Made by a program: the position numbers and the translations under genes
IMG/VR virus record: IMGVR_UViG_3300032288_004565
Coordinates: 1-32,721 of that record
Origin: a virus
Length of the DNA: 32,721 nt
Reading direction: 5' to 3' (one strand)
Shown here: one piece after another, positions 1-32,721 of the stretch
Numbering within the stretch: position 1 is the stretch's first letter
Layout: every line of letters begins with the position of its first letter
Notes under the pieces: model-generated
Seen by the model: the letters and a program-made list of their open reading frames with translations, nothing else
The model's database searches: none
Told to the model about the DNA's origin: nothing

Positions 1-123
1 CATGAGAAGACAACCACCCAAACGCATAAACCTCACCGACCAGGACGGCAACGTCCTGCAGTGCCTGCACTCCAAGACCCGCGTGCACCTCTACCTAAAG
101 CTGGCAGGCAAGACCTGGCGCCG
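1..123. repeat. Left copy of 123-bp direct terminal repeat
   Basis: These 123 bases are identical to 32599-32721. The repeat covers the start of the first gene. It shows that the sequence closes on itself, either as an assembler overlap of a circular or circularly permuted molecule or as a real terminal redundancy. Confidence 0.97.
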
Positions 124-457
124 AGACATCGGCTACATAGACCGCAAAAGCAAGACCCTGCACGTAATAAGGGACCGCAACCGACACCTACACTGGCGCT
201 CCAATAGCTACGGCTTCAACCATACCGTGCTGCTCGAGGGCACCCTCTTCGACAAGGTGGTCCTGCAAGACCAGGAGGCGCGCTACCGCATCCCAAAGCA
301 AGCAATACTTGACTCGGGCCGCTTTTTATACTTCGCCACCCAAGGCTTCGAGCGACAAATTTTTTTACCCTTGAGCATCCTGGAAGGCTACAAGGTGAAG
401 CCAAGAGCCGCCGCCGACACTAAACCCAAGCCACGACCATGCCTACGCGTGAAATAA
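2..457 (+). CDS. Hypothetical protein, junction-spanning first gene
   Basis: This is a 151-residue basic protein that I do not recognise. It has a central mixed region with many aromatic and arginine residues and a C-terminal tail rich in Lys, Arg and Pro (about residues 130-151). No signal peptide or membrane segment is visible. Its start is supported by the other end of the genome: the same ATG recurs at 32600, where it overlaps the stop of the preceding gene as ATGA. It is therefore the continuation of the early operon across the circle junction. Its end overlaps the next small gene by 19 bases. Confidence 0.75.
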   Translation: MRRQPPKRINLTDQDGNVLQCLHSKTRVHLYLKLAGKTWRRDIGYIDRKSKTLHVIRDRNRHLHWRSNSYGFNHTVLLEGTLFDKVVLQDQEARYRIPKQAILDSGRFLYFATQGFERQIFLPLSILEGYKVKPRAAADTKPKPRPCLRVK

Positions 458-618
458 TAAGCAGGGCCCTCTTTTGGGAGCGCCACCGGCTTCGCATCAT
501 GGAGGAGCGCTACGTCCAGGAGGGCGACGAGCGCGTGCTGCTCTCAATTGTGTGGACCCGCCGCCGCATAGAGAAGCTCCAGCGCCAACTTAAAGAGCTC
601 GACACGTTCCCAGGTTAG
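439..618 (+). CDS. Small charged hypothetical protein (59 aa)
   Basis: A 59-residue frame starts at ATG 439 inside the end of the preceding gene and stops at TAG 616-618. The product is rich in Arg and Glu and probably almost entirely helical, with no membrane segment. A terminator begins five bases after the stop, which places this gene last in its operon and supports its reality. No family is recognised. The TAG stop is uncommon in this genome, where most genes end in TAA or TGA. Confidence 0.6.
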   Translation: MPTREIISRALFWERHRLRIMEERYVQEGDERVLLSIVWTRRRIEKLQRQLKELDTFPG

Positions 619-622
619 GAAC

Positions 623-659
623 CGGGGGCTAAAAAATAGGGCTGCCCCCGCTTTTTTTT
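623..659 (+). terminator. Rho-independent terminator of the early operon
   Basis: A 7-bp all-GC stem (CGGGGGC at 623-629 with GCCCCCG at 644-650) encloses a 14-base loop and is followed by eight T (652-659). It lies just after the stop at 618 and would end transcription arriving across the circle junction. Confidence 0.85.
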
Positions 660-769
660 ACCCCTTTTGAGCTTCCGGGCGCTTTTTACGCCGAAAATCC
701 GCAACCAATTCAAGACAAAATTGGAAAAGTAAACGCAAAGCGCTGAAAATAAGCGAGAAAAAAATAAGA

Positions 770-789
770 CCACCGCGCCGCAGTGGTGG
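770..789. other. Hairpin in the 619-827 intergenic region
   Basis: CCACCGC (770-776) can pair with GTGGTGG (783-789) around a 6-base loop, with one G-T pair. No T-run follows, so it is not a terminator. It sits just upstream of a possible -7 box and might be an operator or structured leader. The rest of 660-769 is A-rich and shows nothing else clear. Confidence 0.35.
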
Positions 790-799
790 GTTAATGTTC

Positions 800-807
800 T
801 ACTTTTA
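800..807 (+). promoter_or_regulatory. Possible Bacteroidetes-type -7 box upstream of the AT-rich gene
   Basis: TACTTTTA differs at one position from the Bacteroidetes -7 consensus TAnnTTTG and lies 20 bases before ATG 828. The same octamer occurs at 5965-5972 in another gene-free stretch. I see no convincing -33 TTG at the expected distance, so this is weak support for a dedicated promoter. Confidence 0.35.
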
Positions 808-827
808 CGGCATCAAACAACAACAAA

Positions 828-1016
828 ATGATTAATAAAAACGAAATAATAGCAAGACTTGAAGCAATCACAAAGCACACAATTAGTTCATACATCGTAA
901 TAAAAACAAACGGTAAAAATTTAACTTGTTTATTTTATGATTATGATACTAATAAAAACATGAGGTGCACGATAAAATTTGGGTGCCTAATATCAAACAT
1001 TAGAGAACAAAAATAA
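828..1016 (+). CDS. AT-rich moron-like hypothetical protein
   Basis: This 62-residue protein is rich in Ile, Lys and Asn and has no recognised domain. What stands out is its composition: the gene uses A/T-ending codons (AAA, AAT, ATA, TTT, TTA) while its neighbours use GC-rich codons. It stands alone between a terminator (623-659) with a possible -7 box (800-807) upstream and a GC hairpin (1024-1044) downstream. That is the layout of a moron, a recently acquired and independently expressed cargo gene. The start at ATG 828 follows an A-rich leader. The coding call rests on the clean frame, the leader and the isolated position, so it could also be a remnant. Confidence 0.6.
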   Translation: MINKNEIIARLEAITKHTISSYIVIKTNGKNLTCLFYDYDTNKNMRCTIKFGCLISNIREQK

Positions 1017-1023
1017 AAATAAC

Positions 1024-1044
1024 GGGGGGGCTAACAACCCCCCT
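1024..1044 (+). terminator. GC hairpin, terminator-like without a T-run
   Basis: A run of seven G (1024-1030) pairs with six C plus a T (1038-1044) around a 7-base loop. No T-tract follows, so termination would be weak. It could also shield the leader of the gene at 1070. Confidence 0.45.
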
Positions 1045-1069
1045 TCACAAAACCACCAAAACCACCAAC

Positions 1070-1276
1070 ATGCAAAACCCAACCAACACCGAGCCCACCG
1101 TAGTGCTGGGCACCTACACCGGAACCCTAAACGACGGCACCATAGAGTGGCTATGCCCCATAGAAAACCTCCAGCTTTGGACTTGGGGCCAGTTCTACTA
1201 TGACCGCGACCTCCAGGTATACGTACACCATGTCTTTGGCTTCGACGGCAACCTGCTCTACATTGTCCACGCATGA
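1070..1276 (+). CDS. Small hypothetical protein
   Basis: This 68-residue protein is aromatic-rich (Trp, Tyr, Phe and His in the second half) and probably a small beta protein. No signal peptide or membrane segment is seen and no family is recognised. The leader is an A/C-rich stretch (AAAACCACCAACATG), as for many genes here. Its stop overlaps the start of the HNH gene in an ATGA arrangement, so the two are probably translationally coupled. Confidence 0.65.
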   Translation: MQNPTNTEPTVVLGTYTGTLNDGTIEWLCPIENLQLWTWGQFYYDRDLQVYVHHVFGFDGNLLYIVHA

Positions 1277-1893
1277 AAAAGCGCAAGCCATGGACCCGCC
1301 AGGAGCTTGACATCCTGCGCCAACTTTATCCCGACCACTTGACCGGCCACATAGCCACCAAGCTGGGCCGCACCGACACCCAGGTCTACAACAAAGCCTA
1401 CAACATGGGCCTGCAAAAGTCGCAAGCCTTCAAAAGCTCAGCCCTCAGCGGACGCCTCGACGGCATCAAAGGAACCACCACCCGCTTCACTTTTGGACAC
1501 ACGCCCGCAAATAAGGGCACCAAGGGCCTCACCGTAGCCAACCGCACCAGCTTCGCAAAGGGCAACCTGCCCCACAACCACAAGCCCATAGGCAGCACCC
1601 GAGTGGACGTGGAGGGCTACCACTGGACCAAAATATCCGAGCCCAAGACCTGGGCCATGACCCACCGCCTGCTATACGAGCAGCACTATGGACCCATACC
1701 GCCCGGCATGGCCGTCAAGTTCCGCGACAAAAACAAAGCCAACCTGGACCCCGCCAACCTATACTTGAGCGACCGCGTCCAGCTCATGAAGGACAACACC
1801 GTGCAGCGCTACCCTTCCCCACTGCCCAAAATCATGCAAACACTGGGAAGACTAAAAAACAAAATCCAAAAACATGGCAAAAAACAAAATTGA
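1273..1893 (+). CDS. HNH endonuclease with N-terminal Myb/SANT-like HTH
   Basis: This 206-residue protein has two parts. Residues about 6-48 have the pattern W...E...L....T..IA..LGRT..QV..KA..MGL, typical of a Myb/SANT-like helix-turn-helix. Residues about 129-165 match the HNH_3-like nuclease pattern: H131-R, GPIPPG, then D152, N157 and N162-L163. Position F150 holds Phe where many HNH nucleases have a metal-binding His; I recall similar substitutions in Bacteroidetes phage homologues, so it need not be inactive. Phage HNH proteins serve as homing nucleases or act with terminase in packaging. It overlaps the previous gene by 4 bases and the next by 20. Confidence 0.8.
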   Translation: MKKRKPWTRQELDILRQLYPDHLTGHIATKLGRTDTQVYNKAYNMGLQKSQAFKSSALSGRLDGIKGTTTRFTFGHTPANKGTKGLTVANRTSFAKGNLPHNHKPIGSTRVDVEGYHWTKISEPKTWAMTHRLLYEQHYGPIPPGMAVKFRDKNKANLDPANLYLSDRVQLMKDNTVQRYPSPLPKIMQTLGRLKNKIQKHGKKQN

Positions 1894-2089
1894 CAACCTG
1901 CGCGACCACCTTTTTGAGACCATAGAGCTCCTAAAAGACGGCGACATCGACCTGGACAAAGCCAAGGCCATAGCCGACATAGCCCAAGTAATCGTAAACA
2001 GTGCCAAGGTGGAGGTGGACTTCATGAAGGTGAGCTCCAGCACCGGCACCGGCTTCATACCCGATAAACTACTAAACCAAAACAACTGA
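1874..2089 (+). CDS. Small helical conserved phage protein
   Basis: This 71-residue protein has a helical core containing AKAIADIAQVIVNSAKVEVD and a Gly/Ser/Thr tail ending in GTGFIP-like sequence. I recall the same small family next to HNH genes in Bacteroidetes phages, but its function is unknown to me. It starts inside the end of the HNH gene (20-base overlap), suggesting coupled expression and possibly a joint role. No Cys, signal peptide or membrane helix is present. Confidence 0.7.
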   Translation: MAKNKIDNLRDHLFETIELLKDGDIDLDKAKAIADIAQVIVNSAKVEVDFMKVSSSTGTGFIPDKLLNQNN

Positions 2090-2093
2090 ACCC

Positions 2094-2390
2094 ATGAACC
2101 AACCAACCCAAACCAACACCAAGGAGGTCGCCATCATGCGCATAGCCGACCTCAAAAAAGCCCAGCCCCTCTTTGACGTCGTGCTAACCTGGGCCGACGG
2201 CCTGGACACCTACTACCTGCGCGAAGACTTCCGCACCTGGGCCCTCCTCAATTCAACACCACGTGACAAGTACGTAGCCGTCGAGAGCTTCCGCCTATAC
2301 CTGGAGCCGGAGGAGTTCCGCCGCATCGACCGCATGGTCACCACCTACCTACTACCCACCGAGGACCTGGTCCGCTTCCAATATAAGTAG
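2094..2390 (+). CDS. Hypothetical protein (98 aa)
   Basis: This soluble, probably helical protein has no recognised domain. The first ATG (2094) has the usual SD-less leader. A second in-frame ATG at 2136 is preceded by AAGGAGGT (2121-2128) at good spacing, so the shorter product beginning MRIADLKK (84 residues) is a real alternative, and the extreme N-terminus (Asn, Gln and Thr only) looks unstructured. It ends in TAG three bases before the next gene. Confidence 0.65.
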   Translation: MNQPTQTNTKEVAIMRIADLKKAQPLFDVVLTWADGLDTYYLREDFRTWALLNSTPRDKYVAVESFRLYLEPEEFRRIDRMVTTYLLPTEDLVRFQYK

Positions 2391-2393
2391 GCC

Positions 2394-2624
2394 ATGGCAA
2401 TCGAACAAACAAGCATAAAAAGCCCTTGCGGCCGCTATACCGTCTACCTGGACGTGGACTTCGAAGGCCTTGAAGACTACGACACCGGCTACGCCGAAGC
2501 CATCCCGACCTCCTTCACCGTCACCGGCTACGAGTTCGACACCCTGGAAGAGCAGCCCGACGAAGACAACCCCGACTTGAGCTGGCTCGACCTTGACTAC
2601 CTGGAGACCTACCTCATAATCTAA
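2394..2624 (+). CDS. Small acidic hypothetical protein
   Basis: This 76-residue strongly acidic protein has Asp/Glu clusters in the middle and near the C-terminus (EEQPDEDNPD). The highly acidic character is seen in some phage DNA-mimic inhibitors of restriction or of host DNA-binding proteins, but also in many ordinary small proteins, so no function is assigned. It closes the 1070-2624 operon: a terminator begins three bases after its stop. Confidence 0.65.
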   Translation: MAIEQTSIKSPCGRYTVYLDVDFEGLEDYDTGYAEAIPTSFTVTGYEFDTLEEQPDEDNPDLSWLDLDYLETYLII

Positions 2625-2626
2625 AC

Positions 2627-2651
2627 AAGAGCCCAAAAGGCTCTTTTTTTT
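2627..2651 (+). terminator. Rho-independent terminator
   Basis: AAGAGCC (2627-2633) pairs with GGCTCTT (2639-2645) around a 5-base loop and runs into a T-tract ending about 2651. It separates the HNH operon from the lipoprotein operon. Confidence 0.9.
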
Positions 2652-2652
2652 A

Positions 2653-2660
2653 TATCTTTA
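2653..2660 (+). promoter_or_regulatory. Possible -7 box upstream of the lipoprotein gene
   Basis: TATCTTTA matches TAnnTTTG except for the last base and lies 32 bases before ATG 2692, directly after a terminator. The expected -33 TTG is not visible because the terminator stem occupies that place. A promoter here is expected from the layout more than proven by the motif. Confidence 0.35.
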
Positions 2661-2691
2661 CCACACCAAAACAAACCAAAACCCTAAACCT

Positions 2692-2934
2692 ATGAAAAAG
2701 CTCACCTTTATCGCAGCCGCCGCCATGGTGGCCCTGGCATCCTGCCAAAATTGTGAAACCTGCACCACCACACTGACTACCGACGCCCCCGGAACCACCA
2801 ACGACCAAACCGCCACCAGCGTGGCCGAAGTTTGCGGCAGTGACGAAATAAAGGCGGCCGAGGGCACCGTAACATCGACGGCAACCCAGGGCGGCGTGAC
2901 CGTTACCGTAACAAGCCGGACCAATTGCCAATGA
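2692..2934 (+). CDS. Small phage-encoded lipoprotein
   Basis: This 80-residue protein begins with a classic lipoprotein signal: MKK, a hydrophobic Ala-rich core (residues 4-16) and lipobox L-A-S-C with Cys18 as the predicted lipidated residue. The mature part is only about 63 residues, Thr-rich, with C21, C24, C48 and C79 that could form disulfides. It would be exported and anchored in a membrane. Bacteroidota carry similar small Cys/Thr-rich lipoproteins. It lies far from the lysis genes, so an outer spanin is unlikely; known small phage lipoproteins such as T5 Llp block receptors against superinfection, which is a plausible but unproven role. It heads the operon running into the packaging genes. 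Confidence 0.8.
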   Translation: MKKLTFIAAAAMVALASCQNCETCTTTLTTDAPGTTNDQTATSVAEVCGSDEIKAAEGTVTSTATQGGVTVTVTSRTNCQ

Positions 2935-3146
2935 ACCGCCCAGTGACACGCGACGAGCTCAAAGCCATCCCCGCCGGCTTCATGGTCTCGCCAAAAGGAC
3001 CAAACCGACGCCAGCGCAGACTTCACAAAAGCGCCAGGCGCTCCGCCCCCTGGTACAACTGCCACGTGAGACACTGGCAACGCGCTCCCATCATAATCGA
3101 CGGCGAGAAAATCGGCACCAAGCTCATAGGACACCTAAAAAAGTAA
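2931..3146 (+). CDS. Small basic hypothetical protein
   Basis: This 71-residue, strongly basic protein has an Arg/Lys cluster around residues 27-40 (RRQRRLHKSARR), suggesting nucleic-acid contact. It is not a recognised family. ATG 2931 overlaps the lipoprotein stop as ATGA, so it is probably translated after it by coupling. A TTG two codons upstream is a less likely start. Confidence 0.65.
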   Translation: MNRPVTRDELKAIPAGFMVSPKGPNRRQRRLHKSARRSAPWYNCHVRHWQRAPIIIDGEKIGTKLIGHLKK

Positions 3147-3149
3147 GCC

Positions 3150-3338
3150 ATGCCCATCCCGAAACCTAAAAAGGACGAAAAGCGCGAGGACTTTATGGCC
3201 CGCTGCATGGCCGACACCGTCATGGTGCAGGACTACCCCAACGCCGGGCAGCGCTATGCCGTTTGCTCGGTAACCTTCGCAACCAACCCACCACCCCAAG
3301 ACAATGACCAAAACCAAAAGCAAGGGCGGACGGCCTAA
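3150..3338 (+). CDS. Small conserved phage protein with RCM...QR.AVC motif
   Basis: This 62-residue protein has the pattern PKPKKDEK.EDFMARCM, then a Tyr-Pro pair, then QRYAVC. I recall this arrangement in small phage proteins and in domains attached to head-morphogenesis proteins of several phage groups; the function is unknown to me. The C-terminus after AVC is low-complexity Pro/Gln/Asn and overlaps the next gene by 35 bases, so the conserved core is about residues 1-40. Confidence 0.7.
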   Translation: MPIPKPKKDEKREDFMARCMADTVMVQDYPNAGQRYAVCSVTFATNPPPQDNDQNQKQGRTA

Positions 3339-3501
3339 ACTGACCGCCGAAAAAAAGCGCAGCGTGCCGGTCCACTTCAAGGTGACCCCGAGCGAGTACG
3401 AAAAACTGAAAAACAAGGCGGCAGTGCATGGCATGAGCCTCAGCTCCTGGCTTCGCATCAACACCTTGGACTTCCAGCGCATAAACCAGCCAAGTGCATG
3501 A
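3304..3501 (+). CDS. Ribbon-helix-helix / MobC-like DNA-binding protein
   Basis: This 65-residue protein has the pattern GRPKLTAEKKR..PV.FKVTPSEY..L..KAA..GMSLSSWLR, typical of MobC-like and CopG-like ribbon-helix-helix proteins: a beta strand (about residues 22-28) followed by two helices. Such proteins bind DNA as dimers. In a phage, possible roles are transcriptional regulation of this operon or assistance to nuclease or packaging functions. It overlaps its neighbour on each side (ATGA with the next gene). Confidence 0.72.
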   Translation: MTKTKSKGGRPKLTAEKKRSVPVHFKVTPSEYEKLKNKAAVHGMSLSSWLRINTLDFQRINQPSA

Positions 3502-3926
3502 CCGACTACGGCCGCCAACCCTTCACCGGGCGCATCGTCCACATGATGCCGGAAAAGTTCGACCCCATAAGCCGGGGCCAAATTTGCTACTTCATAGAGC
3601 CGGACATCCCCACCCAGGTCGGCGAGGTCCTCAGCATCCGGGAGCTCCAGCTTAACAACGGCAGTACCAGCTCCGCAGGCCAGGACCTCGAGCTCATCTA
3701 TCCATGGAGGTGGCAGGAAACCGGGCGCATAATAGAGGCCCGAGTCACTCACATAAGCACCAACGCCAAAGGTATCAAGGACCGCTTCCAGGTCGTCAGC
3801 TTTAACGTCCTATACCAATACAATGACCAAGCACAACAAAACCAGCTACACGGCAAAGGAGTGGAAGGAGCACATGGCCAGCAAGGCTATGGCTACCGAG
3901 GCACCCAGTGGGAGCCGGGAAGCTAA
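3498..3926 (+). CDS. DUF3850/ASCH-like (PUA-fold) protein
   Basis: This 142-residue protein has an order of motifs (F-PI-.-G, QVGEVLSIRE, TGRIIEARVTHI, then F-VVSF-VL) that resembles DUF3850 proteins of the ASCH/PUA-like superfamily, thought to bind RNA. The domain ends at about residue 106. The last 37 residues are Gln/Gly-rich and are read through the start of the next gene in another frame (104-base overlap), so the tail may be of little functional value. The role in phages of this family is unknown to me. Confidence 0.6.
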   Translation: MTDYGRQPFTGRIVHMMPEKFDPISRGQICYFIEPDIPTQVGEVLSIRELQLNNGSTSSAGQDLELIYPWRWQETGRIIEARVTHISTNAKGIKDRFQVVSFNVLYQYNDQAQQNQLHGKGVEGAHGQQGYGYRGTQWEPGS

Positions 3927-4299
3927 GGGCAAGCAAGGCAAGGCCCTCTACCACCTGGTGCTGGACGAGCTCGACCTGGACCCGGTGCTGGAGTACCGCT
4001 TCGCACCGCCAAGGCGCTACCGCTTCGACATGGCCTTCCCCGAGCACAAAATCGCGGTGGAGTACGAGGGCCTGGTGAGCTCTAAAAGCCGCCACACCAC
4101 CTTGACCGGCTACTCCGGTGACTGCTCTAAGTACAACCTGGCGACCTGCAAGGGCTGGCGAGTGCTGCGCTACACCGCCCTCAATTACCGGGAAGTATGC
4201 CACGACCTGCCCATCCTTTTGAACCAGCCTAAACCGCTGACCAAACCGCAACCCGAGCTACTTGAAGCCGTTGAAAAGGTGACAACATTCAAAAAATAA
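3823..4299 (+). CDS. PD-(D/E)XK superfamily endonuclease
   Basis: This 158-residue protein carries a restriction-endonuclease-like core: D69 in YRFDMAF, then a strand with E80-Y-E82 (IAVEYEG), H91, then a Lys/Tyr-containing helix and GWRVLRYT. This fits the PD-(D/E)XK fold seen in Vsr-like and DUF559-like nucleases. In phages such proteins act as Holliday-junction resolvases or nicking enzymes near terminase; the location just before the terminase genes favours a link to processing DNA for packaging. ATG 3823 gives a 104-base overlap with the previous gene; later in-frame ATGs (3874, 3889) would still keep the catalytic core. Confidence 0.72.
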   Translation: MTKHNKTSYTAKEWKEHMASKAMATEAPSGSREAKGKQGKALYHLVLDELDLDPVLEYRFAPPRRYRFDMAFPEHKIAVEYEGLVSSKSRHTTLTGYSGDCSKYNLATCKGWRVLRYTALNYREVCHDLPILLNQPKPLTKPQPELLEAVEKVTTFKK

Positions 4300-4324
4300 C
4301 TGAAAAATAACTGAAAAAAGAGCC

Positions 4325-4741
4325 ATGGCACGAAAAGGAGGAGCACCCGAAAACCTCAAACCGCAGAAAAAGGGCGACCCACCACTAAACCCCAACGGCA
4401 GGCCGCCCAAGACCTTCACCCTGGTGAACCGCCAACTAAAGGAGCAAGGCTACGAGCCACTGACCAGGAGCCAGCTCCAGGAGGCCGTGAGCCTGCTCAT
4501 GGGCCTAAGCCGGGACAAGGTCCGCGAAATAAGCAAAGACGACGCACTGCCCATCGCCCTGCGCATAGTGGCCACCGAGCTGCTTGACCCCGAGAACGCC
4601 TTCAAGACCTTCCAGGACTCCCGCGACTGGAACTATGGAAGGGCGACGCAAACCACTGAGGTCAGCGGCAAGGACGGCGCACCCCTTCAAGCCTTTATAT
4701 GGGACAAGCTCTACGACAAGGACCAGGGACCGGAAAAGTGA
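4325..4741 (+). CDS. terS: Terminase small subunit-like protein
   Basis: This 138-residue protein has an N-terminal segment NLKPQKKGDPPLNPNGRPPK, typical of DUF5681-like small terminase proteins in Bacteroidetes phages, followed by a helical region and a variable C-terminus. Small terminases recognise phage DNA and deliver it to the large subunit. It directly precedes the large subunit and overlaps it by four bases (GTGA), which supports the assignment. The leader ACTGAAAAAAGAGCC before ATG 4325 is A-rich. Confidence 0.75.
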   Translation: MARKGGAPENLKPQKKGDPPLNPNGRPPKTFTLVNRQLKEQGYEPLTRSQLQEAVSLLMGLSRDKVREISKDDALPIALRIVATELLDPENAFKTFQDSRDWNYGRATQTTEVSGKDGAPLQAFIWDKLYDKDQGPEK

Positions 4742-5907
4742 GGCTTTGCCGCACTTACTACGACCTTTGGCAGGACTTTATCCCATCCGGCAAGCGCATA
4801 GCCATAAACCAGGGCGGCACCCGCTCCGGGAAGACCTACTCCATACTCCAGTTCCTTATTGAGGTGGCCCTACTGACCGCCCGCCACAAGCTCGAGCCGC
4901 GCATGATTACAATATGCCGGAAGACCCTCCCCGCCCTGCGCGCCACCGCCATGCGCGACTTTTTCCAGCTACTGGAGGGCCTGGAGCTTTACAACGAAGG
5001 AAACCATAACAAGAGCAACTTCGAGTACAACCTCGAGGGGACCGTCTTCGAGTTCATAAGCATAGACGACCCGCAAAAGGTGCGCGGACGAAAGCGCGAC
5101 ATTTTATTCATAAACGAGGCCAACGAGCTGAGCCTGGAAGAGTACCGCCAGCTAAGCATGCGGACCCTGGACAAGGTCATCCTGGACTTTAACCCCTCGG
5201 ACGAGTTTAGCTTCATATATGACGAGGTCATCCCCCGGCAGGACGCCGCCTTCTACAAGACCACCTACCTGGATAACCCTTTTTTGAGCGCCACCCTGGT
5301 CCGCGAAATTGAGCTCCTGCGCGAGGCCGACCCCAACTACTGGCGCATCTATGGCGAAGGAGAGCGCGGCATAAGCACCACCACCGTCTTCCCGGACATC
5401 CACGTGGTGAAGGAGCTGCCCGAGGGCCTACCCTTTTGCTATGGCATGGACTTCGGCTTCACGGCACCCACCACCCTGGTGAAGGTGGCCAGCGACGGCA
5501 AGGCGCTCTACTGGCACCTGGAGCTTTACAAAACCAACTTGACCACCACCGAGCTGGTGCAGGAGCTGCGCCGCATCCTGGCGCCCAACCCCCGGGCGAC
5601 AATATACCCCGACCCCTCCAGGCCGGAGACCATACGCGAGCTCGAGCTGGCAGGCTTTAAGATAGGCAAGACGCGCAACGAAATCTACGAAGGCATCCAA
5701 AGCATAAAGCGCCACCGCTTCCACGTCACCGAGTCCAGCGTGGAGCTGCTCAAGGAGCTGCGAGGCTACAAGTGGAAGACCGGCAGGGACGGCAGAAACC
5801 TGGACGAGCCCATAGGGCTGAATGACCACGCCATCGACGCCGGACGCTACGGCACCTACTCCAACCAAAAGGCCAACATATCCCCCGCGCGCTTCAACTT
5901 CCGGTAA
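4738..5907 (+). CDS. terL: Terminase large subunit (ATPase and nuclease)
   Basis: This is a 389-residue packaging motor. The N-terminal ATPase has Walker A GGTRSGKT (residues 26-33) and Walker B DILFIN with catalytic E127. The C-terminal nuclease has D238 in YGMDFGF, a YPDPSRPETI segment and NDHAIDAGRY near the end, the acidic metal-binding positions of the RNase H-like fold. I chose GTG 4738, which overlaps the small-subunit stop as GTGA and gives the usual short lead into Walker A; ATG 4699 would add 13 residues unlike the family. It pumps DNA into the prohead and cuts concatemers. A gene-poor stretch follows. Confidence 0.93.
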   Translation: MRLCRTYYDLWQDFIPSGKRIAINQGGTRSGKTYSILQFLIEVALLTARHKLEPRMITICRKTLPALRATAMRDFFQLLEGLELYNEGNHNKSNFEYNLEGTVFEFISIDDPQKVRGRKRDILFINEANELSLEEYRQLSMRTLDKVILDFNPSDEFSFIYDEVIPRQDAAFYKTTYLDNPFLSATLVREIELLREADPNYWRIYGEGERGISTTTVFPDIHVVKELPEGLPFCYGMDFGFTAPTTLVKVASDGKALYWHLELYKTNLTTTELVQELRRILAPNPRATIYPDPSRPETIRELELAGFKIGKTRNEIYEGIQSIKRHRFHVTESSVELLKELRGYKWKTGRDGRNLDEPIGLNDHAIDAGRYGTYSNQKANISPARFNFR

Positions 5908-5930
5908 ACGGCCAACATGTTGAAAAGTTA

Positions 5931-5972
5931 GCGGCGGAAGGTAGCCGCAAAACCTGCATTTTTTTACTTTTA
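5931..5972 (+). promoter_or_regulatory. Hairpin, T-run and possible -7 box after terL
   Basis: GCGGC (5931-5935) can pair with GCCGC (5944-5948), with seven T about ten bases downstream (5959-5965): a weak terminator at best. TACTTTTA at 5965-5972 is the same octamer as at 800-807 and resembles a -7 box. The stretch 5908-6054 holds no gene that I can support. Confidence 0.3.
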
Positions 5973-6054
5973 TGAAAAGAAAAGGGCAGAAAATTAGCCA
6001 ACCTTTGCAAAATTGCACCAGGTGGGCCTCACATTCAAACAACACAAGCTACTC

Positions 6055-6270
6055 ATGGAGCTAAAACGCTACCCCATCGACTCGAAGCGACGACTGGCAA
6101 TATGCCGCAAGTGCCCCTATGCCCAGCGCTTCATGCGGACGATATGGTGCGGCACCCCCATAGTGGGCCATGCCCAGGAGGTGGACGACAAAATCGTAAC
6201 CTTTTGCGGATGCGCCATGAAGGTAAAGACCAAGCTGGCCGACGCCTCCTGCCCCCTTCGCAAGTGGTAA
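6055..6270 (+). CDS. Small Cys-rich (zinc-binding-like) phage protein
   Basis: This 71-residue protein has C-x2-C (CRKC), then a lone Cys (WCG), then FCGCAMK and a final CPLRKW. The layout resembles a family of small Cys-rich proteins in Bacteroidetes phages that end in CP-x-x-KW, probably binding zinc. The function is unknown to me; the place between terminase and the tail chaperone suggests a morphogenesis or packaging accessory. I use ATG 6055; an upstream TTG (6013) would add 14 residues. Confidence 0.65.
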   Translation: MELKRYPIDSKRRLAICRKCPYAQRFMRTIWCGTPIVGHAQEVDDKIVTFCGCAMKVKTKLADASCPLRKW

Positions 6271-6286
6271 ACCTAAACCCAAACAA

Positions 6287-6856
6287 ATGTTGACTCTAAC
6301 TATTGAAGGAAACGACCACCCTATCCCCGGAAGCTGGGAAGAGGTCACCGTCGAGCAGTTCGACGAGATGACCAGGCACGTCGACAACCTTAACCCGGTC
6401 CGCCTCCTGGCCATCCTTACCGGCCTGGATTATGACCAGCTGAACAATTTTGACTGTAGTGGCTTCGAGACTGGAGTGCTGCCAGCCTTGGCCTACATTA
6501 GTGAGGTGCCCGACTTCTCGCGCATGAAGCGCTCGGAAGTGCTGGACATAGGAGGCCGCAAGGTGCCCATAATAAAGGAACCCGGCAAGGAGCGCATAGG
6601 TCAAAAGCTACTTATGACTTCCATCATGATGCCCCAGCAAGGCAAGGACAAGCGCATCTCCGAAATAGTGGACCAAATCGTGGCCAACTACTACGCCCCC
6701 AAGCTGCACCCCGAGGGAAGATGGGACGACGTGCACGTGGAGGCCATACGTGGCGAGGTGAGGCGCATGCCCATAGCCCAAGCCATGCCGGAAGTGAATT
6801 TTTTCTTGACTGGCTTCGGCTACGCCTCGAGCTCGAAGCCAAGCTCTACAAGGTAA
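6287..6856 (+). CDS. Tail assembly chaperone, short (gpG-like) product
   Basis: The zero-frame product has 189 residues. The N-terminal region (GSWEEVTVEQFDEM, then a hydrophobic helix RLLAILTGLDYDQL) fits phage tail assembly chaperones, which bind the tape measure protein. It ends shortly after a slippery heptamer TTTTTTC (6799-6805), beyond which a -1 frame stays open to 7071. As in lambda G/GT, this abundant short form and a rarer frameshifted form would both be made. The position before tail-completion genes and upstream of the tape measure agrees. Confidence 0.78.
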   Translation: MLTLTIEGNDHPIPGSWEEVTVEQFDEMTRHVDNLNPVRLLAILTGLDYDQLNNFDCSGFETGVLPALAYISEVPDFSRMKRSEVLDIGGRKVPIIKEPGKERIGQKLLMTSIMMPQQGKDKRISEIVDQIVANYYAPKLHPEGRWDDVHVEAIRGEVRRMPIAQAMPEVNFFLTGFGYASSSKPSSTR

Positions 6857-7071
6857 ACTACAAAGATGACGAAGTCCGCGCCGGTGTTAAAAAGTTCGAA
6901 GCCCTCAAGGAGTTCAACGTCCTATGGTCCCTGGCCGGTGGCAACGCCCTGGAGCTGGACCGAGCCTTCAACCTGGACTACAACACCGCGCACCTGGTCC
7001 TTTACCGTAAAGCCTTGGAGGCACGCTACCACGACAAGCTCCAAGAGGTCATTGCATCAAAACACAAGTAA
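6287..7071 (+). CDS. Tail assembly chaperone, -1 frameshifted (gpGT-like) fusion
   Basis: A -1 slip at TTTTTTC (6799-6805) joins 173 zero-frame codons to 88 codons read from 6805, giving 261 residues. The extension (LDWLRLRLELEAKLYK onward to 7071) is helical and charged, lacks its own convincing start, and contains well-formed codons with the genome's usual bias, as expected for a T domain. In lambda, the GT form contacts the tape measure and the tail tube protein. This is inferred from sequence, not shown by experiment. Confidence 0.75.
6799..6841 (+). promoter_or_regulatory. Programmed -1 ribosomal frameshift signal
   Basis: The heptamer T-TTT-TTC (6799-6805) is in the correct zero-frame phase. 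A 5-base spacer (6806-6810) leads to an 8-bp perfect stem: TGGCTTCG (6811-6818) with CGAAGCCA (6834-6841), loop 15 bases. Slippery site, spacer and stem all have the proportions of known -1 frameshift signals. Confidence 0.82.
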
Positions 7072-7074
7072 ACC

Positions 7075-7242
7075 ATGAAACCACACCAGGACGGCCCGGC
7101 ATGCCGCTGCCTCAAGTGCTTCGAGCTCCGCGCCGAGCTCCTGCTCCTGCGACAAGCAAGCCGCCGCAAGTACCTGGCAAACATAAACCACTACCATGAG
7201 AGTCATCGACGCCCTACTAAAGGACACCGCACTGGCCACTGA
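7075..7242 (+). CDS. Small Cys-containing hypothetical protein (55 aa)
   Basis: A 55-residue frame starts at ATG 7075 after the leader AAGTAAACC, the commonest start context in this genome, and fills the gap between the chaperone and the next tail gene. It has C-x-C-x2-C (CRCLKC) followed by an Arg/Leu-rich helix, and a His/Arg-rich C-terminus. It overlaps the next gene by 47 bases, so the tail may be dispensable. No family is recognised, and it could be spurious. Confidence 0.45.
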   Translation: MKPHQDGPACRCLKCFELRAELLLLRQASRRKYLANINHYHESHRRPTKGHRTGH

Positions 7243-7627
7243 GGGCATTAACTTCTTTGGACATGCGCCGGAGCCCTACGCCAACGTGGACGAGACCGAG
7301 TTCCCGCGCGTGTGGGTATACGACACCCGCCCCCTGGACGAGGTCTACCGCAACCACACCGTGGAGACCACCTACCAAATACTGCTCGAAATTAGCGACC
7401 TGGTCCAGCTTGACGACAACACCGACGCCTTCGTCGAAAACCTCGACGCCATGGAGTCGCTATGGTATAAATTCATAAACAAGCTAAGCCGGGACCCTCG
7501 CAACCGCAGGCCGGTGGGCAAGGTGAACCGCGTCGAAATCCTGCATAAGTTTAGCCACGGCATAGGTGGCTACATTTGCACCTTCAACGTGACGGTGGTA
7601 AACTTCCCCGAGTACAACTGCGACTAA
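7196..7627 (+). CDS. Tail completion / tail terminator-like protein
   Basis: This 143-residue mixed alpha/beta protein has an N-terminal helix (MRVIDALLKDTALATEG), a PRVWVYDTRP strand region, a long helix and C-terminal strands. Size, predicted fold and position between the tail chaperone and a gp10-like protein fit tail terminator proteins (lambda gpU-like). The assignment is by context and general shape, not by a diagnostic motif. ATG 7196 is the best start and lies inside the preceding small frame. Confidence 0.5.
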   Translation: MRVIDALLKDTALATEGINFFGHAPEPYANVDETEFPRVWVYDTRPLDEVYRNHTVETTYQILLEISDLVQLDDNTDAFVENLDAMESLWYKFINKLSRDPRNRRPVGKVNRVEILHKFSHGIGGYICTFNVTVVNFPEYNCD

Positions 7628-7630
7628 ACC

Positions 7631-8122
7631 ATGCCAGCAGCTAAAATAATCTTCGACAAAGCGGCGGCCGAAATCATAGCCGAAATCCGAGCCAACATGG
7701 TAAGCGAGGGCGTGAACGCCACCGGCAAGACCTCGCAGAGCCTGGAAGCCAAGACCACCGACTCCACCATGGTCATCCTGGGCCGCAAAAGCTTCACCTG
7801 GGTGGAGCAAGGGCGCCGACCAGGCACCCCGCCACCTTTTTCTCCGATATTGGAGTGGGTGGAGGCTAAGGGCATAGGAGGCAACAACCCGGTGGCCATG
7901 GCCTGGCGCGTGGTCAACAAAATAGCAAAGAGCGGCAGCGTCACCTTTTCGGGCGCTGACCGGCGTAAGATTTTTACCGACCTCATAACTGACAAGCGCG
8001 TGGACTCAATAGTCAGCCAAGTGCAAGTGGTCAAGGTCTACGAGGTGGAGCGTGAAATCTTCAACCCGCTTGGCAACATGTTCTCCAGCTCACTCTTCAA
8101 CAATTCAACAACACCGACATGA
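7631..8122 (+). CDS. HK97 gp10-like neck / tail completion protein
   Basis: This 163-residue protein has an N-terminal helix, a TGKTSQSLEAK segment, then GRKSFTWVEQGRRPGTPPPF followed by I..WVEAKGI. The QGRRPGT.PP motif and downstream helix are characteristic of HK97 gp10 / minor tail Z-like proteins, which act at the head-tail junction. It follows the putative tail terminator with only three bases between them and overlaps the next gene as ATGA. It sits far from the portal and connector genes here. Confidence 0.65.
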   Translation: MPAAKIIFDKAAAEIIAEIRANMVSEGVNATGKTSQSLEAKTTDSTMVILGRKSFTWVEQGRRPGTPPPFSPILEWVEAKGIGGNNPVAMAWRVVNKIAKSGSVTFSGADRRKIFTDLITDKRVDSIVSQVQVVKVYEVEREIFNPLGNMFSSSLFNNSTTPT

Positions 8123-9666
8123 GCGTCATAATTTACAACACCCCCATGCGGGTCTATAAGAGCGCACCACTTAAGTGCACCTGGACCGCCTCCAGGCATC
8201 CGGCTATCTTTACCTTTTTACGTAAGGACTCCATAGTGGGCACCTATACCAACGTGGGCGGCAAGGTGCGCTTGACCATACCCGGAAGCGTGGCGGACCC
8301 CGCCTTCTTGGGCATAACCGCAGGCAGCACCATAGCGGTGGCGGACCTAAACGGCTACTATAACAAGGTGACTACCGTCACCGCCATGATACTACCCGGC
8401 ACCCCGGACTACATTTTCGACACTGGCCTGGACTGGGCAGGCGTGCCTCCTTCCGGTGGCTGGTGCAACCTTTTGGACGTGCCCAACTACTATGTGGACG
8501 TGGTGGTCCGCGGCAAGCCTGGACTGACCGGGCAGGAGACTGACTTCGGCACCGCCCGCATAAGCACCGACGCCATGGGCTTCGGGCGCTTCGACGCAGG
8601 CGAGTACCTAAACGGCTATAACAAAAAAATAAACGGCTTCAAGTACGACGTGCGCAACAAGGTGGACCCCTACGTATGGGGCCAGTATCGGCTAAACTAC
8701 CGCGAGCGCTTTGTGGGCAGCTCGGTCAAGTCTTATATTGAAGACGTTACCCTCTACTACTACGTGGATGCCACCAAATACCTAAAAAGCGAGTACGGTC
8801 AAAACATGGCCGACTACGTCCCCATCCAGGCGGTCCTGCCCGCCAACGAGCGCGCCAAATTTCTCACCGACTTCCCCAAGCCGACCTACTGGCATGGCCT
8901 GCCCTTTGACCTCAGCGTAATTTTGCCCATAACCGTCACCAGCCGGACCCTTGGCCTCACCGCCAACGAGGAGCAGTTCGACACCGCAGGCACCTCACTG
9001 GGCTCAAACGACTGGGCGCTCAACACCGCAAAAACGGAAGGCGTGAACCGCCTCACCTTGGACGGCACCCTCACCGGCCTGCCATACCCCAGCTACGTGC
9101 CCGAGCTTGAATATTGGATAAATTCCAACGACGTGCCGCAGGAGACCTACTACGTGGACGACTATATCCAGGACAACTACTACGAGACCCTGCCCAACAT
9201 ACCCATAGCACCGGAGGAGATTACCGAGCGCAAGCGCATAAAGCTGGCGGAGGCCTGCCCGGACAATCTTTTTTTTGTCGCCTGGCGCAATTCAAAGGGC
9301 GGCTGGTCTTACTGGGCTTTTCAAAAGACTCAAGAATATAATAGCGCCGTAAAGATGGGCGCCATGTTTGGCACCGAGCCGGACGACCTGGAGATGGCCA
9401 TGGAGCGCGAAGCAAGCACAATCATAGAGCACACCGAAAAGGTGACCGTAGGCGCCCGCGTGGAGGCCGAGGACGTGGTGGGCCTTAAATTTATTGAGAG
9501 CTCGCCAAAGGTCCAGCTACTACTGAACCCCTTCGACACCGTGAACGCCCCGAGCTGGCTAACTTTGAAAATAAACCCCAAGGGCACCAAGTACCGGAGC
9601 GACTCGCCTATGGTCGACGTCGAGTACGAGTTCTACCTACCCGACTACTACACCGTCCCCAACTAA
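8119..9666 (+). CDS. Large tail protein of Bacteroidetes-phage type
   Basis: This 515-residue protein is beta-rich with no membrane segment. Around residues 390-400 it has FFVAWRNSKGGWSYWAFQ; a W.N..GGW.YW.F motif of this kind recurs, as I recall, in tail proteins of Bacteroidetes phages. It lies between tail-completion genes and another large tail protein, upstream of the tape measure. A distal-tail or baseplate component is plausible, but no exact function can be assigned. The start ATG 8119 overlaps the previous stop. Confidence 0.55.
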   Translation: MSVIIYNTPMRVYKSAPLKCTWTASRHPAIFTFLRKDSIVGTYTNVGGKVRLTIPGSVADPAFLGITAGSTIAVADLNGYYNKVTTVTAMILPGTPDYIFDTGLDWAGVPPSGGWCNLLDVPNYYVDVVVRGKPGLTGQETDFGTARISTDAMGFGRFDAGEYLNGYNKKINGFKYDVRNKVDPYVWGQYRLNYRERFVGSSVKSYIEDVTLYYYVDATKYLKSEYGQNMADYVPIQAVLPANERAKFLTDFPKPTYWHGLPFDLSVILPITVTSRTLGLTANEEQFDTAGTSLGSNDWALNTAKTEGVNRLTLDGTLTGLPYPSYVPELEYWINSNDVPQETYYVDDYIQDNYYETLPNIPIAPEEITERKRIKLAEACPDNLFFVAWRNSKGGWSYWAFQKTQEYNSAVKMGAMFGTEPDDLEMAMEREASTIIEHTEKVTVGARVEAEDVVGLKFIESSPKVQLLLNPFDTVNAPSWLTLKINPKGTKYRSDSPMVDVEYEFYLPDYYTVPN

Positions 9667-9669
9667 GCC

Positions 9670-11712
9670 ATGGCCCTGGACATCTACGTAAACGACGAAA
9701 AGCTCGACTTAAGCGCCGAGGCGGTCATAGCTTTGACCAAGCAAGTGGCCGACCTTAAAGCGTTCACGGTCATAAAGAGCAGCTTTTCAAATACAATCAC
9801 GGTACCCATAACCGACACCAACCGCCGCGTGCTCGAAAATAGCCAGGTAGTGGTGAGCACTACCGAGCTGCCCTACCTTCGCATCCCGGTGAGCGTCTTC
9901 CAGGACGGCGTCCAGCTTATTGCCTACGGCTACGGAGTCATAGACGAGGCCGGCGAGAGCTTCAAGCTGGTAGTGTATGACGGCAATATCGACTGGACCA
10001 CTGCCCTGGGCACCCTTCGCCTGGAGGACATGGACACCACCGACGCCGTGCACGAGTGGGACCTGGCGACCATAATAGACTCGCACACCTTCCCCGGCAA
10101 GATAGTCTACTCCTACCCTCCAGTGGTGGGTGGTCTATACGACCCCACCGCCGTGGACTTCATGCAGAGCTTTGTACCGCCCGACCTCTTTAACATTGCC
10201 TACTTGAGGCCTTACATGTTTATGAGCCAGGTCTTGGAGCGCATCTTTGACCAAATAGGCTACCAAATAGAGGGCGACATCCTAAGCGACACTCGCTACA
10301 CGCGTGCCGTGGTGGAGTGCTCCCGCTTTGACTGGTCACGCAAGTGGTACGTGGGGCGCTACATTGCCAACACCATGAGCCACCTTAGCTCGAGAGCTCA
10401 AACCGGTTCGGGAGTGCGCTTTGGCTACCTTCAATTCATAGACGATACCAACGACGTGCTGGCCAACGCCAGCCTGGGCTTCAAAGTATTCGACCAACTA
10501 ACCAGCCCCATAGCTGAGCCATATACCAACTTTAATAACCTAAACAAGCCAGGACGCTACCGGCTCAAGCTTACGCTAAATTTGAACGTGCTGGGCAGCG
10601 TGCAAGTGCTTGGAAACTTCTACCCTGCCAGCTCAGTCCAGTACGTGCTCAATTCGACCTACCCCATGACGCTGGTGCAAGGCTACACCAACCTCATAAA
10701 CAACAACACGACCACCGTGCTGGAGGTGGACATCGAAATCCCCGAGCTCCTTACTTCCGGCTTCCAGCGTTTTTGGCTTAATTCAACGGCACCCAACCCC
10801 TCCAGTGTGGTCGACAAGTTCGACTTCAACCTCCTGGCAGGCTCCAAGCTCGAGGTGGTAGACTGGTTTGGCTCCGGCACCTTCACCTATGGCGACGTGG
10901 TAAATCTCGCCTTTAATTTGCCGGACATGAGCATGGTGGACTACGTGCGCGCCCTTTGCAACATGTTCGGAGTGGCTCCGGTGGGTGACCCAGTGGACAA
11001 AAAGGTCCGCCTGGTGGCATGGAATGACCTGGAAGCCCTCAAACCCTACGCCCTGGACTGGTCGGCAAAGTTCGACACGTCAAAGCCAGCACCCATAAAG
11101 CCACGCTTGGAAGGCTGGGCCCGCAAAAACAACTTCACCTACACACCCGACCCGGAGGGCTTTGTCGCCGGAGGCTTTGGAGATGGCTACAAGCTCATAG
11201 CCGACGAGTGGCTGCCCGAAAAAAGGGCGGCGGTCACCCTTCCATGGGCGGCAACGCAAACCAACGAGCAGGGCTGGCCCTTCGTGCTCCGCTCACTGAC
11301 CGACTACGACCCTACCAACCCCCAACGCGATACCCATTTTGACCGGGAAGGACCCGCGCGCGTGCTCATAGTGGACTGGAACCCTGGCAGCATCAACATA
11401 GCCATGCCATCCACTGGCGTGCCCATCATAACCACGCTAACCAACTACCAGCGCGGCTACTTCATAAGCTCCACGGACCAGGGCCTGGACTGGGAGGGCA
11501 ACCTCCTGCCGGACTACTACGGCTTTGTGGACTCCTTCATAGCCCAGCCTAAGCTGGTCACCTGCGAGCTCATGCTTACACCGGTGGACGTGCAGCAGTT
11601 TAGCCCCTTCGTGCCGGTCTACATTTCGAAGTTTAGCTCCTATTTTTTCGTCAACAAAATTAACAACTGGGTAAAAGGCAAGACCTGCAAGGTCGAGCTT
11701 ATACGCATATAA
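9670..11712 (+). CDS. Large tail / baseplate-like protein
   Basis: This 680-residue protein has an N-terminus LDIYVNDEKLDLS followed by a region with FSNTITVPITDTNRRVLEN, a pattern (an N-terminal beta segment, then 'iP.T..N..v') that I associate with long tail proteins of Bacteroidetes phages. The rest is beta-rich with scattered aromatic residues. It follows the 515-residue tail protein after three bases and precedes the tape measure. It probably forms part of the tail tip or baseplate; this is inference from position. Confidence 0.55.
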   Translation: MALDIYVNDEKLDLSAEAVIALTKQVADLKAFTVIKSSFSNTITVPITDTNRRVLENSQVVVSTTELPYLRIPVSVFQDGVQLIAYGYGVIDEAGESFKLVVYDGNIDWTTALGTLRLEDMDTTDAVHEWDLATIIDSHTFPGKIVYSYPPVVGGLYDPTAVDFMQSFVPPDLFNIAYLRPYMFMSQVLERIFDQIGYQIEGDILSDTRYTRAVVECSRFDWSRKWYVGRYIANTMSHLSSRAQTGSGVRFGYLQFIDDTNDVLANASLGFKVFDQLTSPIAEPYTNFNNLNKPGRYRLKLTLNLNVLGSVQVLGNFYPASSVQYVLNSTYPMTLVQGYTNLINNNTTTVLEVDIEIPELLTSGFQRFWLNSTAPNPSSVVDKFDFNLLAGSKLEVVDWFGSGTFTYGDVVNLAFNLPDMSMVDYVRALCNMFGVAPVGDPVDKKVRLVAWNDLEALKPYALDWSAKFDTSKPAPIKPRLEGWARKNNFTYTPDPEGFVAGGFGDGYKLIADEWLPEKRAAVTLPWAATQTNEQGWPFVLRSLTDYDPTNPQRDTHFDREGPARVLIVDWNPGSINIAMPSTGVPIITTLTNYQRGYFISSTDQGLDWEGNLLPDYYGFVDSFIAQPKLVTCELMLTPVDVQQFSPFVPVYISKFSSYFFVNKINNWVKGKTCKVELIRI

Positions 11713-11721
11713 CACAAAAAC

Positions 11722-14700
11722 ATGGCAGAAGAAAAAAAGGTCCTGCTAAGTGTGACCCTAAACACGGACCAGTTCGTGCAGAAGGTCATCCAGGCCAAAA
11801 AAGTGCAGAGGGACTTCCAGGAAGAGGGCATAAGACTCGCCGAGCAGTACAAGCAGGCGGTGGAAGCGGGCAACACGGCAGCCATCGAGAGCTTGACCGT
11901 GGCCATAGAAAAGAACGCCGCCGAGCAAAGGGCTGCCAGCACCGCCACACGCCGGGCGCAGACCGACCTCACCAACTTGCAACTGGCCACCAACGCGGCA
12001 GCCGGAAGCTATGAGCAGGTGTACCAGCAACTGAAGGTTGCCGAGAACATGCTCAAGCAAATGGAGGGCACATTGAAGCGAAACGCCGACGGCACCGTGG
12101 AGCTCACTGAAGAGTACATCCGGCAAAAGCAAGAGGTGGAGAAAACCCGCGAGGCGCTCATAGGCTTCAACCAAGGCATAAACAACGGCGCGCTAAATGT
12201 GGGCAACTACACCAAGAGCGTGGTGGCAGCCCTGCAGCAGTCTAACCTTTTTGGCGACGCCATAAGCAAGTTCCAAGGCTATTTTGGAGCGGCCCAGCAA
12301 GGTGCTCAGCTCTTCCAGCAAGGTGTGCAAGTGCTTGGCCAAGGCTTCACCGACCTCAAAAACAACACCGGGACCTTCATTCAAGACGTAGGCAACAACT
12401 TCACCTCGGCCACTCAGTCAGTCAAGACCTGGGGCACCTCTTTGGTCAGTGCCAACAAGGAGGGCGAGAAGGTCCAGCAAACCGCACAAGGTGCCACCCT
12501 GGCCACCAAGGCTATGGGCCTGCTCACTGGCGCCACCAATATCTTCAAGGTGGCCCTAATTAGCACCGGCCTGGGCGCCTTTTTGGTCGCTGCCGGGGCC
12601 CTTGTCGCCTTCTTTACCAAGACCAAGGAGGGAAGCGAAAAGCTCGCCGTGGGCCTCAGTTTTCTCAAGGGCCTTTTGTCGGGCTTTGTCGACACCTTCG
12701 CCAGTGCCGGCAAGGTGCTCTTTGACACCATAAGCAAACCGCAGGACGCCTTCAAGGCACTCATAGCCTACGCCGAGAGCGTGGTGGTCCCCTACTTCAA
12801 GGGCCTGGGCAACATCATAGGCGGTCTCTTCACTTTTGACCTGGACCAAATAAAGGAGGGCTTCGGTGGAGTGGGCAAGGCAGCCACCAACGCGGTGGAA
12901 CCGTTCAAAAAGGGCGCCGAGTTCCTGCAGGAGGCAGGAGCTAACGCCGCACGCGTGGCGCAGGAGACCGCGAAAATAACGGCCGAGCGTCAAAAGCTGA
13001 CCGACGAGGAGCGCAAGGGCAAGGCAGCCTTGGAAGGTACCAAGGAGCTCATAGACGCCAAGCTCCAAAAGAGCAAGGACACGACCCTCAGCGAAGCCGA
13101 GCGCATCACCTTAATAAAGGAAGCCGGGGAGCTTGAGAAGGGCTACACCACCGAGCTCATAAGGCTGGCGCAGGCAAAGTACGACTTGAAAGTAAAGGAG
13201 AACGCCCTCACCGACTCCAGCGCCGAGGCGCTCCAGCAAGAGGCCGACCTACTCAAGGAGCTCAACAAGCTAAAGGGCGAGGCGGCAGTGCTGGACCAAA
13301 AGGTGGCCACCGAGGTCACTGCCCTGCGCAAGGAGGCGGCAGCCAAGGCCAAGCAATTGGCAGTCGACAACCTCAACAACGACATAGCGGCCCTCAACTT
13401 AAGGCTGGAAAAGGAAAAGCAAGCCGGCGAGGACACCTACAACACGCGCCTGGAGATACTGCAGAAACAACGCGACGCCGAGCTTAAAGGTCTCGAGGCG
13501 GGCAGCGTGCAGGCTTTGAAGGTGCAGAGCAACTACCAGCTCGCAAGCCTTCAGCTCACCCAGGAGTTCGAAGCGCAGCGCAAAGCCCTGCAGGAGCAAG
13601 CCATCGACGCCGAAATAGCGACAATCCTGGACGGCCAAACCCGGGAGTTGGCAGCCCAGGCGCAAGCCTACCAGCGCCAACTGGACCAAATTAAAGGCAA
13701 TAGCGAAGAGGCCAACCGTATACGGCAGGCGCTGGCAGTGCAGAACGCCGACGCCGTGCGGGCCATAGAGCAAAAATACGCCCAGCAATCACTTGCCGAC
13801 AAGACCAAGCAACTGGACGAGGCCCTCAAGCTGGAGCTGGACAATATCAACAAGGGAGCCAACCAAAAGCTGACCGAAATCACTAAGAACGGCGAGGCGG
13901 AGCTGAACCAATTGCGCATAAAGCAGGAGCAGGGACTGGTGAGCGAGGAGGAGATAATCAAAAGAACCGAGGAGATTGAAGCGGAAAAGGCCGCCATCGA
14001 GGTGGATGCCATAAACCAGCGACTACTTGCGAACCAAAACTATGCCGCCACGCGTAAAGTGAACGACGCCCTATTCTACCAGGAGGAGCAGGCGGCCCTG
14101 GACCTTCAACTGGCCAATAAGGAGCTGACCGAGGCGCAGTACAACGAGCGCAAGGCGGCCCTGGAAAAACAAAGAGCCGAGACCACCAAGGCCACCGAGG
14201 TGCAGACATCGCAGTCCATAGCCAACGAGACGGCGGCCGCAGACCAAAAGAGAGTAGAGAGTGCCCTCAAGACCGACAAACAAATAACCGACTCGAAGCT
14301 CCGGTCCTTAAAAGCGCAAAAGGAGGCCAACAAGCAACTGCTGGCCGACACCGGCAGCCTTATTAACGGCGTGGCCGACCTTTTGAGCAAGGACGAGGCG
14401 AGCCGCAAAAAGAACGCCGGAGTTCTTAAAGGCCTGGCGCGTGCCCAGGTCCTGCTAAACCTTTACCAGGAAATTAGCAACATCATGCAGGGCGCCTCTA
14501 AAGACACGGCGAAAACCGGAGCCTTCGGAGGTGCTGCCGCCTATGCCGTGGCTGCGGGCCTCATAGCCTTGAGCTCGGTGAAGGCCTTCGCCAACCTACA
14601 AGCCATCGACGCGCAGCAGTTTGCCGGTGGTGGCTTCACGGCCGGAGGTGGTGAGCCCACTACCTTGGGCGCGGTCATGCAAAACTACAACCCCACCGTG

Positions 14701-15033
14701 GCCCCCGGCTTCGAGGGTGGCATGGTGAGCCGGCCAACTATTTGGAACCTGGCAGGAGAAAAGGGCGCCGAGTACGTAGCACCCGCCTGGCAGCTACGCC
14801 AAGCTCCGGGCCTCTTTTCCATGCTTGACAACTGGCGCACCTCCCGCGTGCGACCCTTTGCCGACGGTGGCTTCACATCTACAACCATGAGCAACCCCCT
14901 ACTGGATGGGGCGCTCTTTGAGGAGTCCATTGCCAGGGGCTTCGCCTCCGCCCCGGCGCCAGTAGTGACTGTTGAGGACATTAACATAGCACAAACCCGC
15001 GTAAACCTTGTTGAAAGTCGTGCGAGTATCTGA
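11722..15033 (+). CDS. Tail tape measure protein
   Basis: At 1103 residues this is the longest gene in the window. It has an N-terminal helical region, a hydrophobic stretch around residues 263-298 (FKVALISTGLGAFLVAAGAL), then a very long Lys/Glu/Ala/Gln-rich coiled coil (about residues 400-880). The C-terminus is Gly-rich (GGGFTAGGG) and contains GEKGAEYVAPAWQLRQAPG, the usual tape-measure end 'GE.G.E...P...L'. Tape measures set tail length and move into the host envelope during DNA entry; the coiled coil of this size implies a tail of roughly 150 nm by the usual 1.5 angstrom-per-residue rule. It overlaps the next gene by 26 bases. Confidence 0.92.
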   Translation: MAEEKKVLLSVTLNTDQFVQKVIQAKKVQRDFQEEGIRLAEQYKQAVEAGNTAAIESLTVAIEKNAAEQRAASTATRRAQTDLTNLQLATNAAAGSYEQVYQQLKVAENMLKQMEGTLKRNADGTVELTEEYIRQKQEVEKTREALIGFNQGINNGALNVGNYTKSVVAALQQSNLFGDAISKFQGYFGAAQQGAQLFQQGVQVLGQGFTDLKNNTGTFIQDVGNNFTSATQSVKTWGTSLVSANKEGEKVQQTAQGATLATKAMGLLTGATNIFKVALISTGLGAFLVAAGALVAFFTKTKEGSEKLAVGLSFLKGLLSGFVDTFASAGKVLFDTISKPQDAFKALIAYAESVVVPYFKGLGNIIGGLFTFDLDQIKEGFGGVGKAATNAVEPFKKGAEFLQEAGANAARVAQETAKITAERQKLTDEERKGKAALEGTKELIDAKLQKSKDTTLSEAERITLIKEAGELEKGYTTELIRLAQAKYDLKVKENALTDSSAEALQQEADLLKELNKLKGEAAVLDQKVATEVTALRKEAAAKAKQLAVDNLNNDIAALNLRLEKEKQAGEDTYNTRLEILQKQRDAELKGLEAGSVQALKVQSNYQLASLQLTQEFEAQRKALQEQAIDAEIATILDGQTRELAAQAQAYQRQLDQIKGNSEEANRIRQALAVQNADAVRAIEQKYAQQSLADKTKQLDEALKLELDNINKGANQKLTEITKNGEAELNQLRIKQEQGLVSEEEIIKRTEEIEAEKAAIEVDAINQRLLANQNYAATRKVNDALFYQEEQAALDLQLANKELTEAQYNERKAALEKQRAETTKATEVQTSQSIANETAAADQKRVESALKTDKQITDSKLRSLKAQKEANKQLLADTGSLINGVADLLSKDEASRKKNAGVLKGLARAQVLLNLYQEISNIMQGASKDTAKTGAFGGAAAYAVAAGLIALSSVKAFANLQAIDAQQFAGGGFTAGGGEPTTLGAVMQNYNPTVAPGFEGGMVSRPTIWNLAGEKGAEYVAPAWQLRQAPGLFSMLDNWRTSRVRPFADGGFTSTTMSNPLLDGALFEESIARGFASAPAPVVTVEDINIAQTRVNLVESRASI

Positions 15034-15307
15034 CCTGCTCCGAAATTTGGAGGAGGAGGACAAACTGAAGGCGCTGGTGAGCGCTGGAGTGGTGAGCACC
15101 ACCGTGCTCAGCTACTACGAAATTGTCAAACTTTTAGAGGAAAAAGCCGCCAAGCGCAAAAGGGCCAAAAAGCTGACCCTGGTCAGTGAGGTGGCGCACG
15201 AGTTCCGCGTGGAGCAGACGACCGTCTACCGGGCGCGCTCCTTCATGGCCAAGGAGCTGGGCAACTTTGCATATAAGCGGGAAAACCCCGACGCCAAAAG
15301 CACGTAA
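15008..15307 (+). CDS. Helix-turn-helix protein between tape measure and protease
   Basis: This 99-residue basic protein carries an HTH-like segment LVSEVAHEFRVEQTTVYRAR (about residues 59-78). A Lys/Arg-rich stretch precedes it. No ATG is present in a suitable place; TTG 15008 follows GTAAACC, the same leader that precedes many ATG starts here, and is the best start, with GTG 15020 an alternative. A DNA-binding protein in the middle of late structural genes is unexpected; it could regulate late transcription or be a structural protein with an HTH-like fold. Confidence 0.6.
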   Translation: MLKVVRVSDLLRNLEEEDKLKALVSAGVVSTTVLSYYEIVKLLEEKAAKRKRAKKLTLVSEVAHEFRVEQTTVYRARSFMAKELGNFAYKRENPDAKST

Positions 15308-15317
15308 ATTTGGCCAA

Positions 15318-16442
15318 ATGACTATACTCGACAAAAAAGGCAAAAGAGTGGCGCACCTGCACGTCTTTGGTGAGGTGGCCAACTTCCAAACCCCCGAGGC
15401 TTCCGGCATGGGCGTGGTCAGCATGACGACCATCAAGCACGAAGTGGAGGCCGCAGGCGGTCCTTCGAAATTCGACGAAATCTTCGTCCACATCAATAGC
15501 CCAGGCGGTGAGGTCTCCGAAGGCTTCGCCATCTACAACTACCTGGTAGGCCTTGGCAAGCCCATCACAACACAAGCCGACGGCATGGTGGCCTCAATTG
15601 CCACCGTTATCTTTTTATCCGGCACCACCCGCAAAGTTTACAAAACCACCGACTTCATGATACACAACCCCTGGACCATGGTGGTGGGTGACGCGGACCA
15701 AATAGAGAAAAACGTCGAGCAACTGCGCCGCGTGGAGGCTAACCTCATAGACTTCTACGTCCAGCATACCAAGGCCGAGCGCCAGCACCTGGAGCAGCTC
15801 ATGGCTGCCGAGAGCTATCTAAGCGCGGAGCAATTGGTCCAGCTTGGCTTTGCCACTGAAGTGGTCGAGCCGGTGAAGGCCTTCGCAAAAGTGAACACAA
15901 CCCAAAACCATATAAACATGAACAAATTGAAAAACGTAGGCAAGCACTTCGCTGCCGCCTGGGCTGAGCTCACTCGCCTGGGAGTACCCATGGCTGCTAC
16001 CGTAATGACGGCAGACGGCCAAGAGCTGGAGATTGAAATGGGAGACGCTACCGAGGTGCAGGTGGGTCAGTCCGTAATGATAGCAGGAGAACCAGCACCC
16101 GACGGTGAGTACATGCTCGAGAACGGCTCCAAAATCATGGTAGCCGCCGGTATCATTACCGAAGTCATGCCTGCCGAGCCTGCCACTACTCAAGAGGAGG
16201 CACCGGTAACCGTAGAAATTGAGGCGCTAACGGCCGAAATTGAGAACCTCAAAGCACAACTTGCCGACAAGGACACCGAAGTGGCTGAAATCGTAGCACA
16301 CCTCAAAAACATCAAAACCAACTACACCCCGGCAAAGCGTGCCGCCGCCCCTTTGGCAAGCGCCGAGCCAGTGAAACAAGCGCAGAGCGCCCTCACTAAA
16401 GAGGACGTAAAGGCCGCCATTGCTAAATTCAACAAAAAATAA
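15318..16442 (+). CDS. ClpP-type prohead protease fused to scaffold domain
   Basis: This 374-residue protein starts at ATG 15318. The first about 195 residues form a ClpP/SppA-like serine protease: HINSPGGEVSEG, nucleophile S93 in GMVASIATV and H116 in FMIHNPW. A Thr/Asn/Gln linker leads to a second part (about residues 201-374) with a beta domain, a Glu-rich coiled coil (about 300-340) and a basic C-terminus (AIAKFNKK), as in scaffolding proteins. The protease would mature the prohead and remove the scaffold. It directly precedes the capsid gene, the standard order. Confidence 0.88.
   Translation: MTILDKKGKRVAHLHVFGEVANFQTPEASGMGVVSMTTIKHEVEAAGGPSKFDEIFVHINSPGGEVSEGFAIYNYLVGLGKPITTQADGMVASIATVIFLSGTTRKVYKTTDFMIHNPWTMVVGDADQIEKNVEQLRRVEANLIDFYVQHTKAERQHLEQLMAAESYLSAEQLVQLGFATEVVEPVKAFAKVNTTQNHINMNKLKNVGKHFAAAWAELTRLGVPMAATVMTADGQELEIEMGDATEVQVGQSVMIAGEPAPDGEYMLENGSKIMVAAGIITEVMPAEPATTQEEAPVTVEIEALTAEIENLKAQLADKDTEVAEIVAHLKNIKTNYTPAKRAAAPLASAEPVKQAQSALTKEDVKAAIAKFNKK
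15918..16442 (+). CDS. Possible nested in-frame scaffold protein
   Basis: Inside the protease gene an in-frame ATG at 15918 is preceded by CCCAAAACCATATAAAC, which looks exactly like the leaders of separate genes in this genome. It would give a 174-residue scaffold free of the protease domain, as Nu3 arises within the lambda C gene. The evidence is the leader and the domain boundary only. Confidence 0.45.
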   Translation: MNKLKNVGKHFAAAWAELTRLGVPMAATVMTADGQELEIEMGDATEVQVGQSVMIAGEPAPDGEYMLENGSKIMVAAGIITEVMPAEPATTQEEAPVTVEIEALTAEIENLKAQLADKDTEVAEIVAHLKNIKTNYTPAKRAAAPLASAEPVKQAQSALTKEDVKAAIAKFNKK

Positions 16443-16472
16443 CCAAAAAAAACAATTTAAAACGACACCGAC

Positions 16473-17561
16473 ATGGCTGCAATAGTCACAAACCTACCAA
16501 CACTTGACCCGCTGGTGCTGACCAGCATCTCCGAGGCCCTCTTCGAAGGCTTCGCCCAGCACATGAACATCACACGCTACCACAATGTAGTGCCAGGCAT
16601 CAAAGCCGGCAAGCAATTGGTGACGTTCAACCGCCACACTGGCCTCGCAGGCTTAAAAAAGAGCAACTGCGACACGACTGCCAACACAAATTGGACCATC
16701 CCAACCACCGACAAGACCTGGACGCCTGCCTACATTAGCGACCGCTTCGAGGAGTGCTACGACAACTACATGGAGACCTTTATCCGCTGGGGACTTAACA
16801 ACGGCGTAAACAAGGCAGACTTGACCGGCACCGAGCTGGCCGCCATGATAACCCAACAAGTGAGCGACCTATTGACTGAGGTGGCTATCCGTCATGCTTG
16901 GTTTGGTGACACTGGCATAGTGGCCGGAACTGGCAACAACTTAGCCGCCGGTGACCTTCCCTACTTCAACGCAATCGACGGCTTTTGGGCTCAATTGTTT
17001 GACCTTGCAACGGCAACCCCTGCCCGCTTGAGCGTAGGCCTTGGCACCAAAAACGGCCAAGCCACTATCGCGCTGCAAAAGTTTAACGCTACCGACACTA
17101 CCAACATGGTGGCAAGCAACACCCTCGACCAAATGTACTACGACGCCGACATGGTCTTACGTGGTCAAAACAAGGCCGACATGGTATACCTGGTGACGCA
17201 GTCAGTATACGACCAATTCGAGCGCGAGCGTAAAAAAGTAGGCGGTGGCGCAATTTTGGAAGCCTACCGCAGAGCTGAGGACGGCGTGCCAATGTTGCAG
17301 TGCAACGGCATAGACGTCATCGGCGTACATGACTGGGACCGCAACATCGTGACCTACTTCGAAGACGGCGGCGCGTACACCTTGCCACACCGTGCAGTCT
17401 TGACAACCAAGACCAACATGCTTTTGGGCGTGGAAGAGGCCGGAAACCTTAGCGAGTTCGACGCATGGTACTCAAAAGACAACGAGAAGTATTATATAAA
17501 ATTCGGCTTCTCAGTGGATGCCAAGGTGGGCGTGGACAACTTGACCCAAGTGGCTTATTAA
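16473..17561 (+). CDS. Major capsid protein (HK97-like fold)
   Basis: This 362-residue protein follows the protease/scaffold gene after 30 bases, in the standard place for the capsid gene. It has an N-terminal helical arm, a central region with helical and loop segments, and C-terminal PHRAVLTTKTNMLLGVE and WYSKDNEKYYIKFGFSVDAK, matching the last strands of HK97-fold capsids in Bacteroidetes phages as I remember them. No obvious delta domain is present; the separate scaffold domain upstream would replace it. Codons are cleaner and the leader AAAACGACACCGAC is longer than usual, fitting high expression. Confidence 0.82.
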   Translation: MAAIVTNLPTLDPLVLTSISEALFEGFAQHMNITRYHNVVPGIKAGKQLVTFNRHTGLAGLKKSNCDTTANTNWTIPTTDKTWTPAYISDRFEECYDNYMETFIRWGLNNGVNKADLTGTELAAMITQQVSDLLTEVAIRHAWFGDTGIVAGTGNNLAAGDLPYFNAIDGFWAQLFDLATATPARLSVGLGTKNGQATIALQKFNATDTTNMVASNTLDQMYYDADMVLRGQNKADMVYLVTQSVYDQFERERKKVGGGAILEAYRRAEDGVPMLQCNGIDVIGVHDWDRNIVTYFEDGGAYTLPHRAVLTTKTNMLLGVEEAGNLSEFDAWYSKDNEKYYIKFGFSVDAKVGVDNLTQVAY

Positions 17562-17587
17562 TTAACCGCTAAAACGAAACGAAAAAC

Positions 17588-18355
17588 ATGAGCAACTTCA
17601 TAAACAACACCAACATGCGCATAGCCCGCAGCCTTATCACTGCCATCCTTTTCTCCTTGGTCTTCGGTACCCTGGTGGGAGGAGACAACACCGCGCTGAG
17701 CTTGTCAGTGGCAGCGGTGAGCTTCATGGGCGGCATAGCCGTCTCCTTGGGCTACACTGCCAACGAGCGCCGCAACCTGGCCATGAGCGCCTGCGGTACA
17801 ATCACGGCAGGCATAGAGCTGAGCTGCGACGACCCGCTGGTAGCCGGAGTGGATGCCACCTTCTACATTGCCAACAAAGACGAAATCGCGAGCATCACCT
17901 ACGACCCCTCTAACCCTATGCTGGCCACCGATATCACCATGGTAGCCACCAAGACCTTCTACACTATTGAAGGGCAGCTCCAATCCACTGAGCCGTTGGC
18001 AGCCATGGTCAAGGGCAAGTACGTAAACCAATGGGAGCACACGGTCAGCTTCTTAATTTTCAAAATCGACCCCGCCACAAAGAACCAAATCCTAAAATTG
18101 AAGGACGGCAACTTCGTGTGTATTGTGAAAAACAACTACACCGGAGCCACTGGCGACGCGAAGTACGAAATTTATGGAGCTGGTGCCGGTCTAAAGGCTG
18201 ACGTAATCGAGCGCAACCCCAACGACACCGAGAACCTTGGAGCGTTCAAAATCACATTGAAGACCCAGGAGTACGCCCGCGAAGGCAAGAGCCCGGTAAG
18301 CTTCTTTGACACCGACCTTGCCACAACTGAGGCAGCAATCGCGTCACTTATCTAA
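17588..18355 (+). CDS. Probable tail tube protein with N-terminal membrane segments
   Basis: This is a 255-residue protein. Residues about 14-56 form two hydrophobic segments (SLITAILFSLVFGTLVG and LSLSVAAVSFMGGIAVSLG). From residue 66 (MSACGTITAGIELSCDDPLV) the sequence is beta-rich and resembles major tail proteins of Bacteroidetes phages: Cys-containing first strand, DEIASI, YTIEGQL, WEHTVSF, LKDGNFVCIVKNN and a G-AGAGLKA segment. ATG 17783 (residue 66) is an internal in-frame start that would make the tail protein alone. The gene directly follows the capsid gene and ends before a strong terminator, consistent with a highly expressed virion protein. Confidence 0.6.
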   Translation: MSNFINNTNMRIARSLITAILFSLVFGTLVGGDNTALSLSVAAVSFMGGIAVSLGYTANERRNLAMSACGTITAGIELSCDDPLVAGVDATFYIANKDEIASITYDPSNPMLATDITMVATKTFYTIEGQLQSTEPLAAMVKGKYVNQWEHTVSFLIFKIDPATKNQILKLKDGNFVCIVKNNYTGATGDAKYEIYGAGAGLKADVIERNPNDTENLGAFKITLKTQEYAREGKSPVSFFDTDLATTEAAIASLI

Positions 18356-18379
18356 GCAGACCCTGCAAACGGTTAAAAA

Positions 18380-18415
18380 AAAAGAGGGGGGCGCATATCC
18401 GTGCCTCCCTCTTTT
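18380..18415. terminator. Strong, possibly bidirectional terminator
   Basis: A 15-bp stem with two G-T pairs (18380-18394 with 18401-18415) has a 6-base loop. An A-tract precedes and TTTT closes the stem. It separates the capsid/tail-tube genes from the portal genes. Confidence 0.88.
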
Positions 18416-18430
18416 GGTTAAATTTAGGGC

Positions 18431-19063
18431 ATGACCCAAAGCGACCAAATAAAGCAAGAAATCCGGGGCTTTTTGGACACCACACCAATAGCCAAGGTGC
18501 TCACACAAGACAAAGCGCAGCGCATGCTGGTGAACCTATACTACCAAACTACCGGCAGGCTCCTGGACTGCGCAGGGTGCGGCAATAGCGTCAAGGCGGC
18601 CCTGGCCGAGCTTGACATAATAAGCAAATCGGACAAGGACGTCGACTACTATAAACCCAAGCGTATGAACTACATATTAAAAGAAAAAACACGCGTTTAC
18701 GTTTCCTGCCTGGGCATGATGGTGACGCCTCACAACTGCACCGACAACAATGCCATGGCCATGCTGGGCGAAAACCCGGACCTGGAGAACCGCTTCGAAA
18801 AGCTACCCAAGGACTGGAAGGAGGCCAGCAACGCCTACTACATAAAGATGCGGACACCTGGCAGCAAGCGCACCCAGGAGCCGCCAAAAGAAGCTCCGAG
18901 GGCGGCCCAAGCCGTGACGGTATCGGAAGAGCCGCCGACCGCCAAAGCCGTCCCCTCGGAACCCAAAGAGGAGCCTAAGCCAGTGGCTAAAGCTCCGGGA
19001 AAGCCTACCAAGGTGGAGCCATCAAAACCTAAAGCGAAAAAAGCTAAAAAGGGCAAAAAATGA
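18431..19063 (+). CDS. Hypothetical protein with Cys motif and Lys/Pro/Ala-rich tail
   Basis: This is a 210-residue protein. The first about 140 residues look folded, with LDCAGCGNSV near residue 47 and further Cys residues at about 90 and 100, possibly binding metal. The last about 65 residues are a histone-H1-like Lys/Pro/Ala/Glu tail ending KKAKKGKK, suited to binding DNA. It precedes the portal gene (ATGA overlap) and follows a terminator by 15 bases, so it needs read-through or a promoter in the 18416-18430 leader. A DNA- or portal-associated head protein is plausible; the family is not recognised. Confidence 0.6.
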   Translation: MTQSDQIKQEIRGFLDTTPIAKVLTQDKAQRMLVNLYYQTTGRLLDCAGCGNSVKAALAELDIISKSDKDVDYYKPKRMNYILKEKTRVYVSCLGMMVTPHNCTDNNAMAMLGENPDLENRFEKLPKDWKEASNAYYIKMRTPGSKRTQEPPKEAPRAAQAVTVSEEPPTAKAVPSEPKEEPKPVAKAPGKPTKVEPSKPKAKKAKKGKK

Positions 19064-20352
19064 AGGTAACCGTGCCAACGTCGGCCACGCTCCGCGTCAA
19101 GCCGAAGGACAACACCAGCCTGGGCATACAAAACTATGACCTGGACAACGCCTACCCCCAACGCGTGCGCAACATCATAGCGGCGAGCGGCACCGGCAGC
19201 GCCTGCTCCGAGCTTCTCAAAAAGTACCTGCGAGGCCGAGGCTTTGCCAACGAGTTCCTGGAGGACGTAGTCATAAACCAACGCGGTGAGACCCTTGGCG
19301 ACCTTCACAACCTACTGACCGAGGACCGGAGCTTCTTTAAGGGCTTCGCCTTCCACGTCGGCTACAACGCCGCCCTGCAAGTGACCAGCCTCACCCACGT
19401 GCCTTTTGAGTATATCCGCCTGGGACTGCCCGACGACACTGGCGCGGTGGCTGAAGCCGCCATCCATCCGGACTGGGCCAAGCAAAGCGGCAAGCCCTTC
19501 AACCAGGGCGACATCAAGCGCGTGGACCTTTACACCGACAACCTGGAGAAAACCCTGGCCCAAATTGACAAGGCCGGCGGCTTTGACTACTGGAGCGGGC
19601 ACCTGCTCTACTTCAGCGAGAGCGGAGTGAACACCTACCCGCCTGCCGTATGCGACTCGGTCCTGGAGGACATCATAACCGACGCCGGCATAAAGGTGTG
19701 GAAAAATAGGGGCGTGTTGACCGGCTTTTCGGCCAACCACATCCTAATGTACAAGGGCGAATTTGAAAGCGACCACGCCCGCCAGCAATTTATTGAAGAC
19801 ATAAACCAGTACCAGGGCGCCGACAACGCTCACAAAATCATGGTGGTGGAAGTGCCGACCGAGGAGTCCATCCCGGAGCTCAAAAAAATAGAGCAAGTGA
19901 GCACCGACAACCTTTTCCAAGTGACCGAGGCCACCGTAATGGAGAACATTATAAGACGCTACCACCAACCCAGGACCCTGCACGCCATAGCCACACCCGG
20001 CAGCCTTGGCCTATCCAAGGAGTGGGAGGAGGCGAAAATCAACTACGACGAGCGGACCGAAGAGGAGCGAAAGCGCATACCCTCAGTCATATCCAAGGTC
20101 ATGAGCTCCTGGCATGAAGGAGACCCGGCAGCGGGCAACGCCTACGGCTACACCGTAGTCCCAATCACTGGCTTCTCAGCCAAGCGCGAAACCAAAACCC
20201 TCAGCGAGGTGCTGCCTTCGGACTCAGTCAAGGAGGTGCGCGCCATAATTGAAAGCACTACGCTCACCACCGAGCAAAAAATCAACATAATTGTGGCCAG
20301 CTACCCGGTCGAGCGCAAGGTGGCCGTGGCCATGGTAACCGGCAGCAACTAA
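19060..20352 (+). CDS. Portal protein
   Basis: This 430-residue protein has an N-terminal region with NYDLDNAYPQRVRNIIAASG and KYLRGRGFANE, matching the start of Bacteroidetes-phage portal proteins (W/Y..DN.YP..I..L...S, then ..F..G.G). A beta/helical body follows, then a long helix near IIRRYHQPRTL and a charged KINYDERTEEERKR stretch typical of the portal stem and wing. Portals form the dodecameric DNA gate of the head. Here the gene lies after the capsid gene, about 13 kb from terminase, instead of next to it. Confidence 0.75.
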   Translation: MKVTVPTSATLRVKPKDNTSLGIQNYDLDNAYPQRVRNIIAASGTGSACSELLKKYLRGRGFANEFLEDVVINQRGETLGDLHNLLTEDRSFFKGFAFHVGYNAALQVTSLTHVPFEYIRLGLPDDTGAVAEAAIHPDWAKQSGKPFNQGDIKRVDLYTDNLEKTLAQIDKAGGFDYWSGHLLYFSESGVNTYPPAVCDSVLEDIITDAGIKVWKNRGVLTGFSANHILMYKGEFESDHARQQFIEDINQYQGADNAHKIMVVEVPTEESIPELKKIEQVSTDNLFQVTEATVMENIIRRYHQPRTLHAIATPGSLGLSKEWEEAKINYDERTEEERKRIPSVISKVMSSWHEGDPAAGNAYGYTVVPITGFSAKRETKTLSEVLPSDSVKEVRAIIESTTLTTEQKINIIVASYPVERKVAVAMVTGSN

Positions 20353-20889
20353 ATGGACCAACTTAACCTATTAATAGGCAAGAGCGACTTCGAGCCCTAC
20401 CTACAAGTGAGCGTAAACCTCAAGGACGAGCGCCACTTGGCGCCTCATATCCTGCAGGCGCAGAATTTGGACATTAAGCCGGTACTGGGCAACGCCTTAT
20501 ACACCGACCTGGTCAAAAACTACACCGACACGAACTACCAGGAGCTGCTAAACGGCGGCGAGTACGTAAAAGACGGCAAAACCTTGAGCTTCCAAGGCCT
20601 CAAGGCAGCCATAGCGAGCTACTCCTATGCCCGCTACATTTATGCCCGCAACGCCGTAGACACGCCCTTCGGCATGGTGACCAAAACCAGCGACTACACC
20701 ACTGCCGTGGATGCCAAGACACTGACCCAGGTAGCTAATTTTGCCCGAAATAGTGGCGAGCACTACCTCCAGGAGGTCGTGGCTTATCTTAATGACAACA
20801 CCGACGAGTTCCCACTATGGACCGGGTCCTGCGGCAACCGCATGAACGGCAAAAGGTCCTACAAAATCACACCAGCCTCACGCTTCTAA
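20353..20889 (+). CDS. Head-tail connector-like protein (DUF6712-like)
   Basis: This 178-residue, mostly helical protein contains LDIKPVLGNALYTDLVK (helix, then a 'P.LG..LY..L' turn), GLKAAIASYSYARYIYARN and HYLQEVVAYLN. The pattern resembles DUF6712 proteins and, more distantly, gp6-like head-completion adaptors that bind the portal. It starts immediately after the portal stop, which fits a connector. The C-terminal Cys/Asn/Gly/Arg stretch is not part of the pattern. Confidence 0.68.
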   Translation: MDQLNLLIGKSDFEPYLQVSVNLKDERHLAPHILQAQNLDIKPVLGNALYTDLVKNYTDTNYQELLNGGEYVKDGKTLSFQGLKAAIASYSYARYIYARNAVDTPFGMVTKTSDYTTAVDAKTLTQVANFARNSGEHYLQEVVAYLNDNTDEFPLWTGSCGNRMNGKRSYKITPASRF

Positions 20890-20891
20890 AC

Positions 20892-22595
20892 ATGGCACTA
20901 ACCGACATTTTACTGCGCTATACTGCGCACCCACCCCTCACCACCAAGGGCAGCGAGCTCACCTTCGTGGAAGGCGACGCCAACCTCATCGAAATATACG
21001 AATACCTGCAAAGCCTGGCCAGTGCCGGAGGCATAGCACCCTGGAACGCGGGCACGACCTACAACGGCACGACCTACGTCACCTTTTCGGGCAACCTATG
21101 GCAGCATGTGACCAGCAGCTCGACCGGCATCACACCGGGCACCAACCCAGCAGTGTGGGCTTTGACCTCCATAGGTCAGCTGGCGCACGTCCAAAACACT
21201 GACGCCTACCTCGACTTCGGAGGTGCCAACCAGGTGAGCGCCGCCGAGCTGAAGGCTTTGCTAAATGACCACTACAAAACCGTGACCCGCGCCGTAGCCA
21301 TAACCCAGCGCAACTCGGCAACCCTCAAGCCTGGCTACTGGTACTACATAAGCGACGAGCGCATAGCCCTACACGCCACCAGCGTGAACGGCCTCAGCAC
21401 TTCGGGCTACTTCTTAGCCTACGACGCTGACTATGGAAACGCCTCCGGCAGCATGTTGGTGGCCTCTACCGACGCAATTTGGGGCGACACCTCCAGCTAC
21501 TGGTGGAGCGACGTGGTGGCGACCTACCCAGTGGCGGCCAACCGCATAGGGAAGCACTGCATATACCGGGGCAAGCACTACCGCAACCTCACCGGCAGCA
21601 ACCACCCAAGCGACGCGCCGGACGTAGACACGACCAACTGGGTGGTGGCCACTACCGGCCACGCCAGCTACCGCCGCAACGTGGACGCGGTCATTTACGA
21701 CATAGACACCAACGAAATCATGCAAAGGGCCGACAAGTACGGCAACCTGGTCAAGCGTGGCATGTTTGTGACCACGCCGCTCGAGGCTCAATTCCAATTT
21801 GGCAACGTGAACGTGAAAAACAACGTATTTTTGGCCAACGCGGACATAGCCTTCAACCGGGGCAGCATCTACAACAACTACGTGGACCCAGGCAGCTACC
21901 TCAGCGTCATCGACAACGGTGCCAACGGTACCTTGACCAGCGCCAGCTTCAGCTATAACCACCTGGTAAGCTCCAACGTAGCCGTGAATGGCAACGAGGG
22001 CGCCATAGGAGGCAACCGCTTCAACCATGGCAACGTAAACGTGAACGGCCAAGCCAACACTGGACTGATTAATAACTGCGAGTTCACACGCTGCAACGCC
22101 ACCACCTTCAGCACCAACGACGCCAACTTCACCTACTGCAGCTACTCCAACCTGGACACGGTGGAGCTGGGCCTGGTGGGCACTTCCGGAGCCGTGTGGC
22201 TTCGAGGCACTTTTGACCGTGACGTAAACTATGACGGTTTAGCCGGCACCAGCTACTTGACCATAAGCAAAGGGCTCAGTGAGTTCAGCTATGGCTTATC
22301 AATAGCCGACGTCGACACGGCCTTCAATTATGAATATAAGGACAAGGTGGAGCTGAACATAGGCGGCACCGGTACGGCCACTGTGGACTTCATAGACGCC
22401 AAGCACTACAACAAGGTGGTGAAAATCGCACCCGACTCGGGCAGCATCCTGGTGGTGGACTGCGGACCTGGCAACATCATGAGCTTGGACGGCACCACGA
22501 CCACCTACACCCTGGACGGCAGCAACGGCGACTACATGCTGGGAGTTTACACCGCTGACGACTTTTTCGAAATCATAAAAATAGCACAACCATAA
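20892..22595 (+). CDS. Tail spike with carbohydrate-binding-like modules and beta-helix
   Basis: This is a 567-residue protein from ATG 20892 (an in-frame ATG at 20817 lies inside the previous gene and is rejected). Residues about 47-95 form a CBM5/12-like module (W..GTTY..., NLWQHV, then P.....VW). A second such module lies near residues 219-257 (IYRGKHYRN ... NWVV). Residues about 300-430 show short repeated strands rich in Asn, Gly and Ser, as in right-handed parallel beta-helices of tail spikes. It probably binds or degrades surface polysaccharide; catalytic residues cannot be identified by eye. Confidence 0.68.
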   Translation: MALTDILLRYTAHPPLTTKGSELTFVEGDANLIEIYEYLQSLASAGGIAPWNAGTTYNGTTYVTFSGNLWQHVTSSSTGITPGTNPAVWALTSIGQLAHVQNTDAYLDFGGANQVSAAELKALLNDHYKTVTRAVAITQRNSATLKPGYWYYISDERIALHATSVNGLSTSGYFLAYDADYGNASGSMLVASTDAIWGDTSSYWWSDVVATYPVAANRIGKHCIYRGKHYRNLTGSNHPSDAPDVDTTNWVVATTGHASYRRNVDAVIYDIDTNEIMQRADKYGNLVKRGMFVTTPLEAQFQFGNVNVKNNVFLANADIAFNRGSIYNNYVDPGSYLSVIDNGANGTLTSASFSYNHLVSSNVAVNGNEGAIGGNRFNHGNVNVNGQANTGLINNCEFTRCNATTFSTNDANFTYCSYSNLDTVELGLVGTSGAVWLRGTFDRDVNYDGLAGTSYLTISKGLSEFSYGLSIADVDTAFNYEYKDKVELNIGGTGTATVDFIDAKHYNKVVKIAPDSGSILVVDCGPGNIMSLDGTTTTYTLDGSNGDYMLGVYTADDFFEIIKIAQP

Positions 22596-22603
22596 GCTGA
22601 GCC

Positions 22604-22984
22604 ATGGTAAAAGGAGAAAGCAAAAAGCTGACCATAACGGTCCTAAACAAGGCCACCGGCCTGCCAGTGGACTGCAGCGCTGCCACCGGCATCATGGTGG
22701 GCTGCTATCATGAAGGCAACAAGGTGGTGGGCAAGTGGAGCCTGGTGAGCAAGCCAGGCTTCGGCGCCGTGGACATAACCAACGCCAATACCGGCGTGCT
22801 GGTGGTCTACCTTAGTCCATCGCAGACCCTGGAGGCCATACGTCAAAAGAACATGAAGGCCGAGGTGGTGGTCAGCTTTACCAACGCCGCCTACCCGGAC
22901 TCCAAGCAAATAAGCATAGACACCAATATCGCCGTGCAGGAGGTGGAAAATTCAATTTTTGAAGGAGTAGACCCAACCACATGA
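22604..22984 (+). CDS. Small beta-sandwich structural protein (BppU/Ig-like)
   Basis: This 126-residue protein is beta-rich: KKLTITVLNKATGLPVDCS, then GIMVGCYHEG, a GVLVVYLSPSQT strand and MKAEVVVSF. The arrangement resembles the N-terminal domain of baseplate upper proteins (BppU) or other Ig-like fibre-associated domains. It lies between spike and fibre genes and could link fibres to the tail. The start has the leader AAGCTGAGCC. The assignment is tentative. Confidence 0.5.
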   Translation: MVKGESKKLTITVLNKATGLPVDCSAATGIMVGCYHEGNKVVGKWSLVSKPGFGAVDITNANTGVLVVYLSPSQTLEAIRQKNMKAEVVVSFTNAAYPDSKQISIDTNIAVQEVENSIFEGVDPTT

Positions 22985-23199
22985 GCGAGCTCACCGCCAT
23001 AGCCCACCTGGAGCTGGACATAGAGACCACCGCCCTGCTGGAGCTGGAGCTGCTGGCCTTGGTGAACATCACAAGCGACTCACCGGTCGAGCTTCCCCAG
23101 CTGCTTATTGACTCCTTGGACGGCGGCGAGCCTTCCGACTTAACCTATACACCAATAAACGCCCAAGGCCTTACCGGTCTGAGCGGCGGCACACCATAA
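22981..23199 (+). CDS. Small Leu/Glu-rich hypothetical protein
   Basis: This 72-residue protein has a Leu/Glu-rich first half (HLELDIETTALLELELLALV) and a Gly/Ser/Pro-rich second half. ATGA overlap with the gene before and ten bases to the fibre gene indicate co-translation in the fibre cluster. It could be a fibre chaperone or a small virion protein; no family is recognised. Confidence 0.55.
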   Translation: MSELTAIAHLELDIETTALLELELLALVNITSDSPVELPQLLIDSLDGGEPSDLTYTPINAQGLTGLSGGTP

Positions 23200-23208
23200 A
23201 AGAAAACC

Positions 23209-25566
23209 ATGGCAGAAGTAAAAATCCGCATGCGAGTGAAGCGCGCCGACCTGGCGACCTGGACCAGCGTAAACCCTACGCTTGAGATGGGCGAGGTGGG
23301 CTACTTTACCGACGAGACCAAGTTCATAATAGGCGACGGAGTGACCCCAGCCATGACACTATGGAATAACCTGGTGAGGTGGTCACCCGAAAGTGAAAGC
23401 GGAGCAGGCGGTGGAGTGCTTAGCGCCACCGAGTGGGACGCCAACCATGTTAGCGCCCTGGGCAACGAGTACCAAGTAGGCGACCTTGTCTACTACTCGG
23501 GCAACGTCTACCAGTGCATAGCCACTAACGACTCCATAATCCCAACCAACGCCAGCTACTGGACCAACCTGGGCGGCGGCAAGCGTTTGGCGCAAGCTTT
23601 GGCCGACTGGACTGCAGCCACCGGACCCACGCAAATACTAAACAAGCCCGCCAACATAGTGGTGGGAGTGACGGACGACGGCGCCGGCGGCATCCTGGTG
23701 GACAATACCGACCCCGCCAACCCGGTCTTGAGCTTTACTGGAGTTACCACCGACGGCACCACCATAGGCGGCAACGGCCTGGACCAGCCGCTCTTCTCTT
23801 TGCTGCCTGCCGACTCCTTCACGGTGAAAGCTACGGCGACCGACTACAACCCCAACACGCTCGACGCTAAAATAGCGTGCACCCTTGACAATAGTCTAAA
23901 CATAGCAGCCCTGGCCCCTTCGGGCTACGAGTACATAGACATAGGCGTAAACTGGGCGCCGCGCGTGGTATTCGAGTGTAAGAACACCGACTCGGTGAGC
24001 TTGAATGTAGGCGACCCGGTCTACATTAGGGGCATGGTGGGAGCCACCCAGGTCTTTGAAGTGGGACGTGCCGACGCCTCTATCCCGAGCAGGATGCCGG
24101 CGGTGGGCATAACCTTGGGCAGCATGGCAGTGAACGGCATGAGCGCAGTCATAGCCATGGGGACCTTTTTACAAATAACCACCGACCCCATCGACGGCGT
24201 GACGCCTACCCCCAACCAAACATTGTACGTTAAGCCTGGGGGCGGACTGACCACCACCAAGCCAACCGGCACCGACCTCATCCAAAACATAGGCAAGGTC
24301 GGCAAGGTGAACGGCGGCGGAGCTGGCAGCATTATTGTCTCGGCCATCATGCGCACCAACGACCTGCCCAACATTGCCAGCGCCAAGCTTTGGGTGGGCA
24401 ACGCCTCCGGCGTTCCTACGGCCCAGTCCTTGAGTGGCGACGTTACCATGGACAACGCGGGCGTGGTGACCATAGCCAACGACGCGGTGACCTTTGCCAA
24501 GTTCCAAAACATAACCGCCAAAAAGCTCCTGGGCCGCACTTCGGCCACTGCCGGAGACATGGAAGAGGTCGACCTCAGTGCCGACGCCAGCCTGGGAGGT
24601 GCCGGAGCCAGTGGCTCAGTGGTGAGCTCGCAGGCGGCCGTCAAGTCATACGTGGACACCGGCCTGGCAGGCAAGGAGCCGACCCTCACCAAGGGCAACT
24701 TGACCGAAGCCACCAGCTCAGTGCTGACCATAACCGGCGGCAGCTCGGCGGTCATAGGCGCAGGGGCCAGCATCCAGGTCAAGCAAGCAAGCGCAGGCCA
24801 AAGCGGCTACCTAAGCAGCACCGACTGGTCCACCTTCAACAATAAAGGAGCGGGCACGGTCACCAGCATAGCCACCAGCTCACCCATAACCGGCGGCACC
24901 ATAACCGGCAGCGGCACCATAGGCATAAGCGACGCGAAGGCAGACTCCTTGACCAAGGGCGCGGCCAGCTTTAACGACTCGGACTTCAGCGACAACGGCA
25001 GCGGCCTCATAAGCCTGGACTATACCAACGGCCAGGCAGCGACCTCTTCAACCAAGGGCTACTTGACAAGCACCGACTGGTCGACCTTTAACGGCAAGCA
25101 GGACGCCCTGGTCAGTGGTACCAACATCAAAACCATAAACGGCTCCAGCATACTTGGCTCCGGAGACCTCGACACCGGCTACACCCTCCACGTGCAAGCG
25201 CTCACCAGCTCACCGGCTGACGCTGCCACCATATATTTCGGCAACCTACCCAAGGCACCGGTGACGGCAGCAAACACTTCAAAGGTGTATATTCCAAGAG
25301 CTGGGTCTATAAAAAGAATAGAGATATATTGCTACTCCGGAACCGCCGGCACGGCTGAAAACTGGAGCGGCTACATAAGGCTAAACAATAGCACCGACAC
25401 CCTCATAGCTACGGTGGGAGCTGCAACCAACGAGCGCCGCTTCTCCAACACTGGGCTGAGCATAGCCGTGGTGGCCGGTGACTACTTCGAGATTAAATTC
25501 ATTAACCCAACATGGAGCACTAACCCACTGACCACGATTTTTGGCGGCTATGTTTACATTGAATAA
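23209..25566 (+). CDS. Tail fibre / receptor-binding protein
   Basis: This is a 785-residue protein. Residues 1-60 (RVKRADLATWTSVNPTLEMG, GYFTDETKFIIGDG) match the tail-fibre N-terminal domain found in Mtd-like and many other fibres. Residues about 70-122 contain another CBM5/12-like module (GDLVYYSGNVYQC ... YWTNLGG). The central shaft is Gly/Ser/Thr-rich and holds two GYL-x-STDWSTFN repeats (about residues 533-545 and 616-628), common in Bacteroidetes phage fibres. The last about 130 residues look like a compact beta domain, probably the receptor-binding tip. No reverse transcriptase or template repeat for fibre variation is seen. Confidence 0.78.
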   Translation: MAEVKIRMRVKRADLATWTSVNPTLEMGEVGYFTDETKFIIGDGVTPAMTLWNNLVRWSPESESGAGGGVLSATEWDANHVSALGNEYQVGDLVYYSGNVYQCIATNDSIIPTNASYWTNLGGGKRLAQALADWTAATGPTQILNKPANIVVGVTDDGAGGILVDNTDPANPVLSFTGVTTDGTTIGGNGLDQPLFSLLPADSFTVKATATDYNPNTLDAKIACTLDNSLNIAALAPSGYEYIDIGVNWAPRVVFECKNTDSVSLNVGDPVYIRGMVGATQVFEVGRADASIPSRMPAVGITLGSMAVNGMSAVIAMGTFLQITTDPIDGVTPTPNQTLYVKPGGGLTTTKPTGTDLIQNIGKVGKVNGGGAGSIIVSAIMRTNDLPNIASAKLWVGNASGVPTAQSLSGDVTMDNAGVVTIANDAVTFAKFQNITAKKLLGRTSATAGDMEEVDLSADASLGGAGASGSVVSSQAAVKSYVDTGLAGKEPTLTKGNLTEATSSVLTITGGSSAVIGAGASIQVKQASAGQSGYLSSTDWSTFNNKGAGTVTSIATSSPITGGTITGSGTIGISDAKADSLTKGAASFNDSDFSDNGSGLISLDYTNGQAATSSTKGYLTSTDWSTFNGKQDALVSGTNIKTINGSSILGSGDLDTGYTLHVQALTSSPADAATIYFGNLPKAPVTAANTSKVYIPRAGSIKRIEIYCYSGTAGTAENWSGYIRLNNSTDTLIATVGAATNERRFSNTGLSIAVVAGDYFEIKFINPTWSTNPLTTIFGGYVYIE

Positions 25567-25583
25567 ATGAATGATTGCACGAC

Positions 25584-25901
25584 ATGGGCATAAAGTTCGA
25601 CGAAGGGACCCGGGAGTCCATCAAGTGGCTCATGGGCATAGTGGCCTCGGTCATGATTATGCTCATAAAGTTTACCTTGGACACGGTAAACAAAAAGCAG
25701 GAGGACCAGGGCGTCAAGCTCGACAAGGTGTACGAGCTGAACCTCAAACACGAGGAGCGTATCATCAACATGGAGCGCAGGGTGGACAATAACGAGAAGG
25801 AGCTCCGGGAGCAGCGCATGCGCTACTGGGAGCTCGCTGGTAAAAAGTACCGGGAAGACTTCGACCGGCAAACCGAAGAGATGGAAAAAATAAACAACTA
25901 A
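25584..25901 (+). CDS. Membrane-anchored coiled-coil protein of the lysis cluster
   Basis: This 105-residue protein has one membrane helix near residues 14-31 (LMGIVASVMIMLIKF) followed by a long charged coiled coil (about residues 36-105) without Cys. Such N-anchored coiled coils occur in inner-membrane spanins and in XhlA-like lysis helpers. It directly precedes the muramidase gene. I use ATG 25584; TTG 25575 would add three residues. An i-spanin-like or holin-associated role is inferred from topology and location. Confidence 0.6.
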   Translation: MGIKFDEGTRESIKWLMGIVASVMIMLIKFTLDTVNKKQEDQGVKLDKVYELNLKHEERIINMERRVDNNEKELREQRMRYWELAGKKYREDFDRQTEEMEKINN

Positions 25902-25904
25902 GAG

Positions 25905-26468
25905 GTGGCAAATTTCGACAAAGCATACGCCAAGGTTATGAGCTGGGAGGGCGGCTACGTCTTCGACCCCATGGACCGGGGTGGTGAGACCTACTGCGGC
26001 ATCACACGGCGCTGGTACCCTAATTGGTCCGGCTGGCACCTTATTGACGACCACAAAAAAAAGCTACTTTTTCCCGACTCACTGGCGGCAGACATCGACC
26101 TCCACCGCATGGTGAAGGAGTTCTACCGCGTGGAATACTGGGACTCGGTCAGCTTCGGAAAAATAACCGACCAAACCATAGCCGAGGAGCTCTTCGACAC
26201 GGCGGTCAACATGGGCAAGCGGGCGGCCATAAACGACCTCCAGCGCGCCTTCAATTTACTAAACAACAACGGCAAGCTGGGCGCTGACCTGGTCACCGAC
26301 GGCGTCATAGGCAACAACACCATGAAGGCGGTGAACGAGTACCCATACCCGGCAGCCATAGCCAAGGTGCTGAACGGCCTGCAGTTCGTCCGCTACTTAA
26401 CCATAACCGAAAAGGACCCAAGCCAAGAGCGCTTTTTCCGTGGCTGGCTTAAAAGAGTAACCATGTAA
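25905..26468 (+). CDS. Endolysin, GH108 muramidase with C-terminal binding domain
   Basis: This is a 187-residue peptidoglycan hydrolase. The N-terminus has the glycosyl hydrolase family 108 signature: predicted catalytic E15 in SWEGGY, then DPMDRGGETYCGIT. The C-terminal part (INDLQRAFN, GVIGNNTMKAVN, then RFFRGWLKR) matches the PG_binding_3 domain that normally accompanies GH108. The start is GTG 25905, which keeps the family N-terminus; the next ATG would remove most of the first helix. No signal peptide is present, so release depends on a holin. It sits in a cluster with four small membrane proteins. Confidence 0.92.
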   Translation: MANFDKAYAKVMSWEGGYVFDPMDRGGETYCGITRRWYPNWSGWHLIDDHKKKLLFPDSLAADIDLHRMVKEFYRVEYWDSVSFGKITDQTIAEELFDTAVNMGKRAAINDLQRAFNLLNNNGKLGADLVTDGVIGNNTMKAVNEYPYPAAIAKVLNGLQFVRYLTITEKDPSQERFFRGWLKRVTM

Positions 26469-26479
26469 ACCATAAACCC

Positions 26480-26617
26480 ATGACCCAAATACTCCTGCTT
26501 TTTATTATCTTCGTCCTGGTGCTGCTCATAGCACTGGCATGGACTAAGGGCATAGACCACATGCAACGCAACCACCCCGACTACAAAGGAGACGACTTTT
26601 TGGACGAACCCTTCTAA
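26480..26617 (+). CDS. Small single-span membrane protein (45 aa)
   Basis: A 45-residue frame from ATG 26480 has the common leader AAACCATAAACCC. Residues 4-21 are a strongly hydrophobic helix (ILLLFIIFVLVLLIALAW); the rest is polar and acidic, ending in DDFLDEPF. It fills the gap between endolysin and the probable holin. Candidate roles are a holin partner, antiholin or spanin-like protein; sequence alone cannot decide. Confidence 0.65.
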   Translation: MTQILLLFIIFVLVLLIALAWTKGIDHMQRNHPDYKGDDFLDEPF

Positions 26618-26629
26618 ACCAACCAACCC

Positions 26630-27139
26630 ATGGGCATAGGCAAGCTCTTTGGCGACCTCATAGGAGGCGCCGGCAAAGACATCATAAAAGGAGCCACTGA
26701 GCTCATAGACGAGGTCACCTACTCCAAGGAAGAGAAGGAGCAGGCAAGGCGTGAGTGGGAGCGCCAGGCCACCGAGACCTTCATAAAACTGCAGGAGGTG
26801 GTGAACCAGGCAGAGGCGAAGTACCTGGACGACCTGGCAAGCGCCCGCGACATGCAGAAGGCGGCCCTGGCGCAGGACGACCTTTTCAGCAAGCGCTTCA
26901 CCTATTACTTCATAACCGCCTGGAGCGTCTTTTCCATGGCCTTCATTATAGGCGTGACCTTTTGCACCATACCGGAGACCTCGCAGCGCTTCGCCGACAC
27001 AATCTTGGGCTTTTTGCTGGGCACGGCCATAGCTTCGGTCTTCCAGTTCATGGTGGGCAGCACGCGCAGCTCCAGGGCCAAGGACGAGACCATAGGCACC
27101 ATGGCGCGCAAGCTCATGGGCGGGGAAGCCGCTCCCTAA
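26630..27139 (+). CDS. Holin-like membrane protein (3TM-holin type)
   Basis: This 169-residue protein has an amphipathic N-terminal region, a charged helix (YSKEEKEQARREWERQ), the motif LASARDMQKAALAQDD, then two membrane helices near residues 90-112 (YYFITAWSVFSMAFIIGV) and 121-144 (FADTILGFLLGTAIASVFQF), and a final S-T-R-S-S-RAKDETI tail. This 'SARDMQ... membrane helices ...SS..KD.T' plan is found in phage membrane proteins usually annotated as holins, related to the GTA_holin_3TM group. The position after the endolysin supports this. Confidence 0.7.
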   Translation: MGIGKLFGDLIGGAGKDIIKGATELIDEVTYSKEEKEQARREWERQATETFIKLQEVVNQAEAKYLDDLASARDMQKAALAQDDLFSKRFTYYFITAWSVFSMAFIIGVTFCTIPETSQRFADTILGFLLGTAIASVFQFMVGSTRSSRAKDETIGTMARKLMGGEAAP

Positions 27140-27161
27140 TTTTGCAAAAAATTGAATAAAT

Positions 27162-27193
27162 ACCCGGCTAAACTTTACTAATTTAGTCCGGGT
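27162..27193 (+). other. Conserved-looking hairpin 1 in the 27140-27271 leader
   Basis: ACCCGGCTAAA (27162-27172) pairs with TTTAG-CCGGGT (27182-27193), one bulged T, 9-base loop. No T-run follows. It lies between the holin-like gene and the next small membrane-protein gene. Confidence 0.5.
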
Positions 27194-27221
27194 GCTTAAT
27201 TGGGTTTAGGCAACCGTGGAA

Positions 27222-27248
27222 GGGGGCCGGCTCCGTAGGCTGGCTCCC
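27222..27248 (+). other. Hairpin 2 in the 27140-27271 leader
   Basis: GGGGGCCGGCT (27222-27232) pairs with GGCTGGCTCCC (27238-27248): 11 bp including three G-T pairs, 5-base loop. It ends 23 bases before ATG 27272 and may control translation or RNA stability of that gene. Confidence 0.5.
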
Positions 27249-27271
27249 GACTACGTAAAAAAAAGACAACC

Positions 27272-27427
27272 ATGGACCTACTAAAAAGCAAGACAGTGCT
27301 GGCAGCTTTGGGCTTCTTTGCCCTGGCCATAGCCGTCTACTTAAAAAGTGACGACCTAAACAAGGCGGTGGAGTTAATACTCACCGGCGTGGGCTTTTTG
27401 GGACTGCGCCAGGCCTTGACCAAGTAA
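27272..27427 (+). CDS. Small holin-like membrane protein (51 aa)
   Basis: A 51-residue frame from ATG 27272 after an A-rich leader. It has a basic start (LLKSK), a membrane helix (TVLAALGFFALAIAVYL, residues 8-24), a short polar turn, and a second hydrophobic segment (AVELILTGVGFLGLRQAL, residues 32-49). Small phage proteins with this 'LLKSKT ... G..L..A......G...LR.A' plan occur near lysis genes. It may be a second holin or antiholin, and it is the last gene before the terminators ending the late region. Confidence 0.68.
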   Translation: MDLLKSKTVLAALGFFALAIAVYLKSDDLNKAVELILTGVGFLGLRQALTK

Positions 27428-27499
27428 AGGGGCGGGCCTTCAAATCATGTTCAATCTTTGGTTAGTCGCTCAAGGACTGGCCCGCCCTGCCTTTTTTTA
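27428..27499 (+). terminator. Rho-independent terminator with a large loop
   Basis: GGGCGGGCC (27430-27438) pairs perfectly with GGCCCGCCC (27479-27487), a 9-bp GC stem around a 40-base loop, followed by a T-run (27492-27498). It starts right after the stop at 27427. Confidence 0.78.
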
Positions 27500-27513
27500 T
27501 TGGTAAACCGCGC

Positions 27514-27547
27514 AAAAGCTCCTTTTTTGGGGCCTTTTGTGTTTTTT
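27514..27547 (+). terminator. Second terminator-like hairpin
   Basis: AAAAGCTCC (27514-27522) pairs with GGGGC-TTTT (27529-27538, one bulged C), six-T loop, followed by GTGTTTTTT. It follows the previous terminator closely and would back it up. Confidence 0.55.
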
Positions 27548-27592
27548 ATGCGCTTAATTTTCAACATGTTCAAAAATAATTTACCAACATGC

Positions 27593-27623
27593 TTGGAATT
27601 TACACCCGCGCCCTATATTATTG
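27593..27623 (+). promoter_or_regulatory. Probable early promoter (Bacteroidetes -33/-7 type)
   Basis: TTG at 27593-27595 and TATTATTG at 27616-27623 (one mismatch to TAnnTTTG) are separated by 20 bases, the spacing of Bacteroidetes promoters. It lies after tandem terminators and about 30 bases before the first gene of the replication region. 27548-27653 holds no gene I can support. Confidence 0.5.
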
Positions 27624-27653
27624 CACTCATAAACCACACCAAAACCCAAAAAG

Positions 27654-27863
27654 ATGGACCAAAACCTACAAACCGCGACCCGCTACGTGCTGGTCAAGTA
27701 CCCCAACGGCAGCCGCGTGCCTGCCTACTTCAAGGGCTTCATGTTTGGCATGCCATGCTTTGGCGGCAGCTCCCAGGCGCTGACCTTTACCAGTGCCCAG
27801 CAAGCCATCGCCTACATGAACACCATGCCAAAATCGCTAACCCTTCAACTACTTGAACTATGA
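27654..27863 (+). CDS. Small hypothetical early protein
   Basis: This 69-residue soluble protein contains YVLVKYPNGSRVPAYFKGF, suggesting a small beta protein, with a Gly/Met/Phe-rich middle and a helical C-terminus. It is the first gene after the probable early promoter, the position where phages often place host-takeover or antidefence proteins. No family is recognised. Its leader is ACCCAAAAAG and its stop overlaps the next start. Confidence 0.65.
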   Translation: MDQNLQTATRYVLVKYPNGSRVPAYFKGFMFGMPCFGGSSQALTFTSAQQAIAYMNTMPKSLTLQLLEL

Positions 27864-28051
27864 AGCACTACCAGGTCACCGTCCAGGTCCGCCCATCCGG
27901 CGAAACCTTCCAGCACTCCATGCTGGCCAGTTCCATGGCCCAAGCCATCCGCCAAAGCGTCTACCAACGAGCCGCAGGCCTTGAAATCGACCCCGAAGCC
28001 ATCCGAGTCCTAAGCGTTAAACCCTATAAATTGACAATACCTAAACCCTAA
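27860..28051 (+). CDS. Small hypothetical early protein
   Basis: This 63-residue protein has a beta-alpha pattern (HYQVTVQVRPSGETF, then a helix SSMAQAIRQSVYQ, then VLSVKPYK). It resembles small ferredoxin-like folds by pattern only, and no family is recognised. ATGA overlap with the gene before indicates coupled translation. Confidence 0.65.
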   Translation: MKHYQVTVQVRPSGETFQHSMLASSMAQAIRQSVYQRAAGLEIDPEAIRVLSVKPYKLTIPKP

Positions 28052-28055
28052 AAAC

Positions 28056-28277
28056 ATGGAGCCCAAAACACTCAAAGAGCAGCTTGAACAAATAGACGAG
28101 CTGCACAAGTTCACCGACCTACTCAAGGAGGCCAACATCATGCAGAAGGACACCGACATGCCCCTCAGCGTCTACTTCAAGGTAGTCGACCTACTGCAGA
28201 AGACCTACATGGTAGGCTACCGCCACGGCAACGCCACCGCCTGCGCCATCTACAACTTCACTAAACCCAACACCTAA
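28056..28277 (+). CDS. Small helical hypothetical early protein
   Basis: This 73-residue, mostly helical, Leu/Glu/Lys-rich N-terminal region (LKEQLEQIDELHKFTDLLKE) could form a short coiled coil, and the C-terminus contains Tyr and Gly. It lies immediately before recT, so it may belong to the recombination operon. No known family is recognised. Confidence 0.65.
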   Translation: MEPKTLKEQLEQIDELHKFTDLLKEANIMQKDTDMPLSVYFKVVDLLQKTYMVGYRHGNATACAIYNFTKPNT

Positions 28278-28281
28278 ACCA

Positions 28282-29076
28282 ATGACAAAAAAAACAAACC
28301 CCGAAGCGGTCCAGGTGACCGCCGTCACCCCCGAGGTGACCATCGTGCCCATGGACTCCGGAGTCTTCGGCAACAAGGACAACTTCGAGCACGGCCAGCG
28401 TGTGGCCATGATGCTCACCAAGAGCGAGCTGGTGCCGGACACCTTCCGCGACAAGCCCGCCAACGTCATGATAGCGCTCGAAATCGCCAACCGTGTGGGC
28501 GCCTCGCCGCTCATGGTCATGCAAAACCTCTACATAGTGCACGGCAGGCCTGCCTGGTCTTCCCAGTTCCTAATCGCAACACTAAACGCCTGCGGCCGTT
28601 TTTCAGCCCTACGCTACGAAGAGGACGAGCAGGACGGTGGACGGACCCGAGCCATAGCCACCGACAAGCGCACCGGCGAGCTTTGCCTGGGCGCATGGGT
28701 CAGCGTCAACATGGCCAAAAAGGAGGGCTGGTACGAGAAAAAGGGCAGCAAGTGGCAGACCATGCCCGAGCTCATGCGCCGCTACCGTGCTGCGGCCTTC
28801 TTTACGCGTCAATTTGCGCCCGAGGTCTCCATGGGCTTCCACACCTACGAAGAGGCCACCGACGTGACCACCAAAGAGACCGCCGAGAAGGTGAAGACCA
28901 ACCAGGAGGTGGAACGCCTGCGCGCTTTAATCGACAAGGCCGACACCAAGGAAAAGCTGGACAAGCTCCGCCCACACGTGGAAAAATACCCCGAGCTGGA
29001 GGAGAGCTTCAACGAGGCCCTTATGTGGATGGCCGAGTCTTCCATGATGGAAAAGGAGGTGCAAGGTGAGATTTAA
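28282..29076 (+). CDS. recT: RecT family ssDNA-annealing recombinase
   Basis: This 264-residue protein has a core that matches RecT: FRDKPANVMIALEIANRVG, SPLMVMQNLYIVHGRPAW, QFLIATLNACGRF, and later MPELMRRYRAAAFFTRQFAP. RecT proteins coat ssDNA and anneal complementary strands. The C-terminal about 60 residues are a charged helical tail (VERLRALIDKADTKEKLDKL). The partner exonuclease follows with an 11-base overlap, forming a Red-like pair for recombination-dependent replication or repair and concatemer formation. Confidence 0.9.
   Translation: MTKKTNPEAVQVTAVTPEVTIVPMDSGVFGNKDNFEHGQRVAMMLTKSELVPDTFRDKPANVMIALEIANRVGASPLMVMQNLYIVHGRPAWSSQFLIATLNACGRFSALRYEEDEQDGGRTRAIATDKRTGELCLGAWVSVNMAKKEGWYEKKGSKWQTMPELMRRYRAAAFFTRQFAPEVSMGFHTYEEATDVTTKETAEKVKTNQEVERLRALIDKADTKEKLDKLRPHVEKYPELEESFNEALMWMAESSMMEKEVQGEI
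29051..29060 (+). promoter_or_regulatory. Strong Shine-Dalgarno sequence for the exonuclease
   Basis: AAAAGGAGGT lies five bases upstream of GTG 29066, inside the recT coding end. Most genes in this genome lack such a site, so it stands out and supports the GTG start. Confidence 0.6.
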
Positions 29077-29731
29077 GGCAAGGGCAAGCGGCGCCGGTCA
29101 TATCATGACCGACCCGAAAAAGGGCAGCAAGGACCCACTGAGCAAGACCGCGCAGAAGTACGTCCGCGAGCAGTGGATTGTGGACAAGTACGGCAGGCGC
29201 CGTGAGCTGACCAGTAAGGCCATATCCAAGGGCATCCTAAACGAGGAGCAGGCCATAACCATGCTAAGCCTCCACCTGGACGACTTTATCGTAAAAAACG
29301 AAGAGACCAGGACCAACGACTGGGTGACCGGAACCGCCGACGTCATTCATGGCGACACCGTCTACGACTTAAAATGTAGTTACGACATTTGGACCTTTAG
29401 CGAGGCTGAGCTCACCGACCTCTACGAGTGGCAGCTCCGGGTCTACATGGAGCTCTTTGAGGTGCCTAAGGCCTGCCTGGTGTACGTGCTCACCGACGCC
29501 CCGGACTCGGTCATCGACGCCGAGCTGCGGAGTGCTATTTGGAAGATGGACTCGGCCGACGTGGACGTGCTAAGCATACGGCAGGCGGTGGCGCACCAGC
29601 TCACCTACCAGGACATCCCACAAGCTGAGCGCATCAAAACCTTCACGCTTGAGCATGACCCCGAGCGCATGGCCGAGCTTTACCAGCGCGTAGAGCTTTG
29701 CCGTCAATTTTACGACACCCTCACCCTATGA
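29066..29731 (+). CDS. PD-(D/E)XK (YqaJ-like) exonuclease partner of RecT
   Basis: This 221-residue protein starts at GTG 29066. The N-terminal RFKARASGAGHIMTDPK fits the conserved opening of phage exonucleases in Bacteroidetes phages, so the GTG is preferred to ATG 29105. Catalytic motifs: E60/E61 in KGILNEEQA, D92 in VTGTADV, D101-L-K103, and Q123 in the helix EWQLRVYM. The enzyme would resect dsDNA ends to give ssDNA for RecT. It overlaps recT by 11 bases and the next gene by four. Confidence 0.88.
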   Translation: MRFKARASGAGHIMTDPKKGSKDPLSKTAQKYVREQWIVDKYGRRRELTSKAISKGILNEEQAITMLSLHLDDFIVKNEETRTNDWVTGTADVIHGDTVYDLKCSYDIWTFSEAELTDLYEWQLRVYMELFEVPKACLVYVLTDAPDSVIDAELRSAIWKMDSADVDVLSIRQAVAHQLTYQDIPQAERIKTFTLEHDPERMAELYQRVELCRQFYDTLTL

Positions 29732-30000
29732 AAAAAAAGACCGGCGCGCCTTTACTCATTTGCTGCTGGACCTGGTACCTGGCCATAGTTTCGGACCTAA
29801 CCGGGCACCCGCGCGAGGCCGTCGGTCTCTTTTTTTGGACAAAATTTGTCCAACATCAAAAAAAACTTGGAGCAACCTCCAAAAATAACTTGAACATTTA
29901 CGACCTTAGCCTCGCCGAGCTGGAGCAGCTCCTGGAGACCGTGCACCGGTGGACCACCGAAAACCTGCGCATTCACCTGCCCAAGCCCTGGCAACATTAA
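29728..30000 (+). CDS. Small hypothetical protein with hydrophobic N-terminus
   Basis: This 90-residue protein begins at ATG 29728, overlapping the exonuclease stop. The first about 25 residues are basic then hydrophobic with two Cys (APLLICCWTWYLAIV), but it lacks a clear cleavage site or lipobox. The rest is soluble: a central Trp/Phe-rich part and the helical C-terminal stretch SLAELEQLLETVHRWT. No family is recognised; its place between exonuclease and replication initiator suggests DNA metabolism. Confidence 0.62.
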   Translation: MKKKTGAPLLICCWTWYLAIVSDLTGHPREAVGLFFWTKFVQHQKKLGATSKNNLNIYDLSLAELEQLLETVHRWTTENLRIHLPKPWQH

Positions 30001-30021
30001 CCTAAACCCAAACCCAAAAGC

Positions 30022-30945
30022 ATGGCCAAGCGCTTCACCAATTCAGACAAGTGGCGACGCCCGGACTTCCGAAAACTGGAGCCCGAGCTCAAGCTGCTCT
30101 ACCTTTATATTTTTGAAAACTGCGAGCACACCGGCACGTGGGAGGAGGACATCGACATGGCCAACTTCCAAACCGGGCTAAACTTAAACCGCGACCAGGT
30201 CCGCCAAGCCTTGGATGGCCTGCTCATTATAACCAGCCACCGGGGCCGCGTCCGCTACTTTTTGCCCGACTTTATCGAGGACCAGTACGGCGAAACCTTC
30301 AACCACCACAACAAGGTCCACGCCAGCGTAGTGGATAAGCTCGAGCGCTTTGGCATCCTATACACTGAAGGCGAGCCTTTTACCTTTACGTGCGAAATCC
30401 TGCAAGGACTGCCGAAGACTGCCGAGGACTTCCGAAGTCTTCCGAAGTCTTCCGAAGACTGCCAAACCCCTCCGAGCTCCTGCCATGGAGCTAAGGAAAT
30501 AGAAAAAGAAAAGGAAAAGGAAATAGAAAAAGAAAATAATAAAAAGGAGTCGAAAAAAACGAAAAGCGAGCACCACCAGCTTGTCGACCGCTTCGCCACC
30601 TTTTGGTCCAGTGACATGGGCGTGCCCGGCGCCCCGCTAAACTTTTCCGCAGCCGACGGCGCCGCAGCCAAAAAGCTCCTGGCGTATCTTAGCGACCTGG
30701 AAGCGGTGAAGGAGGGCCGCAAGACACCCATGGAGGTGTGGGACTATATCCTGGACCACTGGCACCAGCTCGAGCCCTTCTACCAAAAGCAAATAAAGCT
30801 CCCGCAAATCGTTGGCAACATGCCCAACATCATAAGACAACTAAACCCAAAAAATAAGCCCCAACATGGAAAACAAAACCAACCCAGCGACATATCCCAG
30901 CTCGCTGACAACATTCGAAAAGCTCGAACTGCTACCGCTTCATGA
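30022..30945 (+). CDS. Replication initiator, winged-helix (lambda O-like position)
   Basis: This is a 307-residue protein. Residues 1-115 (TNSDKWRRPDFRKLEPELKL, NRDQVRQALDGLLI, RVRYFLPDFIEDQYG) resemble the N-terminal winged-helix domain of phage replication initiators in Bacteroidetes phages. A linker (about residues 130-185) carries a 10-residue repeat (LPKTAEDFRS / LPKSSEDCQT) and a Lys/Glu-rich repeat. Residues about 185-307 form a second helical domain that could contact host replication proteins. The linker DNA contains five 10-bp tandem repeats followed by an A-rich block: a candidate origin inside the gene, as in lambda O. Confidence 0.75.
   Translation: MAKRFTNSDKWRRPDFRKLEPELKLLYLYIFENCEHTGTWEEDIDMANFQTGLNLNRDQVRQALDGLLIITSHRGRVRYFLPDFIEDQYGETFNHHNKVHASVVDKLERFGILYTEGEPFTFTCEILQGLPKTAEDFRSLPKSSEDCQTPPSSCHGAKEIEKEKEKEIEKENNKKESKKTKSEHHQLVDRFATFWSSDMGVPGAPLNFSAADGAAAKKLLAYLSDLEAVKEGRKTPMEVWDYILDHWHQLEPFYQKQIKLPQIVGNMPNIIRQLNPKNKPQHGKQNQPSDISQLADNIRKARTATAS
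30411..30460. repeat. Five tandem 10-bp repeats, candidate origin iterons
   Basis: Units at 30411, 30421, 30431, 30441 and 30451: GCCGAAGACT, GCCGAGGACT, TCCGAAGTCT (twice), TCCGAAGACT. The 10-bp period does not follow codons, so it is kept at the DNA level. CTTC-C-GAAG dyads occur within the array. It lies inside the initiator gene. Confidence 0.8.
30493..30575. other. A-rich block beside the repeats, candidate unwinding element
   Basis: A purine-rich, A-dominated stretch containing an exact 20-bp direct repeat (30493-30512 and 30517-30536). It also encodes the Lys/Glu linker of the initiator, so protein composition explains part of it. Next to the iterons it would suit strand opening at an origin. 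Confidence 0.5.
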
Positions 30946-31669
30946 GATGCCTACACCGGCCAACCTCACGCTGGCCGTGGACATGGAGGCGCCAACGGTA
31001 AGGGACTGGCTAAACCAGGACCGCACCAAGGCGCTTATGGAAGTGGCCGCGGAGCTGGTGCTCTTTGCCGACGTCATAAACGTGAAGGACAACATAAACC
31101 CGGAAAAGGCCAAGCGCATGGCGGAGCTTTTCCTGGACATGCCCGAGACCCATGGCCTCAAGCTCCCGGAGCTGCGCATCTTTTTCCGCGACGCCTTCAA
31201 CTTCCGCTTCGGTCAGCTCTATGGTGGCTTTGGATGGAATGACCTGGCGGTGTGGTTTCGCCACTTCATGGAGGAGCGCATCCTGGTCAAGCGAACCAGG
31301 AGCAAGCCCCTGGAGCAGGAGCCCGAGCATGAAGAGCTCACACCCCAGGAGCAGCTCCAAGCCCTTCACAAGGTCCTGGACAACCTGGGCGAGGTGCCCA
31401 TCGTCTTCCCTTTCTCCAAGCTATTCGAGCTCATAAGGGCAAAAGACCCGGACCACTTCCGCAAGTGGTACCTGGAAGAGGCGCACCACATAATCGCGCG
31501 AGCCAAGGCCTTCGGAGTGCGCGAGAGCATGATGGCCCGGACCATAGGCGAGACCATGAAGGCCGAAACCTACAAGACCGAGGCCGCCATCGACCAGGAG
31601 GTCAAAACCGAGTACGTGCGCGACTACTGCAAACGATACCTAAACCAAAAAAAGCAAGCAAACCAATGA
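30866..31669 (+). CDS. DUF6633-like protein in the lambda P position
   Basis: This 267-residue, largely helical protein has a central pattern NINPEKAKRMAELFLDM, LKLPELRIFFRDAF, RFGQLYGGFGWNDLAVWFR and HFMEERI, which resembles DUF6633-type proteins of Bacteroidetes phages and mobile elements ('IN.eqi...A..I ... i...F...k.G.yG..Y...d...i..W...Y..eR'). No Walker motif is visible. It follows the initiator where lambda has the helicase loader P, so a role in loading host helicase is a reasonable guess. ATG 30866 gives an 80-base overlap with the initiator; ATG 30947, two bases after its stop, is an alternative. Confidence 0.6.
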   Translation: MENKTNPATYPSSLTTFEKLELLPLHEMPTPANLTLAVDMEAPTVRDWLNQDRTKALMEVAAELVLFADVINVKDNINPEKAKRMAELFLDMPETHGLKLPELRIFFRDAFNFRFGQLYGGFGWNDLAVWFRHFMEERILVKRTRSKPLEQEPEHEELTPQEQLQALHKVLDNLGEVPIVFPFSKLFELIRAKDPDHFRKWYLEEAHHIIARAKAFGVRESMMARTIGETMKAETYKTEAAIDQEVKTEYVRDYCKRYLNQKKQANQ

Positions 31670-31986
31670 CCAACGACAACAACTTCGACAACTTCAACAA
31701 AAGCATGAAGGTCTTCATGAACCACCGCCGCATGCTAAAGCGCAACTTGAAGGACGCCCTGGGCATAAGCTACGAGACCCTCGAGAAAAAGTTCCGCGAC
31801 CCGCGCCACTTCACCGGCTACGACCGTGAAATACTCAGCAACGTGCTGGACCTGCCCCTCGAAATCGTCGACGAGCTGGTCAACAACAAGCTGACCTACC
31901 AGGACGCCCTGGTGCTGACCCAGTACCTGCCCGAGCGCAACCTGGCGCGCATCATGACCACCAACGCGACCGAGTACAGTGCCTAA
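31666..31986 (+). CDS. Small HTH-like DNA-binding protein
   Basis: This 106-residue protein starts at ATG 31666, overlapping the previous stop as ATGA (a longer upstream extension of the frame is rejected). Residues about 25-65 (RNLKDALGISYETLEKKF, then YDREILSNVLDLPLEIVDEL) look like a Cro/XRE-type helix-turn-helix with the second helix as recognition helix. The C-terminus is helical. It could control early transcription or assist replication; with no integrase or divergent promoter there is little reason to call it a lysogeny repressor. Confidence 0.6.
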   Translation: MTNDNNFDNFNKSMKVFMNHRRMLKRNLKDALGISYETLEKKFRDPRHFTGYDREILSNVLDLPLEIVDELVNNKLTYQDALVLTQYLPERNLARIMTTNATEYSA

Positions 31987-32010
31987 GTAACCCCTAAACC
32001 TTAATAAATT

Positions 32011-32331
32011 ATGAACACCTTAAAACGTGAAAAAGTGGCCAGCACGGCCATAGTACCGGTCACCGGCATGGTGGCCTACCGATTGAATGACGAAGGAGAC
32101 GGCGAGCAGCGCCTGGACATCATAGCCCTACGCGTGACCGTCTACGAGAACGGCAGCACGGCATGGTACCCGGTGAGCGTGGAGCATATCGCAAGCGAGC
32201 ACATCCTGGACCTAAACACCATCGACGTCTATTGGGACTACATAACCTACAACGGCCATTATTATGGCCAGCACATGGAGCTATGGCAGAACCTAAGCCC
32301 CGAGAACCCCTTCCCGGACAAAGTAGTCTAA
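32011..32331 (+). CDS. Hypothetical protein (106 aa)
   Basis: This soluble, beta-rich protein (STAIVPVTGMVAYRL, LDIIALRVTVYENGS) has an aromatic C-terminal half containing YWDYITYNGHYYGQ. No domain is recognised. The leader ACCTTAATAAATT before ATG 32011 is AT-rich. It is part of the early operon that continues across the circle junction. Confidence 0.65.
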   Translation: MNTLKREKVASTAIVPVTGMVAYRLNDEGDGEQRLDIIALRVTVYENGSTAWYPVSVEHIASEHILDLNTIDVYWDYITYNGHYYGQHMELWQNLSPENPFPDKVV

Positions 32332-32333
32332 AC

Positions 32334-32603
32334 ATGGACCCACACTTCAACCGCAGCATGGACCTGGAGCTGCGCCTGGGCTTTGCAACCTTGGCGCGCG
32401 CCCAGGGCGTGCTGAAATCCAACCCGGCATGGTGCCGGCTTTGGGACCTGGGACTCGTCACCTGGATAACTATGAGCGAGTACCACATCCACGTGGACGA
32501 GGAAACCACCGAGCTGGCATGGCGCACCCTGGTGAGCCTTCGCCGGTCACTCCAGGAGGACAACATAATCTACACCATGACCGCCAAAATAAGCAACACA
32601 TGA
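32334..32603 (+). CDS. Hypothetical protein (89 aa)
   Basis: This 89-residue protein from ATG 32334 has the leader TAAAC. It is mainly helical and Trp-rich (five Trp), with Leu-rich helices at both ends. No family is recognised. Its stop overlaps the ATG at 32600 of the junction-spanning gene, so the two are translated in tandem on the circular genome. Confidence 0.65.
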   Translation: MDPHFNRSMDLELRLGFATLARAQGVLKSNPAWCRLWDLGLVTWITMSEYHIHVDEETTELAWRTLVSLRRSLQEDNIIYTMTAKISNT

Positions 32604-32721
32604 GAAGACAACCACCCAAACGCATAAACCTCACCGACCAGGACGGCAACGTCCTGCAGTGCCTGCACTCCAAGACCCGCGTGCACCTCTACCTAAAGCT
32701 GGCAGGCAAGACCTGGCGCCG
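32599..32721. repeat. Right copy of 123-bp direct terminal repeat
   Basis: Identical to 1-123. It contains the first 40 complete codons of the gene that runs from position 2 to 457, so the partial frame from ATG 32600 to the window end is the same gene seen again, not a truncated paralogue. Confidence 0.97.

Follow-up and report, generated by a model that had tools for sequence, protein, structure and literature searches.

A viral gene encoding a putative replication initiator carries a candidate origin in the DNA of its linker

Introduction

The replication origins of uncultured phages are seldom located. The 32,721-nt viral sequence IMGVR_UViG_3300032288_004565 (hereafter the window) raises the question of whether one of its genes, ORF 30022-30945, encodes a replication initiator and also contains the site on which this protein acts. 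An initial annotation, made from the sequence alone, had proposed such an arrangement. Our analysis indicates that this ORF is likely (probability of roughly 0.8) to encode a phage replication initiator whose own theta-type origin is located in the linker-coding DNA. The features of the locus are summarized in Table 1.

Table 1. Features of the putative initiator locus and its surroundings (window coordinates).
Feature	Position	Strand	Basis or remark
Putative initiator gene P0001, 307 aa	30022..30945	+	winged-helix N-domain, disordered linker, helical C-terminal domain; PHROG match, structure models
Predicted winged-helix domain, coding part (residues 1-113)	30022..30360	+	AlphaFold2 mean pLDDT 90.9; fold matches, best Z 6.7
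C-terminal domain, coding part (residues 183-307)	30568..30942	+	helical, lower model confidence
Lone one-mismatch copy CTTCCGAAA near gene start	30066..30074	+	may be chance
Iteron array of five 10-bp units plus a decayed sixth, consensus CTKCCGAAGN	30409..30468	+	repeat finder, synonymous shuffles
Unit 1, CTGCCGAAGA	30409	+	read from sequence
Unit 2, CTGCCGAGGA	30419	+	read from sequence
Units 3 and 4, both CTTCCGAAGT	30429, 30439	+	read from sequence
Unit 5, CTTCCGAAGA	30449	+	read from sequence
Unit 6, decayed, CTGCCAAACC	30459	+	read from sequence
18-bp palindrome AGCTCCTGCCATGGAGCT	30475..30492	+	counterpart of the AGCCCCTT..AAGGGGCT terminal palindrome in relatives
A-rich, C-free purine tract, coding KEIEKEKEKEIEKENNK	30493..30545	+	base counts; counterpart constrained at synonymous sites in relatives
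Next gene, 267 aa, overlapping the initiator gene	30866..31669	+	no family match
RecT-like annealing protein, same early module	28282..29076	+	phrog_561, E 8.5e-64
Exonuclease, same module	29066..29731	+	phrog_5715, E 2.1e-43

The predicted protein and its gene neighbourhood

In the full-length structure model of P0001, the N-domain has a pLDDT of about 95, the linker (pLDDT <50) is predicted to be disordered, and the C-terminal domain is helical and more weakly modelled. The N-domain modelled alone with AlphaFold2 shows the order helix-strand-helix-helix-strand-strand (H-E-H-H-E-E). Its nearest folds are winged helices, including ORC subunits, Cdc6, 4pta and 4pql; all of these matches have Z values below 8, and therefore only the winged-helix class is claimed. 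The RepA_N structures among them (4pql, Z 5.8; 4pta, Z 5.0) are tied with many other winged helices. Model and fold matches agree on the topology of the N-terminal winged-helix domain that had been postulated initially, and this domain is predicted to be of a DNA-binding type. By analogy with pSK41 Rep (PMC5703833), the C-terminal domain probably contacts the replisome.

Some of the proteins among the best viral structure matches of P0001 are named replisome organizer. A Foldseek comparison of the whole model with the PDB gave zero matches at E≤0.001, and a PDB sequence search found no relative of P0001. The PHROG family named replication initiation protein is matched weakly by the window protein (E 0.0076) and strongly by its relatives (E values down to 8.6e-22). 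Across the family, the PHROG names matched are replication initiation protein, O-like and DnaD-like loader, the O-like families being matched by a few relatives, without the window. Pfam and NCBIfam contain no family corresponding to this protein.

The gene downstream of P0001 gave no match in family searches, unlike the helicase and loader neighbours found in relatives. The gene following the initiator encodes DnaB helicase in four of these (L089, L169, L161, L173), a DnaC-like loader in another four (L185, L189, L095, L175), and a different primase or helicase in two (L154, L142). Several further relatives resemble the window in that the next gene has no identified family.

Two other regions of the window were noted. 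A dyad, TTGGACAAAATTTGTCCAA, with 9-bp arms (29835-29853), lies some 170 bp upstream of the initiator gene, within a small ORF (29698-30000), and is a possible operator. The region 828-1050 comprises an AT-rich ORF (828-1016) and, after it, a terminator-like GGGGGG...CCCCCC hairpin; helix stability in the window is lowest within this ORF, at about 881-960.

Repeats, palindrome and A-rich tract in the linker-coding DNA

The linker-coding DNA contains an array of period 10, with 5.7 copies and 87% matches (Tandem Repeats Finder). The contiguous 10-bp units described initially are real, with five good units and a decayed sixth, the first starting at 30409 rather than 30411. A 9-bp dyad had been ascribed to every unit; CTTC-C-GAAG is exact in three of them and broken in units 1 and 2. 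Each copy had also been said to be read in a different phase, but only three phases occur, units 1 and 4, and likewise 2 and 5, being alike. The argument drawn from this nevertheless holds: since the period of 10 is not a multiple of three, protein repetition cannot account for the repeat.

With at most one mismatch, CTGCCGAA occupies six sites at exact 10-bp steps, which was not equalled once when the gene was shuffled 200 times among synonymous codons. The lag-10 score of the array was 37, compared with a maximum of 27 in 2000 synonymous shuffles, for which all lags of 7-24 not divisible by 3 were considered. Exact copies of CTTCCGAAG number three in the 32.7 kb, all within the array; when one mismatch is allowed there are six, four of them inside the array.

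Between the array and the A-rich tract lies the palindrome AGCTCCTGCCATGGAGCT, overlooked in the initial annotation, whose core is unlike the array units. The 6-bp pair at this site also occurs in 96 of 2000 synonymous shuffles, and is thus not rare when the window is considered alone; the palindrome is the counterpart of the terminal palindromes of relatives (see below). The tract itself is composed of 39 A, 10 G and 4 T, with zero C. No other 50 bp of the window contain as many A residues and, by nearest-neighbour energy, only one stretch of the 32.7 kb is less stable. The A-rich block recognized initially at 30493-30575 (AT 71%) is thereby upheld, and the tract at 30493-30545 is probably the unwinding element.

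A family of related initiators

Scans with P0001 alone, with the exact array or with the next gene revealed no close relative of the window. The first relatives were the isolate phage Pan5 and then loci reached via RecT neighbours. A family profile built from four N-domains identified more than 500 related viral loci, 80 of which were kept, together with 21 loci from bacterial genome bins; the bins carrying the family represent about eight bacterial phyla. Among 50,697 isolate phage records, the searches made found a member in Pan5 alone (L190, accession no. ON968456.1); its array is at 36181-36211, and ATGGGGNAT is confined to this array in 46.5 kb. With a single isolate among the records searched, the family has escaped study. 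No homologue was found among 72,556 plasmids, and we found no description of the family or of its KDKDK linker in the literature.

Weak enteric phage matches to residues 99-155 of P0001 are antisense to structural-module genes and were dismissed as chance, and L191, a weak hit among the terminase relatives, is not an initiator. Another contig, L193, encodes a terminase 38% identical to that of the window, together with a distant initiator (3506-4432). The latter contains TTCGAA cores at 3884 and 3895 (11 bp apart), the palindrome GGAACCATTACGGAATGGTTCC and then a GAAGTA tract coding EVEVEV; as far as can be read from its sequence, it follows the same plan as the window in other letters. One locus from a Nitrospirae bin (L181:2501-3139) was excluded from the family set because its N-domain is fused into HNH-like sequence. 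Since a nuclease that is directed to an origin and has a domain resembling an initiator has been described (PMC8263062), this locus may merit attention.

Nearly every relative carries its own short repeat at the same linker site, followed by a purine-rich tract coding KDKDK, KEKEK or similar. The repeats include AAGCCCCTT/AAGGGGCTT types, AAGGGTAC types, GGGGGATAT, AACAGTTA and AGACTATG. The richest array of the set, from an Elusimicrobiaceae bin (L185:2840-2935), is dense, with AAGGGTATC alternating with TTACCCTT.

As the K/D tract of many relatives overwhelms simple counting of array units, a filtered lag test was used, based on exact linker 7-mers in 40 diverse members (<80% identity) and 300 synonymous shuffles. 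At lag 11 there were 94 matches in 23 genes, compared with a null mean of 1.2 (maximum of 7 in 300 shuffles), and at lag 22 there were 48, compared with 0.7. Inverted 7-mers showed the same tendency (17 at lag 9 and 22 at lag 11, with nulls <1) and recurred at lags 20 and 22. No lag peak of this kind was present in the N- and C-terminal coding regions of the 40 members. Individually, 27 of the 40 genes reached ≤3/300 in one of two per-gene tests. The repeats of the relatives, specific in sequence to each family, are nearly all spaced by 11 bp, the window alone being at 10, and in most members the array is closed by an 18-20-bp palindrome touching the tract, e.g. AGCCCCTTACAAGGGGCT or AAGACTATACATAGTCTT.

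The expectation that relatives keeping the protein would also keep the array was borne out in nearly all cases, by either an array or a terminal palindrome plus tract. The sole clear exception is L178 (2501-3235), in which the N-domain is kept, while array and tract are both absent. This locus offers a natural test of whether the two are lost together.

Iteron classes, assigned by eye, required 10 changes on the winged-helix tree, compared with 15.5 when shuffled (0 of 200 as low). Such clustering is expected if the winged-helix domain reads the site; shared descent alone would also produce it.

Selection on the linker DNA

Conservation of the array at synonymous sites, suggested initially as a comparison to be made, is evident in a marine clade of 38 sequences, in which synonymous difference drops to 0.076 across array and tract from 0.370 in the rest of the gene. 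The dip coincides exactly with array and tract (column permutation, 0 of 20000), and the lowest non-overlapping window of equal length has a value of 0.296. Amino-acid diversity is, conversely, higher inside this region (0.287) than outside (0.191). Low synonymous difference combined with higher amino-acid diversity indicates that, in the marine clade, selection maintains the bases of the linker more than its amino acids. Of the five other frames, four are interrupted by stops in 32 or more of the 38 sequences and the fifth in 6, a pattern that speaks against any conserved gene in an overlapping frame. The QYPSGL clade shows a similar synonymous dip, which is less clean since the C-terminal part varies in depth. 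As the window has no close relative, the DNA-level constraint is established for the relatives; we infer that it extends to the window's own lineage.

An embedded origin and alternative explanations

If the linker-coding DNA is an origin, copies of the N-domain would bind the 10-bp CTTCCGAAG units, and perhaps also the palindrome, one per helical turn and all on one face of the DNA. Strain from the bound array would open the adjacent A-rich tract, and the C-terminal domain, together with a phage or host loader, would then bring the replicative helicase. A turn in GC skew, anticipated near 30.4 kb, was absent at the window array and also at the Pan5 initiator; skew is weak evidence here, since nearly every gene of this genome fragment is encoded on the same strand.

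The array could instead be an operator, through which the encoded protein controls transcription of its own operon while replication starts elsewhere. Repressors often have winged-helix folds and the array is located within an operon; however, it lies some 400 bp beyond the start codon, it invariably adjoins a tract of the unwinding type, which is under constraint in its own right, and both the PHROG names and the neighbouring helicase or loader genes indicate replication, which makes an operator unlikely. Less probable still is that a different phage or host protein binds the array, for example in partition or packaging, and that its place in this gene is accidental. Short tandem palindromes do occur in centromere-like sites, but the array goes with the winged-helix gene even between phages that differ greatly, and the tree of the winged-helix domain is mirrored in the sequence class of the array. 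A centromere-like site has been proposed for a phage (PMC6669507).

We attach very little weight to the view that codon use, or protein repetition in a low-complexity linker, produced the repeat incidentally. The linker is predicted to be disordered and the K/D/E tract is repetitive as protein, but neither a period of 10 nor one of 11 is a multiple of 3, the window array was reached in neither the 200 nor the 2000 synonymous shuffles, and relatives combine synonymous constraint with relaxed amino acids, so that the family contradicts this explanation. Just as improbable is a constraint acting on RNA, as a regulatory mRNA structure: hairpins can form from palindromes, but 11-bp spacing with many direct copies suits DNA turns, and the constraint runs on through the purine tract, without an obvious nearby pairing partner. 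An origin embedded in the initiator gene thus remains the preferred reading.

The window is less remarkable as a single case than for the breadth of the family to which it belongs. We lean towards regarding it as a large, almost uncultured clan of initiators (viral contigs, bins of about eight phyla) whose linker functions mainly as DNA, with drifting amino acids and held bases. The binding-site sequence would switch by lineage, together with the winged-helix domain, while the frame stays fixed, with iterons spaced by one helical turn, a palindrome closing the array and a purine-strand tract; the 10-bp CTTCCGAAG lineage of the window would represent a switch of both sequence and spacing. The rule that follows (a MAKRFTD winged-helix start, iterons, palindrome and KDKDK tract) yields a predicted origin within about 100 bp on hundreds of contigs. 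Repeated switching of the site sequence on a fixed layout also makes the co-evolution of initiator and origin testable.

Comparison with known systems

Several replication systems resemble this layout in part. In the satellites (PLEs) of Vibrio cholerae, RepA is an initiator of RepA_N type with semi-palindromic iterons and domain-origin covariation (PMC7145576, PMC8263062), but the PLE origin is noncoding and outside the gene. For Fhv_0043 of Francisella phage KIRK, an origin with four repeats within a phage replication gene has been proposed from sequence only (PMC7924643), and its likeness to the present family is one of plan.

Location of the origin within the initiator gene is an established plan in lambda O and pSK41 Rep (PMC7466680, PMC3349717, PMC5703833). 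The parallel with lambda O drawn in the initial annotation fits as to plan and fails as to family, since none of 38 members matches the Pfam lambda-O profile. Both have a mid-gene origin, with initiator-bound repeats (predicted here) followed by an AT-rich unwinding tract, and an adjoining helicase-loader gene, as in several relatives of the window. In lambda, spacers separate the four 18-bp iterons and the AT tract is 38 bp long (PMC3349717), whereas here there are units of 10-11 bp, one to each helical turn, and a terminal palindrome. pSK41 Rep shares a winged-helix N-domain of ~120 residues, central Rep boxes, an origin-encoded linker, which is deletable from the protein, and a separate C-domain (PMC5703833). 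It differs in belonging to RepA_N, whose Pfam profile (PF06970) is likewise matched by none of the 38 members, the Z values of 5.0-5.8 reflecting only a shared winged helix. By sequence, the family described here is distinct from both lambda O and RepA_N, though the plan that it follows is already known from both.
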